Shown here piece by piece: positions 1-43,166 of a stretch of DNA of 43,166 nt. Made by a program: the position numbers and the translations under genes. Position 1 is the stretch's first letter; the number at the start of each line of letters is the position of its first letter. The stretch is taken from contig JAFGDY010000076.1 in the NCBI GenBank assembly GCA_016931895.1, positions 1 through 43,166 on the forward strand, given 5' to 3'. Source of the stretch: Anaerolineae bacterium. Its GTDB lineage: Bacteria; Chloroflexota; Anaerolineae; 4572-78; J111. The notes below the pieces were generated by a model, which had not been told where the DNA came from, made no database searches, and saw nothing but the letters and a program-made list of their open reading frames with translations.

Positions 1-48
1 GTTCATTTGGAGCACATTTTTCGTCAAAACTAGACCATTTTGGCAGTT

Positions 49-621
49 ATGAGATCCTTCTCTGGTTCTCTCCGACAGACTGCTAGAGAAGCTTTTGCAT
101 CTGCCGTCACCTTGCGCCCAGACTTGGATGAACCCTACCGCCAAATTGCTGAAATTGAGTTTGCCCTGGCCCCGCAAACGCCTTTGGCTACGCCCCTGTC
201 CAAACCCTCCCCAAATAGGCTCATTGTCATTGGCATTGCCGAGCAGCGCATGCACGTTTACGAAGACGGCCGGCAAGTTTTTGATTTTGTGGTCTCCACC
301 GGCGAGCCGGGCCGCGATACCGCCATTGGCGAGTTTGAAATTTTAGACAAAATTGACGTGGCCTACGCCAGCACCTGGAATTTGGATATGCCCTACTGGA
401 TGGGTATTTACTGGTCCGGCCCATTGGAAAACGGCATCCACGCTTTGCCCATTGTCAAACACACCGGCTACAAATTATGGGACGGCTACTTGGGCCAGCG
501 CGTCTCCTACGGTTGCGTTATCCTGAGCGATGAAGATGCGGCCACCCTGTATGATTGGGTTGAAATTGGCGCCAAAGTTATCATTGTGCCCGGTTTCACC
601 TATTGGACGCCACCCGAATAA
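49..621 (+). CDS. L,D-transpeptidase (YkuD-like), N-terminus probably incomplete
   Basis: Cell-wall enzyme of the YkuD family, which forms 3-3 peptidoglycan cross-links or attaches proteins to peptidoglycan using an active-site cysteine. A short segment resembling a TPR helix pair (about residues 10-36) precedes a Pro-rich linker. The YkuD domain runs from about residue 56 to the end. The catalytic region shows GIHALP (His-131 counting from the ATG at 49) and VSYGCVILS (Cys-156). The usual His of the S-H-G-C motif is Tyr here. There is no signal peptide, and an in-frame TAG lies only 16 bases upstream, so the real N-terminus may have been lost by frameshift or rearrangement. TTG at 40 is another possible start, and neither start has a clear ribosome binding site. 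The next gene is pbpC, which fits a wall-synthesis role. Confidence 0.85.
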   Translation: MRSFSGSLRQTAREAFASAVTLRPDLDEPYRQIAEIEFALAPQTPLATPLSKPSPNRLIVIGIAEQRMHVYEDGRQVFDFVVSTGEPGRDTAIGEFEILDKIDVAYASTWNLDMPYWMGIYWSGPLENGIHALPIVKHTGYKLWDGYLGQRVSYGCVILSDEDAATLYDWVEIGAKVIIVPGFTYWTPPE

Positions 622-843
622 TTTTGCGCAAATTTTCCCTGCTCACGCGGCTAAAAAAGACCCTCTGATTTTGCAACATCTCCCCACAATTGCGCCACAA
701 AAACCCTACGGTTTGCCAATGGCTTTGTCGTTGGCTCACCAACTGCCGTTCACCTTCTCTCAGCCCCGCAAATCTCGGCAATTTGTGGTACAATAATGGC
801 ATGTAGTGTTGTGGGTCTTTATCCGGCATAGACAAATCTTTCC
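622..843. other. intergenic region between LDT and pbpC
   Basis: About 220 bases without a credible gene. The only recognisable signal is an extended -10 promoter element near 790. No terminator hairpin for the upstream gene was found. Confidence 0.5.
786..794 (+). promoter_or_regulatory. extended -10 element upstream of pbpC
   Basis: TGGTACAAT matches the bacterial extended -10 consensus TGnTATAAT with one mismatch. It lies 49 bases before the pbpC start. The -35 region is poor, as is common for extended -10 promoters. Confidence 0.45.
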
Positions 844-3495
844 ATGAAATCTATTTTACGCCAACAAAAAGTCATCATCTTCAGCGTAGTTGTGATGCTA
901 ATGATTCTGGCGCTGGCCGTCATTATCCACCAATGGCTGCTGGTTGACCTGCCCCGGCCCAACGAACTTTACCAATACACCGCCGCCCCCTCCACCAAAA
1001 TCTACGACCGGCACGGCACGCTGCTCTACGAAATCACCGACCCTCACCAGGGCTTGCATACCCCCCTGGCCCTGGCCGAAATTCCGCCCGCCTGCGTTGA
1101 AGCCACCATCGCCACCGAAGACGCCAGCTTTTACCGCAACCCCGGCGTGGATGCCTGGGCCATCATCCGCGCCCTGTACATTAACCTCAAAGGCGGCGAG
1201 GTGTTGAGCGGCGGCAGCACCATTACCCAACAATTGGCCCGCAACCTGCTGCTCTCGCCCCAAGAACGGGTGGAGGTCAGTTTGACCCGCAAACTGCGCG
1301 AGGCTATCCTGGCCTGGCGTCTGGCCCGGGCCTACGGCAAAGATGAAATTCTCACCCTCTACCTTAACGAAACCTACTACGGCAACCTGGCTTACGGCAT
1401 TGAGGCGGCCAGCCGCACCTATTTTGGCAAACACGCCGCCGAACTTGATCTGGCCGAATGTGCTATGCTGGCCGGTCTGCCGCAAAGTCCGGCCAATTAT
1501 AATCCCCTGGAAAATCCCAGCGCGGCCAAAGCGCGGCAAAATGTGGTGCTGGATTTAATGGTCAAACACGGCAGCCTTACCGCCGCTGAAGCCGACAGCG
1601 CCCGCAGCGAAAAGTTGGGGTTTGCCGCCATTCCCTTTCCCATCAAAGCGCCTCATTTTGTGATGTTTGTGCGGGGCGAGTTGGAAAGAACCTACGGCCT
1701 GGAGGCCATCTACCGCCAGGGCTTGCAGGTTTACACCACGCTCGACCTCAATATGCAAAACACCGCGCAGCGTATCGCGCGGTACCGGTTGGCCGAACTG
1801 TCCAAGCAGGAGGATGGCCAACCCCCACGCAACGTGCGTAATGCCGCCGTGGTGGTGCTGGGCCCTACCACCGGCGAGATTTTGACCATGCTCGGCAGCC
1901 CCAACTATTTTGACCCGCGCATTGATGGGGCGGTCAACGCCACCATGGCCACGCGCCAGCCCGGCTCTTCCATCAAACCCATCACCTACGCCGCCGCCTT
2001 TGACCCCGGCTTTGCCGCTGCCTATGGCTATGAGCCGCTCACGCCGGCCTCGATGATGGTGGATGTGCGCACTGCTTTTGTGACCAAAGAAGGCCAACCC
2101 TATGTGCCTGAAAACTACGACCGCACCTGGCGCGGCCCGGTGTTGCTGCGCCAGAGTTTGGCCAGCAGCTATAACCTCATTGCCGTCAAAGTGCTGGATT
2201 ACGTGGGGCTGGACACCATGGTTGACCTGGCCCGGCAAATGGGCATTACCACTTTTGATAACAAAAATTTTGGCCTGGCCCTCACCCTGGGCGGGGGCGA
2301 AGTGCGGCTGGTGGAATTGACCTCAGCCTACGCTGCCTTTGCTAACGGCGGGCGGGGGGCGGAGCCGATAGCCATCAGCCGGATCACCGATCATGAGGGC
2401 CGCTTGATCTACGTGTCGCCCAAAAACCTCAATCCCGGCCCCCAGGTAATGGATGCCCGCACCGCCTACCTCATCACCGATATTCTGAGCGACAATTACG
2501 CCCGCCGTTCCACCTTTGGCCCTGGCAGCCCGCTCCGCCTCTCCCGCCCGGCGGCGGCCAAAACCGGCACCACCCAGGATTGGCGCGACAACTGGACCGT
2601 GGGTTACACCCCCGATTTAGTGGTGGGCGTGTGGGCCGGCAACGCCGACAACGAGCCAATGCGCCACGTGTCCGGCGTCACCGGCGCGGCCCCCATCTGG
2701 CACGACATAATGGAAGAACTGCACAAAGCCCGTCCCGCCCGTGAATTTTATAGGCCTGACGGCTTGGTTGAGGCAGCGGTCTGCGCCGATAACGGCTTAT
2801 TGCCCGTTGTACCCGTAGCATTCAAAGCCCAACCAAATCCAATTCACAATTCACAATTCACAATTCACAATTCACAATTCACAATTCACAGTTCACAATT
2901 CCCTATTCCTTGTCCCCATACCATTACCGAACTTTTTATCGAAGGCACTGAACCGCAGCGCCTTGACGATTGGCATCAAAACATTGCCCTGGACCGGCGC
3001 AACGGTTTGCGAGCCGGGCCGGGCTGCCTCCTTGAATTTGTGACCTTCCGGGCCTTCACTCTCTATCCGTCCGAAGCCCAAGCCTGGGTTAACAAACAGG
3101 GTGTATCCCAGCCGCCGGACCTCTATTCGCCGTTTTGCCCGGAACAGGAAGTAGACAAAGCAGCAAGCCAGCAAATCAGCCAGACCAGCGCTCTTGGTGT
3201 TCCTCTCTCCTCTCCCCACGCCGGTCTGGTTTTCACCAGCCCCGACCAGGGCAGCGTTTTTCGCCTGTCGCCGGATATTCCGATAGAGAAACAAAAAATC
3301 CAGGTTAGCGTCCGCCCGGCAGAAGGGGTGGAGGTAGCGGGGGTTTCGCTGTTGGTCAACGGCCAACTGCTGGCCCAAGAAGCGGAAACAATGTGGCAAA
3401 TGAAGCCGGGCGTTTATACCTTTGAGGCGGTGGGAGTTGATAAAAATGGAAATGAGATCAAGGCCAGGGAGGTGACGGTGGAAGTGATGGAATAA
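844..3495 (+). CDS. pbpC: penicillin-binding protein 1C (bifunctional glycosyltransferase/transpeptidase)
   Basis: Class A PBP that polymerises lipid II glycan strands and cross-links peptide stems outside the membrane. An N-terminal membrane anchor (about residues 8-32) is followed by a GT51 domain with EDASFY (catalytic Glu-92), GGSTITQQLARNLLL and RKLREAILAWRLA. The transpeptidase domain has SSIK (Ser-375), SYN (442-444) and KTGT (from Lys-573). The C-terminal part beyond about residue 640 is PBP1C-like and ends in a beta-sandwich-like region. Oddly, a heptanucleotide repeat inserts a IHNSQFT-type peptide (about residues 666-687) in frame between the transpeptidase domain and the C-terminal module. 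At 883 residues it is longer than the roughly 770 typical of enterobacterial PBP1C. Confidence 0.95.
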   Translation: MKSILRQQKVIIFSVVVMLMILALAVIIHQWLLVDLPRPNELYQYTAAPSTKIYDRHGTLLYEITDPHQGLHTPLALAEIPPACVEATIATEDASFYRNPGVDAWAIIRALYINLKGGEVLSGGSTITQQLARNLLLSPQERVEVSLTRKLREAILAWRLARAYGKDEILTLYLNETYYGNLAYGIEAASRTYFGKHAAELDLAECAMLAGLPQSPANYNPLENPSAAKARQNVVLDLMVKHGSLTAAEADSARSEKLGFAAIPFPIKAPHFVMFVRGELERTYGLEAIYRQGLQVYTTLDLNMQNTAQRIARYRLAELSKQEDGQPPRNVRNAAVVVLGPTTGEILTMLGSPNYFDPRIDGAVNATMATRQPGSSIKPITYAAAFDPGFAAAYGYEPLTPASMMVDVRTAFVTKEGQPYVPENYDRTWRGPVLLRQSLASSYNLIAVKVLDYVGLDTMVDLARQMGITTFDNKNFGLALTLGGGEVRLVELTSAYAAFANGGRGAEPIAISRITDHEGRLIYVSPKNLNPGPQVMDARTAYLITDILSDNYARRSTFGPGSPLRLSRPAAAKTGTTQDWRDNWTVGYTPDLVVGVWAGNADNEPMRHVSGVTGAAPIWHDIMEELHKARPAREFYRPDGLVEAAVCADNGLLPVVPVAFKAQPNPIHNSQFTIHNSQFTIHSSQFPIPCPHTITELFIEGTEPQRLDDWHQNIALDRRNGLRAGPGCLLEFVTFRAFTLYPSEAQAWVNKQGVSQPPDLYSPFCPEQEVDKAASQQISQTSALGVPLSSPHAGLVFTSPDQGSVFRLSPDIPIEKQKIQVSVRPAEGVEVAGVSLLVNGQLLAQEAETMWQMKPGVYTFEAVGVDKNGNEIKAREVTVEVME
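2841..2903 (+). repeat. in-frame heptamer tandem repeat inside pbpC
   Basis: Seven perfect copies of AATTCAC (2841-2889) are followed by two degenerate copies. Because 7 is not a multiple of 3, the three reading phases cycle and give a 7-residue peptide period (IHNSQFT) without a stop. It is one of several 7-bp-period loci in this window. Confidence 0.95.
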
Positions 3496-3519
3496 TGCGC
3501 CCAACGCTTCTGAACGTCG

Positions 3520-3548
3520 TTGCCCATTTGTCCGCTTTAGGGTAGAAT
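3520..3548 (+). promoter_or_regulatory. sigma-70-type promoter for the FMN protein-thyA-ubiD-acnX operon
   Basis: TTGCCC (3520-3525), a 17-base spacer and TAGAAT (3543-3548). It lies in the pbpC/3609 gap, about 60 bases upstream of the first gene of the operon. Confidence 0.6.
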
Positions 3549-3608
3549 GTGCCGCCACAGGGAATATTTGACCGACCGAATTTGCACTGACAAAAAAGGA
3601 AGAAAGTT

Positions 3609-4103
3609 ATGACAGAGCGCCAACCCCTGGAAGCTATAGACTCTCCCCTTTGGCAAACCGTGCCTGAACTTCCCCTTGAAGTGTTTACGGTTTTGCGCCA
3701 GGCCGATAGTGTATTTAATCCGGTGGCCATTATTGCCACCCTAGACCCGGAGGGAACGCCGCATACGGCGCCCTTTGGCAGCCTGCGGGCCGTAACCACC
3801 CGGTCGCTTCGTTTCCTCTGCTATCGCGCCCATAACACCTATGCCAATCTCTGCCGCGACGGCCGGATTGCGATAACCGTTGTGTCCCCGCCCGGTGTGG
3901 CCGTGAGTATCCGGGGACGGGCTAGGGTTATCAGAGAACAAATGGACGTGGCCCAACAATATGCCCTGGTGGCCGTTGACATTGACCAGGTAAAAAATAA
4001 CATGGTTGGGTTGGGCATCATCAAAAACGTCATCCCTGCCTCCCCGGCCAAGAACACCCAAGATTGGTTTGCCAATATCTTGGGCGAGCGGGATGGCGTA
4101 TAA
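3609..4103 (+). CDS. pyridoxamine 5'-phosphate oxidase-like FMN-binding protein
   Basis: A 164-residue protein with the split-barrel flavin-binding fold. The core strand pattern NPVAIIATLDPEGTPHTAPFG (about residues 37-57) is typical of the PNPOx-like superfamily, whose members bind FMN, F420 or haem and reduce varied substrates. The substrate cannot be told from sequence. It has a good ribosome binding site (AAAAGGAAGAAAG) and lies 12 bases upstream of thyA in the same operon, so it may serve nucleotide or isoprenoid redox chemistry. That link is only positional. Its family is clear; its reaction is not. Confidence 0.8.
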   Translation: MTERQPLEAIDSPLWQTVPELPLEVFTVLRQADSVFNPVAIIATLDPEGTPHTAPFGSLRAVTTRSLRFLCYRAHNTYANLCRDGRIAITVVSPPGVAVSIRGRARVIREQMDVAQQYALVAVDIDQVKNNMVGLGIIKNVIPASPAKNTQDWFANILGERDGV

Positions 4104-4115
4104 AAGGAGGAGGTT

Positions 4116-4910
4116 ATGCAGCAATACCTTGATTTGATGCGCCACGTCCTGGCGCGCGGGGTCAAAAAGCAGGACCGCACCGGCGTTGGCACCATCAGCG
4201 TATTTGGGTATCAAATGCGCTTTGATCTGGCCCACCGCTTTCCCCTGGTAACCACCAAACGCGTGCATTTTAAATCCATTGGCTATGAGTTGCTCTGGTT
4301 TCTCCAGGGCAGTACCAACATCAAATATCTCAATGAGCATGGGGTAAAAATTTGGAACGAGTGGGCCGACGAAAGTGGCGAATTAGGCCCTATCTATGGC
4401 TATCAATGGCGCAGTTGGCCTGCGCCTGATGGCAGAACGATTGACCAGATGCAGCAGGTGCTTGAGCAGATAAAAAACAATCCCGACTCCCGGCGGCACA
4501 TCGTATCGGCCTGGAATGTGGCTTATCTTGACCAAATGGCACTGCCGCCTTGCCACTGCTTTTTTCAATTTTACGTGGCCAACGGCCAACTATCGTGCCA
4601 GCTTTATCAGCGCAGCGCCGATATTTTCTTGGGCGTGCCGTTCAACATCGCCTCTTACGCTTTGCTCACCATGATGGTGGCCCAGGTCTGTGGCCTGTCG
4701 CCGGGTGAGTTTGTGCATACCTTGGGCGACGCCCACATTTATCTCAATCACCTGGACCAGGTCAACCTGCAACTGTCGCGCCGGCCCTATCCCCTGCCGC
4801 AACTAAAACTCAATCCGGCGGTCAAATCCCTTTTTGATTTTGAGTATGAAGATTTTTTGTTGGAAAATTATCAGCATCATCCCCCCATCAAAGCAGAGAT
4901 TGCCGTGTGA
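4116..4910 (+). CDS. thyA: thymidylate synthase
   Basis: Converts dUMP to dTMP using methylene-tetrahydrofolate. At 264 residues it matches the length of the E. coli enzyme. The active-site block [12 protein letters not shown] carries the catalytic Cys (about residue 146). It is followed by [20 protein letters not shown] and GDAHIYLNH, both signature segments of ThyA. It has a strong Shine-Dalgarno sequence (AAAGGAGGAGG). Its stop codon overlaps a possible GTG start of the downstream ubiD-family gene, which points to transcription in one message and possibly to translational coupling. Confidence 0.97.
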
Positions 4911-4936
4911 GAAATAACAGTAAATCGGTGAAAATT

Positions 4937-6253
4937 ATGGCGTTCAGAGATTATGTTGAAAAATTGGCAGCCCGGGGCGAGTTGGTCACAATCGGCAAAC
5001 CCATTTCAAAAACTTACCAAATTGCCGGGGTCCTCAAACAATTGGAACCCCAACCCGTTTTGTTTGAAAACGTCAAAGAGTCGCCCTTTAGGGTTATTGG
5101 CAATCTTTTTTGTACTAAAGCCGCTTTTGCCGATTATTTTGGCCTTCAAATTGCTGACATCATTCCCACCCTGATCGCGGCCATTGACAACCATTTGCCC
5201 GGCAAAATTGTTGACAACGCGCCTTGCCAGGAAGTGGTGCAAACAGCGCCAAACCTGAACGCGTTGCCCATCCTCAAACATTGCCATAACGACGGCGGCA
5301 ACTACATCAGTTCCGGTGTGGTAATTGCCAAACACCCCCGGTATGGCCAAAACGCCGACTTTCATCGCTGCATGCAATTCTCCCCCACCGAAATGGCCGT
5401 CCGCGTGGTCAAAAATCGCCATTTTGACAAATTTTTGCAAGATTTAGAAGCGGTGGATGTTGCTATTTGCATTGGCAATCCGCCCAATGTTTTGGCCGCT
5501 GCCGCCATCTCGGTGGACCTGGGCGTGGACGAGTTAGAAATTGCCAATGCCCTGGAACCGTTGCTGTTGACCAGGGCCAAAACGGTTGACCTGCTCATCC
5601 CGGCGGAAGCCGAATTTGTTTTGGAAGGCACGGTCTATTTGCGCCGCCGCCACCCTGAAGGCCCCCTTGTTGACCTGACCGAAACCCAGGACGTTATCCG
5701 GCAGGAGCCGGTGTTGGTGGTAAAGGCCATTACCCATCGCCGCGAGGCCATGTGGCAGGCCTTGCTGCCTGGCGGTTTGGAACATAAGTTGTTGATGGGC
5801 ATGCCGCGCGAGCCGACCATTTTTAAAGAGGTGAACCGGGTGGTGAACTGCCTGAACGTCAATGTTGATCCCGGCGGTTGTTCGTGGCTGCACGCCATTG
5901 TGCAAATTGACAAACAGGCGGAGGACGACGGGCTAAAGGCCATTCACGCCGCTTTTGCCGGGCATCGTTCCTGCAAACACGTGTTTGTGGTAGATAAAGA
6001 CATCAACATTTATGACCCGCTGGCAGTGGAGTGGGCCATGGCCACCCGTTTTCAGGGCGACCGGGACCTGGTAATCAAAAACAGGGAACCCGGCTCCAGC
6101 CTTGATCCCAGCGCCGAGCCGGGCGCCAATCTGACCACCAAACTTGGTTTTGATTTGACCAAACCCCTGGCGGCCCAGGGCAAAACATTTGATAAAGTGC
6201 CGTTCCCGGAGGTGAATGTGGGCAGTTTTGTGGAAGCGGAGATCAAGAATTAG
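4937..6253 (+). CDS. UbiD-family decarboxylase, candidate anhydromevalonate phosphate decarboxylase
   Basis: UbiD-family enzymes are (de)carboxylases that use prenylated FMN. This one has the usual N-terminus (MAFRDYVEKLAARGELV), a central VLEG (about residues 227-230) followed by PEGP (about 239-242), and roughly 439 residues. Position 4937 was chosen over the in-frame GTG at 4907 because family members start at this MxFRD segment. Four bases downstream begins aconitase X. In most archaea, AcnX dehydrates mevalonate 5-phosphate and a UbiD homologue decarboxylates the product to isopentenyl phosphate, so that role is the best inference here. The UbiX flavin prenyltransferase it would need is not in the window. 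A generic 4-hydroxybenzoate-type decarboxylase is the alternative. Confidence 0.85.
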   Translation: MAFRDYVEKLAARGELVTIGKPISKTYQIAGVLKQLEPQPVLFENVKESPFRVIGNLFCTKAAFADYFGLQIADIIPTLIAAIDNHLPGKIVDNAPCQEVVQTAPNLNALPILKHCHNDGGNYISSGVVIAKHPRYGQNADFHRCMQFSPTEMAVRVVKNRHFDKFLQDLEAVDVAICIGNPPNVLAAAAISVDLGVDELEIANALEPLLLTRAKTVDLLIPAEAEFVLEGTVYLRRRHPEGPLVDLTETQDVIRQEPVLVVKAITHRREAMWQALLPGGLEHKLLMGMPREPTIFKEVNRVVNCLNVNVDPGGCSWLHAIVQIDKQAEDDGLKAIHAAFAGHRSCKHVFVVDKDINIYDPLAVEWAMATRFQGDRDLVIKNREPGSSLDPSAEPGANLTTKLGFDLTKPLAAQGKTFDKVPFPEVNVGSFVEAEIKN

Positions 6254-6257
6254 AAAT

Positions 6258-7457
6258 ATGAACCTGACCCCCGAAGAACAAAAAATGCTGGCCGGGCAAT
6301 ACGGGCCGGCTACCCAAAAGGCAATGGAAATTTTGGCGGCGTTGGGCGCTATTTACGAAGCCGCGCGCATGACGCCGGTGACGTCGGTGCAAATTGCCGG
6401 GGTAAGCTACGAAAACTTGGGCGAAGCCGGGCTGGAGTTTTTGACCGAGATGGCCGATGGCGGCGGCCAAACCCGCGTGCTGACCACGCTCAACCCTGCC
6501 GGGATGGACGTGGAGAACTGGCCGGCCCTGGGCATTGGCCCGGAATTTGCCCGCAACCAAAAACGGGTGCTGGCCGCCTTTGCCCGGATGAACGTGATCA
6601 CCACTTGCTCCTGCACGCCCTACTTGTTTGGCAATACCCCCCACTTTGGCGAACACATTGCCTGGGCCGAAAGCAGCGCGGTGTGTTACGCCAACTCGGT
6701 GCTGGGCGCGCGCAGCAATCGAGAAGGCGGCCCCAGCGCCCTGGCTGCCGCGTTGACCGGGCGCACGCCGGAATACGGCTATCATTTGGCCCAAAATCGC
6801 CGGCCTACGCTGACCGTTATAGTTGAAGGGCGGCCCGCCGAAAATAATGAGTTTGGCGCTTTGGGAAAGGTTATTGGGGAGAGGTTGGCCGCGGCATGCG
6901 AGAGGCCGGTGTCTTACATTCAGGGGATTGAACAAGCCTCGGTGGAGCAGCTAAAATCGTTTTGCGCCAGCCTTGCCACCTACGGCGGCGCGGCGCTGTT
7001 TCACATGCCCGGGATCACGCCCGAAGCGGCCCAAATGACCCCGCCCCAGGCGGTCATCACTGTCACCCAGGCCGATCTTGAAGCGGCCAATGAATCGCTA
7101 AACGATGCCGCTGCTGATGACGTTGACTTTGTCAGCCTGGGCTGCCCGCACCTGTCCCTTAACGAAATTGCCCGGCTGGCGGCGTTGCTCAAGGGCAAAA
7201 AAGTGACCAAAGAATTTTGGCTGACTACGGCCCGACCCACCAAACAAGTGGCCGATATGATGGGCTACACCCAGATCATCGAAGCCAGCGGCGCAAAATT
7301 TGCTGCCGACACCTGCTGCGTGGTAGCGCCGATCAAGGGCCGGTTTAAGGCCCTGGCTACGGATAGCGCCAAGGCCTGTTATTATGCTTACGCCAAGAAC
7401 AAATTCAAAACAGTGCTCAAGCCCTTTGATGAAGTAGTAGCGGAGGCCCTAAAATGA
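6258..7457 (+). CDS. aconitase X catalytic (large) subunit, candidate phosphomevalonate dehydratase
   Basis: A 399-residue DUF521/aconitase X protein, a dehydratase with an iron-sulfur cluster. Visible candidate cluster cysteines are Cys-117/Cys-119 (ITTCSCTPYL), Cys-296 (SLGCPHLS) and Cys-353/354 (DTCCVV). The segment GEHIAWAESSAVCYANSVLGAR is the family hallmark. The start is the ATG at 6258, four bases after the ubiD-type stop. The family includes cis-3-hydroxyproline dehydratases and archaeal phosphomevalonate dehydratase. The separate small-subunit gene and the adjacent UbiD gene favour the mevalonate role. There is no proline racemase or hydroxyproline catabolic gene nearby to support the other. 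Confidence 0.88.
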   Translation: MNLTPEEQKMLAGQYGPATQKAMEILAALGAIYEAARMTPVTSVQIAGVSYENLGEAGLEFLTEMADGGGQTRVLTTLNPAGMDVENWPALGIGPEFARNQKRVLAAFARMNVITTCSCTPYLFGNTPHFGEHIAWAESSAVCYANSVLGARSNREGGPSALAAALTGRTPEYGYHLAQNRRPTLTVIVEGRPAENNEFGALGKVIGERLAAACERPVSYIQGIEQASVEQLKSFCASLATYGGAALFHMPGITPEAAQMTPPQAVITVTQADLEAANESLNDAAADDVDFVSLGCPHLSLNEIARLAALLKGKKVTKEFWLTTARPTKQVADMMGYTQIIEASGAKFAADTCCVVAPIKGRFKALATDSAKACYYAYAKNKFKTVLKPFDEVVAEALK

Positions 7458-7846
7458 AATTTCAGGGACGCAAAATTTATCAAGGCCGGGTTGAAGGCGA
7501 GGCGCTGGTCACGGCCATGGGCCTCTCTTTTTTTGGCGGCGTGGACCCGGATACCGGACTGGTGGTAGAGCGAGGTCACGAGATTGAGGGCCAATCCATC
7601 AAGGGCAAAGTATTGGCCTTTCCAACGGGCAAGGGATCAACGGTGGGGTCTTACACGTTATATCGGTTGCGGCGCAACGGCCTGGCCCCGCTGGCCATCA
7701 TCAACGCCGAATGTGAGACGATTACGGCGGTGGGCTGCATCATTTCTGAGATCCCCTGCGTGGACAAAATTCCCATAGCACAACTCAAAACAGGCGCAAA
7801 AGTGGTGGTGGATGGGGAGCAGGGAACGGTAGAGGTTCTGGAATGA
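7454..7846 (+). CDS. aconitase X swivel (small) subunit
   Basis: A 130-residue DUF126 protein, the small swivelling domain that closes over the active site of AcnX. The glycine/serine-rich motif GKGSTVGSYTLYRL (about residues 57-70) is characteristic, as is the C-terminal VVVDGEQGTVEVLE. It overlaps the large-subunit stop by 4 bases (ATGA), consistent with 1:1 translation of the two subunits. It is the last gene of the plus-strand operon and its stop sits one base from the stop of the convergent holA gene. Confidence 0.9.
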   Translation: MKFQGRKIYQGRVEGEALVTAMGLSFFGGVDPDTGLVVERGHEIEGQSIKGKVLAFPTGKGSTVGSYTLYRLRRNGLAPLAIINAECETITAVGCIISEIPCVDKIPIAQLKTGAKVVVDGEQGTVEVLE

Positions 7847-7847
7847 T

Positions 7848-8813
7848 TTATGGGCCAGAGACGGTACACAGGTTGGCAATCAGGGTATCCAGAGCCAGCA
7901 AACCGTCTATCCGGCCTGTTTTGATGGCCAGGTCAATCTCCAGAAGCATTTCCAAAATTTGTTCCAGGCGGGTCATTGAAAAATTGGCGGCTTCTTTGAG
8001 CCGGGCCTGGGCCGCGTAATCGCTGCGCCAGCCTTTGATGCGGGCAATCTCTGCCGGCGTCAGGCCTCGCTCGGCCATATCTTTTACCTCAATTAACGCC
8101 CTGATTTGGGCGGCAATACCACCCAAAATAGCCATAGGGTTTTTGCCTTCGTCCAACTCTTTGTGCATCTGGTCATAAGCGCGCCGGGCGTTGCGCTGGC
8201 CAATGGCGTTGGCTATGCCAAATCTTTCGGCTTCTTCAGTGTAGGTTACCAGCAGGTCAACATCGGCTTTTTGAATGGGACGCTGCCGGCCAACGTAAAG
8301 CGCCAACTTTTCAAGTTCATTGTTGAGGATGCGTAGCTTTGGACCGACCAGCCGGCCCAACAAGGCGGCTGCGCCTGGCTCGATGTTGGCACCCAGTTCT
8401 TTGGCCCGTTTGACAATCCACGGCTGCAAATTGTTGGGATCAATGCCGGCAAAGTGAACTACGCCCTTTTCCCCGGCTATTTTCAGCACGGGATGATTTT
8501 TGTCCAGCGCCTCTCGTTCCACCAGCACCAGGTCGGTAGAAGAGGGTAGGTGAGGCAGGTAGGCCACCAGGGCTTGCAGCGCCTCGGGTTGCCCGGCCAC
8601 GTAGCGGAGATAACCGTTGACAATGACCAGCCGTTTGTTTACCAGCAGGGGCAGAGTATCGGTGTGATGCCGGATTTCACTGAGCGTTAAGCCCTGGCCG
8701 TCGAGTTGAGTGGTGCTCAAACCGGCCGAGGCGGTATCGCCCATGGCCGCTTTTAACGCGGCTATTTTTTGGGTATGAATTAAATCATCGGGACCGTGAA
8801 AAAGGTAGAGCAT
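7848..8813 (-). CDS. holA: DNA polymerase III subunit delta
   Basis: Clamp-loader subunit that opens the beta sliding clamp during replication. The 321-residue protein has the HolA N-terminus (MLYLFHGPDDLI), which is the AAA-like fold without ATP-binding motifs. It also has the KLAKLRILNNELEKLALY-like central segment, here PKLRILNNELEKLALYVG, and the C-terminal collar helices ending in LALDTLIANL. It converges on the acnX operon with a one-base gap, so a shared terminator is unlikely. No clear ribosome binding site is visible upstream, where the MITE-like element begins about 30 bases away. Confidence 0.9.
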   Translation of the reverse strand: MLYLFHGPDDLIHTQKIAALKAAMGDTASAGLSTTQLDGQGLTLSEIRHHTDTLPLLVNKRLVIVNGYLRYVAGQPEALQALVAYLPHLPSSTDLVLVEREALDKNHPVLKIAGEKGVVHFAGIDPNNLQPWIVKRAKELGANIEPGAAALLGRLVGPKLRILNNELEKLALYVGRQRPIQKADVDLLVTYTEEAERFGIANAIGQRNARRAYDQMHKELDEGKNPMAILGGIAAQIRALIEVKDMAERGLTPAEIARIKGWRSDYAAQARLKEAANFSMTRLEQILEMLLEIDLAIKTGRIDGLLALDTLIANLCTVSGP

Positions 8814-8842
8814 AGGCGGTCTAGCGCATCATCCGAAGTTAT

Positions 8843-8984
8843 TAGGAGTTACGCAGTTCAGGTCATTTCGAGGAGCTTGCGACGAGAGATCTCTAATATG
8901 GCCGTTTGCAAACGAACTTCTCAGAGATTTCTCGCTCATTCTTCGCTCGAAATGACATTTAAACATCCAACTGTGTAATTCCTA
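8843..8984. mobile_element. MITE-like palindromic element, 142 bp
   Basis: The outer 16-bp imperfect inverted repeats are TAGGAGTTACGCAGTT (8843-8858) and its near-complement (8969-8984). Nested inside is a second inverted repeat: GTCATTTCGAG (8862-8872) pairs perfectly with CTCGAAATGAC (8946-8956), and the inner arms around 8881-8894 and 8923-8936 also pair. It has no coding capacity. A target-site duplication could not be confirmed. The layout fits a non-autonomous element mobilised by a transposase elsewhere. Confidence 0.75.
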
Positions 8985-8990
8985 TTTATT

Positions 8991-9497
8991 TTACTGGGTA
9001 GTTTCAATCCGGTGAACAATGAGTTGGCCCAGGGAGTATTGACCAATTCTTTTGATTTCCAGACGGCCGGGATTACCGCTGACGGTATAACGCTCCTGAA
9101 GCATCAGGCCAAGCGGTTGAGCTATAATGCCAGCCAGGGTGGCGGCCATTATGGCCGCGGGAATAGCCGCCCATCGAAAACGGCTGCCGGAATTGCGGCC
9201 GTCCAGGCTGATGGCCAGGAACGCGGCCAAACCCGTCAACAGGCCGGTGGCGGCCAATACTGTACCACAGCGGGGATGAACAGCCAAATGGCTCTCTCCC
9301 CGGCGCAGCCGCTGCAGGGCTTCGTGGGCCGCCTGATTGACCGCGAGCGTGTCAACCGGCCCATAAAGCGTAAACCCGTTCCAATCACTGCGGCCCACCA
9401 GGGCCATATTTTTATTTTTTTGGCTAAGAACGTGAACGGTGGCGTGTTCCAGGCCGTGGTTACGGCGTATTTTGGTGATGAGGTCAAACAAACCCAT
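8991..9497 (-). CDS. DUF6391-like membrane protein of unknown function
   Basis: A 168-residue protein starting at MGLFDLITKIRRNHGLEHATVHVLS. The HGLEHAT motif and a later HPRCGT segment are conserved features of a bacterial family of unknown function that I recognise as DUF6391-like. Two hydrophobic segments follow (about residues 83-103 and 111-135), suggesting a membrane hairpin. The start at 9497 was chosen over an upstream in-frame start because the HGLEHAT block is normally close to the N-terminus and a GAAGAG sequence precedes it. The His/Glu/His/Cys arrangement could bind metal, which is speculation. Confidence 0.7.
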   Translation of the reverse strand: MGLFDLITKIRRNHGLEHATVHVLSQKNKNMALVGRSDWNGFTLYGPVDTLAVNQAAHEALQRLRRGESHLAVHPRCGTVLAATGLLTGLAAFLAISLDGRNSGSRFRWAAIPAAIMAATLAGIIAQPLGLMLQERYTVSGNPGRLEIKRIGQYSLGQLIVHRIETTQ

Positions 9498-9626
9498 TTG
9501 ATAACTCTTCAGGTTTGGAAATTTCCGGTTTATGTGCCGGGGAATTGAGGGGAACCCCAAACGAATTCCCACGAATTCCGTTGAGCGCCAGAGCGACCAA
9601 CGGAAAAATCATGCAATGGCTATTTC

Positions 9627-10550
9627 TCAAAGCGGTTTGGCCACCACAATAACTCGGTGGGTATTGTTAGTATAGGGCCAGCAGGTGACAAAAGTCAAAC
9701 GCTCGTCGTCGGTGGCCGCGATCCATTGGGCGTTGCGCTGGCGCGCTTCCAGCGATTCATCCTTTTCTTTGACAATGGTTTTTAGTTCAATCTGGTACTC
9801 AAAAGAGTGGTTACCGGCATAAACCACCACTTTATCTCCCACTTCCACGTTGACCAGGTCGCGGAAGACCTCGCCTTTAACATTGTGATGGCCCGTCATC
9901 ACCGAATTGCCGGGTTGTCCCAGGTGAGCCGAGGTTTCATGCCAGCCAACGGCATTATCGGCCACCTGCCAGATACTATACTGCCGCCCGCCCTGTTCAA
10001 CGGTGTACCACCCGACCGGCACTACCACCGCATCAATGCCCACCGATTCGATGATCAACCGGGTGGGTATATTTTCTTCCACCACGTCTGGTTGGGGCGC
10101 TTCCGGTGGGGATGCGGCCGGAGGAGGGGATGGATTTTGTTCGGGGTGGGGGGAGATGAGGGTTGGCAGCGGCGTGGGGGGGGCAGTGCTGGCTTGTTCT
10201 CCGCCGTCAACAACAACAGGCAGGGGATCATCCGCATTGAGCGTTTCGGGCAGAATATCGGGCGGTTGAACCACCCGGGTGGCGGTGGGGGTCGGCGGTT
10301 TGGTGGCGGTGGGGGTCATAGTGGGGCCGGGACCGCGCCAGGGGGTCATGGTCGGCGATGGGGTGGCGGTGGGTGGGGCGGCCTGGGCCAGGGCTTCGGG
10401 CGGCGCGTGCAAAACAAAATTCCAGCGGGTCTGCACGTCCTGGTAAACCCAAAACATACTGATGACGACCAGCACCACGATTGTCCAAACAAGGCTGGCA
10501 AACAACAGGGCAATTTGCTCAATCAGGATTTGTGAGTTTGATAGTTTCAT
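9627..10550 (-). CDS. sortase-family transpeptidase with long Pro/Thr-rich linker
   Basis: A membrane-anchored cysteine transpeptidase that attaches surface proteins or joins pilin-like subunits. One N-terminal membrane segment (about residues 10-36) is followed by a roughly 100-residue linker rich in Pro, Thr and Ala. The sortase domain (about 165-307) has the triad TGHHN (His-221), FVTC (Cys-290) and Arg-299. No LPxTG-type substrate is visible in the window. It overlaps the lgt stop by 4 bases, so the two are probably translated from one message. The class (D, E or other) cannot be fixed from sequence alone. Confidence 0.9.
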   Translation of the reverse strand: MKLSNSQILIEQIALLFASLVWTIVVLVVISMFWVYQDVQTRWNFVLHAPPEALAQAAPPTATPSPTMTPWRGPGPTMTPTATKPPTPTATRVVQPPDILPETLNADDPLPVVVDGGEQASTAPPTPLPTLISPHPEQNPSPPPAASPPEAPQPDVVEENIPTRLIIESVGIDAVVVPVGWYTVEQGGRQYSIWQVADNAVGWHETSAHLGQPGNSVMTGHHNVKGEVFRDLVNVEVGDKVVVYAGNHSFEYQIELKTIVKEKDESLEARQRNAQWIAATDDERLTFVTCWPYTNNTHRVIVVAKPL

Positions 10551-11296
10551 TGTTTTTCGGGAATCTCTTTGGTATCCTGGGTAAAATTATAGGCCATAAC
10601 GGCTAGGGCTACAACTATGGCCGCCAGGGCCATTATTTGCGCCGCCCGGTAATGGTCGCCAATCAGGTAAGGCCGCGCCCGAAAGATTTCCAGCAGCAGG
10701 CGGGCCAAACCGTACAGAACCACAAACGACCAGAATTGAAAGCCGGGCCATGGACGCCAGTTTCGGGCCAAGTAGAGAATGATCAAGATCATCAGACCGG
10801 CCAGCGCTTCGTAAAGTTGGACAGGGTGGCGGGCGATGCCGGCTATCTCCACCGCCCAGGGCCAATTTGCGGGCGCGCCCAGGGCTACGCCGCCCAAAAA
10901 CGCCCCCACAGGGCCAATAACCAGGGCCAGGGCCAAACCCGGAGCTGCCGCATCCAAAAATAAGCCCAACGGCACCCGATTGCGTTGCAGGTAAATCAGC
11001 CCCACTATCCCGGCCATAATAATGCCTTCCCCGGCCGAGAGCGCGCTCCGGGAAAGGGAGAAAGCCTGGGTTAGATCGGGCGCATAATTCTCCCAATGCG
11101 CCAGCACAAACCAGAGCCGGGCGCCCAGAATACCGGCCAGAAAACCGTACAAACCGGCGTTGTAAATGTGGTCGCCGTTTAAGCCAAGTTGTTCAGCCCG
11201 GCGAGCCGATAACCACAGCCCGGCCCAAAGGGCCAAGAGCAGTAACAAAGGATAAGTTGGCACGGCCACCGGGCCGATCAAAAGAGTAGGGCACAT
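10547..11296 (-). CDS. lgt: prolipoprotein diacylglyceryl transferase
   Basis: Transfers diacylglycerol from phosphatidylglycerol to the lipobox cysteine of preprolipoproteins, the first step in lipoprotein maturation. It is polytopic, with the Lgt features GARLWFVL (near residue 60), the glycine-rich segment VIGPVGAFLGG, HPVQLYEALAG (the H-P-x-Q-x-Y-E core) and a C-terminal GDHYRAAQ. The ATG at 11296 gives the typical start MCPTLLIGPVAVPTYPL; an in-frame TTG at 11311 is the alternative. It may be transcribed with the sortase gene downstream. A TATAAT on the minus strand at 11338-11343 is a possible -10 but lacks a good -35. Confidence 0.93.
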   Translation of the reverse strand: MCPTLLIGPVAVPTYPLLLLLALWAGLWLSARRAEQLGLNGDHIYNAGLYGFLAGILGARLWFVLAHWENYAPDLTQAFSLSRSALSAGEGIIMAGIVGLIYLQRNRVPLGLFLDAAAPGLALALVIGPVGAFLGGVALGAPANWPWAVEIAGIARHPVQLYEALAGLMILIILYLARNWRPWPGFQFWSFVVLYGLARLLLEIFRARPYLIGDHYRAAQIMALAAIVVALAVMAYNFTQDTKEIPEKQ

Positions 11297-11337
11297 AACA
11301 TCAGGCCGCAAGCAGTGAGATCAACAAAAGGCTTCTG

Positions 11338-11343
11338 ATTATA
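11338..11343 (-). promoter_or_regulatory. possible -10 box for lgt-sortase
   Basis: TATAAT on the minus strand, about 42 bases before the lgt ATG. The corresponding -35 position reads CGGCAA, a poor match, so this is tentative. Confidence 0.3.
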
Positions 11344-11373
11344 GTGCTCCAGAAAAGTTTTTGCCGCTGAAAT

Positions 11374-11420
11374 AGGTAACAAGGTAGCAGAGTAGCAAAC
11401 TTTTTATCTGCTACCCTGTT
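11374..11420. repeat. heptamer-periodic palindromic repeat (GTAGCA type)
   Basis: The left arm carries near-heptamer units (GGTAACA, AGGTAGC, AGAGTAG). GGTAGCAGA at 11383-11391 pairs perfectly with TCTGCTACC at 11407-11415. It lies between the resA-like stop and lgt and could act as a weak terminator or RNA-stability element. Its sequence is related to the elements at 17400 and 35174. Confidence 0.7.
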
Positions 11421-11451
11421 TTTGGGGAAGGAATTTTTCTGGACATCTATA

Positions 11452-12030
11452 TTATAACTCATCCAGTTTCGCCTCGATGTAGGCTTTATTGATGGGACCG
11501 GTGAATACTTCATTAATGATCCCGTTCCGGTCAATAAAGATACTGGTCGGTAACGCCCGGATTTGAAAAGTTTCAGCCGTCTGGCCGGTCTTGTCCAAAA
11601 CAATTGGAAACGTAGCCCCCATTTCGGCCACAAAGTCATCAACCTGTTCGGCCTGGTCAAGGGTGGTGTGATTAACGCCTATGATCACCAGCTTATCGCC
11701 GTTTTCCAGGTAAGCCTTTTGAAAATCGGGGAACTCGGCCCGGCAGGGACCGCACCAGGTAGCCCAAAAGTTCAGCAAAACCGGCGTTCCGGCAAAGTTA
11801 CTCAAACGGACGGCTTCACCGTCCAAGCTTTTTAACTCAAAATCCGGGGCGGGATGCCCGGCGACAGGGGCCGGTTTTGAACCGGCTATATCCTCTCCGC
11901 TGCTACCGGCCCGAGAAAACAAAATCCAGGCGCTTCCCAGAATAATAACAATAACAATCAATAAACTCCAAAACCAGCGGGTTTTTAGGAGGTCTGGTTT
12001 CTTGGGTGTGTTAGTTGGGTCTGGGTGCAT
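11452..12030 (-). CDS. ResA/TlpA-type thiol-disulfide oxidoreductase
   Basis: A membrane-tethered thioredoxin-fold protein that reduces disulfides outside the membrane, for example in apocytochrome c maturation. One membrane segment (about residues 20-42) is followed by the redoxin domain with the active site WATWCGPC and the cis-proline region ALPTSIFID. The start is the ATG at 12030, preceded by AAAGG at good spacing. The strong promoter at 12078-12106 suggests its own transcription unit. No cytochrome c biogenesis genes are present in the window, so the partner is unknown. Confidence 0.92.
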   Translation of the reverse strand: MHPDPTNTPKKPDLLKTRWFWSLLIVIVIILGSAWILFSRAGSSGEDIAGSKPAPVAGHPAPDFELKSLDGEAVRLSNFAGTPVLLNFWATWCGPCRAEFPDFQKAYLENGDKLVIIGVNHTTLDQAEQVDDFVAEMGATFPIVLDKTGQTAETFQIRALPTSIFIDRNGIINEVFTGPINKAYIEAKLDEL

Positions 12031-12077
12031 CAACGTTTACCTTTATCGTAAGCTATCTTTCGCAAACTCGCTCTTAT

Positions 12078-12106
12078 ATTATGTCTACATAAAGTCACTT
12101 TGTCAA
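12078..12106 (-). promoter_or_regulatory. promoter for the ResA-like gene
   Basis: On the minus strand: TTGACA (12101-12106), a 17-base spacer and CATAAT (12078-12083). This is a near-consensus sigma-70 promoter about 50 bases before the start codon. Confidence 0.7.
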
Positions 12107-12121
12107 GGTGGGCAAAACTAA

Positions 12122-12148
12122 GAGAGGCGACCTCGGGAGATCGCCTCT
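12122..12148 (-). terminator. putative terminator hairpin after the NucS-like gene
   Basis: AGAGGCGA (12123-12130) pairs with TCGCCTCT (12141-12148), with additional CTC/GAG pairing in the loop. On the minus strand it is followed by a T-rich stretch (CTTAGTTTTG). It lies about 80 bases downstream of the NucS-like stop and just ahead of the ResA-like promoter. Confidence 0.5.
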
Positions 12149-12224
12149 GTAGCGTATAAATGTTGTCGGAGTGGCCCTAACAGGGGACAAAAGCGCTGCC
12201 TCTAAACCACAAAAGCTCCTTTTT

Positions 12225-12992
12225 TCAGGAGACAGTGTTTGCCTCCCTCTTTACCTTTCGTAGAGAGATGGATAGCTCATATTCATATAGTTCGACATCG
12301 GGTATTTTTAAGGTGGCAAGGCGTAAGTCAGATGAGATTTCTCTTGCAATTATTATGCCTCTAACTCGTTGGGAAGGTTCGGCTTGATTGACCTCTATCC
12401 ACCCCACATATCGTAGTAATTGACCAATCACTCGATCATACCCTCTGGATACTTTAAGTTCAATAACGACGTAATTATTATGTTTATCAACGGCCAAAAT
12501 ATCAATGAAACGACCACCAACGGGAAACTCTACCCCGCTTATTCCTTCTTCTTCATACAACCTGAGACCTGGTTCAATCATCGTTAGATTTTTAGAAAGA
12601 AAATTTCTCAGGTCACTTTCATAGGCAAATTCTGTAGATGGTCGCTCTTCTTCTAACTCTTCAGATGATGTAATTTCAACCTTCTCAGCTTGAGTTTTTT
12701 CATAAATTGGCGACGGATCACGGTCAGCATCATATAATCTAAAACGACTGCTATCCATTTGGTAGAAGAGATCATCCTCACCAACGGGACTCACGTTGTA
12801 ATGAACCCGACTGGGGGCATTCACAGACATTTTTATAAGATGAGCAGCAATTGTGCCAGCCTTTATTTTGGGATAATTCGTTTTGAACCAAGAAATAACC
12901 TGCTCTCTTGTTATTATTTGTCCCTTTGCAATATTCAAATTATCTACAAAATTTTTCATTAACAAACGAACAGGTTTTTCATAAATAGACAT
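12225..12992 (-). CDS. NucS/DUF91-like nuclease-domain protein with N-terminal winged-helix-like region
   Basis: A 255-residue protein. The N-terminal third (about residues 1-105) looks like a DNA-binding winged helix of the type found in restriction-like proteins. The C-terminal half contains FIDILAVDKHNNYVVIELKVSRG (the D-x(n)-E-x-K core near residues 160-180), followed by GQLLRYVGW. Together these match the PD-(D/E)xK fold of NucS/EndoMS. The start at 12992 has AAGGGA at good spacing. The coding sequence is clearly more AT-rich than its neighbours, suggesting transfer. It lies 35 bases downstream of the DnaB-like gene. A role in DNA repair or defence is possible but unproven. Confidence 0.75.
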   Translation of the reverse strand: MSIYEKPVRLLMKNFVDNLNIAKGQIITREQVISWFKTNYPKIKAGTIAAHLIKMSVNAPSRVHYNVSPVGEDDLFYQMDSSRFRLYDADRDPSPIYEKTQAEKVEITSSEELEEERPSTEFAYESDLRNFLSKNLTMIEPGLRLYEEEGISGVEFPVGGRFIDILAVDKHNNYVVIELKVSRGYDRVIGQLLRYVGWIEVNQAEPSQRVRGIIIAREISSDLRLATLKIPDVELYEYELSISLRKVKREANTVS

Positions 12993-13027
12993 AAACGTTC
13001 CCTTGACATACACCGGCCCAACAATTT

Positions 13028-14176
13028 TTATTCGACAATAATCTTTTCATCAATAAGCTTCTGCTCAACCAAATTGCCTTTGGGATTAAAGCAGAAGTGC
13101 TGCGCTCGCATTTGGAACTCCACGTCTATCATAGCCCGGCCGGCCCGGTTTTTCTCCAGGGTAAAGACCACCCAGTCGCGGTAGCTCTCGCTTTTGTAAG
13201 GGTTGAAGGAAACATGGTCTTTAGACAAAATGTGGAATTTATTGTTCATGAGAATAGCAATGTCACATTCGTAATCCAGGGCGGAACTGCCACGCAGGTG
13301 ATACAGGTGCATCCGTTTGCTGCGCAGTCCCTCCCGGTCGGCGGCCACAATAGCCACCACCGGAATGTTTTGGGTCATGGCAATATCTTTGAGACCTTCG
13401 ACAATGATGGTGACTTTGTCGTTTTCGTCGGCGGCGCGTTCCGGGTAAATAGCCACTTTTTGCAGGTAGTCAATAAATAGAACCAGTTTGCCCTGGGTGG
13501 CCTCGGAAATTTGGCGGGCTATTTCTCGAATACTGTTCAAGGTGGTGGTGGCCGGGCTGGCTTTCATCAAAATCAGGCGGTCGGCGTAGCGATTAATTGT
13601 TTCCATCGCTTTGGCAGTCTTGGGATGCTGTGATAAAATTTGATGTAGGCCCACGTTGCCTTCATTGCGCACCCACTCGCGGGCGCGTTTGCTGACGACA
13701 ATATTGTGCAAGTCTTTCAAACGAATGCCGCCGCTGGTGTCGCTAATGGTGGGGTCAATGCTTTCCTGGCAGATAAGGCGATTTAAGAGGTGGACTTCGC
13801 TGTGTTCGTAAGAAACGTAAAGCGCGTAAGTGGCCTCATTAAGAGCCAAGTTGCGGGCCATTTGGAGAGCGGTAATGGTTTTGCCAATACCTTGAGGCCC
13901 ACCCAATAAAACCAGTTCTGTCCGGCGCAAACCGCCGCCGATCAAGCGGTCAATTTGGTCAAAGCCGCAAGGTATGGGTAAATATTCGTCCAGTTCGCCC
14001 TGGACCACCATCCGGTCGGCTTCTCTTAAAACCTGGTTCAAACTTCTGGGTGTGGGGCCGCTCAACCGGCGTTGCGCTGCGCCGCGGGGCGTGCGTGGTT
14101 GGGGCGGTTGTTGGGGCGCTTGCTGGGATGGACTTTGCGGTTGTGGCACTCTAACTTGGGCCTCTGAAGGTGGCAT
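13028..14176 (-). CDS. DnaB-like RecA-fold ATPase lacking the DnaB N-terminal domain
   Basis: A 382-residue protein. A Pro/Gln-rich N-terminus of about 45 residues leads into a DnaB C-terminal-like core (SF4 helicase). Walker A is GGPQGIGKT (about residues 91-99), Walker B is LVLFIDYLQKV, and the later segments RGSSALDYECDIAILM and FTLEKNRAGRA are typical of DnaB motif H4 and the arginine-finger region. The DnaB N-terminal helical domain that binds primase is absent, so it is probably not the main replicative helicase. It has a good promoter (14221-14249) and the NucS-like gene follows 35 bases downstream, suggesting a shared DNA-related task. Confidence 0.85.
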   Translation of the reverse strand: MPPSEAQVRVPQPQSPSQQAPQQPPQPRTPRGAAQRRLSGPTPRSLNQVLREADRMVVQGELDEYLPIPCGFDQIDRLIGGGLRRTELVLLGGPQGIGKTITALQMARNLALNEATYALYVSYEHSEVHLLNRLICQESIDPTISDTSGGIRLKDLHNIVVSKRAREWVRNEGNVGLHQILSQHPKTAKAMETINRYADRLILMKASPATTTLNSIREIARQISEATQGKLVLFIDYLQKVAIYPERAADENDKVTIIVEGLKDIAMTQNIPVVAIVAADREGLRSKRMHLYHLRGSSALDYECDIAILMNNKFHILSKDHVSFNPYKSESYRDWVVFTLEKNRAGRAMIDVEFQMRAQHFCFNPKGNLVEQKLIDEKIIVE

Positions 14177-14220
14177 ATTTTTTCCTGCTATTTTCTCTGG
14201 AAATTTTTGGAATTGCCCTA

Positions 14221-14249
14221 ATTATACCAAATTGGTTAAGTCAAAACAA
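14221..14249 (-). promoter_or_regulatory. promoter for the DnaB-like and NucS-like genes
   Basis: On the minus strand: TTGTTT (14244-14249), a 17-base spacer and a perfect TATAAT (14221-14226), about 45 bases before the DnaB-like start. Confidence 0.65.
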
Positions 14250-14280
14250 CTTTATTGTTAGCCGAAAAGTCCTGTTGTTA

Positions 14281-14333
14281 AATTAGAAGTTATCAGTTTA
14301 CCGGTATTTACCTTAGATTTCTCGTTTCTAATT
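14281..14333. repeat. heptamer-periodic palindromic repeat (TTCTAAT type)
   Basis: AATTAGAA (14281-14288) pairs with TTCTAATT (14326-14333). The right arm runs CTTAGAT, TTCTCGT, TTCTAAT in consecutive 7-base steps. It shares sequence with the element at 41594 and is directly joined to a CCGG-motif repeat. Confidence 0.6.
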
Positions 14334-14352
14334 CCGGTTGATCCGGGTTAGG
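14331..14352. repeat. CCGG-motif dispersed repeat, copy 1
   Basis: ATTCCGGTTGATCCGGGTTA followed by GG. It matches copy 2 (14414-14435) and the inverted copy 3 (41575-41596) at most positions. Confidence 0.7.
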
Positions 14353-14413
14353 CCCCAACCAGTGACTTTTTTGGGTTTTTGTATAAGAAGTTCCGGCAAC
14401 ATTATTTTTTTTG

Positions 14414-14435
14414 ATTCCGGCTCTTCCGGGTTAGG
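14414..14435. repeat. CCGG-motif dispersed repeat, copy 2
   Basis: ATTCCGGCTCTTCCGGGTTA followed by GG, 83 bases after copy 1. Its end overlaps the AGGAG that serves as the ribosome binding site of the AMMECR1-type gene. Confidence 0.7.
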
Positions 14436-14443
14436 AGAATAAA

Positions 14444-14962
14444 GTGCATTCTTTTGTTGCTTTGGCGTATCAAGCCATAGAGACATTTTTGAAAACAGGT
14501 CAAACCATATCCCCCCCCGATCCATTGCCTGAAGAAATGGCTGTCCCTGGGGCGGTATTTGTATCGCTGCACACGGCGGACGGCATGCTGCGGGGGTGTC
14601 GCGGCACCATCACTCCCACCGAGCCAAATCTGGCCGAGGCCATCATCCATACGGCCATTGCTTCAGCTACGGATGACCCCCGTTTTCCCCCGATGACGGC
14701 GGCTGAAATAGAAGGTCTGGATGTGAAAGTGGATGTTCTCAGCGAATTGGAGCCTGTTTCAGACACGAGCGAGTTGGATGAGAAAGTTTACGGGGTGCTG
14801 GTCCAGTCAGGCTATCGCCGGGCCTTGCTCTTGCCTGATATTGCTGCGGTTGACAGCGTGCCGCGCCAACTGGAGTTGGTCCGGCGCAAAGCCGGGATTG
14901 GGCCTGATGAACCGGTTGAACTTTATCGCTTTACCGTAAGTCGTTATACCAGGGATGACTGA
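14444..14962 (+). CDS. AMMECR1-domain protein
   Basis: A 172-residue AMMECR1-family protein, a conserved fold of unclear biochemical role found in archaea, bacteria and eukaryotes. The signature LRGCRGTI is present (about residues 49-56). It is followed by the typical A-x-A-x-x-DPRFPPMTAAE segment and a C-terminal LYRFTVSRYTRDD. It starts with GTG at 14444; AGGAG lies 6 bases upstream at the end of a dispersed repeat. The stop overlaps the ATG of the next gene by one base, so the two form an operon. Confidence 0.9.
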   Translation: MHSFVALAYQAIETFLKTGQTISPPDPLPEEMAVPGAVFVSLHTADGMLRGCRGTITPTEPNLAEAIIHTAIASATDDPRFPPMTAAEIEGLDVKVDVLSELEPVSDTSELDEKVYGVLVQSGYRRALLLPDIAAVDSVPRQLELVRRKAGIGPDEPVELYRFTVSRYTRDD

Positions 14963-16305
14963 TGTGGAGTGAATCGCGTCCCAGACGTCCCTATGAAAAA
15001 AAGACGGTCACCAAAGGCGGGGCCTTGATTTTTGGCATGGGCCTGGGAGCCTTACTGGCGACGGTGGCCATTATGGTGGGCCTTATTCTCCCCAACCTCA
15101 GTAGCCATCTGGATAACCTTTCTTATCGGGCCCGCACCTACTATCGCAAGCTGGTGCCCCATCCAGAGTACCTGCCCACGCCGGCCCCAACGGCAGCGGC
15201 AGCGGTTGTCCCGGCCCAGGACGGCCAAATAGAGATGAAGATACCGCCTATTATCCAACAGCCTGCCGCCGGCGACATTATTCCAGCGGCTATCAATGTA
15301 ACCGGCGATGGCCTTGTGCTTGCAGAGTCGCCGGAGGAGACCGCGCCCTTAGAGAATGTCGCGCCATTGCCCTCGTCCGGTGACAGCGTGCAATTGCGCG
15401 GTGTTGCCCATCAATGGCAAACCTGGAACAACTGCGGCCCGGCCACCCTGACCATGTATATGAGTTATTATGGCCGGCCTGAAACCCAGGCAGAGGCGGC
15501 TCCGGCCCTCAAACCCAATCGAGACGACAAAAACGTGAGCGCCCATGAGTTGGCTGCTTATGCTCGCACCACCGGCTTGGAAGCGATTGTGCGCCAGGGG
15601 GGCACCCTTGAGCAGCTCAAAAGGTTTCTCAGTAATGACATTCCGGTGATGGCCGAAACGTGGCTCGTCCATGAGGGCGACGGTTTGGGCCATTATCGTC
15701 TGATTACGGGCTATGACGATGCGACCGGCCAGTTTAATACGTTTGACTCGCTCAATGGCCCTGATTATAAGGTTAGTTATGAACAGTTTGCGGCCGATTG
15801 GCGGGTTTTCAATAATTTGTATATTGTGGTCTATGCGCCGGCGCAGGCAGATACGGTCAAATCCATCATTGGCGCTGATTTAGACAATACCCGTATGTAC
15901 GAGCGAATCCTGGCCCAGGCCCAGGCAGAGGTTGCGGCCAATCCCAACGACGCCATTGCCTATTTCAATCAGGGTGAAGCTTTAACGCGCCTGGGCCGGC
16001 CGCAAGAAGCGGTGGTTGCGTTTGACCGGGCCAGACAACTGGGCCTGCACTGGCGGCGGCTGTGGTATCAATTTGCGCCCTTTGAGGCTTATTATGCCGT
16101 CGGGCGTTATCAGGATGTGCTGGACCTGACCGCGGCCACGCTGGAGGGCACGGGAGGGTTGGAAGAAGCCTACTATTATCACGGCCTGGCTTTACACGCT
16201 ACCGGCCAACCCGGCGCCGAAGCGGATTTTCAGGCGGCGCTGGAATATAATCCCCTCTTTACTCCGGCTGCCGAGGCGTTGAATTTATTGTTGACGAACA
16301 GGTGA
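14962..16305 (+). CDS. membrane-anchored C39-family cysteine peptidase with C-terminal TPRs
   Basis: A 447-residue protein. A cytoplasmic basic start and one membrane segment (about residues 22-46) are followed by a Pro/Ala-rich linker. A C39-like papain-fold domain follows (about 135-290) with NNCGPAT (Cys-158), GHYRLITGYDD (His-244) and FDSLNG (Asp-262), the expected Cys-His-Asp triad. TPR-type repeats follow (about 315-350 and 390-445, for example NPNDAIAYFNQGEALTRLG). It should act outside the membrane on peptides or proteins. No ABC transporter domain is fused, unlike bacteriocin-processing C39 enzymes. It is translated from an overlapping ATG after AMMECR1. Confidence 0.88.
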   Translation: MWSESRPRRPYEKKTVTKGGALIFGMGLGALLATVAIMVGLILPNLSSHLDNLSYRARTYYRKLVPHPEYLPTPAPTAAAAVVPAQDGQIEMKIPPIIQQPAAGDIIPAAINVTGDGLVLAESPEETAPLENVAPLPSSGDSVQLRGVAHQWQTWNNCGPATLTMYMSYYGRPETQAEAAPALKPNRDDKNVSAHELAAYARTTGLEAIVRQGGTLEQLKRFLSNDIPVMAETWLVHEGDGLGHYRLITGYDDATGQFNTFDSLNGPDYKVSYEQFAADWRVFNNLYIVVYAPAQADTVKSIIGADLDNTRMYERILAQAQAEVAANPNDAIAYFNQGEALTRLGRPQEAVVAFDRARQLGLHWRRLWYQFAPFEAYYAVGRYQDVLDLTAATLEGTGGLEEAYYYHGLALHATGQPGAEADFQAALEYNPLFTPAAEALNLLLTNR

Positions 16306-16307
16306 TC

Positions 16308-16380
16308 GTGAGAAATGAGAAAATAGAAATTAGAAGGTTGGATGATCTATCCGTTTTTTCTCACTTTTGATTTCTAAATT
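16308..16380. repeat. heptamer-periodic repeat (TAGAAAT type)
   Basis: Consecutive heptamers GAGAAAT, GAGAAAA, TAGAAAT and TAGAAGG (16310-16337) are followed after a short loop by an approximately complementary arm (about 16356-16380). It starts two bases after the C39 gene's stop. Confidence 0.65.
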
Positions 16381-16421
16381 ATTGCCACTGGCAAACAATA
16401 CAATACTTAAGGAACCAACAA

Positions 16422-17402
16422 TTGATTCTTGTTACTGGCGCTACCGGCTTTTTGGGAAAGAATCTCTGCGAATATTTAGCGGGCCAGGGCTATAGGGTAA
16501 AAGCTCTGGCTCGTTCAACGAGTGACACTTCCTTTTTAGGCAAATTGAATAAAGTGGAGATTGTGCAGGGCGATGTGGTGGAGCCTGACTCCTTGCGCAT
16601 CGCTATGCGGGATTGCGAGTACGTTATCCATGCAGCGGCCCATTTCCGTTTGTGGGGGCCGCCGGAGCCTTTTATCAAAACCAACGTTGACGGCACGCAC
16701 CATGTTTTGGAAGCAGCTCTGGCCGCCGGAATTAAAAAGTTTGTCCACATCAGCACCATTATTGTGGTTGGCCCGCAAAAGCCAGGAGTGGTTATCACCG
16801 AGGAAACGCCTTGCCGTCCCTATCGAACGGATAACTATGCTCAAACCAAATTTTTGGGTGAGCGATTGGCCCAGGGCTACGTGAGCAAAGGTTTGCCGGT
16901 GGTTATTTTGCGCCTGGGCGCGTTGTATGGCCCGCATGGGCATTACGCTTTCAACCGTCTTTTCTTTGAGGAATTTTTGCGCCACTGGCGGGTGCAGGTT
17001 CACCAGGGGCGGCACATTATCTTTCCTTGCTACGTTGGCGATGCGGCCAAAGCCATTGCAGCGGCGCTGAAGTTAGGTAAAGTGGGCCAGATTTATAATG
17101 TCTCCAATAAAAGCATTTCGCACAAAGAAGCAAACCAAACTGTGAGTCGCCTGGCCAACCGCAGCAGTTGGCGGATTAACTTCCCCGGCTGGATGATGAT
17201 TCAATTTGCCGAAATCTTGGAAGATATTGCCTTTTTTACCCAGCGCGAGCCGTTTTACCCCAAAAACTTGGAACCTTATGTTTTTTCCGATTGGCTGGTG
17301 GATTCCAGTAAGGCTGAACGCGAATTGGGCTTTGTTTCCGGTACCTTTGCCGAGGGCGCGCAACGGACTTTGGAGTGGTATCGTTCGTTGGGGTATGTAT
17401 AG
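16422..17402 (+). CDS. extended-SDR NAD(P)-dependent epimerase/dehydratase
   Basis: A 326-residue extended short-chain dehydrogenase. The N-terminal Rossmann motif GATGFLG (residues 6-12) and the catalytic Y-x-x-x-K (YAQTK, about residues 142-146) are clear. The pattern resembles dihydroflavonol-4-reductase-like and hopanoid-associated (HpnA-like) epimerases, which act on sugar nucleotides or small carbonyls; the substrate is unknown. It starts with TTG, with AAGGAACC upstream. The stop codon TAG is the first triplet of a heptamer repeat, so the original C-terminus may have been altered. Confidence 0.85.
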   Translation: MILVTGATGFLGKNLCEYLAGQGYRVKALARSTSDTSFLGKLNKVEIVQGDVVEPDSLRIAMRDCEYVIHAAAHFRLWGPPEPFIKTNVDGTHHVLEAALAAGIKKFVHISTIIVVGPQKPGVVITEETPCRPYRTDNYAQTKFLGERLAQGYVSKGLPVVILRLGALYGPHGHYAFNRLFFEEFLRHWRVQVHQGRHIIFPCYVGDAAKAIAAALKLGKVGQIYNVSNKSISHKEANQTVSRLANRSSWRINFPGWMMIQFAEILEDIAFFTQREPFYPKNLEPYVFSDWLVDSSKAERELGFVSGTFAEGAQRTLEWYRSLGYV

Positions 17403-17477
17403 CAGGGTAGCAGGTAGCAAGGTGGCAACTACTCATAAAACCCTGTTACCTTGTTACATTGCTACTTTGTTACTTGG
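17400..17477. repeat. heptamer-periodic palindromic repeat spanning two convergent gene ends
   Basis: The left arm (17400-17431, TAGCAGGGTAGCAGGTAGCA and onward) and the right arm (17441-17477, rich in TTGTTAC/TTGCTAC units) are approximately complementary. The left arm supplies the TAG stop of the SDR gene and the right arm supplies the last codons and stop of the WecA-like gene. The position between convergent genes suits a bidirectional terminator. Confidence 0.8.
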
Positions 17478-18493
17478 CCATCTTGTCTCGCCAACCACCA
17501 CAGCAGGATTAACGTCAGGCTGCCCATCACGCCCAGGGCAATCAGCTTGAACAGGCGGACTTCGATGAGTAGTGCCAGCAAGCCAAACGTGGCGCAAAAG
17601 AGATAGTAGAGAGACACGATTTGTCGTTGGCTTAAGCCCAGATCAAGCAGGCGGTAATGCAGATGGTCGCGCCCGGCTGCGGCAGGGTTCCCCCGTTGTT
17701 GCCAGCGTCTGATCATTACCCAGGCCACGTCAATAATGGGAATGCCCAGCACCAATAGCGCCGTGGCCACTTTGGCCGGAGCCAAAATGGATAGGGAAGC
17801 CAGGGCAAAACCCAGAAACATGCTGCCGCTGCCCATAAAAACCCGGGCCGGATAAAAGTTGAAAGGCAAAAAACCAAGACAGGCGGCGGCTAGGGCCAGG
17901 GGAAAAAGGGCGACCATGGTTTGCCCCAGGCTGTAGGCGTGAACGGCAAAAAGCAGGCTGGCAATGGCTGTTACGCCGGCGGCCAGTCCGTCCAGACCAT
18001 CCAGCCAGTTGACCGTGTTAATCATGCCCATAATCCAGAAGATAGTTAGGGGATAAGTTAGCCACGGCGGAAAAATCTTAAAACCAAAAATCGGCAGCGT
18101 GGCCCGTTCAATAATAATATCAAACCCAATCGCGATCAGGGCGACCCCCAATTGGGCGGCAAATTGAGGCCAGACCGACAATTCTCGCCAATCGTCCCAC
18201 CAGCCAAACATGAAAATCACACTGCTGCCAAGCAACACCCCGGCCAGTAATTTCCGGTCTTCAGGGCCAATGGGCGGCCAAACTTCAAACGCGCTCAACC
18301 CAAAAACCAGCAAGCCCGCCCCCATAAATCCGGCGAACAGGGCCATCCCCCCCAGGCGAGAAATCTCGCCCCGGTGGGTGCGCCGCCCGCCGGGGCGGTC
18401 TGTTAAACCCAAAGTTTGCCCCACTTTGCCGCCGATAGGGGTAATCATTAAGGCTAAAACAAACGCTGCAAGAAAAACGGTGATATACATCAT
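17462..18493 (-). CDS. WecA/TagO/MraY-type phospho-sugar transferase
   Basis: A polytopic glycosyl-1-phosphate transferase that moves GlcNAc-1-P or a related sugar from a UDP-sugar to undecaprenyl phosphate, starting wall or surface polysaccharide synthesis. Signatures are DDW (FGWWDDWRE, about residues 97-105), NTVNWLDGLDGLAAG (about 159-173), MGSGSMFLGF and the loop GRDHLHYRLLDLG (about 272-284). The latter resembles the HIHH-type motif of WecA-like members rather than MraY. Length is 343 residues with about ten membrane segments. Its last residues (QVTK) come from the heptamer repeat. It diverges from the sixA-type gene. Confidence 0.92.
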   Translation of the reverse strand: MMYITVFLAAFVLALMITPIGGKVGQTLGLTDRPGGRRTHRGEISRLGGMALFAGFMGAGLLVFGLSAFEVWPPIGPEDRKLLAGVLLGSSVIFMFGWWDDWRELSVWPQFAAQLGVALIAIGFDIIIERATLPIFGFKIFPPWLTYPLTIFWIMGMINTVNWLDGLDGLAAGVTAIASLLFAVHAYSLGQTMVALFPLALAAACLGFLPFNFYPARVFMGSGSMFLGFALASLSILAPAKVATALLVLGIPIIDVAWVMIRRWQQRGNPAAAGRDHLHYRLLDLGLSQRQIVSLYYLFCATFGLLALLIEVRLFKLIALGVMGSLTLILLWWLARQDGQVTK

Positions 18494-18502
18494 TGGCTAG
18501 TG

Positions 18503-18508
18503 TATAAT
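18503..18508 (+). promoter_or_regulatory. possible -10 box for the SixA-like gene
   Basis: TATAAT 27 bases upstream of the SixA-like start, in the 42-base divergent gap. The -35 position is weak. Confidence 0.4.
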
Positions 18509-18535
18509 AATGAGGAGAGTAAAAGGAGCAAATTT

Positions 18536-19066
18536 ATGAAGACGGTTCTGCTGTTACGACACGCCAAATCAGATTGGGGCGATCCCGGCCTGGCGGATTT
18601 TGATCGCCCCCTGGCCAAGCGCGGCCTAAAAGACGCGCCCCGAATGGGGGAAGTGCTGGCGCTCTTTGACGCGGTTCCAGACGTAATCCTATCCTCTCCC
18701 GCTTTACGAGCTAAACAAACCACCGAGTTGGTGGCCGAAACGTGCCACTACCCCAAGGAGAGGATTCAGTGGGAGGAGTCTTTTTATGGCAGCGGCAACG
18801 CGGCAATGATTGCGGCTTTACAGAATTTGCCTGATAAGGTGGTTCGGGTTCTGCTTGTTGGTCACAACCCTGCCACCGAAGAAACCGCTGCGGCCCTACT
18901 TTCGGCCAGAGTTGAGCAGGCGTGGAGCGATGATGGGGCTATCCGTATTCCTACGGCCGGTTTGCTTTGTTTTGGGGTAAATATTGCCAGCTGGAGTGAG
19001 TTGCAAGCCGGTGATGCTACCCTGTATTGGTTTTTGATTCCCAAACTGGTCAAAGCAATGCGGTAA
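18536..19066 (+). CDS. histidine phosphatase, SixA type
   Basis: A 176-residue protein of the phosphoglycerate-mutase-like superfamily. The catalytic motif LLRHAKSDW (R-H near residues 8-9) and the second histidine VGHNP (about residue 109) are present. SixA dephosphorylates phosphohistidine on HPt domains or phosphocarriers. Which phosphoprotein is targeted here is unknown. The start is the ATG at 18536, which has AAAAGGAG upstream at ideal spacing. Confidence 0.9.
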   Translation: MKTVLLLRHAKSDWGDPGLADFDRPLAKRGLKDAPRMGEVLALFDAVPDVILSSPALRAKQTTELVAETCHYPKERIQWEESFYGSGNAAMIAALQNLPDKVVRVLLVGHNPATEETAAALLSARVEQAWSDDGAIRIPTAGLLCFGVNIASWSELQAGDATLYWFLIPKLVKAMR

Positions 19067-19125
19067 GAGGACCTACAGAAAAAACGTCAAACGTCATATC
19101 ATTTATGCGCTGATAAAAATTGATT

Positions 19126-19153
19126 GGGTAATAAGGAATGGTGAATGATGAAG
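19126..19153. repeat. heptamer-periodic repeat over a start codon
   Basis: The steps are GGGTAAT, AAGGAAT, GGTGAAT and GATGAAG. The AAGGA inside it is the probable ribosome binding site, and the tandem ATGs at 19145 and 19148 of the DUF3179 gene lie within it. Confidence 0.55.
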
Positions 19154-20548
19154 CATTTATTATGGCTTGGGCTGGTGAGTTTGACTGTGCTGGCTGCGCA
19201 GTGTAATGCTTCACCGCCCGCGGCGGAAACAGCCAGCCGCCAAACATCGCCAACGTTGGCAGACGAAGAGAAGGTATCACCCCAAGTTGCAGCGGCCGGG
19301 GAGCAGATTACGCCTGAAAAAAGTAATACCACGGCAGCGCCGGCGGCAGAGACGAATGAAGCCGAGATGAACCCGTCGAGCGATGCGGGTCAACAACCAC
19401 CAACAGCCGAATCCGGCGATCACTCCGCCGCGTGTGACGATCCCTTTGCCGGCGCGTCTGTTCGTTTTTCGCCTGAATTGTGGGCCGCCGACGACCTGGC
19501 CGATTTGGTGCCGGCAGATATTATAGACCCAGATAGTGACCTGGCTACCAATTTTTGCCTGCATAATGTTGACTATGCCGACATTGTCTCCGGCGGCCCC
19601 CCACCCGACGGCATCCCTCCGCTTGACAACCCGCAATTTGACTCGATTGCCGAGGGTGACGAATGGCTGGCCGATGTCCAACCGGTCATCGCCCTGGCGG
19701 TGGGCGACGAGGCCAAGGCTTATCCATTGGCCATTCTGACCCGCCATGAGATTGCCAATGACGAGATTGCCAGTTTGCCCGTAGCCGTAACTTTCTGCCC
19801 GTTGTGTAATGCCGGCATTGTTTTTAAACGTGAGGTTGACGGCGAGGTGTTACGTTTTGGCGTTTCCGGCAACCTGCGCCATAGCAACCTGATTATGTGG
19901 GACAACAAAACTCTCTCCTGGTGGCAGCAATTCACAGGCCAGGCTATTGTGGGCGATATGACGGGCGTGCAATTGGAAATGCTGCCGGCCCAACTGGTCT
20001 CCTGGCAAGATTTTAAAGAGGCTTATCCCACCGGTCAAGTATTATCCGCCAGCGGGCGTGCTTATGGCCGTAATCCCTATGTTGGTTACGACTCTTCAGC
20101 GCAACCGTTTCTCTTCCAGGGCACGCCTGACCCTCGCCTACCGGCGACAGCGCGCGTGTTGGGCTACTTCTCCGGCGATATGGCCGTGGCCTATCCCATG
20201 TCCGTGATTGCTGAAGAAGGGGTCATCGAGGATACGTTAAACGGTCAACGGGCGGTGATTTTTTACAAACCCGGCCAGGTGTCGGCCCTGGATCAAGGCA
20301 TTATCGAAGAGTCCAGGGAGGTTGGCTCTGCCGGGATGTTTAATCCGGAAGTTGACGGGCAGAAATTGACCTTTACCGCCGATAAGGGCGTTATCACCGA
20401 CAATGAAACCGGCAGTGAATGGAACGTGTTTGGTCGGGCCATCAGCGGTGAATTGGCCGGATCGCAGCTTGAACCTGTTTTGGGTCATCCTTATTTTTGG
20501 TTTGCCTGGGCCGCCTTCAGACCGGATACAACGGTTTACGGCCAGTAG
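19145..20548 (+). CDS. DUF3179 domain protein, probable lipoprotein or secreted
   Basis: A 467-residue exported protein. The N-terminal signal ends in VLAAQC, which resembles a lipobox but has an unusual Gln before the Cys. A low-complexity Ala/Thr/Glu region follows (about residues 20-95). The DUF3179 domain (about 170-460) contains AKAYPLAILTRHEIANDE, VTFCPLCNAGIVFKR (CxxC) and SGNLRHSNLIMWDNKTLSWW, all strongly conserved in that family. The function is unknown; the CPLC pair could bind metal or be redox active. It stands alone between sixA and the convergent flippase fusion. Confidence 0.88.
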   Translation: MMKHLLWLGLVSLTVLAAQCNASPPAAETASRQTSPTLADEEKVSPQVAAAGEQITPEKSNTTAAPAAETNEAEMNPSSDAGQQPPTAESGDHSAACDDPFAGASVRFSPELWAADDLADLVPADIIDPDSDLATNFCLHNVDYADIVSGGPPPDGIPPLDNPQFDSIAEGDEWLADVQPVIALAVGDEAKAYPLAILTRHEIANDEIASLPVAVTFCPLCNAGIVFKREVDGEVLRFGVSGNLRHSNLIMWDNKTLSWWQQFTGQAIVGDMTGVQLEMLPAQLVSWQDFKEAYPTGQVLSASGRAYGRNPYVGYDSSAQPFLFQGTPDPRLPATARVLGYFSGDMAVAYPMSVIAEEGVIEDTLNGQRAVIFYKPGQVSALDQGIIEESREVGSAGMFNPEVDGQKLTFTADKGVITDNETGSEWNVFGRAISGELAGSQLEPVLGHPYFWFAWAAFRPDTTVYGQ

Positions 20549-20590
20549 CCGGGGAAGACATAATAAAGCTGCTGGCCGAGCGCATATATG

Positions 20591-23500
20591 TCAGAATCTT
20601 GTGGCCGGGTGGGGGTCAGTGTTTTTTTGCCATGGTCGTAAGGGAATCGCCCGCCAGACCAGGCGCATATCTTGCTGGGTCAATCCGCCAACCAGGGCCA
20701 GGGTAATCAGGTAGATCACCCCGGCAATACCGATGGTCAGGAAGAAGTTAACATCGCCGATGAACCACAGCACACTGCCCATCACTGCGGCAGCAACCGT
20801 TGGCCGCCACACAATATCAAACCAAGGCACGGTGCAGAGATTTTTGCGCACCAGCAGGTAGAAGGGGATCAACAAAGCCCACTCAGAGAAAATAGTGGTG
20901 ACGGCCGCAGCCCGGTAGCCGTACAGGGGAATAAATATGAGATTGGCCACCACGTTAAACAAAACGCCAATGACAAACGCGCCGGTCAGGTGGCGCTGTT
21001 GGTTGATGGCTATGAGCACATATTGTGTGACCTGATTGATGAAGCTGAAAGGCAAAAACCAGATCAATAGTTGCAGCACAATCATTGAGTCGGGCAAAAA
21101 TTGTTCCCCGGCCAAAAAAAGAATGAGTTCGCGGGCAATAAAGGGCGTGCCGGCGGCAATGGGCAGGGCCAGGATAAGCAGAAAACGTAGGCTCAAAATG
21201 TAAGCCCGCACCAACGATTCGCGCGAGTTGGCGGCAAAGCGGCTCATCAAGGGAAAGAGGGCCAGGGTGAAATATTGGGGGATTACGTTGATGCCGTCAA
21301 TGTATTTGTAGGCGGCGTTGTAATAGCGCACGGCTTGGTCGCCCCAGGTGGGTTGGAGAATGAACACGTCAATGCGGAAGAAGATGGTTGAGAGCAGATG
21401 ATTGATCATCAGGGGCAGGCTTTCGGCCATCATCTCTTTTTGCAGGCCGCGGTCAGGGGCCAGGAAGGGGCGGAAAATTTTTACCACCAGAATGTACCCC
21501 AGGCTGGCAAACGCCACCAGGTTGGCCGCCAACGACGCCCCGGCCAGGCCGATAATGCCCCAGCCCAACAGCAGCACCAGCGCCCCCACACTCACCCGCG
21601 CCAACGCCGTCATTGAGGCGATGCCCGCCGGATATTCGGCTTTTTCGTGGGCGTAAAAAATGGCCGTCAGGCCGTCGGAGAGGTTGCTGAGCAGCGTGCC
21701 AATAGCCAGGATGGCAATAGTGATGATCACTTCGGGCGTGATGTCGCCAAAAAGCATGTACAGGCCCAGGATGGCGGCCATGGCCGGCAGCGCGGCCAGC
21801 CACAATACCAGCCGTAAGATGGACACGTTGGCCAGATAGCGATTACGGCGGTTGTGGTCGGCGGCCACTTCGCGGGTAACCAGCGTACCCAGGCCGTAGC
21901 GGGTCACTATCTCGGTGAGGCCGATGAAGGCCACGGCAAAGGCATAGCGCCCGGCTCCTTCCGGCTGCAAAATGCGTAGCATAAGCATAGCAAAGGCAAA
22001 GTCAATCAGCCGGTTGGAGAGGGCCAGCACCATTGGCACCAGGCTGTTTTTGGCCACCCGCTTGATGGGAGAGTCGGTTTCATGCTCCCGGTACAATTTT
22101 CCCCAGGCCCAATAACCCAGCAGAAAAACCAACGTAACAAAGGCCAGGAACGAGCCATACAGACCCAATTGGAAACTGCGCGGGCTGTAGCGGAAGCGGA
22201 CCTGCCACTGGCCGGGCTGGAGATAAATCGTGCGGAAATTGCCGTTGGCCCGGTGCAGGGTCAGTTCAATCTCTTCTGTTTCCACCGGGGTTTTGGCATA
22301 GGCTCGCCAGCCGGGGAAATAGGTATCGGCCAAAACCAGCCAGCCCGGTTGGTCCAGGCGGGCGGTCAATGTGACCTGGTTGGGGGTGTATTCAATAATC
22401 TCCACCCCGGGTCTGGCCCGGGAGAGCGGCCCGGCGTCGGCGGGGGTCAGATCGCGGCCCAGGCCGTTGTTTTCGCCATCAAGGATGAGTTGTTGGTGGG
22501 GATTGAGGCTGCGCAGGGCGTATTCCTCCTGGTCCATTTCAGCCAGATTAGGCGGTTTGGGGAAATCGGCGGAAGTGACGGCGTTTTGGGCCAAAAAGGC
22601 GCGGGGCAGGGCGTCAAGATTTTCATAAACTTTAATTTCGTGATCGTAAACCAGTTGATAGATGGGGTGGTTGATGTTGACGGTGGTCAGCAAGTAACGC
22701 ACGCCCAGTAAGTCCAGCAGGGCGGAATCCAGAGCGGTATAGTCAACGGTATAGAGCGGCCCCACCCGATTGAAGAGGAGGTCGCCGTTTTTTTGGATGA
22801 GCTGCATAAAGCGGGCGTATTGGGCCGGGATGATGCTGTCGTAGCCGCGCACGTCAAACAGGTTGCTGTACATCCCCGCATTGGCCGGAAAGACCTTGTT
22901 GCCGCGCCCAGCGGGGGTGTCGAAACTGGTGAGCCGGAAAAGAGGGTCTTCCGCCTGCCGCGCTTCCAGCCATTTAACTACCTCCGGCTTAAAGTTGAGC
23001 AGGGCGGGGTCAACCGAGGGATTGAAGCCGGCTCCGGCCAGCAGTAAATCAAGGCTGATGAGGATGATGGCGAGAGGCTTCCAGGCATTGATCCTGCCCC
23101 GCCCTCCTTTTTTCAGAGAGGGAAGAAAGATGGGGCAGCAGACGATGCGCAGGACGGCTCCGCCGGCCATAGTCATCAGAAAGAACTTAAAGAAGTTGGG
23201 CCACTGGTAGCCAAAAAATTGGCGGCCGTTGGCAAAAGCGTTTTGGGCCAGGCCAGAGTGGTCAAAAACAAAAGTGGTAATCTGGATGAAAGGCGCAGGA
23301 ATGAAAAGGGCGACGAGCATGGTCACGACCCCGATCAACCCACCCCAGAAAAGTAACCAGCCAAGACGGTGAGAGAGGGTTCCCGGGAAGGACAATGGGG
23401 CAAGGATGTAGGGTGGTGGGGGTAGTTGATCCTCCCTCCTTTGGAAGTTAGAGGGAGGCTTTGCGTCAAACCGGGAATTACGGGGAGGAGTCCGCCTGGC

Positions 23501-24898
23501 GCTGACCAGCCGGTTTAAATAGGTTGCGCCCAATCCCGCCAGCACGGCCAGGCTGAAGGTGTAGGGAAAAATCCAGCGAAAGGGCGAGTGGAGTTGGTTC
23601 CAGCCGGGCAGGCCGTAAAAGAGGAGGGCGTACAGCGGCGTGCCAAAGGCGAACAGGAGCGAGAGCGCGGCCAACAGAGCAAAAATGAATACATAGCGTT
23701 TAAATGTTTGTGCGTTTGTGCGTTTGAATGTTTCATGAATAGCTTGAGCAATGGCTAAGATAGCCAGAGCTAACGGCAAAATACCCACATAAGCCCCCGC
23801 CTCAACCGAGGTTTTAGTATCCCAACTGGTACAGTGGGGGCAGAGAGGATTGATTTCTCCATTGGCGTTGAGGCCAAGGGCTTGCCAGCCCCAGCTAATT
23901 GCGTCAAAATAACCGTGATGGGCGGGGCTGCCGAAGAAGTTGGGGATAATGAAACTGGCAATGCGCCGATAGGGCAAAGCCCAACCGCGCACGTCGGCCA
24001 GAGTAACGGAGTTATCGCGGAAATTTTGGGTGACAATCTCGTACATAGGCCCCAGTTGCACCGCGCCCAGCCCCAGGCCTAATCCTCCTATTACCAGTAA
24101 CCAGCCGGCCAGGCGTAAGGCAAACCGTGGCGTATTCTGCTGCTGTCCCAAAATGAGCAGGCGGCAAAAAGCATAAAAGCCACTGACCAGGAGCGTGTAG
24201 TAAGTGATCTCAACGTGTCCGGCCAGCGTCTGCAGCCCCACGGCCAGCGCCCCGGCCACCACGTAAGGGATTGGAGAGTAACCCACCCGCCCCTTGTTCT
24301 CTTGCTTGCGGATAATCACCTCAATAAAGGACAAAATGAGGGGCAGCCAGACCGCGCTGGCGATAATCATGGTAAAAACCACGCTCACCACAAAAAAGCC
24401 GCTGAGGGAATAGGTGAGGCCCGCCAACAAAGCCCCCAATCGCCCGGCCTGCAGCGCGCGGACAAAGATGTACATAAACAGACCCGCCAGCCATAATTGG
24501 CTAACGGTAAACCAGCCGTAGGCTTTGCTTAAGGGCAAAGTGTAAAACAGCAGGCTAAAGGGATAAAGGGCCGAGTGCTGTCCATTGGCCAGAAACGGCT
24601 GGCCCGACAGAATGTAGGGATTCCACAGGGGAATTTGACGGGCCGCTATAGTCTCCCGGATAAACTTTTTCCAAACGTAGTTCTCCAAAATCAGGTCCGA
24701 GAGAAGCTGGTTTTGCGGCCGACCCACATTGAGGGCTTCTTTAGAGGAGGCCCAGGGTTCATAAGCAAAAAGATTATCAACCGGGAGGAGCGTATTTGGC
24801 CCAATGGTGACGGACCAAAAAAGCGTTAAGGGCAGGATGAGTAGAATCAGCGCGGCCAGGAAGTCGTGCCGGTTAATGGCTTTGGACAAGCGGAACAC
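20591..24898 (-). CDS. fusion of YfhO-like GT-C glycosyltransferase and MOP/Wzx-type flippase
   Basis: One uninterrupted 1435-residue reading frame. Residues about 1-940 are YfhO-like: many membrane segments, a first extracellular loop with LLPVDNLFAYEPW (Asp-41, candidate GT-C catalytic residue) and a large extracellular region (about 600-900). After a charged link (REHETDSPIKRVAKNS, about 940-955), residues up to the end form a polysaccharide flippase of the MOP superfamily with about 12-14 membrane segments (YGLGTLVTREVAA, RIDVFILQPTWGDQAVRYYNAA). AGGAG overlaps the stop of the upstream Dpm1-like gene. The first start is GTG at 24898, but TTG at 24889 is better spaced from that AGGAG. YfhO proteins are known to transfer sugars from polyprenyl phosphate carriers to extracellular acceptors such as lipoteichoic acid. 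The fusion suggests flipping and transfer in one protein. Confidence 0.9.
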   Translation of the reverse strand: MFRLSKAINRHDFLAALILLILPLTLFWSVTIGPNTLLPVDNLFAYEPWASSKEALNVGRPQNQLLSDLILENYVWKKFIRETIAARQIPLWNPYILSGQPFLANGQHSALYPFSLLFYTLPLSKAYGWFTVSQLWLAGLFMYIFVRALQAGRLGALLAGLTYSLSGFFVVSVVFTMIIASAVWLPLILSFIEVIIRKQENKGRVGYSPIPYVVAGALAVGLQTLAGHVEITYYTLLVSGFYAFCRLLILGQQQNTPRFALRLAGWLLVIGGLGLGLGAVQLGPMYEIVTQNFRDNSVTLADVRGWALPYRRIASFIIPNFFGSPAHHGYFDAISWGWQALGLNANGEINPLCPHCTSWDTKTSVEAGAYVGILPLALAILAIAQAIHETFKRTNAQTFKRYVFIFALLAALSLLFAFGTPLYALLFYGLPGWNQLHSPFRWIFPYTFSLAVLAGLGATYLNRLVSARRTPPRNSRFDAKPPSNFQRREDQLPPPPYILAPLSFPGTLSHRLGWLLFWGGLIGVVTMLVALFIPAPFIQITTFVFDHSGLAQNAFANGRQFFGYQWPNFFKFFLMTMAGGAVLRIVCCPIFLPSLKKGGRGRINAWKPLAIILISLDLLLAGAGFNPSVDPALLNFKPEVVKWLEARQAEDPLFRLTSFDTPAGRGNKVFPANAGMYSNLFDVRGYDSIIPAQYARFMQLIQKNGDLLFNRVGPLYTVDYTALDSALLDLLGVRYLLTTVNINHPIYQLVYDHEIKVYENLDALPRAFLAQNAVTSADFPKPPNLAEMDQEEYALRSLNPHQQLILDGENNGLGRDLTPADAGPLSRARPGVEIIEYTPNQVTLTARLDQPGWLVLADTYFPGWRAYAKTPVETEEIELTLHRANGNFRTIYLQPGQWQVRFRYSPRSFQLGLYGSFLAFVTLVFLLGYWAWGKLYREHETDSPIKRVAKNSLVPMVLALSNRLIDFAFAMLMLRILQPEGAGRYAFAVAFIGLTEIVTRYGLGTLVTREVAADHNRRNRYLANVSILRLVLWLAALPAMAAILGLYMLFGDITPEVIITIAILAIGTLLSNLSDGLTAIFYAHEKAEYPAGIASMTALARVSVGALVLLLGWGIIGLAGASLAANLVAFASLGYILVVKIFRPFLAPDRGLQKEMMAESLPLMINHLLSTIFFRIDVFILQPTWGDQAVRYYNAAYKYIDGINVIPQYFTLALFPLMSRFAANSRESLVRAYILSLRFLLILALPIAAGTPFIARELILFLAGEQFLPDSMIVLQLLIWFLPFSFINQVTQYVLIAINQQRHLTGAFVIGVLFNVVANLIFIPLYGYRAAAVTTIFSEWALLIPFYLLVRKNLCTVPWFDIVWRPTVAAAVMGSVLWFIGDVNFFLTIGIAGVIYLITLALVGGLTQQDMRLVWRAIPLRPWQKNTDPHPATRF
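23706..23737. repeat. octamer tandem repeat inside the YfhO-flippase gene
   Basis: Four 8-base steps (GTTTGTGC twice, then GTTTGAAT and GTTTCATG). On the coding strand it encodes HETFKRTNAQTFKR in a cytoplasmic or interhelical loop. It resembles the heptamer loci but has an 8-base period. Confidence 0.75.
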
Positions 24899-24900
24899 TC

Positions 24901-25659
24901 CTATATCTGGGCTGAGGGGGACAGAGGCATAGGCTCTACGTTGCGGTGTCGCCAGCGAATTTCAAACACCCGCAGGGCTGCCTCTATTTTTACCGGCCAC
25001 GACATTTTGCTCTGGCCAATGCGGCGATCTTCAAAATAGATCGGGATTTCCAGAATACGGAAGTTGAGCTTTTCCGACACAAACGCCATTTCTATTTGAA
25101 ACACATAACCATTTGAAGTAATTCGGTCCAGCCCAATCTGCCGTAAGGCGCTGGCTTGCCAGCATTTAAACCCCGCCGTCGCATCTTTGGTCTGTACGCC
25201 CAAAATCCCCCGGGTCCACACCGAGTTGGCAAACCAGCTCAACAGCCAGCGTCCCCACCCCCAGCGCTCGTCTAACTCGCCGCCGCTTACATAACGAGAC
25301 CCTACCACCACCTCATGGCCGGCCATTTTTTCCAGCATTTGGGGAATGTAGGTGGGCGAATGGGAAAAGTCCGCGTCCATCTGAATAATATAGTCGGCGT
25401 TATGTTCCAGCGCCCACTTGAAACCGGTCACATAAGCCGTGCCCAAACCCAATTTACCCCGGCGATGAAGCACGTGCAGGCGTCCCGGATAGCAGTTCTG
25501 GGCCAACTCGTCGGTTATCTGGCCGGTGCCATCCGGCGAATCGTCGTCAACAATTAGAATCTGTAAATCTTCGTCAACTTCCAGGGTAAAAAGTTCGGCC
25601 GTGATGGCGGCTATGTTTTCAGCCTCATTATAAGTTGGAATTACAATAATTGTGGTCAT
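24901..25659 (-). CDS. polyprenyl-phosphate mannosyl/glycosyltransferase, Dpm1-like GT2
   Basis: A 252-residue GT2 enzyme that makes a polyprenyl-phosphate hexose from a nucleotide sugar at the inner membrane face. Features are IPTYNEAENI (residues 7-16), the nucleotide-binding VDDDSPDGTG (about 37-46), the DxD-type QMDADFSHSP (about 93-102) and the C-terminal RRIGQSKMS, as in Ppm1/DPMS. It has no membrane segments of its own. It is the first gene of a two-gene unit with the YfhO-flippase fusion, its stop codon being inside the next gene's ribosome binding site. It therefore probably supplies the lipid-linked sugar used by that protein. Confidence 0.92.
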   Translation of the reverse strand: MTTIIVIPTYNEAENIAAITAELFTLEVDEDLQILIVDDDSPDGTGQITDELAQNCYPGRLHVLHRRGKLGLGTAYVTGFKWALEHNADYIIQMDADFSHSPTYIPQMLEKMAGHEVVVGSRYVSGGELDERWGWGRWLLSWFANSVWTRGILGVQTKDATAGFKCWQASALRQIGLDRITSNGYVFQIEMAFVSEKLNFRILEIPIYFEDRRIGQSKMSWPVKIEAALRVFEIRWRHRNVEPMPLSPSAQI

Positions 25660-25714
25660 ATTAAATTCTCTTTAGCTCATTGAATTGATTTGAGAAGTAA
25701 GCAGTGAGAGGGCA

Positions 25715-25743
25715 ATAATATCTTTTTATTTTTATTTTGACAA
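25715..25743 (-). promoter_or_regulatory. promoter for the Dpm1-like/YfhO-flippase operon
   Basis: On the minus strand: TTGTCA (25738-25743), a 17-base spacer and TATTAT (25715-25720), about 55 bases before the GT2 start. Confidence 0.65.
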
Positions 25744-25776
25744 TTTTGGAGATGGTAACAGGCAGCACCGTCCAGG

Positions 25777-26502
25777 TCAGGCCGCGTCTGTTTCTAACTG
25801 TGACATTCCGTAATTGGGAATGAATCTATAACCCACGCCGCGCTCGGTGATAATGTATTTGGGATTGCCGGGTTGCTTTTCCACCTTTTTACGCAAACGC
25901 CAAACATACCATTTTACGTTTTCAATATTTTTATCCGTATCATAGGCCCAAACATTTTCAAAAATGTGTTCCGTGCGCACAATTTGACCGGGCCGGTAAG
26001 CCATAAATAATAACAACTCAAACTCGGTGGGGGTTAGATCGGCTGGCTGGCCTCTGACCATTACTTGGCGTGTGGCCGGGTCAATAACCAATTCACCATT
26101 GCCAAAACGTAAGGGAGCGCTTGAGGAAGGGGGGGGCATACTGGCACGGCGCAATACCGCCGAAACCCGGGCCAACAACTCATCTTTAAGAAATGGTTTT
26201 ACCAAATAATCATCGGCCCCGGCCTCTAAACCACGGACAATATCTTCTTGAGAGCCTAAAGCCGTGAGCATAATCACCGGCACCGTTGAGACTTTGCGAA
26301 TGCGGCGACAGACTTCCCAGCCGTTCAGACCGGGGATCATCACGTCTAAGATAACCAGATGTGGTCTTGTTTCTTCCAACAGCCGCAGGCCATCTTCTCC
26401 ATTGGCCGCCATAAACACTTCGTAGGCGCGGGCGTTCAGGTTTTTTTCAATTAGACCCAATAAAACCGGATCATCATCTATCACCAGAATTTTTTCACCC
26501 AT
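25777..26502 (-). CDS. OmpR/PhoB-family response regulator
   Basis: A 241-residue two-component regulator. The receiver domain (about residues 1-120) has the acidic pair DDD near residue 9, the phospho-acceptor Asp in LVILDVMIPG (about residue 53), a Thr in MLTA and Lys in VKPF. The winged-helix effector domain (about 135-228) shows LTPTEFELLLFMAYRPGQIV and RGVGYRFIPN. No sensor kinase is adjacent. A near-consensus promoter and an inverted repeat lie directly upstream, suggesting autoregulation. It diverges from the amidase gene, a possible target. Confidence 0.93.
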   Translation of the reverse strand: MGEKILVIDDDPVLLGLIEKNLNARAYEVFMAANGEDGLRLLEETRPHLVILDVMIPGLNGWEVCRRIRKVSTVPVIMLTALGSQEDIVRGLEAGADDYLVKPFLKDELLARVSAVLRRASMPPPSSSAPLRFGNGELVIDPATRQVMVRGQPADLTPTEFELLLFMAYRPGQIVRTEHIFENVWAYDTDKNIENVKWYVWRLRKKVEKQPGNPKYIITERGVGYRFIPNYGMSQLETDAA

Positions 26503-26519
26503 TTTTTATCCCTATCAGG

Positions 26520-26539
26520 TTAACCCGGAAATCGGTTAA
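26520..26539. promoter_or_regulatory. inverted repeat in the leader of the response regulator gene
   Basis: TTAACC (26520-26525) and GGTTAA (26534-26539) are perfect inverted half-sites separated by 8 bases, between the promoter and start of the regulator gene. It could be an operator, possibly for the regulator itself. Confidence 0.45.
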
Positions 26540-26557
26540 TATCCAGAATCATTTTCT

Positions 26558-26586
26558 ATTGTATTGATATACTTGCTTTGTGTCAA
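26558..26586 (-). promoter_or_regulatory. promoter for the response regulator
   Basis: On the minus strand: perfect TTGACA (26581-26586), a 17-base spacer and TACAAT (26558-26563). Confidence 0.75.
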
Positions 26587-26628
26587 TGTGATGTTGAGTT
26601 ATGAGGGGCAAACATTACATAATCATTA

Positions 26629-26657
26629 TAGACGAAATTAAAATACCATGCTATCAT
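26629..26657 (+). promoter_or_regulatory. possible promoter giving a leaderless amidase message
   Basis: TAGACG (26629-26634), a 17-base spacer and TATCAT (26652-26657). Only six bases separate the -10 box from the ATG at 26664, and no ribosome binding site is present. Confidence 0.4.
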
Positions 26658-26663
26658 AATTTT

Positions 26664-27422
26664 ATGCCTCAAACGCGAAAGTCAAAACAAAACCAGGCCG
26701 GGCAACAGACCGCCGCCCGGCGCAGTAGATATACTATGTTTGCCATAACCATGCTTGTTTTGGCAGTGGTAACCATACTTTTGGGCTTTAAATTGTTTGG
26801 CCCTGAAGAACAGCCGGTGATCCAGATAGCGCCGCCATCCTCGCCATTCATTCTCACCGTCACTCCTACAACCAGCCAACCAACAAGAGATACTCAAAAG
26901 CCTTTGGTTGGCATTGTGGCGGGCCACAAGGGTTATGACCCCGGCGCAGTTTGTGACGATGGTTTGACCGAAGCGGAAATTAACTATATGATTGCGCTTG
27001 AAGTGGTAGACCTGTTACAACGACGCGGTATTGAGGCCGACTTATTGGATGAGTATGACGACCGTTTGACCGAGTACCAGGCCGATGCCCTGGTCAGCAT
27101 TCACGCGGATAGCTGCAATATTCCCGGCGCTACCGGCTTCAAAGTGGCCAGAGTAACCAACAGCGCTATTCCCGAAGCCGAAGATGCGCTGGTGGCCTGT
27201 CTCAATCAAGAATATGCAATTTACACCGGCCTGTCCCAGCACCCGGCCAGCATCACGGATAACATGACCAACTATCACGCCTTCAATGAAATTCACCCGC
27301 TCACTCCCGGCGCTATCATTGAAGCCGGTTTTTTGTTGGACGACCGCTATCTGCTGGAACAGCGGTCCAAAGTGGTGGCCAGGGGAATTGCGGCCGGAAT
27401 AGTATGTTTTTTGGGAGAATAA
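26664..27422 (+). CDS. N-acetylmuramoyl-L-alanine amidase (Amidase_3)
   Basis: A zinc amidase that cleaves the bond between muramic acid and the peptide stem. A basic N-terminus, a membrane anchor (about residues 24-46) and a Pro/Thr linker precede the catalytic domain (about 78-250). Candidate zinc and catalytic residues are His in VAGHKGYD, Glu in LTEAEINY, His in VSIHADS and Glu in IIEAGFL. The start is the ATG at 26664; an in-frame ATG at 26601 would add 21 residues without improving the topology. It sits 19 bases ahead of the Gfo/Idh/MocA gene, so they may share a transcript although their roles differ. Confidence 0.9.
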   Translation: MPQTRKSKQNQAGQQTAARRSRYTMFAITMLVLAVVTILLGFKLFGPEEQPVIQIAPPSSPFILTVTPTTSQPTRDTQKPLVGIVAGHKGYDPGAVCDDGLTEAEINYMIALEVVDLLQRRGIEADLLDEYDDRLTEYQADALVSIHADSCNIPGATGFKVARVTNSAIPEAEDALVACLNQEYAIYTGLSQHPASITDNMTNYHAFNEIHPLTPGAIIEAGFLLDDRYLLEQRSKVVARGIAAGIVCFLGE

Positions 27423-27441
27423 CCGTTTAAGGAGAAATTTT

Positions 27442-28839
27442 ATGGAGAAAAAACGATATGTTCAGGTGGGGGTCGGACATCGTTCGCTGCTATTTTCACG
27501 GGCCATTGTGGAAGAGTATCCTGATACCAGCGAATTAGTCGCCCTCTGCGACACTAACGAGGGACGTTTGCAATTGCGATCAGCACTGCTCCGGGAAGAT
27601 GGGGTTGAGGTAAAAACCTACCGGGCCGATGAATTTGACCGGATGATGGCCGAAACCAGGCCGGATGTGGTCATTGTCACCAGCCAGGATAGTACCCACG
27701 ATGAATACATCTGCCGAGCGATGGAACTGGGCTGTGAGGTGATGACCGAAAAGCCCATGACCACCGATGAACAAAAGTGCCAGCGGATCATTGATACTTG
27801 CCGGAAAACCAATCGCCAATGCACCGTCACCTTCAATTATCGCTACGCGCCGCCGCGAACCCAGCTTAAAGAACTGCTGATGTCGGGCGTTATTGGCAAC
27901 GTGGTATCGGTTGATTTCCACTGGTTGCTGGATACCCGGCATGGCGCCGATTATTTTCGCCGCTGGCACCGCCACAAGCGTAACTCCGGCGGCCTGATGG
28001 TGCATAAAGCCACCCACCACTTTGATCTGGTAAACTGGTGGCTTTCAACCGTGCCGGAAACCGTCTACGCCACAGGCGCGCAAAATTTTTATCGGCCTGA
28101 AACGGCTGAACGATATGGCCTGGCCAATCGCGGCGAACGTTGCCTGGATTGCCCCGCCGCCGAAAAATGTTCCTTTCACCTGGATTTGCGCAACTATGCC
28201 GAACTCAGACAGCTCTACCTGGAAAATGAACAGCATGACGGCTACTTCCGGGATAGATGCGTTTTTGGCGCCGACATTGACATTGAAGACACAATGAGCG
28301 TGATAGTGCAGTACCGCAGCGGGGCCATGATGAGTTATTCGCTCCATTCGTTTATGCCCTGGGAAGGATACGTGATTACCTTCAATGGCGTTAAAGGCCG
28401 TCTGGAACACATTTGCCAGGAAACGGTCTATTTCAGCGGTGATGGCTCGGTGCCCGGAGAATTGATGACGGAAGGTACTCAAACTAAAATTTATCCCCAT
28501 GCCCAACCGCCCTATGAGGTTGAAATTTGGCAAAGCGAGGGCGGTCACGGCGGCGCCGACCCGGTGATGATAAAGGATTTGTTTGCCCCCAACCCGGCTG
28601 CGGATAAATACAAACGGGCCGCCGATTATCGCGCCGGGGCGTGGTCTATTTTAACCGGGGTAGCCGCCAACCACTCCATCGCTACGGGCAAACCCATTCG
28701 GATTGACCAACTCATCCACAATCTGGCTGATCCCGATTACCCCCCCATGCCCGCGCCAACCGACCCCTTGGAAGCAATGTCCGAAAAAAGCGCCGCGCCG
28801 GGGTGGTTCAAAAAAGAAGAAGTAGAAACCAACCGCTAA
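27442..28839 (+). CDS. Gfo/Idh/MocA-family oxidoreductase
   Basis: A 465-residue NAD(P)-dependent sugar dehydrogenase-type protein. The N-terminal Rossmann region (VQVGVGHRS, about residues 7-15) and the family motif EKPMTTD (about 113-119) are present. The C-terminal substrate domain contains GGLMVHKATHHFDLVNWW. A cysteine cluster, CLDCPAAEKC (about residues 234-243), is unusual for the family and may bind metal. It has a strong ribosome binding site (TAAGGAG). Glucuronate isomerase follows 83 bases downstream, which suggests uronic-acid or related sugar catabolism; the exact substrate is unknown. Confidence 0.88.
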   Translation: MEKKRYVQVGVGHRSLLFSRAIVEEYPDTSELVALCDTNEGRLQLRSALLREDGVEVKTYRADEFDRMMAETRPDVVIVTSQDSTHDEYICRAMELGCEVMTEKPMTTDEQKCQRIIDTCRKTNRQCTVTFNYRYAPPRTQLKELLMSGVIGNVVSVDFHWLLDTRHGADYFRRWHRHKRNSGGLMVHKATHHFDLVNWWLSTVPETVYATGAQNFYRPETAERYGLANRGERCLDCPAAEKCSFHLDLRNYAELRQLYLENEQHDGYFRDRCVFGADIDIEDTMSVIVQYRSGAMMSYSLHSFMPWEGYVITFNGVKGRLEHICQETVYFSGDGSVPGELMTEGTQTKIYPHAQPPYEVEIWQSEGGHGGADPVMIKDLFAPNPAADKYKRAADYRAGAWSILTGVAANHSIATGKPIRIDQLIHNLADPDYPPMPAPTDPLEAMSEKSAAPGWFKKEEVETNR

Positions 28840-28867
28840 CCAACTAAGCCTATGGAGCGTGATCACA

Positions 28868-28909
28868 AATTAACAATTAATCATTCACCATTCACTATTC
28901 ACCATTTTT
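28868..28909. repeat. heptamer-periodic repeat (CATTCAC type)
   Basis: The steps are AATTAAC, AATTAAT, CATTCAC, CATTCAC, TATTCAC and CATTTTT. It occupies most of the gap between the Gfo/Idh/MocA gene and uxaC, ending just before the uxaC ribosome binding site. Confidence 0.85.
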
Positions 28910-28922
28910 TAGGAGTGTTGCT

Positions 28923-30341
28923 ATGGCCAAATTATCCCTGGACCCGGACCGATACTTTGCCCCCGACCCAACGCAGCGCCGCGTGGCGCGAGAACTATAC
29001 GAGTCGGTGGCCGGCCTGCCTTTGATTTGCCCGCATGGGCATGTAGACCCCCACCTGTTTGTTGACCAGGCGGCCACTTTTGGCTCGCCGGTTGATTTGC
29101 TCATTATCCCCGATCACTACATTTTCCGCATGCTCTATTCGCAGGGCATTCCGGTGGAGGCAATGGGCGTGCCGCGCCTTGACGGCCGTCCAGTGGAACA
29201 GGATCACCGCAAAATCTGGCAAACCTTTGCCGAAAAATTTTATCTATTCCGGGGCACGCCTTCGGGAGCCTGGCTCACCCAAGAACTGTACCAGGTCTTT
29301 GGCGTAGAAGAAAAATTGGACGGCGACACGGCCCAGGCCATTTACGACCAGATTGCCGAAAAATTGGTTTCGCCGGAATTTCGCCCGCGCACGGTGTTTG
29401 AGAAATTTAACGTTGAAGTGCTTTGCACCACCGATGCGGCCACCGACCCGTTAACCTCTCATCAGGCCATCTTAAACTCCGGCTGGCCAGGGAACATCCG
29501 CCCCACCTTCCGGCCCGACGCAGTGGTCAACCTGCTGACCCCGGGCTGGCAAAAGAATATTGACGCCTTGAGTAAAATTAGCGGCATTGCGGTTAACTCT
29601 TATAGCTCCTTTATCCAGGCTCTGGAGAACCGGCGGGAGTATTTCAAAACCATGGGCGCCACCGCTACCGACCATGCCGCTATCTCGGCTTATACCACCG
29701 AATTGAGTCCCCCGGAAGCCGAGGCCATCTTTCAACGCGCCCTGGCTGGCCAGGTCTCCCGTGACGATGCGCATCGTTTCACCGCCCACATGATTATGGA
29801 AAATGCGCGGATGGCGGTTGAGGATGGTCTGGTCATGCAGTTCCACGTCGGCGCTATCCGTAATCACAACCGCATCATCTTCAACCATTTTGGCCTTGAC
29901 AAAGGCGCCGATATTCCCGAACAAGCCGAGTTTACGCTTAACCTGCGCCCTCTGTTGAACAAATATGGCAACAATCCCCACTTTACCTTCATCGTCTTCA
30001 CCCTGGACGAAACCGCCTACGCCCGCGAGTTGGCTCCACTGGCCGGCCATTATCCCGCCATGCGCCTCGGCCCGCCGTGGTGGTTCCACGACAGCGCTAA
30101 TGGGATGAAGCGTTTTTTTGACCAGGTAATGGAGACAGCAGGCTTATACAACACTGTTGGCTTTAACGATGACACCCGCGCTTTTCTCTCCATCCCGGCC
30201 CGCCACGACGTATGGCGTCGCGCCAGCGCCAACTGGCTGGCCGGGCTGGTGGGACGGGGCATGATTGATCTGGCAGATGCCCGGGAGATGGTTATTGATG
30301 TAGCCTATCGCCTGGCCAAACAGGCGTACAAGCTTGAATAA
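28923..30341 (+). CDS. uxaC: glucuronate isomerase
   Basis: Isomerises D-glucuronate to fructuronate (or galacturonate to tagaturonate) in hexuronate catabolism. At 472 residues it is the normal UxaC length. The N-terminal PHGHVDPHLF carries the metal-binding histidines of the amidohydrolase-related fold. Other conserved parts are FNVEVLCTTDAATDPL, MQFHVGAIRNHN and HDVWRRASANWLAGLVGRG near the C-terminus. It has AGGAGTG upstream. The preceding Gfo/Idh/MocA gene probably acts on a related sugar. The downstream hairpin at 30479-30520 ends the unit. Confidence 0.96.
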   Translation: MAKLSLDPDRYFAPDPTQRRVARELYESVAGLPLICPHGHVDPHLFVDQAATFGSPVDLLIIPDHYIFRMLYSQGIPVEAMGVPRLDGRPVEQDHRKIWQTFAEKFYLFRGTPSGAWLTQELYQVFGVEEKLDGDTAQAIYDQIAEKLVSPEFRPRTVFEKFNVEVLCTTDAATDPLTSHQAILNSGWPGNIRPTFRPDAVVNLLTPGWQKNIDALSKISGIAVNSYSSFIQALENRREYFKTMGATATDHAAISAYTTELSPPEAEAIFQRALAGQVSRDDAHRFTAHMIMENARMAVEDGLVMQFHVGAIRNHNRIIFNHFGLDKGADIPEQAEFTLNLRPLLNKYGNNPHFTFIVFTLDETAYARELAPLAGHYPAMRLGPPWWFHDSANGMKRFFDQVMETAGLYNTVGFNDDTRAFLSIPARHDVWRRASANWLAGLVGRGMIDLADAREMVIDVAYRLAKQAYKLE

Positions 30342-30478
30342 GGAACAGTGAATCATGACCAAACAACAAAAAATTGAAAGCTTGAGCGGATTCACCTCCT
30401 GTTCCCAGTCATTGGAGCATTTCCGTGGCATCTGGTGCCGTTTGTAAGTTAGCTTCAAATCCACAAGAATAATAAAAT

Positions 30479-30520
30479 AAAACCACAAGGGCCAGCTATC
30501 AGACTGGCCTTTGTGGTTTT
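30479..30520. terminator. bidirectional intrinsic terminator between uxaC and the topoisomerase gene
   Basis: A near-perfect hairpin: AAAACCACAAGGGCCAGC pairs with the mirrored arm ending in GTGGTTTT around a short TATCA loop. The flanking A- and T-runs make it work in both directions between two convergent genes. Confidence 0.9.
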
Positions 30521-30559
30521 CAAATGTCCTGATATTCTGCCCGGTGTGAACTTAGTTAT

Positions 30560-33001
30560 TTACTGCGTCAACACCACCAGGCGAGCCATCTGGTCTTTGC
30601 CCCTGATGGCCATTAACTCTTGCCCTTTTTGGTTGCGGTTCAGTTTGGGCAGGGCCTTCGCGTAGATGGTTTTGTTATTGCCTTTTTGAGAAATCATCAT
30701 CACCCGGTCGGATGCGTTGGCGGTAGCGGCCACCGCAATGGGACCGGCGGCTTTGGTCAGGGACATGGCAATGACGCCCTGGCCGTAGCGGCCCTGCGTG
30801 GGGTATTGGCTCAAGGCCATGCGTTTGCCCAGACCCTGTTGGGTGATCACAATCAGGTCGCCGCGGGGTTTGACCGGCCCGGCCCCGGCCAATTCATCGC
30901 CTTTGGCCAGTTTCATTCCCCATACGCCAGTGGCCGGTAAACCCATAGGCCGGACCTCTTCCTCGGCAAAGCGGATGGCCTGGCCTTTGGCGCTGGCCAG
31001 CATTACTTCGTCTTTGCCCCCGGTGCTAAAGGCCATCAGCAACGTGTCGCCCTTTTCAAGGCCCATTACTATGGCCTCGTTGCCCCGCACGGCAACCAAA
31101 TCGCTCAAGGTGATGCGTTTGACCCGCCCCAGGCGGGATACCAGGAAAAGATACCCCTCCGGTTCGTCGGTATGGGGCAGAGCCAGGCCCGCCACAACGG
31201 GTTTGAGAGCGCCGGAGCTGAATTCGCCAACATTGGCTCCCTCGCCTGGGGTTTGGCCTTGGGGTATCTGGTGCATTGGGATAATCACGGCGCGGCCATC
31301 CTCGGTGAACAGGTAAAGGGTATCGCGGGTATGGGCCGGCGTGGCCACAACCAGCGGGTCTTTTTGCCGGCCCCGGGCCGGTTCCAGGCCATTTCCGGCG
31401 GGCCAACGGCAAATCTGCCCGCTCTGGCTGATGCACACCACCACCTCTTCATCGGGCAGCAAATCTCCGGCCGTAACCAGTTTGTCGCCGTTCGTCTCTT
31501 GGTCAATGATGACAGTGCGGCGGGGCGTGCCGTATTGAGTTTTTAAGTCGGCCAGTTCTTCTTTAATAACGCCCAGAATCTGTTTGGGTGTTTTGAGTAG
31601 CTTTTCCAGGTATTTGATGCACTGTAAGACTTCCTTGTACTCGGTTTCAATTTTCTTGCGCTCCAATGCGGCCAGCCGGCGCAGGGGCATGTCCAAAATG
31701 GCAGACACCTGGATTTCGCTCAATTTGAACTTTTTGCGCAAGTTTGCTTTGGCAGTGTCTACGGTCCGGGAACTGCGAATGGTCTGAATAACTTCATCCA
31801 GGTTGTCCAGGGCCACGCGCAACCCTTCCAGAATGTGGGCGCGGTTTTTGGCCTGGTTCAGCTCGTATTGGCTGCGCCGGGTGATGATCTCCTGGCGATG
31901 CTCAATGAAGAGTTGGAGGGAACGTTTAAGCGGGAGCAGGCGTGGCTCACCGTCAACCAAGGCCAGCATGTTGATGCTAAAGGTTATCTGGAGGGCGGTC
32001 ATTTTGAAAAGCTGCTTCAAAACGGCCATCGGCTCTACCGTGCGGGTCAATTCAATGACCAGCCGCATGCCCTGCCGGTCTGATTCGTCGCGCAGGTCGG
32101 TCAGTCCCTCAATTTTGCCGTCGCGGGCCAAATCCGCGATTTTTTCGGCGAGGCTGGCCTTGTTGGTTTGGTAGGGCAGCTCGGTGATGACCAGGCGGTT
32201 GCGATTGCGGCTCATCTCTTCCACGTGTACTTTGGCCTGCACGGTAATCCGCCCCCGGCCGGTGGCATACGCCGACCGGATCAAGTCACTTTCTTCGTCG
32301 GCACCGTTTTTACTGGCATAGCGGTAGATTACGCCGCCGGTTGGAAAATCAGGGCCTTTGATGTATTTTAGCAGTTCATCTATCGTCACGTCTTTGTTCC
32401 GCATCATCCGGTCCAGTATAAAAATTAGGGCATCGCAAACCTCGTCCAGATTGTGCGGGGGCACGCTGGTGGCCATGCCCACGGCAATCCCGGCTGCGCC
32501 GTTGACCAGGAAGTTTGGTAGGCGGGTAGGCAGGATTTTAGGCTCTACCAGGCTGCTATCAAAGTTGTCTACAAAGTCAACGGTGTCTTTTTCTATGTCG
32601 GCCATCATTTCCAGGGTTAGGGGAAACTGCCTGGCCTCGGTATAGCGCATGGCGGCGGGAGGGTCACCGTCAATGGAACCAAAGTTACCCTGGCCGTCCA
32701 CCAGCGGAGCGCGCATAGAAAAATCTTGGGCCATGCGCACCATGGCCTCATACACCGCCGCATCGCCGTGGGGATGGTATTTACCCAGCACCTCGCCCAC
32801 AATGCGGGCGCTCTTTTTGTAGGGTTGGGTGGGGCGTAACCCCATATCGTGCATGGCGTACAGGATGCGCCGATGCACGGGCTTTAAACCGTCGCGCACA
32901 TCGGGCAGAGCGCGCGACACAATCACGCTCATGGCATAATCCAGGTAGGCTTCCTGCATTTGCTGGTCAATATCTACCTGGCGGACAATTCCAACTTCCA
33001 T
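30560..33001 (-). CDS. gyrA: type IIA topoisomerase subunit A (GyrA/ParC)
   Basis: Breakage-reunion subunit, 813 residues. The winged-helix domain has [20 protein letters not shown] and AMRYTEAR with catalytic Tyr-120. The C-terminal beta-pinwheel has six repeats such as [14 protein letters not shown]. No canonical GyrA box (Q-R/K-R-G-G-x-G) is seen; only QGRYGQG occurs in a late blade, so a topoisomerase IV-like role is possible. In the quinolone region, [11 protein letters not shown] has Ala at the position of E. coli Ser-83. The ATG at 33001 is chosen over TTG at 33013 because GGAGG lies just upstream of it. gyrB is not in the window. Confidence 0.93.
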
Positions 33002-33071
33002 TGTAGCCTCCAACGTTGTTTTGCTACATTTAGTGTAAGAACATAAATTCTACACAAGATGTGCCACTGGT

Positions 33072-33099
33072 ATTATAGCATTTTTGGGAGCGATAGCAA
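33072..33099 (-). promoter_or_regulatory. promoter for the topoisomerase A subunit gene
   Basis: On the minus strand: TTGCTA (33094-33099), a 16-base spacer and a perfect TATAAT (33072-33077), about 70 bases before the ATG. Confidence 0.7.
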
Positions 33100-33134
33100 C
33101 ACCGCTTTATCTGCTTCTTGGCGAAAGGAAGGTT

Positions 33135-33836
33135 TCAGATGATTTGGGTATACAGCACAGCCTTGCCGCGTTTCCCTATCGCTTCAATCGTGCCCATTTG
33201 GCGTAAACAATAGGCCATCTTTTGCGCCAGCCAGCGGGGTTGGCCGGTCGCTAAAGCGAGCTCGGCGGTAGTAAACGGTTCGGCCAACTCGCCGGGCAGG
33301 AGGGCCTGCAACTCTGCCGGGGTTTCAAAAAGTTGTTGTTTAACAACGTGCAACAGCCGCCGCTCGTGCGTTACCCAGCCTCTCCGGCGCCAGCCACGCC
33401 GGCCGTCAAAACGGCGCACTTCTTCTTCCTGGATAAGCAGGACGTGCAAAGAAAAGTGGGGATGCGGAAGCAAGTGAGGAAAACTGACCAGCTCTTTAAA
33501 AACCTCCAGCAGTGCGCCTCTTTTGGGCGATTTGCGGCGACTGGCCTGGCTGGTTTCATCGTCGCTCAACTTCACAATCCATTTTTCTTGGGCAATGGGA
33601 TAGACCAGCCGGACGGGGTGTTGTTCTACCAGTTTGGCCAGCTTTTGTTTGATACCGGCAAAACTGCGGGTTTGGATTTCTATCAATAAATCACCCCGCA
33701 CCAGGTCAATGACAAAACCATCAACCGCTACTTCAACTTGGTCGTTGGGTTGGGCGTACCATTCTTTAAGGGCCGCGTGTAGCGGTTTTTCATTGAGCGA
33801 ACCGATGTGGGACGATGTTTTTTGTTCTGCCAACAT
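33135..33836 (-). CDS. unknown protein with nuclease-like core and C-terminal winged-helix-like region
   Basis: A 233-residue protein I do not recognise by name. The N-terminal part has GSLNEKPLHAALKEWYA and then VDGFVIDLVRGDLLIEIQTRSF (about residues 37-58), a D-x(n)-E-x-Q arrangement like some PD-(D/E)xK nucleases. A basic stretch (RRGWRRRGW) and a C-terminal helix-turn-helix-like segment (FTTAELALATGQPRWLAQKMAYCLRQMG) follow. The ATG at 33836 gives a compact start; an in-frame TTG at 33938, with a weak AGGT upstream, is the alternative. DNA binding is inferred from these features only. Confidence 0.7.
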   Translation of the reverse strand: MLAEQKTSSHIGSLNEKPLHAALKEWYAQPNDQVEVAVDGFVIDLVRGDLLIEIQTRSFAGIKQKLAKLVEQHPVRLVYPIAQEKWIVKLSDDETSQASRRKSPKRGALLEVFKELVSFPHLLPHPHFSLHVLLIQEEEVRRFDGRRGWRRRGWVTHERRLLHVVKQQLFETPAELQALLPGELAEPFTTAELALATGQPRWLAQKMAYCLRQMGTIEAIGKRGKAVLYTQII

Positions 33837-33991
33837 AAGTTGTTTAGATAATGTTTTTGGGTAAGGACAGGACAATGCCTTGCCCTTACCCGGTAAAAAT
33901 TCAAAATCTTTTTCCAAAAAGCTATACCACCTGGCCAAGATAATACCTCAGAAACCATCACTTGCCAATCTTGATGAATTTGGTTTCTGGT

Positions 33992-34020
33992 TTGATTGAG
34001 TCAATAAAACCGGGTATGAT
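33992..34020 (+). promoter_or_regulatory. promoter giving a probably leaderless hydrolase message
   Basis: TTGATT (33992-33997), a 17-base spacer and TATGAT (34015-34020). The ATG of the hydrolase begins only 9 bases after the -10 box and has no ribosome binding site. Confidence 0.6.
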
Positions 34021-34029
34021 AAGAAAACT

Positions 34030-35178
34030 ATGCCAACTGCGTTAGCCGTTTTCCTGATCACCTTAGGCTTGGGCCAGCTCATTTCAACCACTTGGGGATT
34101 GCGAGGAGTTTCGCTGGTGGGGGCAAATCGTCTGGCCGGGTACGGCCTGGGGTTTTTATTGCTCCTGGTTGGGGCGATGACAGTGCCGGCCAGGTGGAGC
34201 GTTTTGGGGTGGACGCCAATAGCCGGGCCGCTGGCGGTGATGATTTTGCTGGCGGGCGGTTCGTTTATTGCCCCGCCGCCTCACCCCAACCTACTCTTTG
34301 CGCCGGATCACCCCGCCCATGCCGGTTGCCGGGCGGTGCAAATCCCTGACGGCGACAACATGATCCCCGGTTTGCTGTTGTGGCCTTTGTCCCCCGCTAA
34401 TTCTCCTCGCGGGGAGGGGATTGAGGAAAAAGATAAAAGGGCCGGTTGTCCGGCAGTTTGCATTGTTCCCGGCGCGGGCGATACCAAGACTTTTTTTAAA
34501 TGGCGTTTGGTGAAAGCGTTGTTGGCCGAAGGGCTGGCGGTGCTGACCATTGACATGCCCGGTCATGGCGATTATCGTTATCGTTCCCTGGCTTACCCCC
34601 AGTGCCTGTCCACTATTCCCGCGGTTATTAAATTTTTGCGCCAGCAGCCGGGCGTCACCCGGGTTGGGCTGATTGGGATCAGTTTAGGCGGCGCGATGGC
34701 CATTAAAAGTCTGGTCGAAAATGGGACTGCTGAAGCGGGGGCCGGAACTTTGCTTGATGCTTTGGTGGTGCTGGAAACCCCGGTACATTTGCGGCACTAT
34801 CGGCGGACACTATTCTATCAGGAGTTATGGCGCACACTTTACCAATCGCCGGTGTTATCGCTATTGAGAGAGGCAAGCGTTAAACAAATCTGGCAAGAGT
34901 GGCGCAGCGGCGGTTATTTTAGCCGGCACACCACGGCTGAACTGTTTGGCCTGTTGCAGCCGCTGGAAAATATTAGCCGGCTTAAGCAGATACCCCTTTT
35001 ACTGATTTATAGTGGTTATGACCAGATTGCTCCCCCCGCAATGGCCCGGGCCATGCACCAGGCCGCGCCTCAAGCCGCGTTCATCCAGGCAAAAAAGGCC
35101 AGTCACGTTATGCTCACCCTACTGTCGGAGATTAACCGGCAAGTGGCCTGGTGGTTGAGAGAGCAGTTGACAGGGTAG
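34030..35178 (+). CDS. membrane-anchored alpha/beta hydrolase
   Basis: A 382-residue protein. Three hydrophobic segments occupy about residues 1-85. The alpha/beta hydrolase domain has GAGDTKTFFKW (oxyanion region), DMPGHGDYR, the nucleophile elbow GISLGG (Ser near residue 219), an acid in IYSGYDQIAPP and a catalytic His in KASHVML. The substrate is unknown; it may be an ester or lipid at the membrane. The stop codon TAG lies inside a heptamer repeat, so the C-terminus may have been redefined by the repeat. Confidence 0.85.
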   Translation: MPTALAVFLITLGLGQLISTTWGLRGVSLVGANRLAGYGLGFLLLLVGAMTVPARWSVLGWTPIAGPLAVMILLAGGSFIAPPPHPNLLFAPDHPAHAGCRAVQIPDGDNMIPGLLLWPLSPANSPRGEGIEEKDKRAGCPAVCIVPGAGDTKTFFKWRLVKALLAEGLAVLTIDMPGHGDYRYRSLAYPQCLSTIPAVIKFLRQQPGVTRVGLIGISLGGAMAIKSLVENGTAEAGAGTLLDALVVLETPVHLRHYRRTLFYQELWRTLYQSPVLSLLREASVKQIWQEWRSGGYFSRHTTAELFGLLQPLENISRLKQIPLLLIYSGYDQIAPPAMARAMHQAAPQAAFIQAKKASHVMLTLLSEINRQVAWWLREQLTG

Positions 35179-35208
35179 CAGGGTAGCCGAGTAACAAGTA
35201 GTAGAGCA
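35174..35208. repeat. heptamer-periodic repeat (GGTAGCA type) at a gene end
   Basis: The steps are GGTAGCA, GGGTAGC, CGAGTAA, CAAGTAG and TAGAGCA. The first unit supplies the stop codon of the hydrolase gene. It is related to the elements at 11374 and 17400. Confidence 0.75.
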
Positions 35209-35245
35209 GAGATAAATAGTGAGCGCACCCAAAACCGGCAAATTG

Positions 35246-35557
35246 TTAGTAGTGGGTGCTGCCGTCGGGCATAACGGCCCCTTTGAATTTGACCCCTTCC
35301 GTATTGGCTCCTTCCAGGTTGGCGTTCTTCAAGTTGGCGTTGCGCAGGTCGGCCTGGGTTAGATTGGCGCTGCGCAAACTGGCGTTTTCTAAATCCGTTC
35401 CGCGCAAGTCGGCCCCGGCCAAATTGGCCCAGGCCAAGTCTGCATTTTGCAGATTGGCCCGGCTCAAGTTAGCCCCACTCAAATCCGCGCCTACCAGCCA
35501 GAGGGGGCGAGAGGCCATATTGATCAGTTGATATAATTCTTTTTGGCTAAATTCCAT
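35246..35557 (-). CDS. pentapeptide-repeat protein
   Basis: A 103-residue protein made almost wholly of A(D/N)Lxx pentapeptides (about residues 24-93, for example ADLSGANLSRANLQNADLAW). It should fold as a short right-handed quadrilateral beta-helix of about three to four turns. Some members protect DNA gyrase by mimicking DNA, but short ones like this have no assigned role. No good ribosome binding site is visible. Confidence 0.85.
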   Translation of the reverse strand: MEFSQKELYQLINMASRPLWLVGADLSGANLSRANLQNADLAWANLAGADLRGTDLENASLRSANLTQADLRNANLKNANLEGANTEGVKFKGAVMPDGSTHY

Positions 35558-35599
35558 ATCACAAAAAGTTAATCTCCCGGTACGGTGAATTTTTAAAGA

Positions 35600-36328
35600 T
35601 CATTCCGGCTCACGCCACGGATTTTTCATCGTATCAATTAAAATGGGGTTGCTGATTTTAACATTGTCCGGCTGCGTGACCAACCAGCGCACCAGCTCGG
35701 CAATCTGCTCCGGGGTGAGCATATTTTCTTTGATCGTCGGCAGGCTGTTGGCCATGGGCGCGTCAACCAGGCCGGGGCACACGGCGTGAGCGTGGATGTT
35801 GTAGGCCTGATTTTCCGCTTGAAGTAGCTCGGTGAGGGCATTCAGGGCGTGTTTGGAAATGGTATAAGCCCCGGACTCAGGATATACGTGCAGACCGGCG
35901 ATGGAGCTGATATTGACAATATGGCCGTAGTTTCGCTGGCGCATGGTTGGAATCACTGCGCGGGCCAGCAAAAAGGGCGTGCGTAAATTAAGGGCCATTG
36001 TTTTGTCCCAGGTGCTTGTTTTGTGCTCATGAATGGGGACGTGCCGGGCATGCATCCCGGCGTTGTTGACCAGGATGTCAATAGGGCCAAAGGCCGCCCT
36101 AACCTTTTCCACCAACGTGGTGATTTCACTCTCCCGGCTAACATCGGCCGGAATGTCCAGGGCGATGCCGCCGGCTGCTTTAATCACTGTTACGGTTTCG
36201 GCCAATCTTTCGGCCCGCCGCCCGGCAATGGCTACTTTAATCCCTTCAGCGGCCAGGGCTTGGGCAATGGCCGCGCCAATGCCGGAACCGCCGCCGGTCA
36301 CCAGGCCCACTCTACCCTTTAGCCGCAT
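35600..36328 (-). CDS. classical SDR-family oxidoreductase
   Basis: A 242-residue NAD(P)-dependent short-chain dehydrogenase. The cofactor motif TGGGSGIG (residues 10-17), NNAG (about 88-91), the catalytic Ser in IVNISSIAG and YTISK (Tyr and Lys about residues 154-158) are all present, so it should be active. The overall pattern resembles the FabG/3-ketoacyl reductase group, but the substrate is unknown. Its start overlaps the end of the 2H phosphoesterase gene by 10 bases, implying co-transcription. Confidence 0.9.
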   Translation of the reverse strand: MRLKGRVGLVTGGGSGIGAAIAQALAAEGIKVAIAGRRAERLAETVTVIKAAGGIALDIPADVSRESEITTLVEKVRAAFGPIDILVNNAGMHARHVPIHEHKTSTWDKTMALNLRTPFLLARAVIPTMRQRNYGHIVNISSIAGLHVYPESGAYTISKHALNALTELLQAENQAYNIHAHAVCPGLVDAPMANSLPTIKENMLTPEQIAELVRWLVTQPDNVKISNPILIDTMKNPWREPE

Positions 36329-36894
36329 GGTTCTATTTTTATCCTCTTTTTCTTTCGTGGGGGACTGAGCACCGTGGCTTCCAGGGTAAAACGTTTTTTC
36401 TTGCGCCAGGGTTGAGTTGGCTTATCCCGGTGGAACAGCTCCACATGGGTTATCCTGAAGGTGAATAAGGGTTCAAATCCCTTTAAATCTTTTCTAGCCT
36501 TTTTCAATTCAGCCTGTGTGGAAAATCGCCCCACGATGATATGGGGGCAATAGCCGGCTTGTTCGTGATTGGCCAAACAACACAAGGGGCCGGTGAGCAA
36601 ATCATTGTGCAGGCCTATCAATTCCGGCTGGCCGGCAATAATGGGCAGGCGGATTCTATAGTCTTCTCGCTCGTAAACATCCCAGCCGGCCAACGATACT
36701 TTTATCGGAGGATATGTTTCTCCCACTTCGGTTACGTGTTCATAAAGGATCGGCAGAGCGTCGGTAGGAAAACGGAATGGGTCAAGGATAGCAATATGGG
36801 GGGGGATCACCCCGGCGAGGGGATTATATTTTTGACGATGCGGCTCCAAAGCAATGACCAGATCGGGGGGGAGGAGTGCGATGATGGTGTACAT
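36319..36894 (-). CDS. 2'-5' RNA ligase-like (2H phosphoesterase) protein with altered motifs
   Basis: A 191-residue protein with the duplicated 2H fold: PPHIAILDPF (about residues 31-40) and CPHIIVGRF (about 132-140). The canonical motif is H-x-T/S in each half. Both histidines remain but the hydroxyl residues are Ala and Ile, so cyclic phosphodiesterase activity may be reduced or altered. The basic C-terminus (RKKKRIKIEPCG) could bind nucleic acid. The start is the ATG at 36894, with AAAGGAGGG upstream. It is translated with the following SDR gene. Confidence 0.8.
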   Translation of the reverse strand: MYTIIALLPPDLVIALEPHRQKYNPLAGVIPPHIAILDPFRFPTDALPILYEHVTEVGETYPPIKVSLAGWDVYEREDYRIRLPIIAGQPELIGLHNDLLTGPLCCLANHEQAGYCPHIIVGRFSTQAELKKARKDLKGFEPLFTFRITHVELFHRDKPTQPWRKKKRFTLEATVLSPPRKKKRIKIEPCG

Positions 36895-36978
36895 AACGGC
36901 CTGCCCTCCTTTCAAAAATAGCGGCGGCTTCCTCCAGGTCAGGTTTATTATAGCATGAAGTAGGCAAATAGATAAGTG

Positions 36979-39900
36979 TTAGGCCGGGGCTTCAACCTGT
37001 TCCCCCAGTCTTTGGATGATCCCCACCGTGAGGAAAAAAGTAAAAGCCAGGTCCACCAGGAAGTAGGCGTTATCTACCAGGCCGTGACTCAGAAAAACAA
37101 CCATACTGCCCATCAAACCCAACACCAGGGGAGCCGCTGTTTTTTGATACAGCCGCCGGGCGTTGGCCCAGAAAGCAACTTGTAGCCATAGCAGTAAGAT
37201 AATGCCCCCCATGCCCAAACGTGTGCCAAAATCCAGCACAATATTATGGGGATGGCTCAGGTTGGGTTCTTGCCAGGCGGCGGGCAAGATGTAGCGCGTG
37301 CGATATTGATAGAGAAAGTTATCCAGGCCGACGCCCAGGGGCCAGTTATCGCGCAGCATTGCCAGGGAGGCTTGCCATAATTTTAGCCGGAAAAAACCGG
37401 TGCTGCCCTGGTTGAAGTCAAACGTGGCGCGGAAGCGTTGGGTCTGGCTGAGGGGAAGTAGGGCCAGGCCAATCACAGCCAGACAGCCGATGGTGATGAT
37501 AATCATTCGCCGCCAGTAACGTTTATGGTGGCGCAGCGCATAAAACAGAGTCATTAGCCCGATGCAGGCGGGCAGTCCCAGGAGTAAAGCGCCTTTGGAG
37601 AAGGTCAAAAAGAGGGCCACACTGACCACCATAAAGCCCGCCCCGTACAGCCAGCGCCTGATTTTTGCCGTGGCCTCGTTTGCTTGGGGCAACCCCGGCA
37701 AAAAAGCGACAGCCAACAGGACCGGCCAGGCCCGGTCTAAAAACACAGAGAGGTTGTTGGGTGAGCCGTACAGTGGCCCAATCACCCGGCGCACGCCCTC
37801 GGCGGTAATGGATTGGTTGGTAAAAAAGTAGAGGTACAGGGCCAGCAGGGCGTGCAGGGCGGCCCCGGCCACAAAGGCGTCAACCAGCCGCCAGGCCCAG
37901 CGCCAGCCCGGAGCAGTGTTAGCGCCCGATGGCCCAAAATCGCGGCCCAAGCGCACCAGAAAATAGAAAAGAACCGATTCCGCAACCAACACCCGCCACT
38001 CGCGCATGCTCACCCCAAAATTGGGCGCGGCCAGGGTGGCCAGGTAGCTGAGTATCACCAGGGCTAGGGCCGCCCAATCAAGGGATTTCAGCTTGGGGAT
38101 TTGTAATTTGTAATTTGTGATTTGGCTAAAAACCCATCGCCCGATAAAGCCGAACGTGGTCAAGGCCAGGGCCAATTCAACCGGCGAAAAACGCTGGCCG
38201 GGTAACTGTTTGGTTGCCAGGAAAAAGGAAACATTGAGGGCAATCAACACCAGCCCCAAATCAGGACGCAGCAAAAGGGCCAGGGCCAGCAGCGGCAGTA
38301 GGACCAGGGCCAGCCACCCGGGCGCAAAATAAAAGGCCAGGGCCAGGGCAAAGGTAAAAATAAGCTGGCCGCTCTCGCCGAGTTTGGCATAATACGCTAT
38401 CGCCACTGCCCCACCTTTTTTGCTAAGTTTAATCAGCGCCGGAAAAAAACTCAAGCTTAAGCCCAGGCCGCTGACCACAGCCAGAGTGCTGCTCAAGAGT
38501 AAAACTACCCATGAAGGGCGTGTTCCGGCTTCGTCGTAAACCGTCCAGCCGCTGATGGCCCACTGCCCCCAACCGCCTTCGGCTTCAATAATAGCTTCGT
38601 GAGCGCCGGAGGATGAGCCTTGCCCCAGGGTAACCTCCTCGTTGCCGCGTAAGGGGTCGTACAACACCACGTAACTACGGCCTTGCTCGTCCTGCGGGAG
38701 AGCCGGGGCCGGTTGACCGTCAACCGTAACCCACAGGTAGCCGCGATAGGGGCCGCGCTGCACGGTTAAATCCAGGCGCGTGCCCTCAAAAGGAATGGTG
38801 AGGGTGCGGGGTTGGTGGCGGGGAATATCGGCCTGGGTCAGAGCCATGCGCCAGCCGGAGCTGTAATGCCCGCTGGCATGGTTGGCCGGGTAACGGCCCG
38901 GCGTGGCGATAGTTTCTTTGACCGTGGCCGTTTGGATGGCTGCCAGAACTTCGGGCGTCTCTACCAGGGCAAACCCCTGCGCTGGATCATCGTTGGCCAG
39001 ACCGGTGGTATCCCACCGCAGCGCCAACATCGGGCCGAGCCAGGGCCAGTTGCGCCGGGCGTATTGGATGGCGGCGGCGGTGCGTTGGGCCTGCGCTGCT
39101 GGCGTATCGCTTTTCCAGGGGGAAAGCCGCCCGGTCCAGGCGGCAGGGAGGGCGTTCCAGCCAAAGGCCGTGGCCCAGATTGGGGGAGCAGGATCGTCGT
39201 GGTGGAGCATCACTTGGCGCAGTAACTCAATCCGGCTGAAGTTGAGTAGATCGGGGTCGGCCGGATCGGCCGGCTCAGAGTCAAAACCATAGGCTTGTCC
39301 GGCCACAATGTCAAACCAACGGTTAGCTTTGTTTTGGTAAAGTTGATCCAGGTAAGTCACGTCGTTCAGGTTGAGGGGGCCTTGTTCCAGGGTGGGGGCT
39401 AAAGCCGCAGTAATAATGAAGGCGGCGGGATCAACATCCTGAATATTGAGGGCAGCTTCGCGGAGCAGGTTGGCATAAGCCGCCGGGTCAACATAGGCGT
39501 TGCCCCAGTTGGCGCTGAGGTTGGGTTCGTGCCAGATTTGGTAATAGTCAATCTGCCGGCCGTAGCGCCCGGCAAAAGCGCGGGCAAAGCGGCCAAAGTG
39601 GCTGATTTCGGTGGGGGGGGTGGTTGAGGGTGTATTGGCGGGTCGCGCCCAGGCAGGGGTGGTGTGCAGCACGGCAATAAGTTTAAAAGGTTGGTCGTTT
39701 TGGGCCAGGGCAGTAAAAGCGCGATCCAGGGATGCCCAGTTGAATTCGCCGGGCGCAGGTTCTATTTTGGCCCAGGCGATGGGCTGGCGTAGCCATAAAA
39801 GCCCACCTTCGCCTAGCGAGGTTAAGCTATCGGCCAGGGTGTCGTCATGATATTGAGTCAAATCAAGGGTAAGGCCATAGCCTTTATTAGCAGCAAGAAA

Positions 39901-40023
39901 GTTGGCCGGGGGGACCGGTGAGGGGTACAGCAGCCATTGTCGGGCTAAATAGCCGGTAGCGGTCAGGCTGATGATAAAAATAAAAGTGAAAGTAAGGTTA
40001 TGCCAGGAAGTTTTTTGGGTCAT
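36979..40023 (-). CDS. fusion of glycosidase-like TIM barrel and O-antigen ligase/polymerase membrane domain
   Basis: A 1014-residue frame. One membrane segment (about residues 10-30) is followed by an extracellular TIM-barrel region like GH39/cellulase-type glycosidases (about 45-370). It has acid/base-like Glu-166 in YYQIWHEPN, but Ala-286 in IWATAFGW where family members usually have the nucleophile Glu. A beta-rich region follows (about 385-495). About twelve membrane segments then form a Wzy/WaaL-type domain with a large periplasmic loop and SHPHNIVLDFGTRLG (about 930-944), as in PF04932-like proteins. A heptamer repeat encodes QITNYKLQI in one loop. It is probably transcribed with the upstream GT2 gene. 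It may polymerise or ligate a surface glycan and bind it through the inactive-looking barrel. Confidence 0.88.
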   Translation of the reverse strand: MTQKTSWHNLTFTFIFIISLTATGYLARQWLLYPSPVPPANFLAANKGYGLTLDLTQYHDDTLADSLTSLGEGGLLWLRQPIAWAKIEPAPGEFNWASLDRAFTALAQNDQPFKLIAVLHTTPAWARPANTPSTTPPTEISHFGRFARAFAGRYGRQIDYYQIWHEPNLSANWGNAYVDPAAYANLLREAALNIQDVDPAAFIITAALAPTLEQGPLNLNDVTYLDQLYQNKANRWFDIVAGQAYGFDSEPADPADPDLLNFSRIELLRQVMLHHDDPAPPIWATAFGWNALPAAWTGRLSPWKSDTPAAQAQRTAAAIQYARRNWPWLGPMLALRWDTTGLANDDPAQGFALVETPEVLAAIQTATVKETIATPGRYPANHASGHYSSGWRMALTQADIPRHQPRTLTIPFEGTRLDLTVQRGPYRGYLWVTVDGQPAPALPQDEQGRSYVVLYDPLRGNEEVTLGQGSSSGAHEAIIEAEGGWGQWAISGWTVYDEAGTRPSWVVLLLSSTLAVVSGLGLSLSFFPALIKLSKKGGAVAIAYYAKLGESGQLIFTFALALAFYFAPGWLALVLLPLLALALLLRPDLGLVLIALNVSFFLATKQLPGQRFSPVELALALTTFGFIGRWVFSQITNYKLQIPKLKSLDWAALALVILSYLATLAAPNFGVSMREWRVLVAESVLFYFLVRLGRDFGPSGANTAPGWRWAWRLVDAFVAGAALHALLALYLYFFTNQSITAEGVRRVIGPLYGSPNNLSVFLDRAWPVLLAVAFLPGLPQANEATAKIRRWLYGAGFMVVSVALFLTFSKGALLLGLPACIGLMTLFYALRHHKRYWRRMIIITIGCLAVIGLALLPLSQTQRFRATFDFNQGSTGFFRLKLWQASLAMLRDNWPLGVGLDNFLYQYRTRYILPAAWQEPNLSHPHNIVLDFGTRLGMGGIILLLWLQVAFWANARRLYQKTAAPLVLGLMGSMVVFLSHGLVDNAYFLVDLAFTFFLTVGIIQRLGEQVEAPA
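38099..38126. repeat. heptamer tandem repeat inside the O-antigen ligase-like gene
   Basis: The steps are ATTTGTA, ATTTGTA, ATTTGTG and ATTTGGC. On the coding strand it is translated in frame as part of an inter-helix loop. Confidence 0.8.
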
Positions 40024-40056
40024 CCAAATTTTAGCCTGTATCGGCGGTTAGATTTT

Positions 40057-41547
40057 TTACTGCGTACTGCCGCTTGGCTGCGGGCGACCAATAAAGTGAG
40101 TTTTACCCCCCGACTGCCACAAGGCCAGGCCCGCGGTGTAGAGGTAGCCAATAGCGTATACGCCAAGAAAGATGGTCAACCCCGGCGCGCGGGTGAGGGC
40201 CACAGCGGCTTCTACCAGGCAATAGAGCGCAATCAAAAGTTCACCCCAGGTGGTCCAATTGAGGGGGAGGTGATAGGTGGTGTGGCGAGCGGGGCTAATT
40301 TGACGCCCTTCGGCCCGGAATTTAGGCGTGCGTAAAAAAACGGTAGCGTTGCGGCCGGTGAGAGCCTCAAAAACAGCCCAGCTATTGTTCAGGGCCACGC
40401 CTGCGCCCAGCAGCACCAGGAAGGGAAAATAAGCAAAACGACGTTTCCAATCTGGGTAGAGGGCCCACTGGGAGAGGCCAAATAAAATGGGGGGGGCAAA
40501 TCCGGCCAGGCCCAACGCACCCAAAGGCAGCGCGCCCAGGCCGTTGGTCAAGATGACGGGCAGGCCAATCAGGATCATGGCCAGCATCAATGGGTGGAGC
40601 AGATAGCCGCCCATGTGTAACACGGCCTGCGTTTTGCGCCACACCGAATTGCGCGAACGCAGCAGGCGTGGCCCCAGTTTCAGCAGTGATTGCACCGAGC
40701 CTTTGGCCCAGCGAAATTGCTGCCGTTTGTAGGCGGTGAGGGTGGGCGGAATCTCGGCGGGGCAAACAACGTGGGGCAGAAATAGTAATTTCCAACCGGC
40801 CAACTGAGCCCGGTAAGACAGGTCAAAATCTTCACAGATGGTATCCCACTGCCAGCCGCCGGCAGCGGCAATGGCGGCCCGGCGCCAAACGCCGCCGGAG
40901 CCGTTGAAGTTCAAAAATAGGCCGCTCCGGCTCCGCGCGTTTTGTTCAATAACAAAATGCCCATCCAGGGCCAGGGCCTGGGCGCGGGTAAACGGTCCGG
41001 CTTCGGCGTTGAGGTGGCCCCAGCGGGTTTGGACCATCCCCACCTGGGCATTGGGGGCAAAGTGAGGCATCACCTGCCGCAAAAAGTCGGGTTGAGGTTT
41101 AAAGTCGGCATCAAAGATGGCAATGAATTCTTCATCGGTTTGGGCCAGGCCGTAAGCTATGGCCCCGGCCTTAAAGCCAACGCGGTCTGGCCGACGCACG
41201 TAGGTGATGTTGACCCCTCGCGCGGCGTGATAAGCGATGCGCGCCCGGGCCAGAGTTTGAGTCTCATCGGTAGAGTCGTCTAACACTTGGATGGATAATC
41301 GGTCGGCGGGATAATCCAGGGCGGCGGCGGCGTCAATGAGCCGCTCTACCACAAAACGCTCGTTAAAGATGGGGAGTTGCACCAACACCCGGGGCCATTC
41401 CCCCGGCTGCGGCGAGGGGGGAGGGTTGACCTGTTTGCGTCGTTGCCACAGAAACAGGCCCGACATAATCAAGGCATTAAAGCCGTACATGGCGATGCTG
41501 GTGAGGATAATAAAATAAAGCGCAACAAGAACTGTTGAAATTATCAT
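40057..41547 (-). CDS. processive-type GT2 glycosyltransferase (cellulose/glucomannan synthase-like)
   Basis: A 496-residue membrane glycosyltransferase. An N-terminal membrane segment is followed by the GT-A domain: QLPIFNER, VLDDSTDET (about residues 89-97), FDADFKPQPDF (DxD), EDFDLSYR (base) and QQFRWAKG (the Q-x-x-R-W motif, about 277-281). Four or so C-terminal membrane helices follow. This set matches CslA/BcsA-type synthases that extrude a beta-linked polysaccharide. It lies 33 bases upstream of the ligase fusion, so both probably work on the same exopolysaccharide. The sugar donor is not known. Confidence 0.92.
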   Translation of the reverse strand: MIISTVLVALYFIILTSIAMYGFNALIMSGLFLWQRRKQVNPPPSPQPGEWPRVLVQLPIFNERFVVERLIDAAAALDYPADRLSIQVLDDSTDETQTLARARIAYHAARGVNITYVRRPDRVGFKAGAIAYGLAQTDEEFIAIFDADFKPQPDFLRQVMPHFAPNAQVGMVQTRWGHLNAEAGPFTRAQALALDGHFVIEQNARSRSGLFLNFNGSGGVWRRAAIAAAGGWQWDTICEDFDLSYRAQLAGWKLLFLPHVVCPAEIPPTLTAYKRQQFRWAKGSVQSLLKLGPRLLRSRNSVWRKTQAVLHMGGYLLHPLMLAMILIGLPVILTNGLGALPLGALGLAGFAPPILFGLSQWALYPDWKRRFAYFPFLVLLGAGVALNNSWAVFEALTGRNATVFLRTPKFRAEGRQISPARHTTYHLPLNWTTWGELLIALYCLVEAAVALTRAPGLTIFLGVYAIGYLYTAGLALWQSGGKTHFIGRPQPSGSTQ

Positions 41548-41574
41548 AAAGTGCCCCTTAATCTTGTGTAAAAA

Positions 41575-41596
41575 CCTGAGCCGGATGAACCGGAAT
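41575..41596. repeat. CCGG-motif dispersed repeat, copy 3 (inverted)
   Basis: The minus strand reads ATTCCGGTTCATCCGGCTCA followed by GG, matching the two copies near 14.3-14.4 kb. As at 14331, it is joined directly to an AATTAGAAA-type heptamer element. Confidence 0.7.
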
Positions 41597-41677
41597 TAGA
41601 AATAAAAGATGAGAAATGCGAAATTTTGCATGAATGTTGGTGGGCGTCAACTTCTGATCTCTGATTTCTAATTGGTT
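41594..41677. repeat. heptamer-periodic palindromic repeat
   Basis: The left arm is AATTAGA, AATAAAA, GATGAGA, AATGCGA. The right arm is ACTTCTG, ATCTCTG, ATTTCTA, ATTGGTT. AATTAGAAAT (41594-41603) pairs perfectly with ATTTCTAATT (41664-41673). It lies between a small exported-protein gene and the GT2 gene. Confidence 0.8.
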
Positions 41678-41691
41678 TTGGTTGAAAGTGG

Positions 41692-41988
41692 TTATGGGTT
41701 GGCGCGGATAGCGGCGAGTTGGATAATCTTAATGAGTTCGGGTGTTTCGGCGTTAACGGGTAAAAAGAAGGCGTCGTTGTCTCGGGCCAGTTTGCCCTGC
41801 CCGGCAAACTGACGAAATTGATCGGACTCCATCACCAGATGGCGTGGCACTAACTCCAAACCACCCAGGTTTTCCATAACTGCCGGGTTGTCGGGCGCAC
41901 GCGGAGTTGGGCCACGAGCGCTGATTTCCGAAATCAGCGCGCTCAAGCCGGTCAAAAAGAATAAAATTAACAACCACCTTCTGCGCAT
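41692..41988 (-). CDS. small exported protein of unknown function
   Basis: A 98-residue protein with a basic start and a hydrophobic stretch (residues 1-21, MRRRWLLILFFLTGLSALIS), consistent with a signal peptide or anchor. The rest is soluble, with LGGLELVPRHLVMESDQF and a C-terminal helix. I do not recognise it. It sits behind a good promoter (42133-42161) with a long leader that holds a perfect hairpin, and upstream of the GT2/ligase genes, so it may belong to the same glycan unit. The ribosome binding site is weak (TTGGGGCG). Confidence 0.5.
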   Translation of the reverse strand: MRRRWLLILFFLTGLSALISEISARGPTPRAPDNPAVMENLGGLELVPRHLVMESDQFRQFAGQGKLARDNDAFFLPVNAETPELIKIIQLAAIRANP

Positions 41989-42032
41989 CGCCCCAATCCA
42001 TAAAAGAGGCCAACTGAAGTGAACTCAGTGAC

Positions 42033-42060
42033 CAGACCTGACCAATTAAGAGCAGGTCTG
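42033..42060. promoter_or_regulatory. perfect 8-bp hairpin in the leader of the small exported-protein gene
   Basis: CAGACCTG (42033-42040) and CAGGTCTG (42053-42060) form an inverted repeat with a 12-base loop between promoter and start codon. It could be an operator or RNA structure. Confidence 0.45.
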
Positions 42061-42132
42061 CGGAGTATCGTTTCAGGAGGCCATAGTTTGTTTCTATCGC
42101 TATTGGCTTTATCGGGCAAAGGCCAATAGGCG

Positions 42133-42161
42133 AGTATAGCACGAAGTAATAGTTTGGACAA
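42133..42161 (-). promoter_or_regulatory. promoter upstream of the glycan gene group
   Basis: On the minus strand: TTGTCC (42156-42161), a 17-base spacer and TATACT (42133-42138). Confidence 0.6.
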
Positions 42162-42201
42162 AATATGAAACAGGGGCAGGATTGGTGAGGGTGAACAAAG
42201 C

Positions 42202-42219
42202 CCCCCACTTTTTTGGGGG
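42202..42219 (-). terminator. putative terminator after the ABC transporter ATPase genes
   Basis: CCCCCA (42202-42207) pairs with TGGGGG (42214-42219) around a six-base loop. On the minus strand it is followed by GCTTTGTT. It lies 55 bases downstream of the ATPase stop. Confidence 0.5.
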
Positions 42220-42273
42220 AGAACCTGGTTGGTTTACTTTATGTCGCTCAAAACCAAACTCAAGAGGTATGGA

Positions 42274-43086
42274 TTACACCGTTGAGAGGTCCCATTCTTC
42301 ATAAATTTTGGGCACATCATCAATCAGGCGTTGGGTGTAAGGCTCTTTGGGACGCAAAATCACTTCGTCAGGAGGGCCACTTTCAACAAATTTTCCATGT
42401 TCCATAATATATACCTTGTCGGAGACGTAATAGGCCAGGCCAATATCATGGGTGATAAAAATAACCGTCATCCCAACTTCGTCACGCAGTTTCATTAGTT
42501 CGTCCAGAATAGTGGCGCGCGAACAGGCATCAATCATTGAGGTTGGTTCGTCGGCCAGCAGAATCTTTGGCTTCAGTAAAAAGATGCGGGCAATCATTAA
42601 TCGCTGCTGCTGCCCACCGGAAAGTTCAAACGGATATTTGTTGGTCAATTCCTCAAATTTCAGGTTGACAAAGCTGCAAGCCTCGGTCATCATCGCTATT
42701 TTTTCTTCCTTTGGAAGTTTACCCCCGCCACGCATGCCAATACAATCTAAAAGCACGGTGTCGATCTTATTAAAAATGTTGTATGAGGAGAAGGGATCTT
42801 GAAAAATGGCCTGGATATTTTTCCAATATTCCTTTTTTTTCTTGTGCGTACTGATATCACGCTTTCCCCCCTGGAAGTAAATATCGCCCTCGGTCACACT
42901 GATTAATCCCAGCAGCATTTTGGCCAAGGTGGTTTTGCCGCTGCCCGATTCGCCCACAATGGAAACAACTTCCCCCTGGTAAAGATCAATATCCACATGA
43001 TCAACGGCCACTGTTTTCTGACTGCCCGCCCCAAATACCTTGGTAAGCCCTGTTGCGCTCAAGTATAATGTTTTTTCATCAGTCAT
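42274..43086 (-). CDS. peptide-type ABC transporter ATP-binding protein (OppF/DppF-like)
   Basis: A 270-residue ATPase of the oligopeptide/nickel importer group. Walker A is GESGSGKTT (about residues 42-50), the Q-loop is in [10 protein letters not shown], the signature is LSGGQQQR (about 153-160), Walker B is ILLADEPTS (about 174-182) and the H-loop is FITHD. The C-terminus [18 protein letters not shown] is typical of the F-type partner. It is translated from an ATG that overlaps the end of an upstream gene, probably the D-type ATPase. The substrate cannot be read from an ATPase alone; in this family it may be peptides or sugars. Confidence 0.93.
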
Positions 43087-43166
43087 TTTTATAAGCCCTT
43101 CTCAGTTCTTGCTCCGAAAAGATACAACGGTAAAATCGGCCGTTGTTCGCCGGGTGAAGATCAATA
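43079..43166 (-). CDS. partial 3' end of the upstream gene, probable OppD-like ATPase
   Basis: Only the last 28 residues are in the window; the rest lies beyond its right edge. The frame reads [20 protein letters not shown] and ends 8 bases inside the OppF-like gene. That overlap is typical of paired ABC ATPase genes. The C-terminal stretch is too short to identify on its own, so the assignment rests mainly on position. Confidence 0.5.

Follow-up and report, generated by a model that had tools for sequence, protein, structure and literature searches.

A single reading frame in an Anaerolineae bacterium joins a YfhO-like GT-C region to a predicted flippase of the MOP (Wzx/MurJ) type. This domain fusion is real and conserved, falls within a known kind of pathway, and appears to be undescribed. 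Together with the GT2 gene immediately upstream, it probably constitutes a two-gene, three-step transmembrane glycosylation unit in which a polyprenyl-phosphate-linked sugar would be made, flipped, and transferred. No description of a YfhO GT-C/MOP flippase fusion was found in the open-access literature, which is weak evidence of absence and agrees with the first-pass annotation of this DNA, made from the letters alone, whose author knew of none.

Locus, reading frame, and start codon

The source genome is MAG-like and consists of 320 contigs; the window, 43,166 nucleotides in length, is one whole contig. Residues are given in P0001 numbering, in which GTG 24898 is counted as residue 1. The features of the two genes are as follows.

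24901 to 25659 (-), GT2 glycosyltransferase of 252 aa, predicted Dpm1/Ppm1-like polyprenyl-phosphate-sugar synthase (PF00535, 5.4e-29)
24898 to 24902 (-), Shine-Dalgarno AGGAG of the fusion gene, overlapping the GT2 stop TAG (24901-24903)
20591 to 24889 (-), YfhO-like GT-C/MOP flippase fusion gene, 1,432 aa from the conserved TTG, or 1,435 aa if GTG 24898 is used
23033 to 24871 (-), GT-C membrane core, aa 10 to 622, from the model and structural matches to STT3, AftD, PglB, PMT, and ArnT
24671 to 24802 (-), first extracellular loop, aa 33 to 76, containing D41 and D68, candidate catalytic acids, along with P39, N63, and W76
23390 to 23497 (-), variable loop between membrane helices, aa 468 to 503, with pLDDT of 49 to 56 in blocks of aa 471 to 500
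22184 to 23011 (-), predicted extracellular alpha/beta domain, aa 630 to 905, between the last two helices, from the model
22094 to 22180 (-), last transmembrane helix of the GT-C part, aa 907 to 935, from the model
22049 to 22093 (-), junction linker, aa 936 to 950
20636 to 22057 (-), MOP (Wzx/MurJ-type) flippase module, aa 948 to 1421, from Pfam and structural matches

The frame from 24898 to 20591 (-) is a single open frame of 1,435 codons when counted from GTG. An in-frame TTG at 24889 stands 8 nt past AGGAG, and the TAGGAG...TTG arrangement is kept in four close relatives (L039, L040, L043, and L046). Because GTG 24898 sits within the Shine-Dalgarno sequence and is unconserved and the TTG is conserved, GTG was rejected as the start, and the fusion probably begins at TTG 24889 and yields a product of 1,432 aa. 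The first-pass annotation had reported a single 1,435-residue frame preceded by a GT2 stop that overlaps the ribosome binding site. The overlap is as described (TAG at 24903-24901, AGGAG at 24902-24898) and the frame is indeed uninterrupted; the start and the length are what probably change.

The fused frame is conserved across the Chloroflexota

A match to the fusion was present in 98 of 100 relatives searched, and many of these matches were single stop-free frames of 1,330 to 1,570 aa. Family f29 of the class gave no match, or only weak ones. Both halves lay in one long frame in 59 of the 60 class relatives fetched, and the fused frame was open in all 20 further loci from a phylum-wide search, most of them outside the class. 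The architecture, which the first-pass annotation had proposed to look for in related genomes, was thus found in 80 other fetched genomes from many Chloroflexota families (one in a broken frame), and these one-frame relatives contradict the possibility, raised at that time, that every homologue is split into two genes. Among the conserved fusions, sequence identity of the GT-C part falls to about 29 to 33%. A scan of named genomes placed relatives in Anaerolineae, Caldilineae, Ardenticatenia, Thermoflexia, and Candidatus Aquidulcis, and the best 80 of the 472 relatives in that scan were all from Chloroflexota.

The sixtieth class relative, L076, is frame-broken in the fusion. Its genome (G053) is a one-contig assembly in which the GT2 gene is frame-broken too, and the breaks in both genes are probably sequencing indels in the assembly. 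This broken frame, together with the MAG-like, 320-contig source, might be taken to mean that the fusion is an assembly join, a frameshift, or a read-through of two genes, but the fused frame recurs in 79 other assemblies, one of which (G018) is a single contig of 5.35 Mb that carries the fusion without an internal stop. With intact fused frames in 59 of the 60 class relatives and at all 20 further loci, the fusion is not a chance or assembly join; an artefact was excluded on the grounds of this conservation, and we give it virtually no weight.

The first half has a predicted GT-C fold

YfhO (PF09586) matched the N-terminal part with 53.5 bits against a Pfam cutoff of 28.5, and a sequence search of solved structures with the whole fusion returned nothing at E values up to 1. 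AlphaFold2 models built with an 80-sequence alignment covered the fusion in two overlapping parts, the first 945 residues and residues 600 to 1435. The model of the first 945 residues (pLDDT of 93.0, pTM of 0.93) gave STT3/AftD/PglB/ArnT-like GT-C matches with Z scores of 16 to 23, including yeast STT3 (8agc_A; Z of 22.7, 455 aa, 4.5 A), mycobacterial AftD (6w98_A; Z of 22.3, 572 aa, 5.4 A), and ArnT (5f15; Z of 16.3); PglB, PMT, and AftA were also matched. Foldseek ranked AftD first and ArnT next. On the strength of this model we are confident that the first half adopts a GT-C fold shared with solved structures, and the earlier description of the N-terminal half as YfhO-like GT-C holds by both the PF09586 score and the high-confidence model.

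GT-C enzymes hold a catalytic acid in the first outer loop. A conserved acidic residue at that place, a GT-C trait, is present in the fusions: at position 41, 78 of the 80 sequences have D and the other 2 have E, so that it is acidic in every one, and D68 is found in 80 of 80. P39, N63, D68, W76, E230, Q281, and R294 are invariant across the same 80 sequences. The DXXD of GtlB is likewise formed by first-outer-loop acids (PMC5836110). The modelled order of elements is that of YfhO, with helices to aa 622, an outer domain at aa 630 to 905, and a last helix at aa 907 to 935; in Bacillus subtilis YfhO, too, a large outer loop lies between the last two helices (PMC5836110). Residues 766 to 905 of the outer domain bear a weak resemblance to domains at the C terminus of a dextranase (Z of 6.7). 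The WWDxG signature of STT3, PglB, and AglB was found in none of the 80 sequences, and membership in these oligosaccharyltransferases was rejected for that reason. "YfhO" is a loose label, as the modelled fold of this domain is near oligosaccharyltransferases and AftD alike, which leaves room for a diphosphate-linked donor. The source genome encodes about ten more YfhO-family proteins, in frames of 785 to 990 aa that are too short to hold a flippase too.

The second half has a predicted MOP flippase fold

Polysacc_synt (PF01943) matched aa 948 to 1221 with 100.3 bits against a cutoff of 28.2 (E value of 1.6e-28), and the C-terminal part was matched by MatE (33.8 bits against a cutoff of 24.9; E value of 3.4e-8) and also by Polysacc_synt_3 in Pfam. 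In the model of residues 600 to 1435 (pLDDT of 91.6, pTM of 0.82), the second half superposed on MurJ (6nc6_A; Z of 32.2, rmsd of 2.8 over 446) and on WzxE (9g9n_A; Z of 30.1, rmsd of 3.1 over 402). We confidently assign a MurJ/WzxE-like MOP fold to this half from the model, in line with the MOP flippase that the first-pass annotation had seen in the letters; the structure prediction that it proposed for the full protein, run here on the two overlapping parts, returned both a GT-C and a MOP fold with high confidence. R1009, R1029, N951, N1288, N1319, and E1339 of the flippase are invariant in the 80 sequences.

The MOP fold begins at about residue 932 to 951 in the model. Judging from the order of the chain, the last GT-C helix would end on the cytoplasmic side, which is where MOP proteins start. 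The junction linker contains position 22060, near which the first-pass annotation had advised checking for a frameshift or assembly join, and 79 aligned relatives show no break there.

The GT2 gene is a frequent neighbor

The GT2 protein has no membrane domain, and its best solved relative is the dolichol-phosphate-mannose synthase of P. furiosus (5mlz; E value of 1e-26, aa 3 to 234). By its sequence it looks like a polyprenyl-phosphate-sugar synthase, and its likeness to dolichol-phosphate-mannose synthase does not fix the sugar. In 35 of 61 loci (the window plus 60 class relatives), a GT2 gene precedes the fusion gene on its strand by at most 400 nt, and the same holds for 6 of the 20 further phylum-wide loci. 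It is thus linked in 41 of 81 loci overall, often overlapping the fusion gene, and is the sole family that recurs at a fixed place beside it. The two-gene unit of the first-pass annotation stands as a recurrent neighborhood; the linkage is not constant. A clear GT2 orthologue (53 to 69% identity) is encoded elsewhere in 7 of 23 unlinked genomes, and others among the unlinked genomes have GT2 matches at the paralogue level only. Two fusion genomes (G092 and G061) have one weak GT2 match each, and two others (G090 and G091) have weak ones only. In the source genome (G000), 19 GT2 matches were counted, one of them a 47% paralogue of the GT2 in the window.

A larger operon was considered and rejected, there being no third conserved neighbor; response regulators, seen at 17 loci, were scattered and inconsistently placed. 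Other genes in the window include a Glycos_transf_4 (WecA/TagO/MraY-type) polyprenyl-phosphate sugar-1-phosphate transferase gene at 17465-18493 (-), about 2 kb downstream of the fusion and not conserved as a neighbor in relatives; a gene for a DUF3179 protein at 19145-20545 (+) (326 bits), convergent with the fusion gene; and a gene for a 382-aa DnaB_C-domain ATPase at 13031-14176 (-), with no match to the DnaB N-terminal domain.

Stand-alone flippases and the history of the fusion

Distances in the GT-C and MOP modules co-vary (r of 0.82, versus a maximum of 0.17 in 500 permutations); therefore, the two modules have shared one history. The closest relative in other Chloroflexota is a flippase that stands alone and is mostly 523 to 589 aa long. 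At 20 loci with a stand-alone or eroded flippase, gene contexts were varied and no separate YfhO of the fusion kind adjoined. The stand-alone flippases at L127, L128, L131, L137, L138, and L143 matched the junction profile with E values of 2e-6 to 2e-4, and the N-terminal segment matched is the last helix of the GT-C half plus the linker. Two MOP paralogues in the source genome reached chance scores only against this profile. These sequences suggest that the stand-alone flippases arose when a fused ancestor secondarily lost its GT-C core, which is the simpler reading because the helix that they retain is itself a part of the YfhO family. In the tree, whose deep branches are weakly supported and whose outgroup is poor, fused and unfused rows were intermixed, and the direction of change is not settled by it.

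The locus L136 (5394-8081, +) encodes a protein of 896 aa in which a shortened GT-C half and the final part of the outer domain are followed by the last helix and a complete flippase. It matched the junction profile with an E value of 1e-15 and, from its sequence, is best described as an eroded fusion, an intermediate. At L126 (6234-7886, +), a stand-alone flippase very near the fused ones (profile score of 624 bits) is followed by an overlapping 780-aa ORF whose start resembles another multi-membrane GT-C type protein; this pair is possibly a partner swap.

Proposed function and alternatives

A GT-A synthase, a flippase, and a GT-C module are present together in the window. In the proposed unit, the cytoplasmic Dpm1-like GT2 would put a nucleotide sugar onto polyprenyl phosphate, the C-terminal MOP module would turn the polyprenyl-P-sugar to the outer leaflet, and the N-terminal GT-C module would pass the sugar to a surface acceptor by means of D41, D68, and the outer domain. 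The acceptor would be a wall or surface polysaccharide, a glycolipid, or a glycoprotein, with its genes placed elsewhere because no other neighbor is conserved. The source genome encodes an LCP-family protein and gives a weak match to Glyphos_transf; therefore, a wall-linked polymer is a possible acceptor. The first-pass proposal that flipping and transfer are joined in one polypeptide keeps its architectural part, since the fusion is real, and we infer catalysis, flipping, and coupling, as well as every chemical step, the sugar, and the acceptor. Covalent joining may serve the direct hand-over of the flipped lipid or may merely fix a 1:1 ratio and location. Tentatively, and with more doubt than expectation, the fusion could be a single-chain flip-and-transfer enzyme whose MOP module feeds polyprenyl-P-sugar straight to the GT-C site, coupled in cis, as a Chloroflexota innovation later lost in some lineages.

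Several observations speak against a polyprenyl-P-sugar unit: the top folds include oligosaccharyltransferases, MurJ and Wzx carry diphosphate-linked substrates, some fusion genomes have no close GT2, and characterised YfhO systems use GtrA-type flippases, of which the source genome itself also has one. In the main alternative, the Wzx/MurJ-like half would flip a polyprenyl-diphosphate oligosaccharide built elsewhere, for en bloc transfer to protein or polymer by the GT-C half in the manner of an oligosaccharyltransferase or ligase, with the GT2 acting in oligosaccharide assembly. Such a route would fit the GT-C half's best Z score, to STT3 (22.7, tied with AftD at 22.3), the nearness of the flippase half to MurJ and WzxE, the genomes in which the fusion lacks a close GT2, and the existence of a described YfhO-like family related to STT3/PglB (PMC10584680). 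We nonetheless consider it rather unlikely: WWDxG is missing in 80 of 80 sequences, the GT2 resembles a lipid-P-mannose synthase, which yields monophosphate donors, and the monophosphate-donor users AftD, ArnT, and PMT score similarly or slightly lower.

The fusion could also be one of convenience, with halves that act on different substrates or are uncoupled and are joined for equal expression and co-localisation. The L126 flippase, which closely resembles the fused ones and is followed by another multi-membrane ORF, would fit this, as would the unfused flippases that persist alone in other Chloroflexota, but the covalent link has long been conserved over many families and the halves co-vary, making the idea improbable. 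An inactive GT-C half that serves the flippase as a scaffold or regulatory platform would be consistent with L136, whose flippase is well conserved beside an eroded GT-C half, and with the lineages that dropped the GT-C core. This reading seems highly improbable, because the loop-1 acids, N63, E230, and R294 are near-invariant in full-length fusions.

It has long been asked which proteins flip polyprenyl- and dolichyl-phosphate sugars. The conserved covalent joining of a MOP transporter to a GT-C transferase provides strong genetic evidence for MOP proteins as suppliers of GT-C donors, and one purified chain would let flipping and transfer be assayed together. Moreover, the fusion points to a surface glycosylation route widespread in the Chloroflexota, whose envelopes are poorly known.

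Comparison with known systems

The first-pass annotation had modelled the locus on the YfhO systems. In B. subtilis and Staphylococcus aureus, CsbB/GtcA/YfhO glycosylates lipoteichoic acid, and in B. subtilis a GT2 gene shares an operon with that for a YfhO-family GT-C protein (PMC5836110), so the pairing of GT2 with YfhO is common to both. However, YfhO is there a single-module protein, and the flippase GtcA is small, of the GtrA type, and encoded apart from csbB-yfhO in B. subtilis. The flippase part of the model needs qualifying: the known YfhO system uses a small GtrA-type flippase, and deletion of a Wzx homologue had no effect there (PMC7389260). Biochemical evidence for B. subtilis YfhO itself is still missing, according to those who studied it (PMC5836110). 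Component 27, a large bacterial "YfhO-like" family related to STT3/PglB (Durairaj et al. 2023, Nature; PMC10584680), also consists of YfhO-labelled membrane proteins; in the excerpt of that paper, its median length is 665 aa and no flippase module is mentioned.

The pairing of a MATE/Wzx flippase with a GT-C enzyme and a polyprenyl-P-sugar synthase is established or proposed for separate proteins. GacI/GacJ/GacK/GacL of Streptococcus pyogenes, which carry out GlcNAc decoration of the group A carbohydrate, include a GT-A enzyme making C55-P-GlcNAc, the Wzx-type flippase GacK, and the GT-C transferase GacL (PMC8035078), but these are three or four separate proteins with no fusion, and GacL is annotated as PMT-2 and not as YfhO. 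The three-component GT136 systems of Citrobacter, which add pentofuranose to O antigens, likewise combine a polyprenyl-P-sugar synthase, a MATE-family flippase, and a GT-C transferase (PMC11127046); they differ in having separate proteins, a ribofuranose-type donor, and another GT-C family. In Haloferax volcanii, the final mannose of the S-layer N-glycan is added by AglD/AglR/AglS, respectively a Dol-P-Man synthase, a proposed Dol-P-Man flippase or its helper, and a Dol-P-Man transferase (PMC3871713), although this system is archaeal and encoded by separate genes, and AglS is not known to be of the YfhO kind. By analogy of components, GacK/GacL, the GT136 systems, and AglR/AglS are closer counterparts of the fusion than the YfhO/GtrA system.

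Follow-up and report, generated by a model that had tools for sequence, protein, structure and literature searches.

The window analysed here is the whole 43,166-nucleotide stretch of contig JAFGDY010000076.1 from an Anaerolineae bacterium (order 4572-78). It carries a minus-strand open reading frame of 1014 aa at 36979..40023, as a first reading made from the sequence alone had reported. The frame encodes a predicted extracytoplasmic glycosidase-like part joined to a polytopic membrane domain, and its features are listed below (domain boundaries are approximate).

36979..40023, minus strand: whole gene, 1014 aa, ATG start; anchor, PslG-like barrel, jelly roll and Wzy/WaaL-like membrane domain
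39931..39999, minus strand: N-terminal membrane anchor, about residues 9-31 (model helix 3-32 and direct reading)
38914..39891, minus strand: (β/α)8 barrel of PslG-like GH39 fold, about residues 45-370 (profile and structure match to PslG)
39862..39864, minus strand: D54, an Asp just past β1
39526..39528, minus strand: E166, codon GAA, aligned with PslG acid/base E165 (sequence alignment)
39166..39168, minus strand: A286, codon GCC, aligned with PslG nucleophile E276 (alignment and model)
39010..39012, minus strand: D338, an order-specific Asp just past β8
38530..38913, minus strand: β-sandwich jelly roll, about residues 371-498, with a fold like CBMs and the CE2 N-terminal domain (model and VIA)
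38560..38583, minus strand: AEGGWGQW motif of the jelly roll (481-488), typical of the class (row alignments)
36991..38520, minus strand: Wzy/WaaL-like polytopic domain, about residues 502-1011 (Pfam Wzy_C and profile match to WaaL)
37243..37254, minus strand: HPHN (924-927), aligned with EHAHN of WaaL 7tpg (profile alignment)
40057..41547, minus strand: family 2 glycosyltransferase, 33 bp upstream of the fusion gene

The glycosyltransferase and the fusion gene are likely to share a transcript. The basic KLSKKGG segment after the first membrane helix of the polytopic domain suggests an outward-facing barrel. WHEPN starts at residue 164 and ATAFGW at residue 284, so the Glu of the former is E166 and the second Ala of the latter is A286. 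In an AlphaFold prediction for the full-length protein (17 rows, mean pLDDT 80.6), A286 lies within strand β7 (282-287) and E166 just past β4 (160-163), the usual places for the fold.

The barrel was consistently matched to PslG of Pseudomonas aeruginosa, a GH39 endo-β-glucosidase encoded in the Psl exopolysaccharide cluster. PslG was the best single-sequence match in a phmmer search against the PDB (E 1.6e-10), the profile search matched the barrel to PslG with an E of 4.2e-28, and Foldseek ranked PslG first. VIA gave Z 30.2 to 9g17 and Z 30.0 to 4zn2 (308 residues, rmsd 2.6), with other GH39 structures at about 25-26. Of the GH39 and GH5-like barrels initially proposed for comparison, the GH5-like label is sharpened to PslG-type GH39. 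The phmmer alignment places E166 opposite the PslG acid/base E165, in agreement with the claim of an intact WHEPN segment, and places A286 opposite the nucleophile E276, which bears out the reported Ala (PslG chain numbers 139 and 250 correspond to E165 and E276 by a hand-counted offset of 26).

The protein thus has a (β/α)8 barrel whose sequence and structure both show kinship with GH39, with the acid/base Glu past β4, and it has Ala in place of the nucleophile Glu at the end of β7. Nor does an Asn directly precede the acid/base: the residue is H165, and Asp or His occupies this column in 115/119 rows from the class. In PslG, the corresponding N164 is described as a contact of the −1 sugar, and E276 as trapped in a covalent bond with an inhibitor, with the postulated acid/base E165 close by (PMC11912335). 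As aligned, the barrel lacks what a retaining GH39 enzyme needs. PslG resembles the window protein in barrel fold and sequence, in acid/base position and in its association with inner-membrane exopolysaccharide synthesis. It differs in having both E276 and N164, in cutting Psl and in being a separate protein, where the window protein has Ala and His and is fused to a Wzy/WaaL-like domain.

The jelly roll folded alone with a pLDDT of 92.9, and VIA identified a galactose-binding-like jelly-roll fold (Z 13.7 to the CE2 N-terminal domain 2waa over 109 residues, rmsd 2.1; Z about 9-11 to CBM35, CBM36 and CBM6). These matches came from the fold search; a sequence profile of the jelly roll gave no meaningful match in the PDB, and the Pfam family CE2_N (PF17996) scored below its curated cut-off (17.8 vs 27.9 bits). 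Positions 481-485 and 487-488 of AEGGWGQW are invariant in 17 rows. The combination of G483-G484-W485 with W488 occurs in 62/119 class rows, and G484-W485 in 0/55 comparison rows.

That a Wzy/WaaL-like domain follows the barrel was also confirmed, with Pfam Wzy_C (PF04932) matching residues 796-945 at 56.0 bits against a curated cut-off of 31.7. A profile of the polytopic domain matched WaaL of Cupriavidus metallidurans (7tpg) with an E of 2.4e-6; a single-sequence phmmer search with the C-terminal half returned no WaaL match. The conserved His and Arg residues R879, H924 and H926 are kept in 115/115 rows. In PglS, the putative catalytic His was placed by alignment with WaaL, and its change to Ala is reported to inactivate the enzyme (PMC12800693). 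The window protein shares with this Wzy_C/O-antigen ligase family the polytopic domain, the conserved Arg and the WaaL-aligned His-x-His-Asn loop, and differs from WaaL 7tpg and PglS by an additional extracellular glycosidase-like and jelly-roll part of roughly 470 residues. The membrane part is a putative Wzy/WaaL-type polymerase or ligase and probably builds a surface polysaccharide.

We surveyed homologs at the level of genome, order and class. The source genome yielded 12 matches, namely the window gene, 10 other barrel proteins and one Wzy-only match, and all 10 other barrel proteins have Glu at both catalytic columns. A congeneric ortholog (72% identical) also has Ala at 286. In the order, 20/25 genomes match the window protein below 1e-60, and column 286 in 20 aligned order rows is Ala in 17, Gly in 2, Ser in 1 and Glu in 0. 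Direct descent, one of the two origins offered for the Ala in the sequence-only reading, is thus supported. In the class, 314/396 genomes match below 1e-50. From the best-scoring matches among these 314 genomes we took 119 fused rows by hand, nearly all from Anaerolineae; they are the ORFs of at least 600 aa out of 140 distinct ORFs, minus nine loci of the same genome or genus with unfused barrels. L044 and L108 were left out as short, and L065 and L071, fragments at contig ends, are counted within the 119.

Column 286 holds twelve residues in these 119 rows: Ala 38, Glu 27, His 22, Ser 9, Gln 5, Asn 5, Asp 4, Gly 3, Thr 3, Leu 1, Arg 1 and Phe 1. Column 166 is Glu in 97, Asn in 11, Gln in 10 and Ala in 1. 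Both Glu residues are kept in 20/119 fused rows, and the full set N165, E166 and E286 in 0/119. The surrounding scaffold is strongly conserved, with W164 in 117/119 rows and P167, N168, W173, G288 and W289 in 119/119. The 20 class rows with both Glu may still cut; since none of them has Trp at 335 (0/20) and all have Asp at 165 (20/20), their activity is doubtful as well.

To place these changes on a tree we used 114 rows (five dropped from the 119) and omitted the two catalytic segments. The tree requires at least 35 changes at column 286, at least 12 between Glu and any other residue there, and at least 11 at column 166; the both-Glu label changed at least 11 times, with 6 changes forced by starred branches. 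Ranked by steps among the barrel columns, whose median is 28, column 286 falls at the 62nd percentile, and H924, H926 and R879 of the Wzy domain took 0 steps. Within the barrel, the entropy of column 286 ranked at the 73rd percentile in the class vs the 11th in the comparison rows. In the survey of homologs that had been suggested, nucleophile loss recurred. The single substitution first envisaged stands as far as the Ala itself is real; read across the aligned rows, the pattern is a repeated, class-wide dismantling of the active site and not one odd mutation.

A search for the window protein in contig records, which reaches close relatives only, found 16 loci, all in named Chloroflexota groups. 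In a phylum search, 77 of 400 genomes matched below 1e-60, some of them in other classes and some with unfused barrels. We obtained 55 comparison rows from 40 further loci: 21 with a fused barrel, none of them from the window's class, and 34 unfused, drawn from matches below 1e-60 to the window protein and so leaning towards its relatives. L198, an unfused gene in genome G090, is the sole comparison row of the window's class, and the other 54 come from other classes. N165, E166 and E286 are intact in 50/55 comparison rows, comprising 18/21 fused and 32/34 unfused.

In several of these loci (L183, L185-L189, L195, L197 and L219) a barrel gene that is intact or nearly so adjoins a separate Wzy gene; the barrel of L197 has Asp at 165. 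Such PslG-like genes beside Wzy in other Chloroflexota (e.g. L183, L185-L189 and L219) contain the same modules, barrel and jelly roll, as neighbors of the polymerase, and differ from the window protein in being unfused and in keeping Asn-Glu-Glu. An unfused barrel gene lies just upstream in 15/21 fused comparison loci, and class loci L100-L179 have a single barrel ORF per fetched stretch (80/80). In L180 the fused copy lacks the catalytic set and its neighbor keeps it; in L206 the situation is reversed. Because the tree did not place all outgroup rows on one side, the direction of change, loss, is based on the state of PslG, the paralogs and outside relatives and not on the root.

Ten columns switched between the two sets, that is, had one residue in at least 80% of comparison rows and a different predominant residue in class rows: 58, 98, 118, 156, 165, 172, 286, 335, 338 and 428. 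The changes include Arg to Val at 118, Asn to Asp or His at 165, Glu to His and others at 172, Trp to Ala and others at 335, and Arg to Gln or Asp at 338. In the model, columns 118, 165, 172, 286, 335 and 338 lie in, or within about ten residues past, the C-terminal ends of β3, β4, β7 and β8, on the active-site face.

Despite the loss of the catalytic set, the barrel remains under purifying selection, which argues for a role other than hydrolysis. In close pairs without Glu286, barrel dN/dS was 0.03-0.17 wherever dS exceeded 0.1, broadly like the Wzy part, by an experimental Biopython routine with dS near or above 1 in several pairs, one pair too close (L170/L171, dS 0.008) and one without a value. 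Values for the barrel and the Wzy part were 0.086 and 0.184 in L038/L039 (Ala), 0.134 and 0.188 in L053/L054 (Ala), 0.153 and 0.170 in L160/L162 (Asp), and 0.124 and 0.133 in L172/L176 (His).

The order has also gained acidic residues. We found no Glu that would act as the true nucleophile from another strand end as such, but D338 (past β8) and D54 (past β1) are gains of this order and lie near the pocket rim. Retention of E166 in 97/119 class rows, and in 19/20 of the order, is more than a dead site needs. Together, these residues make a rebuilt catalytic center the main mechanistic rival to a decommissioned barrel: the nucleophile would have moved, and D338 or D54 with E166 as acid/base would form a new catalytic or cation-binding center that still cuts or transfers sugars, perhaps by another mechanism. 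D338 is acidic in 20/20 order rows vs Arg in 47/55 comparison rows, D54 is acidic in 94% of the order vs Phe in 41/55, both sit just past their strands in the model, and E335 in 15 rows of other lineages with His, Gln or Asn at 286 hints at moved carboxylates. We nevertheless regard such an enzyme as improbable. The order member L055 (first copy) has Gln166 and Gly286 and still keeps D338, which arose about once, too rarely for a meaningful test of its link to A286 (sign test p 1). PslG itself has Asp at the D338 column (profile alignment, hand count), where it is not among the listed ligand contacts. When acids at 54, 226, 335 and 338 were compared with loss of Glu286, too few independent pairs differed to bear on a link.

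Engineered glycosynthases are glycosidases whose nucleophile is mutated to Ala, Gly or Ser and that use α-glycosyl fluorides. A natural counterpart, in which a small residue at the nucleophile position and an intact general base extend a chain from an α-linked polyprenyl-diphosphate donor, would suit the 50/119 rows with both E166 and one of Ala, Ser, Gly or Thr at 286, as well as the fusion to an enzyme with relatives known to use lipid-diphosphate donors. It is very improbable, as the pocket residues N165, R118 and W335 are lost too, sister lineages lack the base (Gln, Asn or Ala at 166 in 22/119 rows) and the Wzy domain already owns a conserved His/Arg site. The barrel could instead be a plain structural relic that is off the glycan and only folds or stabilizes the polymerase or makes protein contacts. 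Its nucleophile column does vary above the typical barrel column (35 steps vs a median of 28). This account is nonetheless unlikely, if the least so of the alternatives, because dN/dS is similarly low in the barrel and in the polymerase part, many Trp and pocket-side positions do not vary, the CBM-like jelly roll gained a conserved Trp-rich motif, and most class genomes retain a match to the protein. An artefact of misassembly, frameshift or misalignment of a normal GH39 has next to no credibility: the source genome is fragmented (320 contigs), but the frame is uninterrupted, the Ala recurs in relatives deposited as separate records, and the invariant G288-W289 fixes the alignment.

We consider it reasonably probable that the protein carries a decommissioned PslG-type hydrolase kept as a putative polymer-handling domain of a Wzy/WaaL-type polymerase or ligase. 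Because nearly all class relatives lack the full catalytic set, the domain is probably kept to hold a sugar chain and not to cut it. The extracellular part would descend from a PslG-type GH39 endoglycosidase, and the ancestral arrangement, in which an intact glycosidase gene either neighbors a Wzy gene or is fused to one, would survive in other Chloroflexota. In the class, the fusion would have been retained as the active site was dismantled stepwise: the Asn preceding the acid/base became Asp or His, the β3 Arg and the Trp past β8 disappeared, and repeated losses removed the nucleophile and in some cases the acid/base, in an order of losses that we infer. Most likely, the barrel and the CBM-like jelly roll bind, but do not cut, a growing or incoming glycan on the outer side of the membrane. 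The bound glycan may be kept in register with the Wzy active site, with an effect on processivity, acceptor choice or length control.

The earlier suggestion that the barrel acts as a glycan sensor or length-control module is plausible by analogy, given the fusion and the known roles of PslG and WceF. WceF, a hydrolase of a Wzy-type pathway that affects chain length, is the precedent (PMC7949094). Like other hydrolases that trim exopolysaccharides, it handles glycan chains in a Wzy-dependent pathway, and it differs from the window barrel in having a different fold and in being catalytically active. For PslG, a double mutant of E165 and E276 is reported not to restore Psl production (PMC6813494; see also PMC9075953), and reports differ on whether Psl production needs PslG activity (PMC6813494). 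A bolder and more tentative proposal, which we hold to be possible, is that polymerases or ligases across the class use the decommissioned endoglycosidase as a built-in chain ruler. Its groove would only hold the polymer, 165, 166, 286, 335 and 338 would be specificity positions retuned for each lineage or polymer, and length control by trimming would have given way to control of length or register through binding in cis without cutting. Our literature search returned no description of such a fusion or of a pseudo-glycosidase polymerase in the portions of text it covered.

The gene neighborhood across 113 class loci did not reveal the polymer. An epimerase-type cluster lies downstream in 42 loci, a PD40-type protein is encoded upstream in 25, and 16 have a second Wzy downstream; none of these recurrent neighbors flanks the window gene. 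The glycosyltransferase beside the window gene is common only to the congener, where it is 84% identical.

These proteins touch two unsettled questions, how Wzy-type systems set chain length and what hydrolases do in exopolysaccharide clusters; here the glycosidase is a physical part of the polymerase. Because the relatives include separate intact genes, intact fusions, fusions that have lost one of the two Glu and fusions that have lost both, so that each stage is represented, they form a natural series for separating a cutting from a holding role. Annotation of such Anaerolineae proteins as GH39- or GH42-type hydrolases is probably wrong in most cases.

The nucleophile is replaced by His286 in 22 of the 119 aligned fused homologues (for example those at loci L159, L165 and L170), and 10 of these 22 rows also carry Glu335, in a column that is Trp in most comparison rows. 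Two Asp residues on the barrel rim are specific to the order of the window and may mark a newly arisen site for catalysis or for binding a ligand or cation:

window 39010-39012, Asp338
window 39862-39864, Asp54

At two homologous loci, an unfused and a fused barrel gene stand in tandem:

L180:1515-6207, unfused and fused barrel genes
L206:880-5299, unfused and fused barrel genes

The catalytic set (N165, E166 and E286) is retained only by the unfused copy at L180 and only by the fused copy at L206. The genome of the window itself has further barrel genes at locus L014:

L014:4315-10554, minus strand, two large barrel ORFs (990 and 1023 aa) with WNEQN and TEFGW

A third barrel gene adjoins these ORFs, neither of which matched the Wzy part when aligned to the window protein.

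Two neighbours of fused genes were as follows:

L142:3389-6085, minus strand, PD40 beta-propeller protein with an NAGPA (phosphodiester glycosidase) domain
L055:3288-5933, minus strand, BsuBI/PstI-type restriction endonuclease-N6 methylase fusion

Members of the cluster containing the PD40/NAGPA protein lie immediately upstream of the fused gene at 25 of 113 class loci. The endonuclease-methylase fusion adjoins two fused barrel-Wzy genes in tandem.

Besides the barrel-Wzy gene, the window encodes a second fused polysaccharide-export protein:

window 20591-24898, minus strand, YfhO-type membrane domain and Wzx-like flippase domain (Polysacc_synt) in one 1435-aa protein
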